NCBI GenBank assembly: GCA_021847425.1
Contig: JAJZRF010000035.1
Span: 1-34,383 of the forward strand
Direction: 5' to 3'
Length of the DNA: 34,383 bases
DNA from: Deltaproteobacteria bacterium
GTDB taxonomy: Bacteria > Desulfobacterota > Desulfobulbia > Desulfobulbales > Desulfurivibrionaceae
Numbering within the stretch: position 1 is the first letter of the stretch; the number at the start of each line of letters is the position of its first letter. Below are positions 1 to 34,383 of the stretch, piece by piece. The notes beneath the pieces are model-generated. The model saw only the letters and a program-made list of their open reading frames with translations, had not been told where the DNA came from and did not search any database. The position numbers were made by a program, and so were the translations under genes.

Positions 1-137
1 ACCGCGACTATCTGGCGCTGGGGAATGTGGCCTGTGTGGGTGGTTCTTGGGTGGCGCCGCCTGAGGCGGTGGCGCAAGGGGATTGGGGGCGCATCAGCCA
101 GTTGGCCCGTGATGCAGTCCTAAGCGCGGGGAAATAG
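1..137 (+). CDS. eda: KDPG/KHG aldolase, C-terminal fragment
   Basis: Only the last 44 codons lie in the window, read from base 3 to the TAG at 135-137. The fragment contains the stretch [12 protein letters not shown] followed by a helical tail (ISQLARDAV). This is the typical C-terminus of class I 2-keto-3-deoxy-6-phosphogluconate/4-hydroxy-2-oxoglutarate aldolases, whose GGSW segment lies in the last strand near the phosphate site. The enzyme would split KDPG to pyruvate and glyceraldehyde-3-phosphate in the cytoplasm. The Schiff-base lysine and the rest of the barrel are upstream of the window, so activity cannot be judged. The assignment rests on this short but characteristic end. Confidence 0.8.
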
Positions 138-555
138 CTTTCGCAAAAGACCCTTCGACAAGTTCAGGGTGAGCGGTGGTTACGGTGTGTCAGAGTTTTT
201 TCCCGCTGCAGTTAAAAAGGCCCATTGGCCCGCCGCCGAGCACCGGAGAGGCTGCCGAAAAGGGATTTGCATTGTTTGAGCGAAGCGAGTTTGCAAAGCC
301 CCGGCAGCATCGAGGAGCACAGGGCATCCCGCCAACGGCGGGACAAGGGACACAGGGGGCCCTTTCTTTGGTTCGTTTCTTTGGGCAAACAAAGAAATGA
401 ACAGAAGAACAAAGCGTGTCCCCTCGGGCTGCTGAGACTGCTTGGTCGTCAGGAATCGATATATCCAGCGAGTCACCCCGGCGGAAGGCGGGGTCCAGAA
501 GCTCTTGAATACTGGATTCCGGCCTTCGCCGGAATGACAGAGATACGTTCAACCG
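138..555. other. Non-coding gap built of dispersed intergenic repeat modules
   Basis: No convincing gene is present in these 418 bases. Overlapping open frames exist on both strands, but their translations are low in sense and lack ribosome binding sites. Visible modules are a segment with CCCTTCGACAAGTTCAGGGT at 151-170, a segment with GAGCGAAGCGAGTTTGCAAA near 278-297, a TTTCTTTG/CAAAGAAA stem-loop at 376-397, and an imperfect palindrome at 472-538. Modules of this kind recur between genes in many proteobacterial genomes; that recurrence is recalled and not tested here. Confidence 0.6.
472..538. repeat. Imperfect intergenic palindrome (27-bp arms)
   Basis: Left arm 472-498 begins GTCACCCCGGCGG and right arm 512-538 ends CGCCGGAATGAC. 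About 20 of 27 positions pair, across a 13-base loop. The arm sequence resembles the common GTCATTCC...GGAATCCAG intergenic palindrome of proteobacteria. It lies 18 bases beyond the ybiT stop codon and could act as a transcription-stop or RNA-stabilising hairpin for that gene. No T-run follows on either strand. Confidence 0.6.
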
Positions 556-2193
556 TTACAGGCTCAGCGCCACCTCTCCATTGCTCAGCGTTTCCCGCAG
601 CTCCATCACCTCCGCACTTTCCAGATAATCGTCAAAATCCATCCGTTTATCAATAATCCCGCCGGGCAGGATCTCGATGATCCGGTTGGCGGTGGAGGCC
701 ACCATCTGGTGATCGTGGGAGGCGAAGAGGATCACCTCCGGGAAGGCGATCAGCCCGTTGTTCAGGGCGGTGATCGATTCCAGGTCCAGATGGTTGGTGG
801 GCTCGTCCAGGATCAGGGCGTTGGCCCCGGTGAGCATCATTCTCGAAAGCATGCAGCGCACCCGCTCGCCGCCCGAGAGCACGCTGGTTTTTTTCAGGGC
901 CTCTTCCCCGGAGAACAGCATCTTGCCCAAAAATCCCCGGGCAAAGCTCTCCCCCTCGTTGGGCGGGGTGTACTGGCTCAGCCAATCCACCAGGGTCATG
1001 TCCTTGTCGAAAAAACCGCTGTTTTCCTTGGGGAAATAGGCTGTGGACATGGTGATCCCCCAGCGGAAGGTGCCGCGATCCGGGGTCAGCTCTTCGGTGA
1101 GGATCTGGAACAGGGTGGTCTTGGCCACGGAGTTGAGGCCGATGAAGGCGATCTTGTCGCCCTTGTGCACCGTGAGGTCGAAGTCGTTCAAGACCGTGAC
1201 CCCGTCGATTTCCTTGCCCAGCCCGGTAACCTCTAAAATGATGTCGCCGCAGGGCCGCTCGGGCTTGAAGACCACGAAGGGGTATTTGCGCGACGAGGCG
1301 GGCATGTCTTCGATGGTCAGCTTGTCCAGCAGCTTCTTGCGCGAGGTGGCCTGCTTGGCCTTGGAGGCGTTGGAGGAAAAGCGCTGGATGAAGTCGGTGA
1401 GCTCCTTGGCCTTGGCCGCGGTCTTCTTGTTTTCGTCCTGCTTCTGTTTGACGAAGAGCTGGCTGGCCTGGTACCAGAAATCGTAGTTGCCCACATAGAC
1501 CCGGATTTCGCCAAAGTCGATGTCCGCGATATGGGTGCAGGCCTGGTTCAGGAAGTGGCGGTCATGGGAGACGATGATCACCGTGTTCTGGAAGCGGAAG
1601 AGAAAATCCTCCAGCCAGGCGATGGACTTGAGGTCCAGATGGTTGGTGGGCTCGTCCAGCAGCAGGATGTCCGGGTTGCCGAACAACGCCTGGGCGAGCA
1701 GTACCCGCACCTTGTCGCCGCCTTCCAGCTCCTTCATCTTCTTGTCGCGGAACTCCTCGGGGATGCCGAGCCCCTTGAGCAGAACGGCCGCCTCGGATTC
1801 CACCTCGTAGCCGTTCATCTCGGCAAACTCCGCCTCGATGTCCCCGGCCCGGATGCCGTCCGCTTCGCTGAGCTCCGGTTTGGCGTAGAGCGCCTCCCGT
1901 TCGTGCATCAACTCGTACAGCCGCTTGTGGCCCATGACCACGGTGTTGAACACGGTTTCCTCGTCAAAGGCGAAATGGTCCTGGCGCAGCATGGCGATCC
2001 GCTCCTTGGGGCCGACCAGGATTTCGCCTTTGTCCGCCTCTTTTTCCCCGGCCAGGATCTTGAGGAAGGTGGATTTGCCGGAGCCGTTGGCGCCGATGAG
2101 CCCGTAGCAGTTGCCAGGGGTGAACTTGATGTTGACGTCCTTGAAGATAATCCGCTTCCCGTAGGAGAGGGCGATGTTGACTGCGCTGATCAT
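556..2193 (-). CDS. ybiT: ABC-F family ATPase, YbiT type
   Basis: A soluble 545-residue protein with two ATP-binding cassettes and no membrane segment, as expected for ABC-F ribosome-associated factors that act at the translating ribosome. Cassette 1 has Walker A GANGSGKST (34-42), signature LEGGD (156-160) and Walker B LLLDEP (178-182). A linker follows with FSSNASKAKQATSRKK, a segment closely resembling that of E. coli YbiT. Cassette 2 has signature LSGGE and LILDEPTNHLDLES, but its Walker A reads GLNSVAKTT (352-360), with alanine replacing the glycine before the lysine. The ATG at 2193 is preceded by AAGGAA. A promoter sits at 2280-2308. The gene stands alone and is divergent from the glycan operon. 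Family assignment is firm; the precise translational role is not known. Confidence 0.9.
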   Translation of the reverse strand: MISAVNIALSYGKRIIFKDVNIKFTPGNCYGLIGANGSGKSTFLKILAGEKEADKGEILVGPKERIAMLRQDHFAFDEETVFNTVVMGHKRLYELMHEREALYAKPELSEADGIRAGDIEAEFAEMNGYEVESEAAVLLKGLGIPEEFRDKKMKELEGGDKVRVLLAQALFGNPDILLLDEPTNHLDLKSIAWLEDFLFRFQNTVIIVSHDRHFLNQACTHIADIDFGEIRVYVGNYDFWYQASQLFVKQKQDENKKTAAKAKELTDFIQRFSSNASKAKQATSRKKLLDKLTIEDMPASSRKYPFVVFKPERPCGDIILEVTGLGKEIDGVTVLNDFDLTVHKGDKIAFIGLNSVAKTTLFQILTEELTPDRGTFRWGITMSTAYFPKENSGFFDKDMTLVDWLSQYTPPNEGESFARGFLGKMLFSGEEALKKTSVLSGGERVRCMLSRMMLTGANALILDEPTNHLDLESITALNNGLIAFPEVILFASHDHQMVASTANRIIEILPGGIIDKRMDFDDYLESAEVMELRETLSNGEVALSL

Positions 2194-2279
2194 GATGGTT
2201 CCTTGGCTGCAATGAATAGCATGGTGGGTTTTCTGCGCCCTTCGTGGAGACGAGGGGTACTGGTTCTTGTAAGCCGCGC

Positions 2280-2308
2280 AATATACGCCAGATGATGGAT
2301 AAAGACAA
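2280..2308 (-). promoter_or_regulatory. Predicted sigma-70 promoter of ybiT
   Basis: On the minus strand a -35 TTGTCT (2308-2303) is separated by 17 bases from a -10 TATATT (2285-2280). It would start transcription about 75 bases upstream of the ybiT ATG. Each hexamer matches the consensus at four or five of six positions. Confidence 0.6.
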
Positions 2309-2453
2309 TGGTTGTTGCGGATAACGATACGAATATGGGTGTTTTTTTGGGGATTGAGAGAGTGTTGGCCTGCAATCGAAGGTGTTTGCGGCGGGCTTGC
2401 CGGTCCAGCAGGCTTTTGGGGCGGCCAGGCGGGTGGCTGCCTGATGATTCCCC

Positions 2454-2483
2454 TTGACAGGAGAGGGAATTTTTTTGTATTAT
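2454..2483 (+). promoter_or_regulatory. Strong predicted sigma-70 promoter of the glycan operon
   Basis: A perfect -35 TTGACA (2454-2459), an 18-base spacer with a T-tract, and a -10 TATTAT (2478-2483) predict initiation near 2490. The first start codon is about 140 bases further on, leaving a structured leader. It is one of the best promoter matches in the window and explains expression of the five genes from 2631 to 7491. Confidence 0.7.
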
Positions 2484-2489
2484 TTCGGG

Positions 2490-2630
2490 ACGATCCAGCC
2501 TGGGCAGGTGTTTTCTCAAGGGGCGCAGCGCCGCTGCCAAGGCAGGTGACGGTCGGCGGCTATACCCTTAAATCCTCCAACGGGCTTGCCCCTGTTCCCC
2601 CTCCTGCCGATTACGGACCCAGAGAACGCA
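2490..2630 (+). promoter_or_regulatory. GC-rich structured 5' leader
   Basis: Between the predicted transcription start and the first gene lie nested hairpins: GGCGCAGCGCC at 2522-2532, CTGCC-AA-GGCAG at 2534-2545, and a possible outer pairing of GCCGC (2530-2534) with the GCGGC ending at 2560. A CCTCC at 2574-2578 could mask a ribosome binding site. I do not recognise a known riboswitch class. It may be a cis-regulatory RNA or simply a GC-rich leader. Confidence 0.35.
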
Positions 2631-4292
2631 GTGACTATTGTGCCGACCATCCCCGCGCGACAAAAATGGCTTTTTCGCGGCGCCGTGCTTCTGCTGGCTG
2701 CCACCATCGGCTCGCTTGGCTTTTACATCTTTTGCTCGTACCGGGCTTTTTTTAACTCCGACGCCGCCATTGCCAATATCCTGGCGGAGGAAATCGTCCG
2801 GGCCGGGGAGTTTTTTCCAAAAACCTGGTGGTATGTCAACAATGATCTCTGGGTGTTTTACAAGCATCTTCTGCTGATCCCCTGGGTCATGGCCGGACAA
2901 AACAGCTTCTTTGCCCACGGGGTTTCCGTTTTTCTGGTGGTTCTCGTTACCATGGCGGTGCTCGCTTTGCTGCTCAGGGCGCTGGGGCTGTCACGAACAG
3001 CGGCGGTGATGGGCTGCGTCGTCATCGGCTTGGGGTATTCCCCCATGTATCTGCGGGAGATTTACGGCGAGGCCGCCTACACCTGGTATTTTGCCTTTAT
3101 CCTCTCCTTCCTGCTCCTCTGGCTCCGGACAAACCGGCCGGATTCCGGCCGGTTTTCAAGGCTCGCCCTGTTTGCCCTTCTCCTCGTCCTTGTGTATCTG
3201 GTGGTGCTCGAGAATCCGGTGCGTTTTCTGGTTTACTACATCGCGCCCTTTGCCGGGGCCTTGCTGGTGCTGCTTTATACGGGGCGGGATGCCTTGCCCC
3301 GGGATGCAAAAGATGTCTGGCAGGCAGTTTCCCCCAGGATTGTTCCCGCCGCCGCCATTCTTGCGGCGCTCCTGCTGGGCGCCCTCTCCCACAGCCTGTT
3401 GTTTGCCGGGCTCCACCTTGCCGGAGGCGCCAACAATGCGCTGCTGATCCCGCTGCAGGGGCTGCCCTTTCATATCGCCTATTCGGTGCTCGGCCTGTTG
3501 AATTTTATCGGTACGGAGTGGCAGGACAAGGTGGTGCTGGCCTCGGGGGAGGGGGTGTTTTCCCTGCTGAAGCTGGGGCTCTATCCCGTGGCGCTGGTTC
3601 TCCCGGCCTGGTATGCCCGAAAAAATTTCCCCCGCCTGGAGCAACCGCAGCGGTATTTCCTGCTGCTCTCCTACCTTGGCTTTGCCCTGATCTTCTTTTT
3701 GTTCTCGGTGAGCAGTCTGCACGACGGAGCCTACGCCGCCCGCAACAACATCCGGTACATCATCCCCTATCTGATGATGATCCTGGTCTGCCCGGTGGTG
3801 ATGTGGCGGTTCTTTCCCCCGGTTGCCAAGGCGGTGCTGATCGTGGTCTTTTTGCTCGCCCTTGGCGGAACCTGGCGAAACATCTCGCCTGCGGGCTGGC
3901 AAGAGACCGCCCAGGCGCGGGCCGAGGTGGTCGCCACCCTCGAAAGCCGCGGCCTTGTTTACGGCTACGCCCCGTACTGGCATTCGCACGTCTATACCGT
4001 GCTGAGCAAGGGCGCGGTGCGCATCCGGCCCATTGATCTTGACTGGCGCGGGATCGGCCTGTGCCTGTGGCTCTCAAGCGACCGGTGGTACGAAAAGGGA
4101 TACGCCGGCGGCAGGGTGTTCTTTCTGGTGCCCGATAAAAAGCTCGACAATTGGAAGGCTGGCAGTGAAAAGCTTTCCCTGCCCAAGCCCGCCGAAACAT
4201 TTCCGCTGGGCAGCTACACGGTGTTTGTGTTTTCCGAAAATCCGCTCCCTGGGCTGCAGGAAAAAGGGCGCTTCTGTAAAGACAGCCGATGA
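2631..4292 (+). CDS. Polytopic membrane protein, probable lipid-linked-sugar glycosyltransferase
   Basis: A 553-residue inner-membrane protein with roughly ten to twelve hydrophobic helices, then a soluble C-terminal domain of about 130 residues (from about 430). The early segment after TM1 contains FFNSDAAIAN and a WWYVNN patch. Acidic residues just after TM1 are usual in GT-C glycosyltransferases (ArnT/PMT type), where an aspartate in the first periplasmic loop is catalytic. No specific family was recognised. The start is uncertain: I chose the GTG at 2631 over a TTG at 2586 because both lack a strong Shine-Dalgarno and the hydrophobic core begins near residue 15. It heads an operon with a polyprenyl-phosphate glycosyltransferase, WbqC, WecE and an ArnE-like protein, which supports a role as the periplasmic transferase. 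The function is inferred. Confidence 0.7.
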   Translation: MTIVPTIPARQKWLFRGAVLLLAATIGSLGFYIFCSYRAFFNSDAAIANILAEEIVRAGEFFPKTWWYVNNDLWVFYKHLLLIPWVMAGQNSFFAHGVSVFLVVLVTMAVLALLLRALGLSRTAAVMGCVVIGLGYSPMYLREIYGEAAYTWYFAFILSFLLLWLRTNRPDSGRFSRLALFALLLVLVYLVVLENPVRFLVYYIAPFAGALLVLLYTGRDALPRDAKDVWQAVSPRIVPAAAILAALLLGALSHSLLFAGLHLAGGANNALLIPLQGLPFHIAYSVLGLLNFIGTEWQDKVVLASGEGVFSLLKLGLYPVALVLPAWYARKNFPRLEQPQRYFLLLSYLGFALIFFLFSVSSLHDGAYAARNNIRYIIPYLMMILVCPVVMWRFFPPVAKAVLIVVFLLALGGTWRNISPAGWQETAQARAEVVATLESRGLVYGYAPYWHSHVYTVLSKGAVRIRPIDLDWRGIGLCLWLSSDRWYEKGYAGGRVFFLVPDKKLDNWKAGSEKLSLPKPAETFPLGSYTVFVFSENPLPGLQEKGRFCKDSR

Positions 4293-4347
4293 TCGCATTT
4301 TTTTGCCATCAGAACAGCAAGATATCTCAGCAACCAAGGAAAGATCC

Positions 4348-5307
4348 GTGACGAAGCATGTAACAATCAGCGTGGTATCCCCTGTGTATGGATGCAGGAC
4401 GTGCCTGGGAGAGCTCTGCAGAAGGGTGGCGGCAACGCTTGCGCCCATTACCGGCGACTTCGAGATTATTCTGGTCAATGACGCCTGCCCCCAAGGCTCA
4501 TGGGAGCAGATTCAGGCGCTTGCCCGCCAGGATTCCCGGATCAAGGGACTCAACCTCTCCCGCAATTTCGGCCAGCACTATGCCATTACCGCCGGACTCG
4601 ACCATGCCCGGGGCGATTGGGTGGTGGTGATGGACTGCGACCTGCAGGACAAACCCGAGGAGATCGCCAAGCTATATGCCAAGGCCATGGAGGGGTACGA
4701 CATCGTCTTCGGGCAAAGGGTGGAGCGGCAGGACAATTTTTTCAAAAAACTTGCCTCCCGGATGTTTTACCGGGTTTTGGAGTACTTTACCGATACCGAG
4801 CACGACAATACCATTGCCAATTTCGGCATCTTTTCGCACCAGGTGATCGAAAACGTGAATCGCTACCGGGAACAGAACCGCTCTTTCCCCCTGTTTGTCA
4901 AGATCGTCGGCTTCAAAAGAACGCAGATTCCCGTGGAGCACGATGACCGGCTGTACGGCAAATCGTCCTACAATTTTAAAAAAATGGTCAATCTTGCCAT
5001 CGACTCCATCGTGGCCCACTCCAACAAGCCGTTGCGGCTCTTTATCCAGCTGGGCTTCTTTATTTCCCTGGGCAGCATGCTGTACGCCTTCTGGCTGTTT
5101 TTGCGTTTTTTTCTCTACGGCGATGTCACGGAGGGCTGGACCAGCCTGATGGTTTCGATGTTTTTCATGTTCGGCCTGCTTTTCGGCATCCTGGGGATCC
5201 TGGGCTTGTATATCGGCAAGATCTTCGATGAGGCCAAGGGGAGGCCGCTTTACATCATCCAGGAAGCCATCAATCTCGATTCCGCCCACCAGGCGTCACA
5301 GCCATGA
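4348..5307 (+). CDS. GT2 polyprenyl-phosphate glycosyltransferase (ArnC/DPM1-like)
   Basis: A 319-residue family 2 glycosyltransferase. The N-terminal GT-A domain has SVVSPVYG (8-15), NDACPQGSW with D45, and the metal-binding stretch VVMDCDLQDKPEEI with D96 and D98. The region LYGKSSYNFKKM before the membrane part matches dolichol-phosphate-mannose synthase relatives such as ArnC and GtrB. Two C-terminal membrane helices (about 229-250 and 262-290) end in the GLYIGKIFDE motif. These enzymes move a sugar from a nucleotide donor to undecaprenyl phosphate at the cytoplasmic face. The GTG at 4348 was chosen because AAGGAAAGATCC precedes it and the domain begins there; the frame stays open further upstream. 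The stop overlaps the next gene as ATGA. The substrate is unknown, though WecE downstream suggests an amino-sugar. Confidence 0.88.
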   Translation: MTKHVTISVVSPVYGCRTCLGELCRRVAATLAPITGDFEIILVNDACPQGSWEQIQALARQDSRIKGLNLSRNFGQHYAITAGLDHARGDWVVVMDCDLQDKPEEIAKLYAKAMEGYDIVFGQRVERQDNFFKKLASRMFYRVLEYFTDTEHDNTIANFGIFSHQVIENVNRYREQNRSFPLFVKIVGFKRTQIPVEHDDRLYGKSSYNFKKMVNLAIDSIVAHSNKPLRLFIQLGFFISLGSMLYAFWLFLRFFLYGDVTEGWTSLMVSMFFMFGLLFGILGILGLYIGKIFDEAKGRPLYIIQEAINLDSAHQASQP

Positions 5308-5996
5308 AAAAAATAGCCATCCTCCAGTCCAACTATATCCCCTGGAAGGGATATTTCGATATCATCCGCAGCGTTGACGAGTTCGTGCTCTACGATGACA
5401 TGCAGTACACCAAGAACGACTGGCGCAACCGCAACAAGATCAAGACCAGGGAAGGCCTTGCGTGGCTTACTATTCCCGTGCGGGTGGAATCGCTGGCCCA
5501 GACGATCCGGGAGACCAGGATCAGCAACCCCCTCTGGCACAAGCAGCACTGGAAGACGCTTGCCCAGAACTATGCCAAAGCCGCGTATTTCAAGGAGTAC
5601 AAGGATGTTTTCGAGGAGCTGTATCTGAGCGCCACGGAGGATTTCTTGAGCGAGATAAACCGGAAGTTTCTGGTGGCTATCAATGCGATGCTGGGTATCA
5701 CCACCATCATCCGCTGCTCCAGTGAATTCACCCTGGCTCCGGGCAAAAGTGAACGGCTCCTGGAATTATGCCAGAAACTGGGGGGTACCACCTACTTGAG
5801 CGGACCTGCTGCCCGTGATTATCTCGATGTCCCGATCTTCACCGCAGCGGGGATAGAGGTCGAATGGATGGACTACGGCGGCTACCCGGAATACCCCCAG
5901 CTTTTCCCACCCTTTGCACACGGGGTGAGCATTGTGGACCTGCTGTTCAACGAGGGCAAGAACGCCATCAATTTCATGAAACGGATAGAGCGATGA
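5304..5996 (+). CDS. WbqC-like family protein
   Basis: A 230-residue soluble protein starting MKKIAILQSNYIPWKGYFD, with YDDMQYTKNDWRNRN and a GTTYLSGPAARDYL segment. These are the conserved patches of the WbqC family, which is found in O-antigen and other surface-glycan loci. The biochemical activity of the family is not settled; a role in modifying a nucleotide-sugar, for example N-acylation of an amino-sugar, is possible from context. The gene overlaps its neighbours on both sides by ATGA (5304-5307 and 5993-5996), so it is translationally coupled with the GT2 and WecE genes. Confidence 0.85.
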   Translation: MKKIAILQSNYIPWKGYFDIIRSVDEFVLYDDMQYTKNDWRNRNKIKTREGLAWLTIPVRVESLAQTIRETRISNPLWHKQHWKTLAQNYAKAAYFKEYKDVFEELYLSATEDFLSEINRKFLVAINAMLGITTIIRCSSEFTLAPGKSERLLELCQKLGGTTYLSGPAARDYLDVPIFTAAGIEVEWMDYGGYPEYPQLFPPFAHGVSIVDLLFNEGKNAINFMKRIER

Positions 5997-7129
5997 TCCC
6001 CTTCAACAAACCCCCGCACACCGGCAACGAAGAGCAGTACGTCCTTGCGGCGATGAAGAGCCCGCAGATCTCCGGGGATGGAGAGTTCGGTAAGCGCTGC
6101 CAGCGCTGGTTCGAAACAAAGCTTGGCTGCCGGAAGGCCCTGCTCACCCCCTCCTGCACCCATGCCCTGGAGATGGCGGCGATCCTCATCGGCATCGAGC
6201 CCGGCGATGAGGTGATCATGCCCAGCTATACCTTTGTCAGCACGGCCAACGCCTTTGCCCTGCGCGGGGCCCGCATCGTTTTCGTGGACATCCGGCCCGA
6301 CACGATGAACATCGACGAAACCCGGATCGAGGCGGCGATCACCCCGCAGACCAAGGCCATCGTTCCGGTGCATTATGCCGGGGTGGGGTGCGAGATGGAC
6401 GTGATCATGACCCTGGCCGAAAAATACTCCCTGTTTGTCATCGAGGATGCGGCCCAGGGCATGATGAGCCGCTACAAGGGCAGGCCGTTGGGCACCATCG
6501 GCCATCTCGGCGCCTACAGCTTTCACGAGACCAAGAACTACACCAGCGGCGGCGAGGGCGGGCTGCTGATCATCAATGACGGCCGCTTTGCCGAGCGGGC
6601 CGAGATCATCCGCGAAAAAGGGACCAACCGCAGCCAGTTTTTCCGCGGCATGGTGGACAAGTACAGCTGGGTGGACATCGGCAGCAGCTACCTGCCCTCC
6701 GAGCTCCAGGCCGCCTATCTCTGGGGACAGCTGGAGATGGCCGAGGCGATCAACAGCGACCGGCTGGCAAGCTGGCTGGCCTACCGCGACAAACTGGGTC
6801 CTCTTGCGGCGGCCGGGGTCGTCGAACTCCCGGTGGTCACGGAAACCTGCCAGCACAACGGGCACATGTTCTATATCAAGGTCAAGGATCTGGAGCAGCG
6901 CACCGCGCTGCTGGAACATTTCAAGCAGTACGTCATCTGGGCGGTGTTCCACTATGTGCCGCTGCACAGCGCTCCGGCCGGCTTGAAATACGGGCGCTTT
7001 TCCGGCAGGGATATCCACACCACCAGCCAGAGCGAACGGCTCATCCGGCTGCCCCTCTATTACGGTATAACCGGGGAAGAGATTGACACGGTCTGCGAAA
7101 AAATCACGGAATGGAGCGAGAAAAACTGA
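5993..7129 (+). CDS. wecE: dTDP-4-amino-4,6-dideoxygalactose transaminase
   Basis: A 378-residue DegT/DnrJ/EryC1-family PLP enzyme. It would transfer an amino group from glutamate to dTDP-4-keto-6-deoxy-D-glucose in the cytoplasm. The PLP lysine is K181 in SFHETKNYTSGGEGG, the same number and context as E. coli RffA/WecE. FVIEDAAQG (148-156) supplies the PLP-ring aspartate, and MPSYTFVSTANAF (76-88) is typical of the family. The ATG at 5993 overlaps the wbqC stop; the frame stays open upstream but without a domain. Its stop overlaps the next ATG as TGATG. It supplies the amino-sugar for the operon's presumed glycan modification. The glucose-1-phosphate thymidylyltransferase and dehydratase are not in this window. 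Confidence 0.92.
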   Translation: MIPFNKPPHTGNEEQYVLAAMKSPQISGDGEFGKRCQRWFETKLGCRKALLTPSCTHALEMAAILIGIEPGDEVIMPSYTFVSTANAFALRGARIVFVDIRPDTMNIDETRIEAAITPQTKAIVPVHYAGVGCEMDVIMTLAEKYSLFVIEDAAQGMMSRYKGRPLGTIGHLGAYSFHETKNYTSGGEGGLLIINDGRFAERAEIIREKGTNRSQFFRGMVDKYSWVDIGSSYLPSELQAAYLWGQLEMAEAINSDRLASWLAYRDKLGPLAAAGVVELPVVTETCQHNGHMFYIKVKDLEQRTALLEHFKQYVIWAVFHYVPLHSAPAGLKYGRFSGRDIHTTSQSERLIRLPLYYGITGEEIDTVCEKITEWSEKN

Positions 7130-7491
7130 TGGCGCACCTGTACATCTTCGGCACGATCCTGTTCACCGTTTACGGCCAGCTGGTCATCAAGTGGCGAATA
7201 CCCATGCATGGAAACCTGCCGGGGGAGGCGATCCCCAAGCTCGTCTTTCTTCTCAAGCTCTTTTTCGACCCCTTCATCATGAGCGGCTTTGTCGCCGCCT
7301 TTCTCGCCTCGCTCTGCTGGATGGCGGCCATGACCGCCTTTGATCTCAGCTATGCCTACCCGTTCATGGGGCTCAATTTCGTCTTGGTATTCCTGGCTTC
7401 CGCTGTCCTGCTCAGCGAACAGGTCACGCTGTACAAGATTGCCGGCCTGATCTGCATCGTGCTGGGGATCATCATCTCAAGCAGGGGCTGA
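7129..7491 (+). CDS. ArnE-like small membrane protein (EamA/SMR fold)
   Basis: A 120-residue protein with four predicted membrane helices. The stretches YGQLVIKW in helix 1 and AYPFMGLNFVLVF in helix 3 line up by eye with GQLCQK and AYPMLSLNFVWV of E. coli ArnE, a subunit of the undecaprenyl-phosphate-aminoarabinose flippase. A role moving the lipid-linked sugar across the inner membrane is therefore likely. ArnE normally pairs with ArnF, and no second subunit is seen here, so it may act as a homodimer. The ATG at 7129 overlaps the wecE stop; an ATG at 7111 in the same frame is the alternative start. Confidence 0.75.
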   Translation: MAHLYIFGTILFTVYGQLVIKWRIPMHGNLPGEAIPKLVFLLKLFFDPFIMSGFVAAFLASLCWMAAMTAFDLSYAYPFMGLNFVLVFLASAVLLSEQVTLYKIAGLICIVLGIIISSRG

Positions 7492-7561
7492 GTCACCCCT
7501 GTTCCGCTCTGCGCTTTCGCGCGAGCAGTCCTCGTCTTTCTTCCTGCAGCCTGTGTGGAAC

Positions 7562-7576
7562 CCCCTGTTACAGGGG
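7562..7576. terminator. Small hairpin between convergent genes
   Basis: CCCCTG-TTA-CAGGGG forms a 6-bp stem between the end of the + strand glycan operon (7491) and ldtD on the minus strand. The TTA in the loop is the ldtD stop codon (TAA on the minus strand). There is no T-run on either side, so intrinsic termination is doubtful. Confidence 0.3.
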
Positions 7577-8761
7577 CGGATTCCGGTTGTAGATATCGGG
7601 CCGGAACTGGACGGTTCCGTCGGGGTCAACCCAGGCGGTCATGTAGACGATATGGACGGCAATGGGCGAGGGGAGGGCGATGGGCTGCGTTTTTTCGCGG
7701 GCGATTGCCGCGGTCAAGGCATCCATGGAACCCAGGGGGGTGCCATGCAGGAGGTAGACGGCAAGGTCCAGAGGCTTGGCAATGCGGATACAGCCGGAGC
7801 TGAAGGTGCGCGCGTCTTTCTTGAACAGCTCCCGGGCCGGGGTGTCGTGCAGGTAGACATCATAGGGGTTGGGAAAGAGGAACTTCACCCGGCCGAGAGC
7901 GTTGTCCGGTCCCGGATCCTGGCGAAGCCGGTAAGGAAAATGCGCGGGGTTGAGGTTTGCCCAGTGGACAGAGGCCGGATTAATCTCCGTAGCGGGTTTC
8001 CAGCCCTGGAATACCCGGAGGTGCAATTGGGCAAGATAACCCGGATTTTTTTTGATCTTCGGGAGCAGATCCTTGATGGCGATGCTGTGCGGCACTTCCC
8101 AGGTAGGATTGAGCACCAGGGAAGAGATCAGCCCATTGAACACCGGGGTTTGCCGGTAGGTTCTGCCGACAATCACGGGCATGGAGAGGACTGGCTTGCC
8201 ATCCTCGAACACCTTGAGGCTGAAGTCGGCGATGTTCACCAGGATATGGCGAGGCTCCAGCTGTTGCGGCAGCGGCTGGCAGAGCTCAAGGCTGGCGGCG
8301 AGTTGCCGGATGCGTTGGTTGATGGGGACGTTGAGCTCGGTCAGGGTTTTCGTTCCGACAGCGCCGTCTGCGCTGAGGCCATGGCGGGTCTGGAACTTCT
8401 GCACTGCCTCCTTGAGGATTTCGTCGAAACGATCCCCCTGGGCAGACGGCGCGGCCAGATCATTGCTGGCCACAAGGCGTTTTCGCAGGATGAGAATGCG
8501 GTCATTGCTGTCGCCTTCGCGCAGGGTAGGGCCGGCGGGAACCTGGGGCCAGCCTCCCTGCGTGGCAAGTTGCCGATACTGGGAAAGGGATTTTTCCAGC
8601 GCAGGGAGCAGGCAGAGTTCCCCCAATGCCGGCTGGGCTTCCGGGGCTGCCATGGCGGGAACAGGAAGCAGGACAACGACCAGCGCGCAACAGAAAAAGC
8701 GGCAAAGGCTCTTCAGGGCAGTGGGCATGGAGGAGGATGCTTTTCCCTGCCGGATTACCAC
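7568..8761 (-). CDS. ldtD: L,D-transpeptidase, YcbB/LdtD type
   Basis: A 397-residue exported murein enzyme that would make 3-3 cross-links in peptidoglycan in the periplasm. An N-terminal hydrophobic stretch (about 17-38) ends in AMAAP and is a signal peptide. A peptidoglycan-binding motif follows at about 110-145 (FQTRHGLSADGAVGTKTL), then the YkuD-type catalytic domain with H305 (YLHDTP) and the catalytic cysteine C324 in SSGCIR. The GTG at 8761 was chosen because AGGAG lies 10 bases upstream and the gene then overlaps mepK by 7 bases; the ATG at 8728 is preceded only by pyrimidines. At 397 residues it is shorter than E. coli LdtD (about 615). Pairing with mepK recalls E. coli ycbB-ycbK. 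Confidence 0.9.
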   Translation of the reverse strand: MVIRQGKASSSMPTALKSLCRFFCCALVVVLLPVPAMAAPEAQPALGELCLLPALEKSLSQYRQLATQGGWPQVPAGPTLREGDSNDRILILRKRLVASNDLAAPSAQGDRFDEILKEAVQKFQTRHGLSADGAVGTKTLTELNVPINQRIRQLAASLELCQPLPQQLEPRHILVNIADFSLKVFEDGKPVLSMPVIVGRTYRQTPVFNGLISSLVLNPTWEVPHSIAIKDLLPKIKKNPGYLAQLHLRVFQGWKPATEINPASVHWANLNPAHFPYRLRQDPGPDNALGRVKFLFPNPYDVYLHDTPARELFKKDARTFSSGCIRIAKPLDLAVYLLHGTPLGSMDALTAAIAREKTQPIALPSPIAVHIVYMTAWVDPDGTVQFRPDIYNRNPPL

Positions 8762-9309
8762 CTGCGGAATGCTCCTGAGTCGATATGGACGAAATCCTCG
8801 CTTGGGTAATAGCCCACCCCGCCAAGGCGGAGCGAGAGGGCGGTACGATGGAGGGCAGGCAGCGGTGTGCCCGGGATGCGGATGTCGATGGCGCGGCCTT
8901 CCATGTGCAGGCTGTGTTTTGCCACCTTGTGGCCCTGGCTGATTAAATAGTTGTTGTATTCCGGCGAGCGGTAGCCGGAGATGACATGGATTTCGTTGTC
9001 GTTGCCCAGCTGGGTATGCACCAGATCGAGAAAATCCAGGGTCTGGGGATCAATGGGGTGCGGCTGATTTGTATAGTGGCAGCGCAACAGCCAGGTCAGC
9101 TCGTTTATGGCCTGGGCATTGTACTGGCCGTTCGGGTCGCGATAGATGGTGTTGATTCTTTCGCCGGTATGGATGTTATACAGGTTCAGCCGGCCCGAGG
9201 GCTGTTTTTCCTTGGGAAGATTGGCCAGCGCCTTTCCGGGGTGGAGAAAGGCAAGGGTTGTCAACAGCGAGGCTTTGAGAAACGAACGTCTGCTGGAGGG
9301 ACGGCGCAT
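8755..9309 (-). CDS. mepK: Murein DD-endopeptidase, MepK/YcbK family
   Basis: A 184-residue DUF882/peptidase M15-fold protein with a twin-arginine signal (SRRSFLKAS, then a hydrophobic stretch ending ALAN), so it should be exported folded by Tat. The catalytic region has SGYRSPEYN (111-119), HSLHMEGRAIDIR with the probable zinc ligands H135 and D142, and H175 in DFVHIDSG. Members cleave peptide cross-links, including 3-3 links made by L,D-transpeptidases, which suits its coupling to ldtD immediately downstream. The ATG at 9309 is preceded by AGGAGA at 8-base spacing; an upstream extension in the same frame has no sense as protein. Confidence 0.88.
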   Translation of the reverse strand: MRRPSSRRSFLKASLLTTLAFLHPGKALANLPKEKQPSGRLNLYNIHTGERINTIYRDPNGQYNAQAINELTWLLRCHYTNQPHPIDPQTLDFLDLVHTQLGNDNEIHVISGYRSPEYNNYLISQGHKVAKHSLHMEGRAIDIRIPGTPLPALHRTALSLRLGGVGYYPSEDFVHIDSGAFRRW

Positions 9310-9471
9310 ACAAAAGTTCTCCTGATTTATTAAGGGGTACGAAGGGGCGGCTTGTGCGGTTGTAGCGGGGGTTGTGGTGCAGGAAGCCGTCACCGGGCTG
9401 CTATTCTAACCGTATTTGCCTGAATGTGCCCATTTTTTTTAACACCCCAGGGCCAGACAAGAGCCGAAGAC

Positions 9472-9493
9472 GAAAAAATGGCTTAGAGAAGCC
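9472..9493 (-). terminator. Intrinsic terminator of the tsdA-bd operon
   Basis: On the minus strand GGCTT-CTCT-AAGCC (9493-9480) is followed by ATTTTTT (to 9473). It lies 10 bases after the TAG of the last subunit gene and is a plain rho-independent terminator. Confidence 0.75.
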
Positions 9494-9503
9494 CCCCTGT
9501 CAT

Positions 9504-11081
9504 CTACCGTTTACCACCCTGATCGCGTTTGGCAAAGACGATCTCGACCAGCCCCCACCGGACCCCTTCGGGGAGGTTGCCGAAGCTGGGCATCAGGGTG
9601 CCGTGGTAGCCGTTGCTGATCACCTCGAACATCTGGCGAGGCGTGAGACTGTAAACTGTAAAGTCGGGCACCGGCGGGCGGTAGTCCCGGGCCTGTTCCG
9701 TGCCCTTGCCGTCCATGCCGTGACACGGGGTGCAGCTCTGCGCATATTCCTGCCCGGCCTGCCTGCGGTCCGGTGCGGAAACGGCAACGGGAACAGGTTC
9801 CTGCTTTCCGAGCAGGTGATGGGTTGCGTTGAGATATTCGGCAAGGGCATCGAGCTTGTTCCGATCCAGGAAGCTGAAGTACGGCATGGCCGAGCCGGGA
9901 ACCCCGTCGGTGAGGATTTTGTGGAGATAGGGCGCGGTGGTCCGCACGGCGGCAAGGTTTTCCGGCCGCACCTCCATGTTTTTCGCCTCCGGGCCGGCGC
10001 CGTCCGCCAGCTCGCCATGGCAGAAGGCGCAGCTGTTCGCATAGATGGTGGCGCCGTTGTCATAGACGACATTGAGTTTTGCCTGATACCGCTCAAGACT
10101 TTCCTGGGCAAAAGCCCCGGTTTCCCGGCTGTGCGCCCGGGTTTTTTCCTGCAGTGACGCCGTGAGCGGCAGGTATGTCCGGTTCTGAATCAGCTGGCGG
10201 CCCAGCAACATCGAGACCAGGATGCACATCATCGCAAAAACGGTGAGGTGCAACGGGAGGGGAACCTCCCCCGTGTTGCCGAGGGTGAACAGGTACCAGA
10301 GAAAAAGGGCCGCGCCTGCCACCCCGGCAAAGAGGGCGAGATTGACCATCATCCCCGGCTTGTCCGGCAGCGAGGCATAGAGCAGGATGCCGAGGACCAT
10401 CTGCAGCAGGGTTCCGGCCACGAGAAGGCGCAGCAGTGATTTCCGGTCCTCCGTATCCTCAACGGCGAAAAAATAATGGAAGGCCGCGCCGAACATCACC
10501 GCACCCCCCAGGACATGCAGATACCGGAACAGCCAGTGAAGAGCCAACGGCCCGTTCAGCCGGTATCCTTGCCCGATAATGGCGATCCAGCCGGAGGGAT
10601 GCTCGGAAGCCGTCAGAATCAGGACGAAGATGCCCGGGACCGCCAACAGGGTGAGCAGGCCGATAGTCCCCAGAATCAGCGGGACAAGGCGGTTGCGGTC
10701 AAGGAAATGGGCCAGCAGGTCGAAGGCGAGAAAGGCCACGATGAGCAGGACAATGATGGCCAGCCAGTACGGGGCAAAGAGCGTGACACTGGTGAAGAAG
10801 GGAATGGTAAAGGCAACCTGGATCAGGAGCAAGGGGGCAACGCCCAAGACCACGGCAAGGCTTTTGTGGCTCATGAAGGCCTTGGCGATCCGGCCCGCCA
10901 GGCCAACGGCCTGGGGCTTGGTGCCCCAATGGCCGATCAGCAGGTAGGAGAAAGCAAGGATGGCCGTGCCGAGGGTAAACAGGGCAAAGAGCAGGTGCAG
11001 GGTGAAGGAGACAAAAAGAAGGCCCTGCAGCCATGGATCTGGCAAGGGTTTTTGCAGCAGGAGGTCAAAAAGGTTATTCAT
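9504..11081 (-). CDS. Cytochrome bd-like (CydA') subunit with two c-type heme domains
   Basis: A 525-residue inner-membrane protein with about eight or nine hydrophobic helices (to about residue 310), then two cytochrome c domains. Helix 1 reads TLHLLFALFTLGTA, which aligns by eye with MYHFLFVPLTLGMA of E. coli CydA, placing H29 on the heme ligand H19. RYLHVLGGAVMFGAAF resembles the region around CydA H186. Heme sites are CAFCH (351-355, possible Met ligand M399) and CTPCH (450-454, M497). The quinol-site motif GRQPW is absent. The ATG at 11081 has GGAGGG upstream and overlaps the preceding gene by 8 bases, so the subunits are coupled. Likely a CydA paralogue acting as the second subunit of a c-type-heme member of the bd superfamily. 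Oxygen reduction is inferred. Confidence 0.8.
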   Translation of the reverse strand: MNNLFDLLLQKPLPDPWLQGLLFVSFTLHLLFALFTLGTAILAFSYLLIGHWGTKPQAVGLAGRIAKAFMSHKSLAVVLGVAPLLLIQVAFTIPFFTSVTLFAPYWLAIIVLLIVAFLAFDLLAHFLDRNRLVPLILGTIGLLTLLAVPGIFVLILTASEHPSGWIAIIGQGYRLNGPLALHWLFRYLHVLGGAVMFGAAFHYFFAVEDTEDRKSLLRLLVAGTLLQMVLGILLYASLPDKPGMMVNLALFAGVAGAALFLWYLFTLGNTGEVPLPLHLTVFAMMCILVSMLLGRQLIQNRTYLPLTASLQEKTRAHSRETGAFAQESLERYQAKLNVVYDNGATIYANSCAFCHGELADGAGPEAKNMEVRPENLAAVRTTAPYLHKILTDGVPGSAMPYFSFLDRNKLDALAEYLNATHHLLGKQEPVPVAVSAPDRRQAGQEYAQSCTPCHGMDGKGTEQARDYRPPVPDFTVYSLTPRQMFEVISNGYHGTLMPSFGNLPEGVRWGLVEIVFAKRDQGGKR

Positions 11082-12441
11082 GTGCCGACCCTCCGTTGAG
11101 CGGGGTAAAGCGAGAGGGGGCGCCAAGTTTGATTGTGCCGTCCGCCAGGTGGAAGAGGAAGTCGGCCATGGTCCGCCGCTCCTGGTCAGTGCCTGAAAAA
11201 GGGGGCATGAAGGGCACCATTTCCTGGGTGTGCCCGAGGATGACGTAGATGCCGTCCGCTGTTCGGCCCTGCACCCGGGCAACGATATCGTTGATCCCGC
11301 CGACGGTGTGGCAGGCGGAACAGTTTTGGGCAAAGAGATAGGCGCCCTGGCCCACCGGATCGCCCTGCCTGGCGGTGGCGTTATACCAGGAGGAGCTGGG
11401 GAGCATGCCTTTCCTGGCAAAGAGGGGCGTTTCTTCAAGGAGCACCTGATTGGCATACATATAGCCGGGCATCAGATACGGGCCGCGGATAAACTCCCGC
11501 ACCCGCTCAAACTGGGCCACGAAAAGAACGGCGACAATAATCGTCGGAACCACAAGGATCCGGACGGAGGTGACGGATTTGCGCAGGGCCGCAAGCCAGA
11601 AAAGCAGCAGAAAAACCGCGCCGCCGATGGTGATCCCCCAAAACAGCTCGGGCTGCTGGGAAAAGCGGGAAGTCATGACCGCATAGAGCGAATGGGTCTT
11701 GAATGCGGAAGGGACCACCTCGAAATACCAGACACCGCTGAGAAGTGTGATTGTAAGGCTGAAAAGGGCAAGTTTAGCGAAAAAAGCAAGACCCTCCTTG
11801 CGAAAATCCGGCGCGCGTCTGGTAAAAACAAGGTAACCGACGGAAAAGAGGGTTCCCAGGGAATAGGCGATGCCGAGGCGCAGGACAAGCTGCGGCAGGT
11901 AGCTGACATTGAAGAAGGCAGACCAGAGGCTCTTGTCCCATGGCCAGCCGTCCGGGGTGAGCATGAAGCCGAGAATGCCGGTGATCAGCAGAGCCGAGCA
12001 GAGGGCCGCCGCCACATAGCCGAGGCCGAGCCGGAGGTGGTGTTTTTTCCTCTCCCCGGTCCAGCTCTGCCAGGTGTAGTAGTAAATAAGGACGATGACC
12101 ACCTCGGCGGTGAAAACACCCCATTCAATAAACCAGGGCCAGAAAAAAACCCTGAGCAGCGAGCCGATCCCGCGCGGCGCCAGAGCGCTGGTGATGAGCC
12201 AGATGCCGACTCCGGTTACGGCGCCGACGCTGGTGGTCAAAAAAACGATAACCCGGAGAAAATCCCTGGCAAAGCATTCCCAGTCCCGGGATGCCCGGCG
12301 CTGCCCGAGATATTCACTGGCCACCACCATGGAAACCGCGCCGATGGCCAGGCCGTGGCTGATGACGACATGCAGCACGGCATCAAGCGCAATGGTCATG
12401 CCGTTGCCCAGGTAGGGAACCTGAAAGATTGGAAACTCCAT
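11074..12441 (-). CDS. Cytochrome bd-like subunit I (CydA family) with C-terminal cytochrome c domain
   Basis: A 455-residue inner-membrane protein with about nine hydrophobic helices and a C-terminal monoheme cytochrome c domain. Helix 1 contains LHVVISHGLAIG; H24 aligns with the heme ligand H19 of E. coli CydA. FIEWGVFTAEVV keeps two glutamates in the helix that holds E99 and E107 in CydA. The stretch aligned with H186 (LPQLVLRLGIAYSLG) has no histidine, and GRQPW is absent. After the last helix comes GPYLMPGYMY, then CSACH (374-378) with Met candidates M408 and M412. AAGGAG precedes the ATG. The layout fits the cytochrome-c-containing (OR-C) families of the bd superfamily. It lies 15 bases after tsdA and overlaps the next subunit. 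Confidence 0.85.
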   Translation of the reverse strand: MEFPIFQVPYLGNGMTIALDAVLHVVISHGLAIGAVSMVVASEYLGQRRASRDWECFARDFLRVIVFLTTSVGAVTGVGIWLITSALAPRGIGSLLRVFFWPWFIEWGVFTAEVVIVLIYYYTWQSWTGERKKHHLRLGLGYVAAALCSALLITGILGFMLTPDGWPWDKSLWSAFFNVSYLPQLVLRLGIAYSLGTLFSVGYLVFTRRAPDFRKEGLAFFAKLALFSLTITLLSGVWYFEVVPSAFKTHSLYAVMTSRFSQQPELFWGITIGGAVFLLLFWLAALRKSVTSVRILVVPTIIVAVLFVAQFERVREFIRGPYLMPGYMYANQVLLEETPLFARKGMLPSSSWYNATARQGDPVGQGAYLFAQNCSACHTVGGINDIVARVQGRTADGIYVILGHTQEMVPFMPPFSGTDQERRTMADFLFHLADGTIKLGAPSRFTPLNGGSAHE

Positions 12442-12456
12442 GCTCTGCGCTCCTTG

Positions 12457-13326
12457 TTATTGCTTGTTGCTGAAATGCGGCCGGGGCTGGGCGGCAACAT
12501 ATTCCGCCACGTCAAGGGCATCCTCCACGGAAAGATCCGGGTTGCCCAGCGGCATGTTGGCGTGGGCAAAGGCCGCAAGGTTTGCCGGCTTATGCATGCC
12601 TGCCCCATCGTTGAAGGAGGTGTCGCCCCACACAGCAGGAGCCGCGCTGGTGCCTTCGCCGTTCTTCCCGTGGCAGACACCGCATTTGGCGTCAAAGACC
12701 TGCCCGCCCTTACCCTTGTCCGGGGCATGGGTAGTCTTGAGATGCGGCAGGCCCAGCCAGGGTATTTCCGCGTACACCGGCAAGCCCTTCGATATCCACT
12801 GGTAGTAAGTGACAATGGCGGTCATTTCCTTGCTTTCTTCAGGCAAGGGGCGGCCGTTCATGCTTCTTTTGAAGCAGTCATTGGTGCGGGTTACCAGGTC
12901 AACGGCATAATCCTGCCGTTTGCGGTATTGGGGATAGGAGGCCCCCACCCCCACCAGCGACAGGCCGCCGTTTTTCCCGCCCTGGGTGAGACCGGCCTTG
13001 AAGTGGCAATTGGTGCAGGAGAGCTTGTTGCCCACATACTGGGAGGCGTATTTGCCGGTCTCCGTCATGATGTTGGCGCCGAGCAGCACCGCTTCCCTGA
13101 TGGACGCCGGGGCATCCTGGGGCGATGGGGGGGCGTAGGTGACCGCCGCTGTCGTCGCCGGTTGGGGGGCGGCCGACGGAAGGACGGTTTTTTGCGGCCC
13201 CGGTATCGAGTCTCCCCCGCCGCCGGCGAGATTGATGAACCTGCTGAAAAAGAGCGACAGGCCGGCGCCGACAATGGTGATGGCGACGGTGGTGACCAGA
13301 ACAAATGTCAGTTTGTTATTTTTCAT
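12457..13326 (-). CDS. tsdA: Diheme thiosulfate dehydrogenase, TsdA type
   Basis: A 289-residue periplasmic diheme cytochrome with an N-terminal membrane anchor or signal (about 6-28) and a Pro/Ala-rich linker. Heme 1 site is CTNCH (104-108); C151 lies 43 residues after H108 in DCFKRSMNG, the same spacing as the axial His53/Cys96 pair described for Allochromatium TsdA. Heme 2 site is CGVCH (215-219) with NMPLG (N257, M258), suggesting His/Met ligation as in the Campylobacter enzyme. TsdA joins two thiosulfates to tetrathionate and releases two electrons; some members run in reverse. It is first in an operon with two heme-c bd-like subunits, which are the evident electron acceptor. AGGTGAAAG precedes the ATG. 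SoxA-like function is less likely. Confidence 0.85.
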   Translation of the reverse strand: MKNNKLTFVLVTTVAITIVGAGLSLFFSRFINLAGGGGDSIPGPQKTVLPSAAPQPATTAAVTYAPPSPQDAPASIREAVLLGANIMTETGKYASQYVGNKLSCTNCHFKAGLTQGGKNGGLSLVGVGASYPQYRKRQDYAVDLVTRTNDCFKRSMNGRPLPEESKEMTAIVTYYQWISKGLPVYAEIPWLGLPHLKTTHAPDKGKGGQVFDAKCGVCHGKNGEGTSAAPAVWGDTSFNDGAGMHKPANLAAFAHANMPLGNPDLSVEDALDVAEYVAAQPRPHFSNKQ

Positions 13327-13792
13327 TTTCTTTCACCTGCTCATGACGGAGGGATGGAGTGAGGATGTCTGCGCGTGTAGTGCCAATCGGAGCCTTCGTA
13401 ACCCGCCGGTGTCCGTAGAGGCGGTTGTCAACTGAAGTGAAGCGGAGGATGCATCCGTTTATCTCTTGGCCGGAGACTGCAAGACGGGAAGTCGTGGGCC
13501 ATCTATGACCGCCTTTCCCGGTCTGTAAGTGCAGGCTGCAATGTGTTATACTAAAAATAATTCCCATTGCCAAGGTTGTAACCCGCGAGGGGTAGCGGCA
13601 CGGGGTTATCGGGGGACGTTCCGTCTGCCTATCTCGGCGCAAGGCTGGACATCAGGGCCGCCAGAACAAAAACTGTCTTGCTGCTTTCTGGTGTTGCCAT
13701 GGCGGCTTTTTCCGTTTACTTCTTTACAAGTCAAATGATAATTGAATATGAACCGATGCAAAATCGTAAATTACAGGGCCATGCCCTGAAAA
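13327..13792. other. Intergenic region with a decayed reading frame and possible promoter
   Basis: These 466 bases separate divergent tsdA and the ClC gene. On the + strand one frame runs from about 13343 to 13738 broken by only two stops (13433-13435 and 13619-13621 lies outside; the second break is TAA at 13526-13528), which looks like a relic of a coding or mobile sequence, though no family was recognised. An extended -10 (TGTTATACT, 13544-13552) on the + strand could drive the ClC gene. No clear tsdA promoter was found. Confidence 0.4.
13544..13552 (+). promoter_or_regulatory. Possible extended -10 promoter upstream of the ClC gene
   Basis: TG-T-TATACT matches the extended -10 consensus (TGnTATAAT) at all but one position. 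No good -35 lies 17 bases upstream, which is tolerated by extended -10 promoters. The leader to the ClC start would be about 230 bases. Confidence 0.35.
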
Positions 13793-15124
13793 ATGGGGGA
13801 TCAGTTCTTGAGGGCTCGCGATCTTTTGCAGTCTGCTTACAGCGACCGTAACCGGCAATTGCTGCAGTTGCTTACCCTGGCCGCCGTGGTGGGCGTGTGC
13901 GGCGCCTTTGCGGTGCTTGCCTTCCGCTGGCTTCTGGTTTTCGCCGAAACAGGTCTTTACGGCTCGAAGCTTGGGCTGGTGGCAGACGCCAGCGGGCTTC
14001 CGCCTTTGCTGCGCACCCTTTCCCCTGCCGCAGGCGGACTCCTGGCAGGGCTGATCCTGGAATATCTTGTGGAGAGAAGGAAGGGCAAGGGTGGCGCCGA
14101 CTACATGGAAGCAATATTTGCCGGGGGTGAAATGCCTGTTGCCGGTTCGCTTTTAAAGTCGTCCGCCTCGGCTACCTCGGTGGTTTCCGGCGGCTCCATA
14201 GGCCGAGAAGGATCAATGGTACAGCTTGCCGCACTTACGGGATCCGTCATTTCCAATTGGCTTCGGCTGCCTCCCGATAGACGCCAGGTTCTGATCGCGT
14301 GCGGCGCCGCCGCAGGTGTCGCCGGCGCTTACAATACGCCCATCGCCGGGTCGCTCTTTGTCGCGGAGATCGTGCTCGGAAGCATCACCGTGAGCAATCT
14401 GGCCCAGCTTCTCCTGGCTTCCGCGATCGCTGACCTGGTAGTGCGCCAGATTACGCATGTCGGGCCGATTTATGCGACAAACCCTGGCGTGCTTTCCACG
14501 GCGCCGGAATTAATCCTTGTCGTCCTCCTTGGGGCCGGCATAGGAGTGCTCGGGGCTTTCTTTGTCGGTCTTCTGGGTCGCACACATGCCATGTTTCGAT
14601 CCTTGCCCATGCCGCTTTGGGTGAAAATGGCGGCGGCGGGCCTCATTGTGGGCGCGCTTTCGACTGTACGCCCGGAGGTCTGGGGCAACGGCTATTCCGT
14701 GATCAACTCACTGCTCCACACCCCCCACGCCTGGGAGGTGGTGCTCCTTATCTTTCTCCTGAAGACGACCGCAACCATTCTCACCACTGGTTCAGGCGCG
14801 GTGGGAGGCGTGTTTACGCCGACGCTTTTTATCGGTGCGGCACTTGGGAGCCTTGGCGGCGGCGGGATTCACCTGATTCTGCCAAATGCCTCGGAAAATG
14901 CCTATGCGCTTGTCGGCATGGGCGCCTTCCTTGCGGCTGTTACCCACGCCCCGCTTACGGCAGTGGTGATGGTGAGCGAAATGACCTTTGGTTTTACGCT
15001 GGTGCCGGCACTTACCCTTGGGTGCCTAAGCGGTTATTACATCTCTTCGTTGCTCCATCCAACCTCGGTCTACGCCCACGCCAAACCGCCGACACATCCG
15101 ACAGAGCATCTTGAGTTCGGATAG
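13793..15124 (+). CDS. ClC-family chloride (anion) transporter
   Basis: A 443-residue polytopic ClC protein. It has the gating glutamate E139 in GREGS (137-141), usually GREGP, and GGVFTP (338-343), the anion-coordinating GxFxP motif. The first motif GSGIP is not evident; the aligned region reads KGGADYMEAI. In LFVAEIVLG the position of the internal proton glutamate of E. coli ClC (E203) is isoleucine, so coupling to protons may be altered and channel-like behaviour is possible. There is no CBS domain. The ATG at 13793 lacks a good Shine-Dalgarno, so the start is moderately uncertain. Its position between two sulfur-oxidation clusters may be chance or may relate to charge or anion balance. 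Confidence 0.88.
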   Translation: MGDQFLRARDLLQSAYSDRNRQLLQLLTLAAVVGVCGAFAVLAFRWLLVFAETGLYGSKLGLVADASGLPPLLRTLSPAAGGLLAGLILEYLVERRKGKGGADYMEAIFAGGEMPVAGSLLKSSASATSVVSGGSIGREGSMVQLAALTGSVISNWLRLPPDRRQVLIACGAAAGVAGAYNTPIAGSLFVAEIVLGSITVSNLAQLLLASAIADLVVRQITHVGPIYATNPGVLSTAPELILVVLLGAGIGVLGAFFVGLLGRTHAMFRSLPMPLWVKMAAAGLIVGALSTVRPEVWGNGYSVINSLLHTPHAWEVVLLIFLLKTTATILTTGSGAVGGVFTPTLFIGAALGSLGGGGIHLILPNASENAYALVGMGAFLAAVTHAPLTAVVMVSEMTFGFTLVPALTLGCLSGYYISSLLHPTSVYAHAKPPTHPTEHLEFG

Positions 15125-15233
15125 CCTCAGGGATAGTGTGGGCGGCGGCCTCACGGTCGTTGGCTAAAAAATACGATAATCTGGTAGGATAGCGACTTAA
15201 TAAGCAATCTCAAATTACCAAGGTCGTCCCCAA

Positions 15234-16682
15234 ATGAAAAGCGGAAAAGCCCTTTCAATAGTTCAGCTGAACGACAGCCATGCCTATTTTGATTTGCACC
15301 AGGAGATGTTCTGGCAGGGCGGCCATGCAGTGTACCGCCTGGCGGGAGGATATGCGCGCATCGCCACGATTGTAAAACAGATTCGGGCGGAGAGCCGGGG
15401 GAGTGTTCTTTTCTGTGATTGCGGCGATACCATCCACGGCACCTATCCGGCCTTGGCCACACAGGGAAAGGCCTTAATCCCGGTCTTGAATTCGTTGGGG
15501 CTTGATGCCATGACCGCGCACTGGGAATTTGCCTATGGTCCAAAGGTGTTTCAGCAGCGGGTTGCCGAGCTTGATTATCCGATGCTGGCAAACAACGTCT
15601 ATGATAAAGAGAGCAAAAAACCGCTCTATCCGCCGTATGCCGTAAAGGAGATCGGCGGTTTACGGATCGGCGTGGCGGGGATAGCCTCGAACATTGTGGA
15701 TAAGACGATGCCGCCTTCTTACAGCGAAGGCATCTTCTTCACCCTGGGCAGGGACGAACTGCCGCTTATTGTCGATATCTTACGTGCCCAGGAAAAGGTC
15801 GACCTGGTGGTGCTGGTCTCCCACCTCGGGTTCCCGCAGGAGATGAAGCTGTTGTCCGAGGTGCGGGGCATAGATGTCTGTCTCAGCGGCCATACCCATA
15901 ACCGGTTGTATCAGCCGGTGCTGAACGGGAAAACCATAGTCATCCAGTCAGGTTGCCATGGTTCTTTCTTGGGGCGCCTTGATCTGGAGGTGGAAAAAGG
16001 AGAGGTTGCCCGCTACAGCCACCGATTGATCGAGGTGGAAGCCGCCATGCAACCGGACCCCGCGGTGGATGAACTGATAAGCGAGGCGCTTGCTCCCTAT
16101 AAGCATGACCTCTCGGAGGTTGTCGGCGAAACCGCCACCGCGCTCAACCGGGGGACAACCCTGGAAGCCACCATGGATAATTTTCTCCTCCAGGCGTTGC
16201 TTGAAACCACCGGGGCACAGCTGGCCTTTTCAAATGGCTGGCGTTACGGCGCCCCGATAATTCCCGGGAAGATAACCTTGAACGACCTGTATAACATCAT
16301 TCCCATGAATCCGCCGATCTCAACGGTGGAGCTGACAGGAGAGGAGCTCCAGCTGATGCTGGAGGAGAATCTTGAACGGACATTTTCCTGCGATCCCTAT
16401 CAGCAGATGGGAGGATATGTCAAACGCGGCCTTGGTCTTACCGTGTACTTCAAGATAGAGAATCCACCGGGCCAGCGGGTTCAAAAAATATTTATCGGCA
16501 ACGACGAGGTGCAGTCAGGCCGATACTATCCCGCGGCATTCGTAACCCCGCAGGGAGTCCCCCCGAAATATGGCCGCAATCGTGAAAACCGGCCCGAACG
16601 CATCATAGATGCCATGCGAATCTATCTGGCTGCGCATCGTCCCGTTCACGCGGAACTCAGGGGCACTTTTGTGGCGGTATAG
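15234..16682 (+). CDS. SoxB/UshA-family metallophosphoesterase without signal peptide
   Basis: A 482-residue two-domain enzyme. The N-terminal calcineurin-like domain has LNDSHAYFD (D14, H16), CDCGDTIHG (D65), TAHWEFAYG (H96), VSHLGF and SGHTHNR, all metal-ligand motifs. The C-terminal 5'-nucleotidase domain starts near 280 (ETATALNRGTT) and has FSNGWRYGAPIIPGKIT. The HWEF(A/T)YG form, instead of the usual GNHEFD, is seen in SoxB thiosulfohydrolases, which release sulfate from a thiosulfonate on SoxYZ. Unlike SoxB, this protein begins directly with the domain and has no Tat or Sec signal. No soxYZ is nearby. It is therefore either a cytoplasmic SoxB relative or a nucleotidase. AAGG lies 10 bases before the ATG. 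Confidence 0.75.
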   Translation: MKSGKALSIVQLNDSHAYFDLHQEMFWQGGHAVYRLAGGYARIATIVKQIRAESRGSVLFCDCGDTIHGTYPALATQGKALIPVLNSLGLDAMTAHWEFAYGPKVFQQRVAELDYPMLANNVYDKESKKPLYPPYAVKEIGGLRIGVAGIASNIVDKTMPPSYSEGIFFTLGRDELPLIVDILRAQEKVDLVVLVSHLGFPQEMKLLSEVRGIDVCLSGHTHNRLYQPVLNGKTIVIQSGCHGSFLGRLDLEVEKGEVARYSHRLIEVEAAMQPDPAVDELISEALAPYKHDLSEVVGETATALNRGTTLEATMDNFLLQALLETTGAQLAFSNGWRYGAPIIPGKITLNDLYNIIPMNPPISTVELTGEELQLMLEENLERTFSCDPYQQMGGYVKRGLGLTVYFKIENPPGQRVQKIFIGNDEVQSGRYYPAAFVTPQGVPPKYGRNRENRPERIIDAMRIYLAAHRPVHAELRGTFVAV

Positions 16683-16688
16683 GAGAAG

Positions 16689-16707
16689 GTTGGCATTTTC
16701 GGCCAAC
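16689..16707 (+). terminator. Stem-loop after the SoxB-like gene
   Basis: GTTGGC-ATTTTCG-GCCAAC forms a 6-bp stem starting 7 bases past the stop codon. It is followed by AAAGGAGGTG and not by a T-run, so it may be a processing or attenuation hairpin and not an intrinsic terminator. Confidence 0.35.
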
Positions 16708-16717
16708 AAAGGAGGTG

Positions 16718-16741
16718 ATGATGGAGTCTGCGAAGCAATAA
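16718..16741 (+). CDS. Seven-codon micro-ORF with strong ribosome binding site
   Basis: AAAGGAGGTGATG directly precedes ATG ATG GAG TCT GCG AAG CAA TAA. The Shine-Dalgarno is near-perfect and well placed for the ATG at 16721. The encoded peptide (MMESAKQ or MESAKQ) has no homology that can be judged. It could be a leader peptide that couples translation to the downstream DsrE-like gene, or the remnant of a lost start. Expression is not shown. Confidence 0.25.
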   Translation: MMESAKQ

Positions 16742-16795
16742 ACGATTGAAAATAAACGATACGGCATGGGTCATCATCCAAAAAGGAGAACTGAA

Positions 16796-17241
16796 ATGGC
16801 AGGAAACAAATGGGCGCAGATTTTCTTTGTCGCGATGCTGGTTGTAGGTTTCGGGGCGGAGCGATCCATGTCGGCCGCTGAAAACAAAGAGATCAAGGCC
16901 GCAGACGCTATCCATATTGATATTCCCGTGGTGCTCAAGGAAGCGAATGTCGTGTTCAACATGGACCATCTGGCGTTTGCCGGTGATTTGCCAGTCGGTA
17001 TCAACTATACCTTGAATGACAAAACCTATAATGCGTATCGCCATGTCAGCCCCGGCAACCCCTATAAAGATCGTATCGCCGAATTGCTCAAGCAGGGGGT
17101 GCAGATAGAGGAATGCGCGGTCTCCATGAGAGGCCCAAATGGGTCAATGAAGACCTGCTGCCGGGCGTGAAGGTGAACTCCGGAGCAGTGGGCCGCCTGA
17201 TTCAATTGATCCAGGAAGGGTACGTACAGATGCAGCCGTAG
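16796..17241 (+). pseudogene. Periplasmic DsrE-family protein, frameshifted near the C-terminus
   Basis: The ATG at 16796 has AAGGAG upstream and opens a frame with a signal peptide (hydrophobic core about 8-20, then SMSAAEN) and a DsrE/F-like domain: VVFNMDHLAFAG, then GVQIEECAVSM with the cysteine at the position of the family's sulfur-binding residue. That frame ends at 17168 with an aberrant GPNGSMKTCCRA. From 17137 the frame shifted by one encodes KWVNEDLLPGVKVNSGAVGR and a normal DsrE-like tail to the TAG at 17241. One base seems lost in or near CCCAAA (17134-17139). The intact protein would be about 148 residues and might carry persulfide sulfur in the periplasm. This is either a true mutation or a sequence error in a short homopolymer pair. 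Confidence 0.8.
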
Positions 17242-17278
17242 TCTTGAGGGTTGGCTTTTTCGAGGAGGCTATAAAAAG

Positions 17279-17307
17279 TTTTACCCTTAGGGGCCAGGTG
17301 TGATAAT
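17279..17307 (+). promoter_or_regulatory. Predicted promoter of the sorAB operon
   Basis: A -35 TTTTAC (17279-17284), a 17-base spacer and a -10 GATAAT (17302-17307). The -10 lies inside the Fur-like operator, so a bound repressor would block RNA polymerase. The leader to sorA would be about 80 bases. Confidence 0.5.
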
Positions 17308-17320
17308 GTAAATCATTATC
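17302..17320. promoter_or_regulatory. Fur box
   Basis: GATAATGTAAATCATTATC matches the 19-bp Fur consensus GATAATGATAATCATTATC at 17 of 19 positions, and its 7-bp arms are perfectly inverted. It overlaps the predicted -10 of the sorAB operon. Iron-dependent repression is the usual meaning; related Fur-family regulators (PerR, Zur) use different core sequences. Confidence 0.75.
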
Positions 17321-17394
17321 ATTTTCCGCTCGTCTTTGCCGCAAGGAGGTAACGCCGGTACTTTTCTTACACAATCCTATTGAAGGAGGGGTCC

Positions 17395-18585
17395 ATGAAG
17401 AGTAGATTTCTTTCACGTCGGGATTTCCTAAAGACCGCAAGTTCCATTGGCATGGTGACCGCTTTGGGGGGGATACCTGTCGATCTTTTTGCCAGTGAGG
17501 GGAAATTGGTCCGTTTCCCGGAAAAGACGGACTTGATCCTCCTCACCTCGCGACCGCCGCAGCTGGAAACGCCCAAACATTTTTTCAAGGAGCTGATCAC
17601 CCCCAACGAGGCCCTCTTTGTCCGTTGGCATATCGCCAACATCCCCACCTCGGTTGATCTGCGGACCTGGCGGATCAAGATCGGCGGCAACACCGAGCGG
17701 TCGTTTGAGCTTTCCATGGACGACCTGAAAGCACTTCCCAAGGTTACCTATACCGCGGTCATCCAGTGCGCCGGCAATGGCCGCGGCCTTTTTAATCCGC
17801 GGGTTCCCGGCGGGCAGTGGGGCAACGGCGCCATGGGCAACGTCACCTGGGGCGGCGTTCGCTTGAAGGACATCCTGGCCAAGGCCGGAGTCAAGGGCGA
17901 TTCGGTGGAGGTGTCCTTTAACGGCCTCGATTCCGGGCCGCTTCCCACCGTGCCTGACCTGGTCAAGGCGCTGCCCGTGGACAAGGCCCTGGAGGAAGAC
18001 AACATCATCGCCTACGAGATGAACGGCAAACAGCTGACCATGCTCAACGGCTTTCCAGCTCGATTGGTAGTGCCGGGCTGGTATGCATCATACTGGGTAA
18101 AGGCGCTCAGCGATGTGACCGTGCTGTCGAAACCGCTGGAAACCTTCTGGATGAATCCGGCCTACCGCATCCCGGCCAATCCCTGTGCCTGCGTTCCCCC
18201 CGGCACAACGCCCGGCAAGAGTGTGCCCATCAACCGGATGAATACCCGTTCGCTCATCATCGAACCCTCCCAGGGCAACCGTTTGCCAATGGGCAAGGAG
18301 GTGACCATCTCCGGCCTCGCCTTCTCCGGCGGCTACGGCATCAAGGATGTCATTGTTTCGGTGGATGGCGGCAAGACTTGGAAGGAGGCCAGATTGGGCA
18401 AGGATCTCGGCAAGTATTCCTGGGTCTTGTGGTCGCTGCCCTGGAAGCCGCCGCAGAAAGGAAAATATACCCTGATGGCCCGGGCGACCGACAGCATCGG
18501 CGAGTCCCAGCCTCTTGACAGTCTGTGGAACCCGGCCGGCTACATGCGGAATAATATCGAAAAAGTCGACGTCACCGTCGGATAG
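17395..18585 (+). CDS. sorA: Sulfite dehydrogenase, molybdopterin subunit (SorA type)
   Basis: A 396-residue sulfite oxidase-family protein that would oxidise sulfite to sulfate in the periplasm and pass electrons to cytochrome c. It has a Tat signal (SRRDFLK, then a hydrophobic stretch). The molybdenum-ligating cysteine is C125 in VIQCAGNGRG, followed by WGGVRLKDILAKAG. The Moco domain spans about 55-270. The C-terminal dimerisation domain starts near 280 and has ISGLAFSGGYGIKDVIVSVDGG and W-rich stretches typical of the family. AAGGAGGGG lies before the ATG at 17395. Two c-type cytochromes follow at 8 and 24 bases, as expected for SorAB. A YedY-like reductase is less likely because the dimerisation domain is present. 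Confidence 0.9.
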   Translation: MKSRFLSRRDFLKTASSIGMVTALGGIPVDLFASEGKLVRFPEKTDLILLTSRPPQLETPKHFFKELITPNEALFVRWHIANIPTSVDLRTWRIKIGGNTERSFELSMDDLKALPKVTYTAVIQCAGNGRGLFNPRVPGGQWGNGAMGNVTWGGVRLKDILAKAGVKGDSVEVSFNGLDSGPLPTVPDLVKALPVDKALEEDNIIAYEMNGKQLTMLNGFPARLVVPGWYASYWVKALSDVTVLSKPLETFWMNPAYRIPANPCACVPPGTTPGKSVPINRMNTRSLIIEPSQGNRLPMGKEVTISGLAFSGGYGIKDVIVSVDGGKTWKEARLGKDLGKYSWVLWSLPWKPPQKGKYTLMARATDSIGESQPLDSLWNPAGYMRNNIEKVDVTVG

Positions 18586-18593
18586 GAGGGGAT

Positions 18594-18938
18594 ATGAAAA
18601 AAATTATCGTATTCGCCACGTTGGCATCGGCTACCGCGTTCCTGGTTCAGCATCCTGCCCCGATGGCGCAGGCCGAGGAAACGGGGACTGTTCATTCGAT
18701 CACCCTGCCGACGATTCCGCCCCACTTGAAAGAGGGCGCCGGCAAAGACAAGGTGATGACCTTGTGTGCCATCTGTCACACCCCCGATTACATTCCCATG
18801 CAGCCCCGCTTGCCCGCGAAAACCTGGGAGGGCGAAGTCCACAAGATGATCAAGGTGTTTGGCGCGCCGATCAACGAGGAGGACGCCAAGACCATCAGCA
18901 GCTATCTTGCCGCACAATACGGGACCGGCGAGAAATAA
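18594..18938 (+). CDS. sorB: Monoheme cytochrome c, SorB-like sulfite dehydrogenase subunit
   Basis: A 114-residue exported cytochrome with a signal peptide (about 1-27, cleavage after AQA). The single heme site is CAICH (about 58-62). Methionine candidates for the sixth ligand are in YIPMQP and HKMIKVFG. The short helical C-terminus (EEDAKTISSYLAAQYG) is typical of small cytochromes c. It starts 8 bases after sorA with AGGAGGGG upstream, so it is almost certainly co-translated and should accept electrons from the SorA molybdenum centre. The name rests on context and size, because SorB sequences vary. Confidence 0.8.
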   Translation: MKKIIVFATLASATAFLVQHPAPMAQAEETGTVHSITLPTIPPHLKEGAGKDKVMTLCAICHTPDYIPMQPRLPAKTWEGEVHKMIKVFGAPINEEDAKTISSYLAAQYGTGEK

Positions 18939-18962
18939 ACCTTTACGAACGAGGCGTTAAAA

Positions 18963-19283
18963 ATGAAGAAAATTATTACCCTTGCCCTTGCCCTGTCAGC
19001 GGCCGGACTGTGGCTGCCAACAATGAACACCGCCCAGGCAGCCCCCAATGGCAAAGAGCTTTTCACGCAACACTGCAGCGCCTGCCATCCGAACGGCGGC
19101 AACATTATTGAGCCTGAGGACAGTTTGCACAAGGCGGCCCGGGAGACCAACAAGGTCAACAGCGTCGAGGCGATTGTCGGCAAGATGCGCAACCCCGGGC
19201 CGGGCATGTCGAAGTTCGACAGCAACTTCCTGCCCGACAGCGATGCCAAGGCGATCGCCGAGTATATCATGAAGACGTTCTAG
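18963..19283 (+). CDS. Small class I cytochrome c
   Basis: A 106-residue periplasmic cytochrome: signal peptide (about 1-26, ending TAQA), heme site CSACH (about 38-42), and a probable methionine ligand in GPGMSKFDSNFLPDSDAKAIAEYI, as in cytochromes c6/c553. It follows sorB by 24 bases with GAGG upstream and precedes a strong terminator, so it is the last gene of the sorAB operon. It is the best candidate in the window for the soluble carrier that takes electrons from SorB to a terminal acceptor such as the heme-c bd-like complex at 9504-12441. That link is inference. Confidence 0.85.
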   Translation: MKKIITLALALSAAGLWLPTMNTAQAAPNGKELFTQHCSACHPNGGNIIEPEDSLHKAARETNKVNSVEAIVGKMRNPGPGMSKFDSNFLPDSDAKAIAEYIMKTF

Positions 19284-19367
19284 GGCGCGCCGGACGGGTC
19301 TTTGGGCTTATGGGACAGGCCCGGAAAGACCCGGGGTGGCGTGGATCAGCGGTGAGATTTTTTTGAT

Positions 19368-19395
19368 GGGGGGCTTTTGGGCCCCCCGCTTTTTT
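19368..19395 (+). terminator. Strong intrinsic terminator of the sorAB operon
   Basis: GGGGGGC-TTTTGG-GCCCCCC (19368-19387) followed by GC and six T (19390-19395). All seven stem pairs are G-C. It lies 85 bases beyond the cytochrome stop codon. Confidence 0.9.
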
Positions 19396-19431
19396 GCTAA
19401 AAAACCGCGCAGTGGCGTGTGCTTTTAGCAA
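19394..19431 (+). repeat. Perfect 9-bp inverted repeat upstream of ppiA
   Basis: TTGCTAAAA (19394-19402) and TTTTAGCAA (19423-19431) are exact reverse complements with a 20-base loop. The first arm begins in the T-run of the sorAB terminator. It could be an operator or a second stem-loop in the ppiA leader. The function is not known. Confidence 0.5.
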
Positions 19432-19463
19432 CCTCTATCACAATGAAGGTGAAGGAAGTGAAA

Positions 19464-20054
19464 ATGTCCGGGAAGAAGCTGTTCATTGGCGGGATGGTCT
19501 TGGCGTGTCTGTTTGCGGCCGGAAGTGTGATGGCGCAGGAAAAATCGGGAGGCGGAGCCAATCCCAAGGTGTTTTTTGATATCGTCATCGGCGATGAAAA
19601 GGCCGGCCGGATCGTGATGGAGCTCTTTGCCGATGTTGTGCCGAAAACAGCGGAGAATTTCCGGCAGTTGGCCACCAACGAAAAAGGATTCGGGTTCAAG
19701 GGCAGTATCTTCCACCGCATTATCCCCCAGTTCATGATCCAGGGCGGCGATATCACCAACGGCGATGGGACCGGCGGCAAATCGATTTACGGCCGGACCT
19801 TTGCCGATGAGAATTTCATCCGCAAGCACTCGGAGCCGGGGATGCTCTCCATGGCCAATGCCGGGCCAAACACCAACGGCTCGCAGTTTTTCATCACCAC
19901 GGTCAAAACGCCCTGGCTCGACGGCAAGCATGTGGTGTTCGGCAAGGTGATTGAAGGGTTTGAGGTGGTAAAGAAAATTGAAGAAGTGGGGTCGGCAAGC
20001 GGCCGGACGAAGGCGAAGGTGGTGATCGTAAACTGCGGCCAGTTGCCGGAGTAA
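19464..20054 (+). CDS. Periplasmic cyclophilin-type peptidyl-prolyl isomerase
   Basis: A 196-residue exported cyclophilin that would catalyse cis-trans isomerisation of proline peptide bonds in the periplasm. The signal peptide covers about 1-25 (hydrophobic core, then VMAQ). The domain shows [29 protein letters not shown] with the catalytic arginine, [20 protein letters not shown] and [12 protein letters not shown], all conserved cyclophilin blocks. The ATG at 19464 is chosen because AAGGAAG lies at a good distance; in-frame ATGs at 19443 and 19419 would add a charged extension. It stands alone after the sorAB terminator. It may help fold exported cytochromes and SorA, but such proteins are general. 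Confidence 0.92.
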
Positions 20055-20076
20055 GCCAGTATTGAAGTGGTCAAGC

Positions 20077-20104
20077 AAAAATGGACGAGGATGGAACCTC
20101 GTCC
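20077..20104 (-). terminator. Intrinsic terminator of the MFS gene
   Basis: On the minus strand GGACGAGG-TTCCAT-CCTCGTCC (20104-20083) is followed by ATTTTT (to 20077). It lies just beyond the stop of the MFS gene at 20111. Confidence 0.8.
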
Positions 20105-20110
20105 GGGGGG

Positions 20111-21454
20111 TCACCTTTCTTCCGGCAATGGCGGTTGTTCCGTAGCGGTCGCCATGCCAATCGCGACTTCCGGGATAATTCCCATCCGGAGATAGATCGG
20201 GCGCACTTTCTCCCTGATCTGTGGAAGATGTCGTGCAAAAACAGCCGCCCCGGCAAGGCAACCCATGCCACCGAGAAGCAGGGTGTCACGGGGGCCGATA
20301 ATGCCGGCCATCGATCCGGCGCCGAGACTTCCGAACGGCGCCACCCCTATGAACGACATGGCAAAAAAGCTCATTACCCTGCCGCGCTTGTCTTCATCCA
20401 GAATCGTTTGCAGAATCGTGTTGCAGGAAGAGACCAGGGTCATTGCCCCGAATCCTGCCAAGGTCAGTGCCGCCAGCGAGAGGATTAAATGGGTGGAAAC
20501 GGCAAAGGTGGCGATGCCGACAGAAAAAAGGATCGTGGCCATGACAATCAACCTGCCGAGGCCAAGGACGCTCCGCCGGGAGGCGAGATACAGAGTCCCT
20601 GCCAGAGCGCCGCTGCCCGCGGCAGTCATGAGAAAGCCGAAGGTGTGCGCATCCCCATGCAGGATATCCTTTGCAAACACCGGCGCCAGAACGGAATAGG
20701 GCATTCCCATGAAGCTGACCAGGGCAAGGAGGAGCAGAATGCTCCTGATCGGCCCGAATTCATACGCATACCTAAGGCCTTCATAAAGCTCATGCAGGAT
20801 ATGGCGTCTGGCGTGCTGGCGAGGGGGGGCTGGCCGGAGACGCATGGCAGCGAGCGCCATGATGACAGCCAGGTAGCTTATGGCATTCAGCACAAAGCAG
20901 ATCCCTTCCCCCACCGAGGCCACAAGAAACCCTGCGATGGCAGGGCCGATGAGGCGGGCTCCGTTCACCATGGAGGAATTGAGGGCAATTGCGTTTCCCA
21001 GGTCTTCCCGATGCTCGACCATCTCGACGACAAAGGATTGGCGGGTCGGGATGTCAAAGGCGTTGACGACCCCCAGAATCAGGCTCAGCAGGAGGATCTG
21101 CCAGACCTGCACGATGCCGGCCAGAACGACAAGGGCAAGAAAGGCCGCCTGAAACATGGCAAGGGTCTGGGTAATGATCAGAAGACGCCTGCGGTCCCAG
21201 CGGTCAGCGAGCACGCCGGCGACAGGGGAGATGAAGAGGGTCGGAATCTGGCTGGCAAAACCGACAACCCCCAGCAGGATGGCGGATCCGGTCAAACGGT
21301 AAATAAGCCAGCTCATGGCAACCTGCTGCATCCAGGTTCCCACCAGGGACACGCTTTGCCCCGCGATGAAGAGGCGGTAGTTTCTGGAACGGAGAGCACG
21401 CAAAAGATTGCGGATGGGTGTTCTCGTTTTTTCAGGTTTTGCAGCTGTAGCCAT
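20111..21454 (-). CDS. MFS transporter, EntS-like (MFS_3) family
   Basis: A 447-residue inner-membrane carrier with about eleven or twelve helices. The N-terminal part has RNYRLFIAGQSVSLVGTWMQ and, after helix 2, the motif GVLADRWDRRRLL, which is the loop 2-3 signature of the major facilitator superfamily. The overall pattern (AFDIPTRQSFVVEMV, NGARLIGPAIAG) is that of the MFS_3 group containing enterobactin exporter EntS and many uncharacterised exporters. The substrate cannot be read from sequence. It lies 72 bases after the Nramp gene on the same strand and has its own terminator, so it may be the last gene of that cluster. Confidence 0.88.
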   Translation of the reverse strand: MATAAKPEKTRTPIRNLLRALRSRNYRLFIAGQSVSLVGTWMQQVAMSWLIYRLTGSAILLGVVGFASQIPTLFISPVAGVLADRWDRRRLLIITQTLAMFQAAFLALVVLAGIVQVWQILLLSLILGVVNAFDIPTRQSFVVEMVEHREDLGNAIALNSSMVNGARLIGPAIAGFLVASVGEGICFVLNAISYLAVIMALAAMRLRPAPPRQHARRHILHELYEGLRYAYEFGPIRSILLLLALVSFMGMPYSVLAPVFAKDILHGDAHTFGFLMTAAGSGALAGTLYLASRRSVLGLGRLIVMATILFSVGIATFAVSTHLILSLAALTLAGFGAMTLVSSCNTILQTILDEDKRGRVMSFFAMSFIGVAPFGSLGAGSMAGIIGPRDTLLLGGMGCLAGAAVFARHLPQIREKVRPIYLRMGIIPEVAIGMATATEQPPLPEER

Positions 21455-21526
21455 CGGAATGTCCCTATGCTTCCGGCATGATGCCCGGGTGTTATGTCTT
21501 TTTCAACCTGTCTCGACAGGGCAAAA

Positions 21527-22783
21527 TCAGAAAAAACTATACAGCAGGATACCGTTTAACGCAGAAATGAGTATGGCAATCCCCCAGAGCATCCATTTTT
21601 CCATGCCCTGGTTCCGGTGGATGCCCATGATCCGCTCGGACGAGGTGAGGGCGATGAGGGCAAAAACCGTCCACGGCAACTGAATGCTGAGAGCAACCTG
21701 GCTCCAGATCAAGCCCTGGAAGGGGTCGGTGAGGAAAAAAACCGACAGGGCGGCAATGCCGATGGAGATTGCGACCCCCAGCCGGGTGTGACTGTCGGCG
21801 ACATCCAGGGGTTCGCCGAAGTATCCGGCAAAGATGCTGCCCCCTGCCAGAGCGGAGGAGATGGAGGAGGAGACCCCGGCGAAGAGCAAGGCTGTTGCAA
21901 AGATCAGACCCGCATTATTGCCGAGCAGCGGCTCCAGGGTGTCTTTTGCCTGGGCAAGCTCGTTCACCGGGATGTGTCCGGCGAAGAAAACCGCGGCGGC
22001 CATGATGATCATGGCGCTGTTGATCGCCCAGCCTGCGAGCATGGCCGCGATGGTGTCAATGTATTCATAACGCAGGTGTTGCCGGATGCTTTGCTCATCG
22101 CCCAGCTGCAGCTGGCGGCTCTGGATGATTTCCGAATGGAGAAAGATGTTGTGCGGCATGACCACCGCCCCGATCACGGCCATGATGATCATGATTGAGC
22201 CATGGGGCGCGCAAGGGACAAAGAGACCCCGGGTTGTGGCCGGCCAGTTGACCTCGGCGAGAAAAAGCTCGTAGATGAAGGAGAGGCCGATGAGCGAGAC
22301 AAAGCCGATGATATACCGCTCAATGGCGCGGTATCCCTTGCCTAGAACCACTGCCACCACGACAACGGCGGTCAGGATGGTTCCCAGGGGAATGGGGATT
22401 TTAAAAAGCATATTGAGCCCGATGGCCGCGCCGAGCAGCTCCGCCAGCGAGGTGGAGATGGAGGCCAGCATTGCGCTGCCGAGCAGGAAGGTGCTCCAGC
22501 CTTTGCTGCTGAATTTGGCCACGGCTTCCGAGAGGCACAACCCCGTGACAATTCCGAGATGGGCCGCATTGTGCTGGATCAGGATAAGGATGAGGGTCGA
22601 GAGGGTCACCACCCACAGCAGGCTGTAGCCGAACTCCGAGCCGGCAGCGACGTTGGTGGCCCAGTTTCCCGGATCAATGAAGCCGACGGTGACGATGAAC
22701 CCCGGGCCGATGTATTTGAGGACTTCAAGACCGCCCAGTTTTGGCCGGTGTCCGGAAAAAAATTTGCGAAGGAATGCGTGCAT
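21527..22783 (-). CDS. Nramp-family divalent metal transporter
   Basis: A 418-residue polytopic protein with eleven or so helices. The metal-site motifs are clear: DPGN (37-40) in helix 1 and MPHN (209-212) in helix 6. It would import manganese or iron with protons across the inner membrane. The methionine of the MPH motif is retained, as in true transition-metal Nramps, and not replaced as in magnesium or aluminium relatives. The ATG at 22783 is preferred; the frame continues upstream to a TTG at 22849 without a ribosome site. An OmpR-type two-component system is encoded just upstream on the same strand, which may control it. Confidence 0.88.
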   Translation of the reverse strand: MHAFLRKFFSGHRPKLGGLEVLKYIGPGFIVTVGFIDPGNWATNVAAGSEFGYSLLWVVTLSTLILILIQHNAAHLGIVTGLCLSEAVAKFSSKGWSTFLLGSAMLASISTSLAELLGAAIGLNMLFKIPIPLGTILTAVVVVAVVLGKGYRAIERYIIGFVSLIGLSFIYELFLAEVNWPATTRGLFVPCAPHGSIMIIMAVIGAVVMPHNIFLHSEIIQSRQLQLGDEQSIRQHLRYEYIDTIAAMLAGWAINSAMIIMAAAVFFAGHIPVNELAQAKDTLEPLLGNNAGLIFATALLFAGVSSSISSALAGGSIFAGYFGEPLDVADSHTRLGVAISIGIAALSVFFLTDPFQGLIWSQVALSIQLPWTVFALIALTSSERIMGIHRNQGMEKWMLWGIAILISALNGILLYSFF

Positions 22784-22923
22784 GGGCAGCGGGACCTGCA
22801 GAAAGTGCGCATGTTGATTAAAGAGAGGGGATGTCTTACGCCCCTGCAATGCACAGCCGGGATGTTGATAAGGCTTGTGCCTTCTTTTGAAATGGTGCTT
22901 GGCTGTCCGCGGCTCTTCTCGGC

Positions 22924-24330
22924 CTACCGCATTTTCATCCCGTTCTGCGGCAAGGTGATATCTATCCGCGTCCAGGCACCGGGCAGGCTGTCAAGAAAAA
23001 CCTTGCCGTTATGCAGCCGGACGATTTCCTTGACGATAGCCAGTCCGAGCCCGACCCCGCCATTTATTGCCGCCCGGGATTTTTCCACCCGGTAGAACTG
23101 CTCAAACACCTTCTCCAGCTCGTCCTTTGGGATACCCCGGCCGGTATTGTACACGGAGATACAGATATCATTATTTTTTTCCGCAACCGTAAGCTGTATT
23201 TTGCCTTCTTCCCTGTTGTATTTAACGGCATTATCAAGAATGTTGATGAACGCCCGGCGGATCATGTCCTCATCCCCCCTCATGGTGAGGCCGGGAGGCA
23301 GAACTGCTTCGAGATGAATTTTCGCCCTTTCCATAATCGGCGAGAAGTCTTCCAGCACCAAGGTGACCAGGTCCGTCAGGCTGAATGGCTCCAGAGTCAG
23401 AAAACCCCTGATCTCCAGGATAGACAGCTCCAGAAGTGTTTTGACCAAGCGGTCCATGCGCAGGACGTTGCGCTCCTGGGTTTTCATCTGCTCCAGAAAG
23501 ACTTCCGGCAAGTCATTGCGCTGGGAGGCTTCCTCGAAAAACAGTCTCAGGGTGGTGAGGGGGCTTCTCAACTCATGGGAAGCGTCGGCGAGATACTTCT
23601 TCTGGCGGGCAAAAGAGAACTGCAGCCGATTGAACATCTGGTTCAGGCATTCGCTCAGCTCATAAATCTCGTCGCGGCTTTTTCCCAGGGGGATTCGTTT
23701 TTCCAGGGTGTTGGCGTTGATTTCCCGGGCAAGCTGGTTGATGGCGCCGATGGGTCTCACGATTCGGCCGGCCAGAATATAACTCACGCACATCAAAATG
23801 ATGCTTGAGATGATCAGGCCGATGTTGATCGCTTCCACCCAGTCAAAAACTTCTTCATCAAAATCTTCTATGGGCCTGGCGATCTGGATCAAATAGGATG
23901 AGCCGGCAATATTTTGGCTAACCGACATAACTCTGAAAATGACTCTGTTGTCATCGTCCTGATGGAGATAGACACGTTCTTTCGGGATGTAAGTGCTGAC
24001 CATGTAAGGCTCTTCCCCTTTGTCCTTGTCCAGGGGGAGGTCCACGACCTTCGAGAGGTCGGATTGATACACCACGCGCTGATTGTGATCGTAAATCTTG
24101 ATCCAGTAGCGATCCGAAGCAACCAGCAGCAGATGTGCCTGCGCATCCTCCGACGGTCTCCGGAGCTTGCCCAGTTGCTTGCTCAAGGCATGGGTCACGG
24201 CATTCAATTGCGAATCCAGAATCGCCAGGGGCTGATCCCGCATCTCCCAGAAGATCACCAGGGAAAAGACAAGGCTGGTCAAAAGGCCAACGCCTGCAAC
24301 CCAGATGGTGATCCTGTGCCGGATTTTCAT
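22924..24330 (-). CDS. Sensor histidine kinase (OmpR-partner type)
   Basis: A 468-residue membrane kinase. Helix 1 (about 8-28), a periplasmic sensor region of about 135 residues, helix 2 (about 168-188), a HAMP linker (about 189-240, with VRPIGAINQLAREI), then the HisKA domain with phospho-acceptor H252 in DASHELRSPL and a HATPase domain with NILDNAVKYN, NTGRGIP and GGVGLGLAIV. Its ATG overlaps the stop of the response regulator by one base (TGATG). The periplasmic part has an acidic patch (QDDDNR) but no recognised ligand domain. The signal is unknown; a neighbouring Nramp gene suggests metal, which is only a hint. Confidence 0.93.
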   Translation of the reverse strand: MKIRHRITIWVAGVGLLTSLVFSLVIFWEMRDQPLAILDSQLNAVTHALSKQLGKLRRPSEDAQAHLLLVASDRYWIKIYDHNQRVVYQSDLSKVVDLPLDKDKGEEPYMVSTYIPKERVYLHQDDDNRVIFRVMSVSQNIAGSSYLIQIARPIEDFDEEVFDWVEAINIGLIISSIILMCVSYILAGRIVRPIGAINQLAREINANTLEKRIPLGKSRDEIYELSECLNQMFNRLQFSFARQKKYLADASHELRSPLTTLRLFFEEASQRNDLPEVFLEQMKTQERNVLRMDRLVKTLLELSILEIRGFLTLEPFSLTDLVTLVLEDFSPIMERAKIHLEAVLPPGLTMRGDEDMIRRAFINILDNAVKYNREEGKIQLTVAEKNNDICISVYNTGRGIPKDELEKVFEQFYRVEKSRAAINGGVGLGLAIVKEIVRLHNGKVFLDSLPGAWTRIDITLPQNGMKMR

Positions 24331-25007
24331 CAGCCCTCTCCCGCGACGATGTAGCCGACACCTCGAATCGTCCGGACAATACTGCCATCGGTGTCGCCGA
24401 TTTTCCGGCGCAGATTCTTGATGTGGACATCAATGTAATTCGACATGGTAAAAGGGTCGAAATCTTCCCCCCAAACGTGCTCGGCCAGGCTGAAGCGCGA
24501 TATGGTCCGGTTCTTGTTGTAGAAGAGAAATTCGAGAATTGCGAATTCCTTGGGCGTCAGCGGCACGATATTGCCACGGGCTGTCACCTCGCGGGTAACA
24601 GTGTTGAGGCGGATGTCCTTGATATTGAGAGTGGGGGCGGCATGCTCCGAGCCCCTTCGCAGCAGGGCACGCATCCGGGCCAGCAGTTCCGAGGCGGAAA
24701 ACGGCTTGGCGAGGTAGTCGTCCGCCCCTTGATCAAGCCCCTTGATCTTGTCATTGATCTCGCTCTTGGCGGACAACATGAGGACCGGGGTGCCGATTTT
24801 GGCCTGGCGGATTTCCTGCAGCACGGAGAGCCCGTCTTTGACGGGCATCATGATATCCAGGACGATCAGGTCGAAGGGTTGATCGTAGATCCTGTCCAGG
24901 GCCTTCTCTCCGTCCGTGGCAACTTCCACGATATATTTTTGCCCGGCAAGCAGCCGGACAAGCTGGTCGCGAATATCAGGGTCGTCATCTACCAGAAGAA
25001 TTCTCAC
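24330..25007 (-). CDS. OmpR/PhoB-family response regulator
   Basis: A 225-residue two-domain regulator. The receiver has the acidic pocket DDD (7-9), phospho-acceptor D51 in LIVLDIMMPVKDG, and the lysine in DYLAKPFSASELLARM. The C-terminal winged-helix DNA-binding domain has LTPKEFAILEFL and HIKNLRRKIGD...RTIRGVGYIV. It is co-transcribed with the downstream kinase (one-base overlap). The region before it (25008-25130) carries a 9-bp inverted repeat that might be its own operator or the terminator of the preceding gene. Confidence 0.94.
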   Translation of the reverse strand: MRILLVDDDPDIRDQLVRLLAGQKYIVEVATDGEKALDRIYDQPFDLIVLDIMMPVKDGLSVLQEIRQAKIGTPVLMLSAKSEINDKIKGLDQGADDYLAKPFSASELLARMRALLRRGSEHAAPTLNIKDIRLNTVTREVTARGNIVPLTPKEFAILEFLFYNKNRTISRFSLAEHVWGEDFDPFTMSNYIDVHIKNLRRKIGDTDGSIVRTIRGVGYIVAGEG

Positions 25008-25058
25008 TGCCGTTGCTGTCCTTGCCTGGATTTAACTTGAAGTGTCGTGGCCGGCATA

Positions 25059-25111
25059 AGGGGCCGTAACGAAATCGGGTAAAATGGAATGGTTATTTCT
25101 TAACGGCCCCT
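25059..25111. repeat. Inverted repeat between the Tim44-like gene and the response regulator gene
   Basis: AGGGGCCGT (25059-25067) and ACGGCCCCT (25103-25111) are exact reverse complements separated by an AT-rich 35 bases. It may form a hairpin after the Tim44-like gene or flank the promoter of the two-component operon. There is no T-run next to either arm. Confidence 0.4.
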
Positions 25112-25130
25112 AAGCTGACAATATATCTTT

Positions 25131-26072
25131 CTATTTCTGGCCAATGGCTGAAAGCCGCCACTGGTTGTTTCCCGCAGGTCTGGTAACCGTCCAGTATTCT
25201 TCAAACTTGACCGGTTCCGTCTTGCTGCCCGCAACCACCTGCCCGGTGGAATCGGCCGTTGTATAATCCACAAGATTGGCATAAATCAGCGTGGTTATAT
25301 AGTCCTGCCCCGACTCCTGCCAGGCTTCCACGATCTCAACATTCCGTACCGCGATGTTTTCCAGCCGATTGACCCTTTTCTCCCGGAGCAGCCGGCCGAT
25401 ATCATCCTGAAATGTACGCCGGACCTCCGGGGTCAGTAATGGCCCTGCAGGCGCGAGATCCCGATTCATCCAGGCGCTTTGAATCTTGAAGAAGATATCC
25501 AGAACCTGATCGCAGAAGCGCTGCTCGTCAAAGGCTGGATCGAATTGCCGGATATGTGCAATGCCGGCCGGCAGATCATCGGCCGGGGAAAGTGATGCTT
25601 GTGCCGTTGCTTGAAACAGGGCCGGTTCCCGGTAATTATCCATGCGGTAAACGTTTTGATCCGATGGTGCCGATTCGTGTCTGTTCTTCAGGAAACGGTA
25701 GAGGAGGTAAATAATACCGAGTATCAGCACCATTTCCAAAATACTGATGCCGCCGCTTCCCGCATCCCCCCAGCCGTTGCCCAGGCCAAGGCGGCGAAAA
25801 AGCATGCCCCCCAGAACCCCCCCGGCAATCCCGCCGGCCATATTACGGAAAAATCCTCCTCCGGCGGGTTGGATGGGGGGTTGTGGCGTTGCCTGCTGAT
25901 ACGGGCTGGATTGCCGGGGAGGGGCGGCCGGCGTTGCATAGCTGCGTGAGCCCCGGCTCCCGATGGAACGGCTGCTGCCCGCCCGGGCGTCTGCTTTTTG
26001 AGGGGTAATGGAGATGAGCATCATAGCCACGGTAATGGCACAACAAGTTGCGGCAAAAAATCTTTTGTACAT
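25131..26072 (-). CDS. Tim44-like domain protein
   Basis: A 313-residue protein. It has an N-terminal hydrophobic signal (about 8-25, then ADARAG), a Ser/Arg/Pro/Gln-rich disordered stretch, a glycine-rich hydrophobic segment (about 73-97), a membrane helix (about 111-127), and a C-terminal Tim44-like domain (about 165-313) with FDEQRFCDQVLDIFFKIQSAW and a beta-rich end (EEYWTVTRPAGNNQWRLSAI). Bacterial members are membrane-associated proteins of poorly known role, related by fold to the mitochondrial import factor Tim44. The ATG at 26072 has only a weak AGAGA upstream. Confidence 0.8.
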   Translation of the reverse strand: MYKRFFAATCCAITVAMMLISITPQKADARAGSSRSIGSRGSRSYATPAAPPRQSSPYQQATPQPPIQPAGGGFFRNMAGGIAGGVLGGMLFRRLGLGNGWGDAGSGGISILEMVLILGIIYLLYRFLKNRHESAPSDQNVYRMDNYREPALFQATAQASLSPADDLPAGIAHIRQFDPAFDEQRFCDQVLDIFFKIQSAWMNRDLAPAGPLLTPEVRRTFQDDIGRLLREKRVNRLENIAVRNVEIVEAWQESGQDYITTLIYANLVDYTTADSTGQVVAGSKTEPVKFEEYWTVTRPAGNNQWRLSAIGQK

Positions 26073-26138
26073 AATATTGGTAATCTCTGTTGCTTGTATA
26101 TGCTTGATCCCGAAAATCGCTTACTGGCGAGCGGTTTA

Positions 26139-26471
26139 TCAATGGGAGACGGTTTTGGAAAATATATTGAGCACCGCGACGCCCGCGACTATGAGCAACA
26201 AGCCGATAATTGCCGGGAGATCCAGGGATTGTCCGAGAAAGATCCAGGCAGCGACAGCGATGAGCGCTATGCCCGCACCAGACCAAATGGCGTAAACCAC
26301 TCCGACCGGAATCGTTTTGAGGGTAAGGGAAAGAAAGCACAAAGCGATTGAGTATCCCGCCACGACGATGAGCGACGGCCACAGGCGGGAGAAACCCTCG
26401 GAGGCCTTAAGGGAAGTGGTGGCAATAACCTCGCTGACGATGGCGATCGAAAGAAAAATCCATTGCTGCAT
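26139..26471 (-). CDS. Small multidrug resistance protein, EmrE/QacE type
   Basis: A 110-residue, four-helix proton-coupled exporter. Glutamate E14 in VSEVIATT is the essential carboxylate of the family, followed by LKASEGFSRLWPS, YAIWSGAGIALI and GQSLDLPAIIG, all very close to EmrE. It would export cationic compounds as an antiparallel dimer. AAGGAG precedes the ATG. This is distinct from the ArnE-like protein at 7129-7491. Confidence 0.93.
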   Translation of the reverse strand: MQQWIFLSIAIVSEVIATTSLKASEGFSRLWPSLIVVAGYSIALCFLSLTLKTIPVGVVYAIWSGAGIALIAVAAWIFLGQSLDLPAIIGLLLIVAGVAVLNIFSKTVSH

Positions 26472-26514
26472 GTAGATGATCTCCTTACAGCGCAGACACC
26501 TCTGTCGACATGTT

Positions 26515-27345
26515 TCAGACTGCGGGGGCAGGTTTTTTCTTGCCGAAAAGGAACACCACCCAGACGCTTATTTCGTACATCAGGTAAATGGGGATCATGA
26601 TGACGAACATGGTGATCAGATCGGCATGGAAGGCTGCGATAATGGAGCTGGCCAACAGCGCGTATTTGCGGTTTTTTGCCAGCATCTGATAGGTGACGAT
26701 CCGCAGGCGGGAGAGCAGCAGAATAATAATCGGCAGCTCAAAGATGAGGCCGAAGACAAGAATAAGCCGCAGACAGAAGTTGGTGTAGAGACTGAGATTG
26801 AACCAGCTTTGCAGCCCCTGGGTTTCATAGGAAAGAGAAAAATTTATAATAACCGGCCAGATAATGATGAGAAAAAAGGTCGCCCCGATACAAAAGCTTA
26901 GGAAACTGGCCGTGACAAAAGGGACAGCCATGCGTTTTTCTTTTTTGGTGAGACCGGGAGCGATGAATTGCCAGAGTTGAAAAAATACCATCGGCAGGGC
27001 AAGGACAAACCCGGCCAGCATGGAAATTTTGCATTGCACGAAAAATGGCTCGAGGGGGGCGGTGTAGTTCAGCATCCGCGCCTTCACCGGGATGGCGGTT
27101 TCCTTCTCCAGCTGGTAGCGGGTGTAAATTTCCGGGTACTGGACCTTCACCTCGTCATAGACCAGCTTTTTCAATTCGGTCAGATAGGTTTTTCCTGTTA
27201 ACGGTTTTTCTATAAAGCTCAGCATGTCGGTGGAAAAATTCCATGCCGCCCCCATGCCGATGACAACGGCGACGAGGGAAATAATCAACCGCCTGCGTAA
27301 TTCGGCAAGATGTTCGGTGAGGGAAAGAGGTTGTTGCTTCGCCAT
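26515..27345 (-). CDS. tatC: Twin-arginine translocase subunit TatC
   Basis: A 276-residue inner-membrane protein with six helices that recognises twin-arginine signals and exports folded proteins. The N-terminus LTEHLAELRRRL and the region FFQLWQFIAPGLTKKEKR after helix 2 are TatC hallmarks. The first periplasmic loop (about 48-98) is roughly 30 residues longer than in E. coli TatC and rich in charged residues. tatA/tatB are not in the window. It lies 44 bases after glmS on the same strand. In this window it would serve SorA and MepK, both with clear Tat signals. Confidence 0.93.
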   Translation of the reverse strand: MAKQQPLSLTEHLAELRRRLIISLVAVVIGMGAAWNFSTDMLSFIEKPLTGKTYLTELKKLVYDEVKVQYPEIYTRYQLEKETAIPVKARMLNYTAPLEPFFVQCKISMLAGFVLALPMVFFQLWQFIAPGLTKKEKRMAVPFVTASFLSFCIGATFFLIIIWPVIINFSLSYETQGLQSWFNLSLYTNFCLRLILVFGLIFELPIIILLLSRLRIVTYQMLAKNRKYALLASSIIAAFHADLITMFVIMIPIYLMYEISVWVVFLFGKKKPAPAV

Positions 27346-27389
27346 GTTGTAAAATATCCTGATTAGGGCCTATACGTTATACCAAGAGC

Positions 27390-29231
27390 CTATTCCACCG
27401 TTACGCTCTTGGCCAGGTTGCGGGGCTGATCCACGTCGCAGCCGCGCAGGTTGGCAATCTCGTAGGCCAGGAGCTGCAGGGGCAGAACAAAGAGGATCGG
27501 GGTCAGCTCCTCGTGGCAGGCCGGCACCGTGATTACCTGCTCGGCGATGCGCTGGCAGTTTTTGTCGCCATCATTGGCCACCAGGATGATCCTGCCGTTT
27601 CGGGCCTTGACCTCTTCCACGTTGGAGATGACCTTTTCGTAGACGCTGTCCCTGGGGACCAGGGCCAGAACCGGCATATCCCGGTCGATGAGCGCGATGG
27701 GGCCGTGCTTCAGCTCGCCGGCCGCATAGCCGTCCGCGTGGATGTACGATATCTCCTTGAGTTTCAAGGCCCCTTCCAGGGCAATGGGAAAATTGCTTCC
27801 CCTGCCCAGATAGAAGAAATCCCGGCTCTGGGCAAAGACCTCGGCAATGCGGGCTGTTTCCTCCTGCAGACGGGGCAGTTCCTGCTCCATGAGCGCGGGC
27901 AGGCCGACCAGGGCATGGGCCAGAGATTTGCGCGCCTTGGCGGGCATGGTTTTGCGGAGCTCCCCCAGAAAGAGGGTGAGCAGCAGCAGGGCCGTGAGCT
28001 GGCAGGTGAAGGCCTTGGTGGAGGCCACCCCGATCTCCGGCCCGGCATGGGTGTAGATCGTGCCGTGCGCCTCCCGGGTGATGGTGCTGCCCAGCACGTT
28101 GCAGATGGCGATGACCTTGGCCCCCATCTTCTTGGCCAGCCTTAGCCCTGCCAGGGTGTCGGCGGTTTCCCCGGACTGGGAGATGGGCACCACCATCACG
28201 GTTTCGTCAAGCAGCAGCCGCCGGTAGCGGAACTCCGAGGCGATATCCACCTCCACCGGGATGGACACCCATTTTTCCAGCCAGTATTTGGCCACCAGGG
28301 CCGCGTGCCAGGAGGTGCCGCAGGCCACCAGGGAGATGCGGCTGATCTTTTTCAACTCCGCATCGCTTAAATTTATTTCCGGCAGCTTCACCCTGCCGGT
28401 TTCCGGGTCGAGCCGCCCCCGGAAGGTATTGAGAATGGCCTGGGGCTGCTCGAAGATCTCCTTGAGCATGAAATGGCGGAACCCGCCCTTCTCGGCCATG
28501 GAGGCATTCCACTGGATGGTCTTGATCTCCTTGGTCACTCTCTTGCCGTTGGCAAGGTGCATCACCTGCCAATCCCCCTGTTTCAGGACGGCAAGTTCGC
28601 CGTCCTCCAGAAAGACCACCTGATTGGTGTAAGGAAGCAGGGCCGGAATATCCGAGGCCAGCAGGCAGCCGCCACCCTCGGCAATCCCCAGGACCAGGGG
28701 GCTCTGATTTCTTACCGCCACCAGACGATCCGGCTGGCCGGTCCACAAAACCCCGATGGCGTAGGAGCCTTCCACCTTTTTCAGGGCCTGGCGCACCGCC
28801 TTGACCAGATCATTGGAGAGCTGCTCTTCAATGAGATGGGCCAGAACCTCGGTGTCTGTTTCCGAACAAAAAACATGCCCGCGTCCCTTCAGCTCTTCCC
28901 GGAGGGTATGGTAATTTTCGATGATGCCGTTGTGGACCACAACCAGGTCGCCGCTGCAATCGCAGTGCGGGTGGGCATTGAGCTCGGACGGCGCGCCGTG
29001 GGTGGCCCAGCGGGTATGGCCTAAGCCCGCATGACTGTCGCGGTCCCGCACCGTCTCCAGCAGCTCCTCGAGTTTGCCGAGCTTGCCTGCGGCCCGGTGC
29101 TTATGCAGCTTGCCGTTGTGGACATACGCCACCCCGGCCGAATCATAGCCCCGGTATTCCAACCGCTTCATCCCTTCAAGGAGAATGGGCAGAACCTGAC
29201 GCTGCCCGATATAGCCGACTATTCCGCACAT
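27390..29231 (-). CDS. glmS: Glucosamine-fructose-6-phosphate aminotransferase (isomerizing)
   Basis: A 613-residue cytoplasmic enzyme making glucosamine-6-phosphate from fructose-6-phosphate and glutamine, the first step to UDP-GlcNAc for murein and lipid A. Cys2 of MCGIVGYIG is the glutaminase nucleophile, which fixes the ATG at 29231 (GGAGCG upstream). HTRWATHGAPSELNAHPH and VVHNGIIENY belong to the N-terminal glutaminase domain. Two SIS domains follow (from about 290 and 460), with CGTSWHA, SQSGETADT and GRGSNFPIALEGALKLKEI. The C-terminus DQPRNLAKSVTVE is the conserved GlmS tail. No glmS-type ribozyme sequence was recognised upstream. Confidence 0.97.
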   Translation of the reverse strand: MCGIVGYIGQRQVLPILLEGMKRLEYRGYDSAGVAYVHNGKLHKHRAAGKLGKLEELLETVRDRDSHAGLGHTRWATHGAPSELNAHPHCDCSGDLVVVHNGIIENYHTLREELKGRGHVFCSETDTEVLAHLIEEQLSNDLVKAVRQALKKVEGSYAIGVLWTGQPDRLVAVRNQSPLVLGIAEGGGCLLASDIPALLPYTNQVVFLEDGELAVLKQGDWQVMHLANGKRVTKEIKTIQWNASMAEKGGFRHFMLKEIFEQPQAILNTFRGRLDPETGRVKLPEINLSDAELKKISRISLVACGTSWHAALVAKYWLEKWVSIPVEVDIASEFRYRRLLLDETVMVVPISQSGETADTLAGLRLAKKMGAKVIAICNVLGSTITREAHGTIYTHAGPEIGVASTKAFTCQLTALLLLTLFLGELRKTMPAKARKSLAHALVGLPALMEQELPRLQEETARIAEVFAQSRDFFYLGRGSNFPIALEGALKLKEISYIHADGYAAGELKHGPIALIDRDMPVLALVPRDSVYEKVISNVEEVKARNGRIILVANDGDKNCQRIAEQVITVPACHEELTPILFVLPLQLLAYEIANLRGCDVDQPRNLAKSVTVE

Positions 29232-29313
29232 GTTTCGCTCCGTTTTTGTAAGGGCTGAGACTTTCCCTGGATCTGACAGCAATGGGTATGGTGTGCCGCC
29301 TGCACAGTAATTT

Positions 29314-30111
29314 TCAGCGCCGGTTGGCTTCTTGCAGGAAGTGGATTAATTCGTCCGCCACTTGCGCGCGTTGATTGTCCATCGTAACCATGTGGTACGA
29401 ATCATCAAGCAGGATTTTAATTTTTTTTGCGGAGCTGATGTGCTGTTCAACATATTCGGCGTTCCTGACGCTTGCCGTGTCATCCTCAAGGGCGTGGATG
29501 ATAAGGGCAGGGGTTGTCACCTTGTGCATGGCCTTTTTTGCCGCTTCGGACAGCCGGAGAAGTTCATGCATCGCCGTGCATGGGAAGCGTGAGTAGCCGA
29601 TGGTGTTCTCCTTCAAGCCTTTTGCGACCTGTTTGCGCAGCCGCTCGTTTTTTATGCCGAACGGCTCTTTCTCGCTGTGATAGGCGATATTCCGGAAAGG
29701 GGTATAGTAAACGATATCGATAAGGAACCGGTACCACGGGGTGGCCCAGCCATCAAAGGCCAGGGTTGTGGACATGAGCGCAATGCCGTTGACCCGGGTT
29801 TCCTCCTCCGAGGCAAGGAGCAGCGCCAGCACCGCGCCCATGCACAGACCGCCTGCCGAGACGGAGGCGTGGTCCTTTTTCAGTTCCGCGTAGGCATCCG
29901 TGACGGTTTTGTACCAGTCCTGCCAACGGGTTTTCGTGAGCGCCTTAAAGGTTGTGCCGTGTCCGGCCAGGCACGGCACCTTTACCGTGAAGCCGGCCTT
30001 GTTGAGCTTTTGGGCTAAGTTTTTGAGCTCAAAGGGGGTTCCGGTCAGTCCGTGGATAAGCAGCACGGCATTCTCGCCCCCCGGCAGGTCAATCGCAGGC
30101 TGGCTGGTCAT
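29314..30111 (-). CDS. Alpha/beta hydrolase (Est30/monoglyceride-lipase-like) with Cys nucleophile
   Basis: A 265-residue soluble hydrolase. HGLTGTPFE (20-28) forms the oxyanion loop. The nucleophile elbow reads GGLCMGA with C90 where relatives such as the Est30 carboxylesterase have serine (GLSMG). The acid is D210 or D211 in ALEDDTAS and the base H240 in DDSYHMV. A cap region lies at about 115-185. The codon is TGC. Cysteine in this place occurs naturally in dienelactone hydrolases, so activity is possible, but ester hydrolysis may be weak or a different substrate may be used. The ATG at 30111 is chosen; a TTG at 30174 is the alternative. It lies 66 bases after the aminotransferase gene. 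Confidence 0.82.
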   Translation of the reverse strand: MTSQPAIDLPGGENAVLLIHGLTGTPFELKNLAQKLNKAGFTVKVPCLAGHGTTFKALTKTRWQDWYKTVTDAYAELKKDHASVSAGGLCMGAVLALLLASEEETRVNGIALMSTTLAFDGWATPWYRFLIDIVYYTPFRNIAYHSEKEPFGIKNERLRKQVAKGLKENTIGYSRFPCTAMHELLRLSEAAKKAMHKVTTPALIIHALEDDTASVRNAEYVEQHISSAKKIKILLDDSYHMVTMDNQRAQVADELIHFLQEANRR

Positions 30112-30177
30112 AATATCCCGCGGCTGCAAGAGAAGGCAAGGATGTGCGTGCCATGGCGCTTGAAAAATCGCCAAGGA

Positions 30178-31563
30178 TCAACATGGTGCGCATCGTTTGA
30201 TCAGGGCCTCGAAAAGTCCGATGAAAAGGTCCATCTCCTCGTAGCTGATGGTAAGCGCAGGGGCCAGCGTAAAGGCATTTTTGTAATACCCTCCGACATC
30301 CAGAACAAGGCCGTATTCCTTGCCTTGCAGCGTTATGTTGCCCTTCATCCCTTCCTGGAAGATGGCGTCGGTCAGCTCCCGGTCCGGAGTGAAACCGTCC
30401 GCCTTGGTCATCTCCACCCGTATGGCCAGGCCCAGTCCATCCACATCCCCTATGACGGGGTATTTCTTTTGCAGATCCTTCAGGCGGGAGATCAGATATG
30501 CCCCCTTTTCAGGCACGATCTGTTCCAGGTTGGCTGTTTTCATGTAGTTCATTGCGGCAAGCCCCGCCGCCGTTCCCAGGGGATTGCTGGAAAAGGTGGA
30601 ATGGGTTGAGCCGGGGGGGAACATCGTGGGGGTTATCAGTTCCTCCCTTGCCCAGAGGCCGGAGAGCGGGTTAAGGCCATTGGTCAGGGATTTGGCAAAG
30701 GCGACCACGTCGGGGATGGCGCCGAAGTGTTCCATTGCCCAGAGCTTGCCGGTCCGGTAGAAACCCATCTGGATCTCGTCATCCACCAGAAGGATATTGT
30801 ATTTTTTCAGCACCTGCGCCAAGCGCTTGAAATATTCGGGCGGCGGCACGATATAACCGCCCGTGGCTTGCAGGGGTTCCACAAAGAAGGCGGCGTATTC
30901 GACCTCGTTGTCCTTTTTGTCGATAACCCCGTAGTATTCGGTCTCGAAAAGATGCTCGAACTCCTTGACGCAGTAATAGTCGCAGGTCTTGCGCTCCTTT
31001 TCGTAAAAACAGCGGTAACAGTAAGGGAAGGGTATGAATGTCGCCCGATTGGCAAAATGACCGAACCGTTTCCTGTACCTGAAGCTGCTGGTTATCTCGG
31101 TGGCGGCAAGGGTGCGGCCATGATAGCCGCCCATGAAGGCGAACATCAACGATTTGCCGTGCTTGAAGTTTCTGACGACCTTGATGCTGTCTTCGATGGC
31201 CTGGGCCCCGCCGACATTGAAATGCACCCGCCCTTTTTCCCCGAATCTCTTGCCGGTTTCCTTGGCGATGGTGGCGGAAAGAAGGATCTTTTCCCGGTGC
31301 AGGTACTGGGAGGCCACCTGCGGGAGCATGGCCATCTGGTGGTTGTGGGCCTCTTCGATCTCCCGGTTCCGGTAGCCGAAATTGACCGCGGAGTACCACA
31401 TCTGCATGTCCAGATAGGGCCGTTCCTCAAGGTCGAACATCCAAGCACCGTCGCAGCGCTTGAAAATGATGGGATCCTTGAGATAGTGAACCGTATCGCC
31501 GTAGGAGCAATACTCGGCCTCAAGCTCCAGAAGTTCCTTTGTGGTGAGTACATCATCTTCCAT
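30178..31563 (-). CDS. Class III PLP-dependent aminotransferase
   Basis: A 461-residue fold-type I aminotransferase of the acetylornithine/GABA aminotransferase class. The PLP lysine is K291 in FAKSLTNGLNP; VDDEIQMGFYRTGKLWA (260-276) supplies the PLP-ring aspartate; GGAQAIEDSIKVVRNF and GGYHGRTLAATEIT are family blocks. An insertion near 182-198 has four cysteines (C182, C185, C194, C198; CYRC...CDYYC), a possible metal site. The substrate is not clear; many omega-amino acids or polyamines are used by this class. It lies between a HAD-IB phosphatase and an alpha/beta hydrolase, a grouping for which I know no pathway. Confidence 0.88.
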   Translation of the reverse strand: MEDDVLTTKELLELEAEYCSYGDTVHYLKDPIIFKRCDGAWMFDLEERPYLDMQMWYSAVNFGYRNREIEEAHNHQMAMLPQVASQYLHREKILLSATIAKETGKRFGEKGRVHFNVGGAQAIEDSIKVVRNFKHGKSLMFAFMGGYHGRTLAATEITSSFRYRKRFGHFANRATFIPFPYCYRCFYEKERKTCDYYCVKEFEHLFETEYYGVIDKKDNEVEYAAFFVEPLQATGGYIVPPPEYFKRLAQVLKKYNILLVDDEIQMGFYRTGKLWAMEHFGAIPDVVAFAKSLTNGLNPLSGLWAREELITPTMFPPGSTHSTFSSNPLGTAAGLAAMNYMKTANLEQIVPEKGAYLISRLKDLQKKYPVIGDVDGLGLAIRVEMTKADGFTPDRELTDAIFQEGMKGNITLQGKEYGLVLDVGGYYKNAFTLAPALTISYEEMDLFIGLFEALIKRCAPC

Positions 31564-31659
31564 AAAAGCGGTTCCTTTTTGAGGTATTCATTCAGGGGGG
31601 GCAGGATAAAAAATATTGATTGCCAGGCGCCATGCCGGCGGACTTGAGCAGCGGAGGTC

Positions 31660-32448
31660 TCAGTTTGGAGTCATAAGGCCAGGGGAGGGAGTGACTCCCT
31701 GGGGTTGGTTGCCGAAGGAGCGTGACAGCCCCATGTCGGCATCCTGCTCCGGGGACAATGGTGTTCCGCCGTTTAAAAAGGTTTCGAAGTCGTTTTTTAC
31801 CCCCTGGAAATCCGTGAACGGCGAATGTCTGATTTCGTTTTCCACGCAGTAGCCGGTGAGTTTTCCCCGGCAAAAGACATGCGTCGCCATGCGGGAAATA
31901 CAAAAATCGCTGCGGCCATCGCCGATATGAACGATGGGAAGCCCTCCGGCCAGCAAATCGGCGGTCTTGCATTTGCAGGTGCCGGAATGGCACACGCTGC
32001 TGGTGTTGGGAAAGATCGTCCTGAGCCCGGTTTTCCCTTCAAGCAGATCATTCGCATGAACCGGAATACCCGAAAAACCGGCTTTTGCAAGGATTCCGTT
32101 GATGATCGGCTTGAATCCGTCACTTATTATGGCGAAGGGGATGGAGGCGTCCCTGAGCAATTCCAGGAAATCCCGGAAGGCAGGGTCCAACGGGTGAGTG
32201 CAGGCATACTCCACGATGTGTTCCAGGGGAGCATCGATGAGCGCCATCTGGAGCGAGAGGCACTCCCTTGAGCCTATGCTCCCCTCCTCCCAGAGTCTTT
32301 CCGCCTCCTGCCAGTCAGGCCGGGCGAATTTTTTAATGACGGCGTCTGTCACATCCGATTCGTTGATGGTGCCGTCAAAATCGATGGTTACGAAGAAGTC
32401 CGCCTGGCCGGAACATGGTTCCATGGTATGGCTTGTCGCTTGTTTCAT
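31660..32448 (-). CDS. HAD-IB family phosphatase, MtnX-like
   Basis: A 262-residue cytoplasmic phosphatase. DFDGT (23-27) holds the nucleophile D23 and general acid D25; AIISDGFKPIIN supplies motif II; HIGDGRSDFCIS has the motif IV aspartates. The layout resembles MtnX (2-hydroxy-3-keto-5-methylthiopentenyl-1-phosphate phosphatase of methionine salvage) and phosphoserine phosphatase. A cysteine-containing stretch CHSGTCKCK lies before motif III. No other methionine-salvage gene is present, so the substrate is open. The start could be this ATG or a TTG at 32478, which has GGAGA close upstream. It may head the gene cluster running to tatC. Confidence 0.82.
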   Translation of the reverse strand: MKQATSHTMEPCSGQADFFVTIDFDGTINESDVTDAVIKKFARPDWQEAERLWEEGSIGSRECLSLQMALIDAPLEHIVEYACTHPLDPAFRDFLELLRDASIPFAIISDGFKPIINGILAKAGFSGIPVHANDLLEGKTGLRTIFPNTSSVCHSGTCKCKTADLLAGGLPIVHIGDGRSDFCISRMATHVFCRGKLTGYCVENEIRHSPFTDFQGVKNDFETFLNGGTPLSPEQDADMGLSRSFGNQPQGVTPSPGLMTPN

Positions 32449-32676
32449 ATGGTTAGGTAGTGTTCTCCCTTCATTCAAGTTGTCTCCGGCTTGCTGGATG
32501 GTCTCAGGAATTTACAGTAAGAATATGAAGAAAAAATGAAGAGGGTGAAAAAAGTTGGGGTTGGCTGCAGCCGGGCTATCTCTCTTTCTACGGCCAGCGG
32601 GAACAGGAGGGTAATCGACTCTCTGTGCTGGCCTTCTTTATTGCACAAATTATTCTAACATACCATTTGGCGCCAT

Positions 32677-34098
32677 TTATTGCTCATGCTCTTTTTGCCA
32701 GCCGCCGCCCAACGCCTTGATTAACTGGACGCTTGCCACCAGGCGGCGTTCCAGAATGGAGAGCGACAATTTACGGTTGGCAAGCTCTGTTGTCTGGGCG
32801 CTGATAACATTCAGGTAGCCAACGATTCCGGCCTGATATTGGTTGGCAATAACAGCGGTTGTCTGGACGGCGGCCAGATCGGCTTCATCCTGCACCCGCG
32901 CCTCTGCCTCCAGGATGCGCAGCGCGGCCAGATTATCCTCAACGTCCTGGAAGGCGGTCAACACGGTCTGGCGGTATGCGGCCACCGTGGCGTCGTAGGC
33001 GGCCTGAGCCTGCTCGCTCTGGGACCGGCGCAGTCCCCCATCGAAAAGATTTTCCGATACCGCTGGGCCGACGGACCAAAACCGGCTCGGCCAGGCAAGC
33101 CAGTTGGCGATACTGGAAGATTCCCCGCCGCCCGCGGCGGAAAGAGTCAAGATGGGGAAGTATGCCGCCTTGGCCACGCCGATCTGGGCATTGGCCGCTG
33201 CCATCCGGCGTTCCGCCGCGGCAATATCGGGCCGTTTTTCAAGCAACTCGGAAGGGATGATCATCGGGACAGCCGGCGGGGGTTTGGTTATCGGGTTACT
33301 GGCCAGGGAAAATTCCGAAGCGGGAACCCCGAGCAGCACGGCAATGGCATGCTCCAGTTGAGCCCGCTGGAGACCCAGATCAATGGCCTGTGCCGCCGCG
33401 TTTTTCAACTGGGTTTGTGCCTGCAGCAGGTCGGACTTGGCTGCCACCCCGCTCTGGTACCGGTTTCTGGTCAGCTCAAGAAACTTTTGGTAGTTGGCCA
33501 CGGTCTCATCAAGCACCCCCTTCTGGGTATCCAGAACCCGCAGCTGGAAATAATCGGCTGCCAAGGCCGCCTGCATGCTCAGGCGAATCCCGGCCAGGTC
33601 ATCGGCGCTTGCCGCGGCGGTTGCCTCGCTGGCCTCGACCGTTCGCCGGACTCTGCCCCACAGGTCGATCTCCCAGGCAAGACTAAGAGGAAGCTGGAAA
33701 TCCGAAACAGGGCCGGAAGAGACGGACTGGGAACTGCCGGGAGCATTTGCCGAGCGCCGGGAACGCGTTGCCGAGGCGCCGAGGGATGCGCCGGGATAGT
33801 AGCCTGCCCTGGCTGACCGGACAAGGGCGCTGGCCTGGCGGTATTGCGCCTCGGCCTGCCGGATGGTCTGGCTGGAGACGGTCAGACGTTCCTCAAAATC
33901 GTTCAGTTGCGGGTCATGGTACCGCTGCCACCATTTTTCCTGCAACCGGTCATCCTGCGGCACGGTCATCTTCCAGCCGCCCATCTCCTTGAAGCTGGCC
34001 GGCAGTTCCGTCACCGCCCGGGGTTTGACATAGCCGGGGCCAACGGCACAGGCCGTGAGCGCGGCAAGACAAAGGATATACAAAGGGTAGCGCCTCAA
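32677..34098 (-). CDS. RND efflux outer-membrane factor lipoprotein (NodT/OprM family)
   Basis: A 473-residue TolC-type channel lipoprotein. The lipobox LTAC sets the lipidated C17. AVGPGYVKP follows, then two repeated OEP domains with long coiled-coil helices ([43 protein letters not shown]). It would form the trimeric outer-membrane duct of an RND pump. The start is TTG at 34098: AGGAGG lies 7 bases upstream, the signal peptide begins there, and no ATG is available before the lipobox. It overlaps the stop of the RND gene by four bases (TTGA), so the two are translationally coupled. Confidence 0.92.
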
Positions 34099-34383
34099 AC
34101 CGGGACCTCCTGATTGCCGGCGCGCGGCCGGCGTCTATTTTCCCGCCAGACCCGTAATCTGTCCAGATACAGGTAGACGACCGGCGTGGTATACAGGGTA
34201 AGCATCTGACTGAAAATAAGGCCGCCGACAATGGCAACCCCCAACGGGCGCCGCATCTCCGAGCCGACTCCCGTGCCCAGGGCCAGGGGGAGGGCGCCAA
34301 AGAGCGCCGCCATGGTGGTCATCATGATCGGCCGGAAGCGGAGCAGGCAGGCCTGGAAGATGGCCTCCTCCGCGCTTTTTTTC
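34095..34383 (-). CDS. RND efflux inner-membrane transporter, C-terminal fragment
   Basis: The last 95 or so codons of a hydrophobe/amphiphile RND pump; the rest lies beyond the window. The fragment has [20 protein letters not shown], then [18 protein letters not shown] and [13 protein letters not shown], matching the final two helices of AcrB/MdtC-type transporters. It would export drugs or other compounds using the proton gradient with the outer-membrane factor encoded next. The substrate cannot be told from this part. Confidence 0.92.

Follow-up and report, generated by a model that had tools for sequence, protein, structure and literature searches.

Three adjacent genes in the window (the whole analyzed stretch, 34,383 nucleotides of contig JAJZRF010000035.1) encode a diheme protein of the TsdA type and two CydA-like membrane subunits carrying c-type heme motifs. 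They are predicted to form one membrane complex, a thiosulfate:oxygen oxidoreductase that bypasses quinol, a reading to which we give a probability of about two in three. In the mechanism that we infer, membrane-anchored TsdA would oxidize thiosulfate to tetrathionate, and electrons would pass from its heme 1 to heme 2, then through the c hemes of CydA'/CydA to the high-spin heme pair of CydA, where oxygen would be reduced without quinol. Protons for water would come from the cytoplasm by the E106/E113 side, hence the step would separate charge (expected sum: 4 S2O3(2-) + O2 + 4 H+ -> 2 S4O6(2-) + 2 H2O). The tetrathionate may later be used by SoxB-like and SorAB-like proteins encoded nearby. 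The potential of menaquinone lies far below that of the thiosulfate/tetrathionate couple, which makes a quinol bypass plausible; for the couple, an excerpt of PMC9562282 gives about +198 mV.

The coordinates of the trio and its surroundings are listed in the table. A preliminary description had reported tsdA, a cydA-like gene with one CXXCH and a cydA'-like gene with two as neighbors, and motifs and coordinates confirm this. It had also called the genes fused by operon; the adjacency stands, and no gene fusion exists at the locus. The shared terminator that it had proposed is a weak match only, and terminator-like sites in the region are only about twice as frequent as in shuffled sequence. 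Misassembly or contamination was rejected because a same-genus genome (G366) has the same trio and another (G360) has its start, tsdA followed by a cydA running to the contig end. A chance neighborhood was rejected on the conservation of gene order.

Table. Features of the trio and of neighboring genes (positions in the window).
Feature	Position	Strand	Description
tsdA	12457..13326	-	289 aa; diheme thiosulfate dehydrogenase / tetrathionate reductase type; PF21342 + PF00034
cydA-like (OR-C type, by features)	11074..12441	-	455 aa; 8 predicted TM helices + c-type heme domain
cydA'-like	9504..11081	-	525 aa; CydA-fold membrane part + two c-type heme domains
TsdA heme 1 CXXCH	13003..13017	-	residues 104-108
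TsdA Cys151	12874..12876	-	heme 1 ligand/catalytic; = A. vinosum Cys123 by alignment
TsdA heme 2 CXXCH	12670..12684	-	residues 215-219
CydA REFIRGPY	11476..11499	-	residues 315-322; replaces AExGRQPW; Glu316 = b595 ligand Glu
CydA CXXCH	11308..11322	-	residues 374-378
CydA' first CXXCH	10017..10031	-	residues 351-355
CydA' second CXXCH	9720..9734	-	residues 450-454
Weak terminator-like stem + T-run, 3' of cydA'	9480..9493	-	
SoxB-like hydrolase	15234..16682	+	TIGR04486 346 bits, cut-off 550
sorA-like sulfite dehydrogenase, molybdenum subunit	17380..18585	+	NF052245 518 bits (cut-off 600); PF00174, PF03404
sorB-like c-type cytochrome of sulfite dehydrogenase	18594..18938	+	NF052246 85 bits, cut-off 93

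By domains and active-site residues TsdA falls in the thiosulfate dehydrogenase family, and thiosulfate oxidation is predicted. The protein combines a SoxA/TsdA domain with a second cytochrome c domain, has two CXXCH motifs, and matches PDB entries 4wqc and 4v2k at E ~1e-41. Its N-terminus has a single hydrophobic segment from residue 9 (mean hydropathy 2.25), which is likely a membrane anchor. Alignment reveals equivalents of the Cys heme ligand, the invariant Arg119 and Ser127 (A. vinosum numbering). In the available parts of the literature, Cys123 of A. vinosum TsdA is a heme 1 ligand with a catalytic role (PMC4423706, PMC5146829) and Ser127 is described as TsdA-specific (PMC4423706).

No bd family model in Pfam or NCBIfam matches either membrane subunit, so that they were named from sequence hits in the PDB, from profiles and folds, and from the tree. 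The CydA fold is present in predicted models of both, and the fold together with the oxygen-site residues places CydA in the cytochrome bd superfamily. These residues, H24, E106, E113 and E316, correspond to His19, Glu99, Glu107 and Glu445 of E. coli bd. Residues were counted in all 87 frames scoring above 300 bits against the CydA profile, regardless of motif, two of them being pieces. H24, E106 and E113 are kept in 37/37 close and 49/49 distant heme-c CydA frames, and E316 and R319 in 37/37 close and in all 48 distant frames that reach that far. CydA is thus the predicted O2-reducing subunit. The pattern RE..R.P[YF] is absent from eight of the 87 frames, six of which (L022 among them) have Trp, His or Cys at the last place, the other two being the pieces, without coverage there.

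The features of quinol-oxidizing (qOR) enzymes, namely the b558 His, the Q-loop Lys/Glu pair and GRQPW, are all missing from CydA, in agreement with the earlier remark that GRQPW is lacking; REFIRGPY stands in its place. In all 86 heme-c CydA frames the b558 His is absent and the Q-loop Lys/Glu columns are empty. The position of the b558 Met column depended on the alignment, a single Met occurring there among 49 distant frames, so that loss of this Met is less sure than that of the His.

In a tree of CydA sequences (quick method, SH-aLRT support only; L017, L021 and L022 left out; long branches flagged among CydA' and other rows), 75 heme-c CydAs form one clade (SH-aLRT 99) and 18 qOR sequences another (SH-aLRT 100), so that the trio's CydA lies outside the quinol-oxidizing clade. 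The heme-c rows were chosen by the pattern RE..R.P[YF] and include five identical pairs. The qOR rows were restricted to GRQPW/GRHPW frames, pre-selected with a profile whose source set contained some frames other than CydA, and three of the 18 are shortened sequences without the Glu445 column. The tsdA-linked clade has 35 rows (SH-aLRT 99), 32 of them linked. A heme-c domain on the CydA subunit, here PF13442, defines OR-C, a family of the cytochrome bd superfamily reportedly described by Murali et al. in 2021. The family name is in use in the accessible portions of later papers (PMC13189123, PMC10839748, PMC11707229); we apply it to the trio's CydA as a label by features (heme-c domain, no quinol site), not by comparison with labeled OR-C references.

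In CydA', H29, H189 and M291 are invariant in 43/43 aligned sequences. A profile alignment (hhalign) sets H189 on the b558 His position with probability 90, and a CydA'-CydA alignment, which differs by about one helix turn, pairs R186 with CydA R188; with the register unsure, H189 was not adopted as the b558 His. A more detailed picture, in which a quinol-free TsdA-CydA-CydA' complex has five covalent c hemes and the three heme sites of classical bd are split between the CydA paralogues, the oxygen site on CydA and a b-type relay heme on CydA', is put forward tentatively, at slightly less than even odds.

The linkage to tsdA, on which the preliminary description had built its proposal, is conserved in relatives. 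Among 57 genome loci gathered with two peptide patterns (a non-exhaustive set), tsdA lies directly upstream of cydA in 30 of the 34 whose CydA is at least 42% identical; 26 of these tsdA genes are full-length and four partial (L009, L014, L017, L022). The remaining four close CydAs (L015, L019, L028, L034) have no adjoining tsdA, and none was near the more distant CydAs within the fetched stretch (0/23 loci). In genome samples that overlap with these loci, tsdA stands beside 5/5 close CydAs from the phylum (148 genomes, own included) and 9/9 from the order (193 genomes, own included), the latter among the matches listed; the tsdA check of 114 order genomes covered 30 loci, again among the matches listed. 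The unit is sporadic, close-type CydA occurring in three of 17 same-genus genomes. Its hosts span many bacterial lineages, including sulfate-reducer relatives and Nitrospirota; one carrier is the cultured Desulfogranum japonicum DSM 18378 (L024). The divergences of TsdA, CydA and CydA' correlate over 25 loci (Pearson r 0.90-0.95; L009, L015, L017, L020, L022, L059, L060 and loci missing any trio protein set aside). The equivalents of R119, C123 and S127 are whole in 25 of 28 linked TsdAs, that of the window counted. Linked TsdAs of L029 and L030 have lost the R109, R119, S127 and G221 equivalents and retain the operon, and L020 has a degenerate duplicate TsdA copy adjoining cydA. The unit is thus incomplete in some relatives: four close CydAs have no tsdA, and two linked TsdAs and one duplicate have lost active-site residues. 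The proposed thiosulfate:oxygen oxidoreductase is itself supported at sequence level by the position outside the qOR clade, the conserved linkage and the kept oxygen-site residues.

We consider it unlikely that the pair is a general cytochrome c:oxygen reductase, for which the TsdA-like protein is a docking diheme fed by the periplasmic cytochrome c pool, thiosulfate turnover being incidental. The operons retained after loss of TsdA active-site residues and the distant heme-c CydA pairs with no TsdA nearby speak for such a role. Electrons could come from SorAB, given the SorB-like cytochrome encoded close by. A bc-type complex could also supply electrons taken from quinol: the genome has one match to the cytochrome b domain of such complexes (34.5 bits, cut-off 27), and quinol electrons could therefore also reach the oxidase through cytochrome c. 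A mere relay, however, would make Arg119, Cys123 and Ser127 superfluous, and they are kept in most linked TsdAs; moreover, a SoxB-like gene adjoins the trio in four loci (L007, L008, L010, L014), overlapping the cydA' end (neighbor clustering of 34 loci, L021 left out). Distinctly less probable is a pair of alternative sinks of one cytochrome pool, in which TsdA reduces tetrathionate and the CydA pair oxygen, the genes being co-transcribed for oxidized conditions. Sulfate-reducer relatives are among the hosts, and the own genome has dsrA. By alignment, Asn257-Met258 takes the sixth-ligand position of heme 2, as does Asn254-Met255 in C. jejuni and unlike the Lys-Met of A. vinosum. According to the published excerpts, TsdA enzymes catalyze both directions, the C. 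jejuni enzyme being biased to tetrathionate reduction, yet replacing its Asn with Lys left the bias unreversed, so the heme 2 Asn alone gives no direction; nor would separate sinks need the co-inheritance of three proteins.

The thiosulfate:oxygen reading also has to be weighed against a quinol oxidase with another quinone site, its c hemes lying on a side branch. The M. tuberculosis enzyme, in the part of PMC8951039 available, has a menaquinone site near heme b595; this option is very improbable given the uniform loss of the b558 His and Q-loop residues, the altered GRQPW, the placement outside the qOR clade and a separate canonical CydA encoded in the own genome. That some small oxidant other than oxygen, nitric oxide for instance, is the acceptor is scarcely credible: the literature excerpts contain no assay of a member of the heme-c CydA branch, which leaves room for it, but the residues that serve the oxygen-reducing heme pair have been retained.

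The trio resembles OR-C members in the CydA fold, the heme-c domain on CydA, the oxygen-site residues and the lack of a quinol site, and its clade is set apart by a second subunit with two c hemes and by a tsdA gene inherited along with the pair. With TsdA/TsdBA (A. vinosum 4v2k; 5lo9, which we take to be a TsdBA fusion) it shares the two hemes, Cys-ligated heme 1 and the active-site Arg and Ser, whereas its tsdA neighbors an oxygen-reductase pair rather than the cytochrome TsdB, and the window's TsdA has the likely anchor and an Asn in place of Lys ahead of the heme 2 Met. The fold and the high-spin heme site residues are also those of canonical cytochrome bd (qOR, CydAB), whereas the trio lacks the Q-loop residues, b558 His and GRQPW, and a heme-c CydA paralogue replaces CydB. 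Like the trio, the OR-N CydAA' of Nitrospirota and Nitrospinota has two CydA paralogues, lacks a quinol site and, in the portions seen of PMC12342949 and PMC10839748, is thought to be cytochrome c-fed, with confirmation of this likely donor lacking (PMC10839748); unlike it, 11 OR-N-like frames (so labeled by features, without a reference) have no heme-c motif and form a separate branch. Literature excerpts name no tested donor for OR-C. Among bd members without a quinol site, the trio's clade is one whose operon points to a likely electron donor. If the proposal is right, sulfate-reducer relatives would have a way to consume oxygen with thiosulfate, bypassing the quinone pool, by an oxygen reductase based on neither quinol nor a heme-copper center. 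In a search of 26 carrier genomes, COX1 had no match in the own one, which is 81% complete, or in 12 more.

The protein encoded at 16766-17170 was considered as DsrE-like and set aside, with no Pfam or NCBIfam family matched. SoxB is the best-scoring family for the hydrolase, yet the score is below the NCBIfam equivalog cut-off, and we call it SoxB-like only. This distinguishes it from the Erythrobacter flavus pathway, in which TsdA and then a SoxB-type hydrolase act in sequence, no oxidase being named as part in the available text (PMC7608252). A SoxB-like gene was found in nine of 26 carrier genomes, with none in L002-L006.

The three genes form one unit on the minus strand, in which tsdA is separated by a 15 bp gap from the cydA-like gene, and this in turn overlaps the gene for the second CydA-fold subunit (CydA') by 8 bp. 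The preliminary description had given these coordinates and spacings, and they were exact on recheck against the window sequence. Shine-Dalgarno-like motifs precede the starts of cydA (AAGGAG) and cydA' (GGAGG). The unit encodes five c-type heme sites (CXXCH): two in TsdA, one in CydA and two in CydA'. Its most likely mode of action, at a probability of about two in three, is that of a thiosulfate:oxygen oxidoreductase working without quinol. Thiosulfate would be oxidized at heme 1 of TsdA; from there electrons would travel by way of heme 2 and then the c-type hemes on CydA' and CydA, ending at the high-spin pair of CydA, which would reduce oxygen using protons from the cytoplasm. The thiosulfate/tetrathionate couple, at +198 mV, is too high for menaquinone, and a bypass of quinol is therefore expected. 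The potential is that of PMC9562282.

Genes of the trio and their divergent neighbors in the window
Gene or product	Position	Orientation	Place	Score (bits)	Cut-off (bits)
tsdA	13326-12457	minus	first gene of trio		
CydA paralogue	12441-11074	minus	second gene of trio		
Second CydA-fold subunit (CydA')	11081-9504	minus	third gene of trio		
ClcB-like channel	13793-15124	divergent from tsdA			
SoxB-like protein	15234-16682	divergent from tsdA		346	550
Unnamed small protein	16766-17170	divergent from tsdA	between SoxB-like and SorA-like genes		
SorA-like sulfite dehydrogenase		divergent from tsdA		518	600
SorB-like sulfite dehydrogenase		divergent from tsdA		85	93

Residues of CydA were counted in all 87 frames scoring >300 bits to the CydA profile, 37 of them close to the window protein and 50 distant, the latter including one tail piece and one frame that stops early. 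H24, E106 and E113 are present in 37/37 close and 49/49 distant frames, and E316 and R319 in 37/37 close frames and all 48 distant ones that extend that far. These five align with His19, Glu99, Glu107 and Glu445 in E. coli numbering and with the GRQPW Arg. The alignments also place REFIRGPY of CydA at the site of AExGRQPW in quinol oxidases. In the quinol bd oxidase, b558 is ligated by a His and a Met, the high-spin hemes rely on a His and a Glu, and quinol is bound by conserved Glu and Lys residues of the Q-loop (PMC8951039). The b558 His column holds His in 18/18 quinol-type rows and other residues in 86/86 heme-c CydA frames; none of the same 86 has a residue in the columns of the Q-loop Lys and Glu. 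The b558 Met column, which is poorly aligned, is non-Met in 37/37 close and 48/49 distant frames. Shortly after REFIRGPY the chain enters the heme-c domain, whose heme, judging from the structural model, would sit on the periplasmic side close to the oxygen site. Met412 of CydA does not vary across 82 sequences, nor do Met399 and Met497 of CydA' across 17; all three are possible sixth ligands for the c hemes.

H29, H189, M291 and R295 are among the residues invariant in 43 CydA' sequences. The loop between predicted helices 6 and 7 (237-243) has about 7 residues and thus no room for a Q-loop. In an hhalign comparison with quinol-type CydA (probability 90), H29 falls at the His19 position and H189 at that of the b558 His, the register of H189 being unsure. 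The window CydA' has no Glu at the Glu445 place before its GRQ (LLGRQ). As an idea only, CydA' may therefore hold the b-type relay heme that has been lost from CydA.

The window TsdA matches PF21342 and cytochrome c domain profiles, and the solved A. vinosum TsdA structure at an E of about 1e-41. In the A. vinosum precursor numbering of PMC4423706 it retains Arg109, Arg119, Cys123, Ser127 and Gly221, with Lys in place of Arg224. SoxA shares the invariant Arg119 of TsdA and lacks Ser127, which never varies in TsdA (PMC4423706). Judged by its sequence, the site is intact. An N-terminal hydrophobic stretch suggests a membrane anchor. The residue before the strictly conserved heme 2 Met of TsdA varies: it is Lys in A. 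vinosum and Asn in the C. jejuni enzyme, which has a bias toward reducing tetrathionate (PMC5146829). The window protein has Asn there; across 28 linked TsdAs, the window included, the residue is Asn in 16, Phe in 12 and never Lys, so the direction of the reaction is not readable from the sequence. Proteins of ~640 aa with four CXXCH lie near the trio in three loci from the genome scans (L016 4563-6524, L025 10579-12510, L027 10618-12528); each combines a part of the MauG/cytochrome-c-peroxidase type with one of the SoxA/TsdA type, for L027 by similarity only.

One pattern scan of 84,980 species genomes gave 57 loci, 34 of them close (CydA identity at least 42%). tsdA is the next upstream gene on the same strand in 30/34, full-length in 26 (the L020 copy is degenerate, with another TsdA-like domain before it) and partial in four (internal deletion in L009, contig-end cuts in L014 and L022, broken frame in L017). 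It is missing in L015, L019, L028 and L034, and no tsdA match occurs in the fetched stretches of the 23 distant loci. A cydA' match follows cydA in 32/34 close loci, and the contigs of L018 and L021 stop before that point. In samples that overlap with these 57 loci, CydA matched in 26/148 genomes of the phylum and 114/193 of the order; five and nine were close, the source genome included, and all had tsdA (5/5, 9/9). The remaining loci retrieved from these samples (20 and 21; CydA about 27-34% identity) had no tsdA match within flanks of up to 1.5 kb. By record title, on bins that can be mixed, the linked loci include several Desulfobacterota groups, Nitrospirae, one bin each of Planctomycetota, Bacteroidetes and Methanoperedens, and the unlinked ones include Zixibacteria, Nitrospirae, Bdellovibrionales and Cyanobacteria bins. 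Across 25 loci, pairwise identity in one protein of the trio correlates with that in the others (0.90 to 0.95). Joint inheritance of the three would produce this pattern, to which shared descent also contributes. The trio is accessory, since the close type occurs in 3/17 genomes of the genus.

The pair might instead be a general cytochrome c:oxygen reductase, its TsdA-like subunit serving only as a docking diheme, which we consider rather unlikely. The four close relatives without tsdA count against the thiosulfate reading, and a bc-type complex, for which the source genome (81% complete) has one cytochrome b match, could supply the oxidase through cytochrome c. The operon TsdA-like genes of L029 (810-1670) and L030 (347-1309) keep the Cys and both CXXCH but have other residues in place of the Arg, Ser and Gly that bind substrate, which may be a natural change from enzyme to electron relay. 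Substrate residues are also lost in the adjacent L020 copy, and the TsdA subunit may therefore only relay electrons in some hosts. Directly before that copy and its cydA pair lies a 1152-aa frame (2721-6179) with five CXXCH and a TsdA-like C-terminal domain.

At the same 81% completeness, the source genome has dsrA, one canonical CydA elsewhere, the tsdA of the trio as its single TsdA-family gene, and no COX1 match. Among the 26 carrier genomes, COX1 is above cut-off in 12, weak in one and without a match in 13; in these 13, several of them possibly incomplete bins, no candidate for a cytochrome c-fed oxygen reductase was found other than the CydA pair. A SoxB-like cluster gene lies near the trio in 7/34 loci, the window included, and begins at the cydA' end in L007, L008, L010 and L014 (L010 and L014 being cut by contig ends); the L029 member looks closer to an ordinary 5'-nucleotidase. 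The SoxB-like protein is found in 9/26 carriers, at identities of at least 79% in six. In Erythrobacter flavus, TsdA makes tetrathionate, from which SoxB releases sulfate (PMC7608252), a sequence that could serve as a ready model for the pair in the window. The unnamed small protein matched no Pfam or NCBIfam family; L012 and L013 have relatives of it in the stretches surrounding their trios.

In a tree of 125 rows and 332 columns, 75 heme-c CydAs form one clade (SH-aLRT 99), 18 quinol-type CydAs form a separate one (100), and a third (81) consists of 11 Nitrospirota frames that have neither motif; 21 CydA' rows stand apart from all other groups (100). Within the heme-c clade, a 35-row subclade (99) holds 32 tsdA-linked and three unlinked rows, and the fourth unlinked row, L034, attaches to it at 89. 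With the family names OR-C, OR-N and qOR after PMC13189123, PMC10839748, PMC12342949 and PMC11707229, the heme-c clade is OR-C-like on its features. OR-C-type bd is itself known; what may be new is an OR-C-like pair whose likely electron donor is co-inherited with it. In the literature searched, which did not extend to paywalled articles or to the original description of OR-C, no account of the tsdA linkage with a bd-type pair was found. Nitrospirota CydA-like pairs without the heme-c motif or GRQPW in L135 (584-1810, 1853-3175) and L136 branch separately from the long forms of this phylum. Twelve loci (L036-L039, L042, L043, L045, L069, L070, L072, L076, L142) carry a related heme-c CydA of about 850-890 aa with a fused tail and eight CXXCH in total. 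Next to it is a c-heme-free CydA' of about 350-415 aa, and no tsdA match lies nearby in the fetched loci. Judged by frame length only, frames of this size are frequent in the order and genus of the window, occurring in many genomes of the order.
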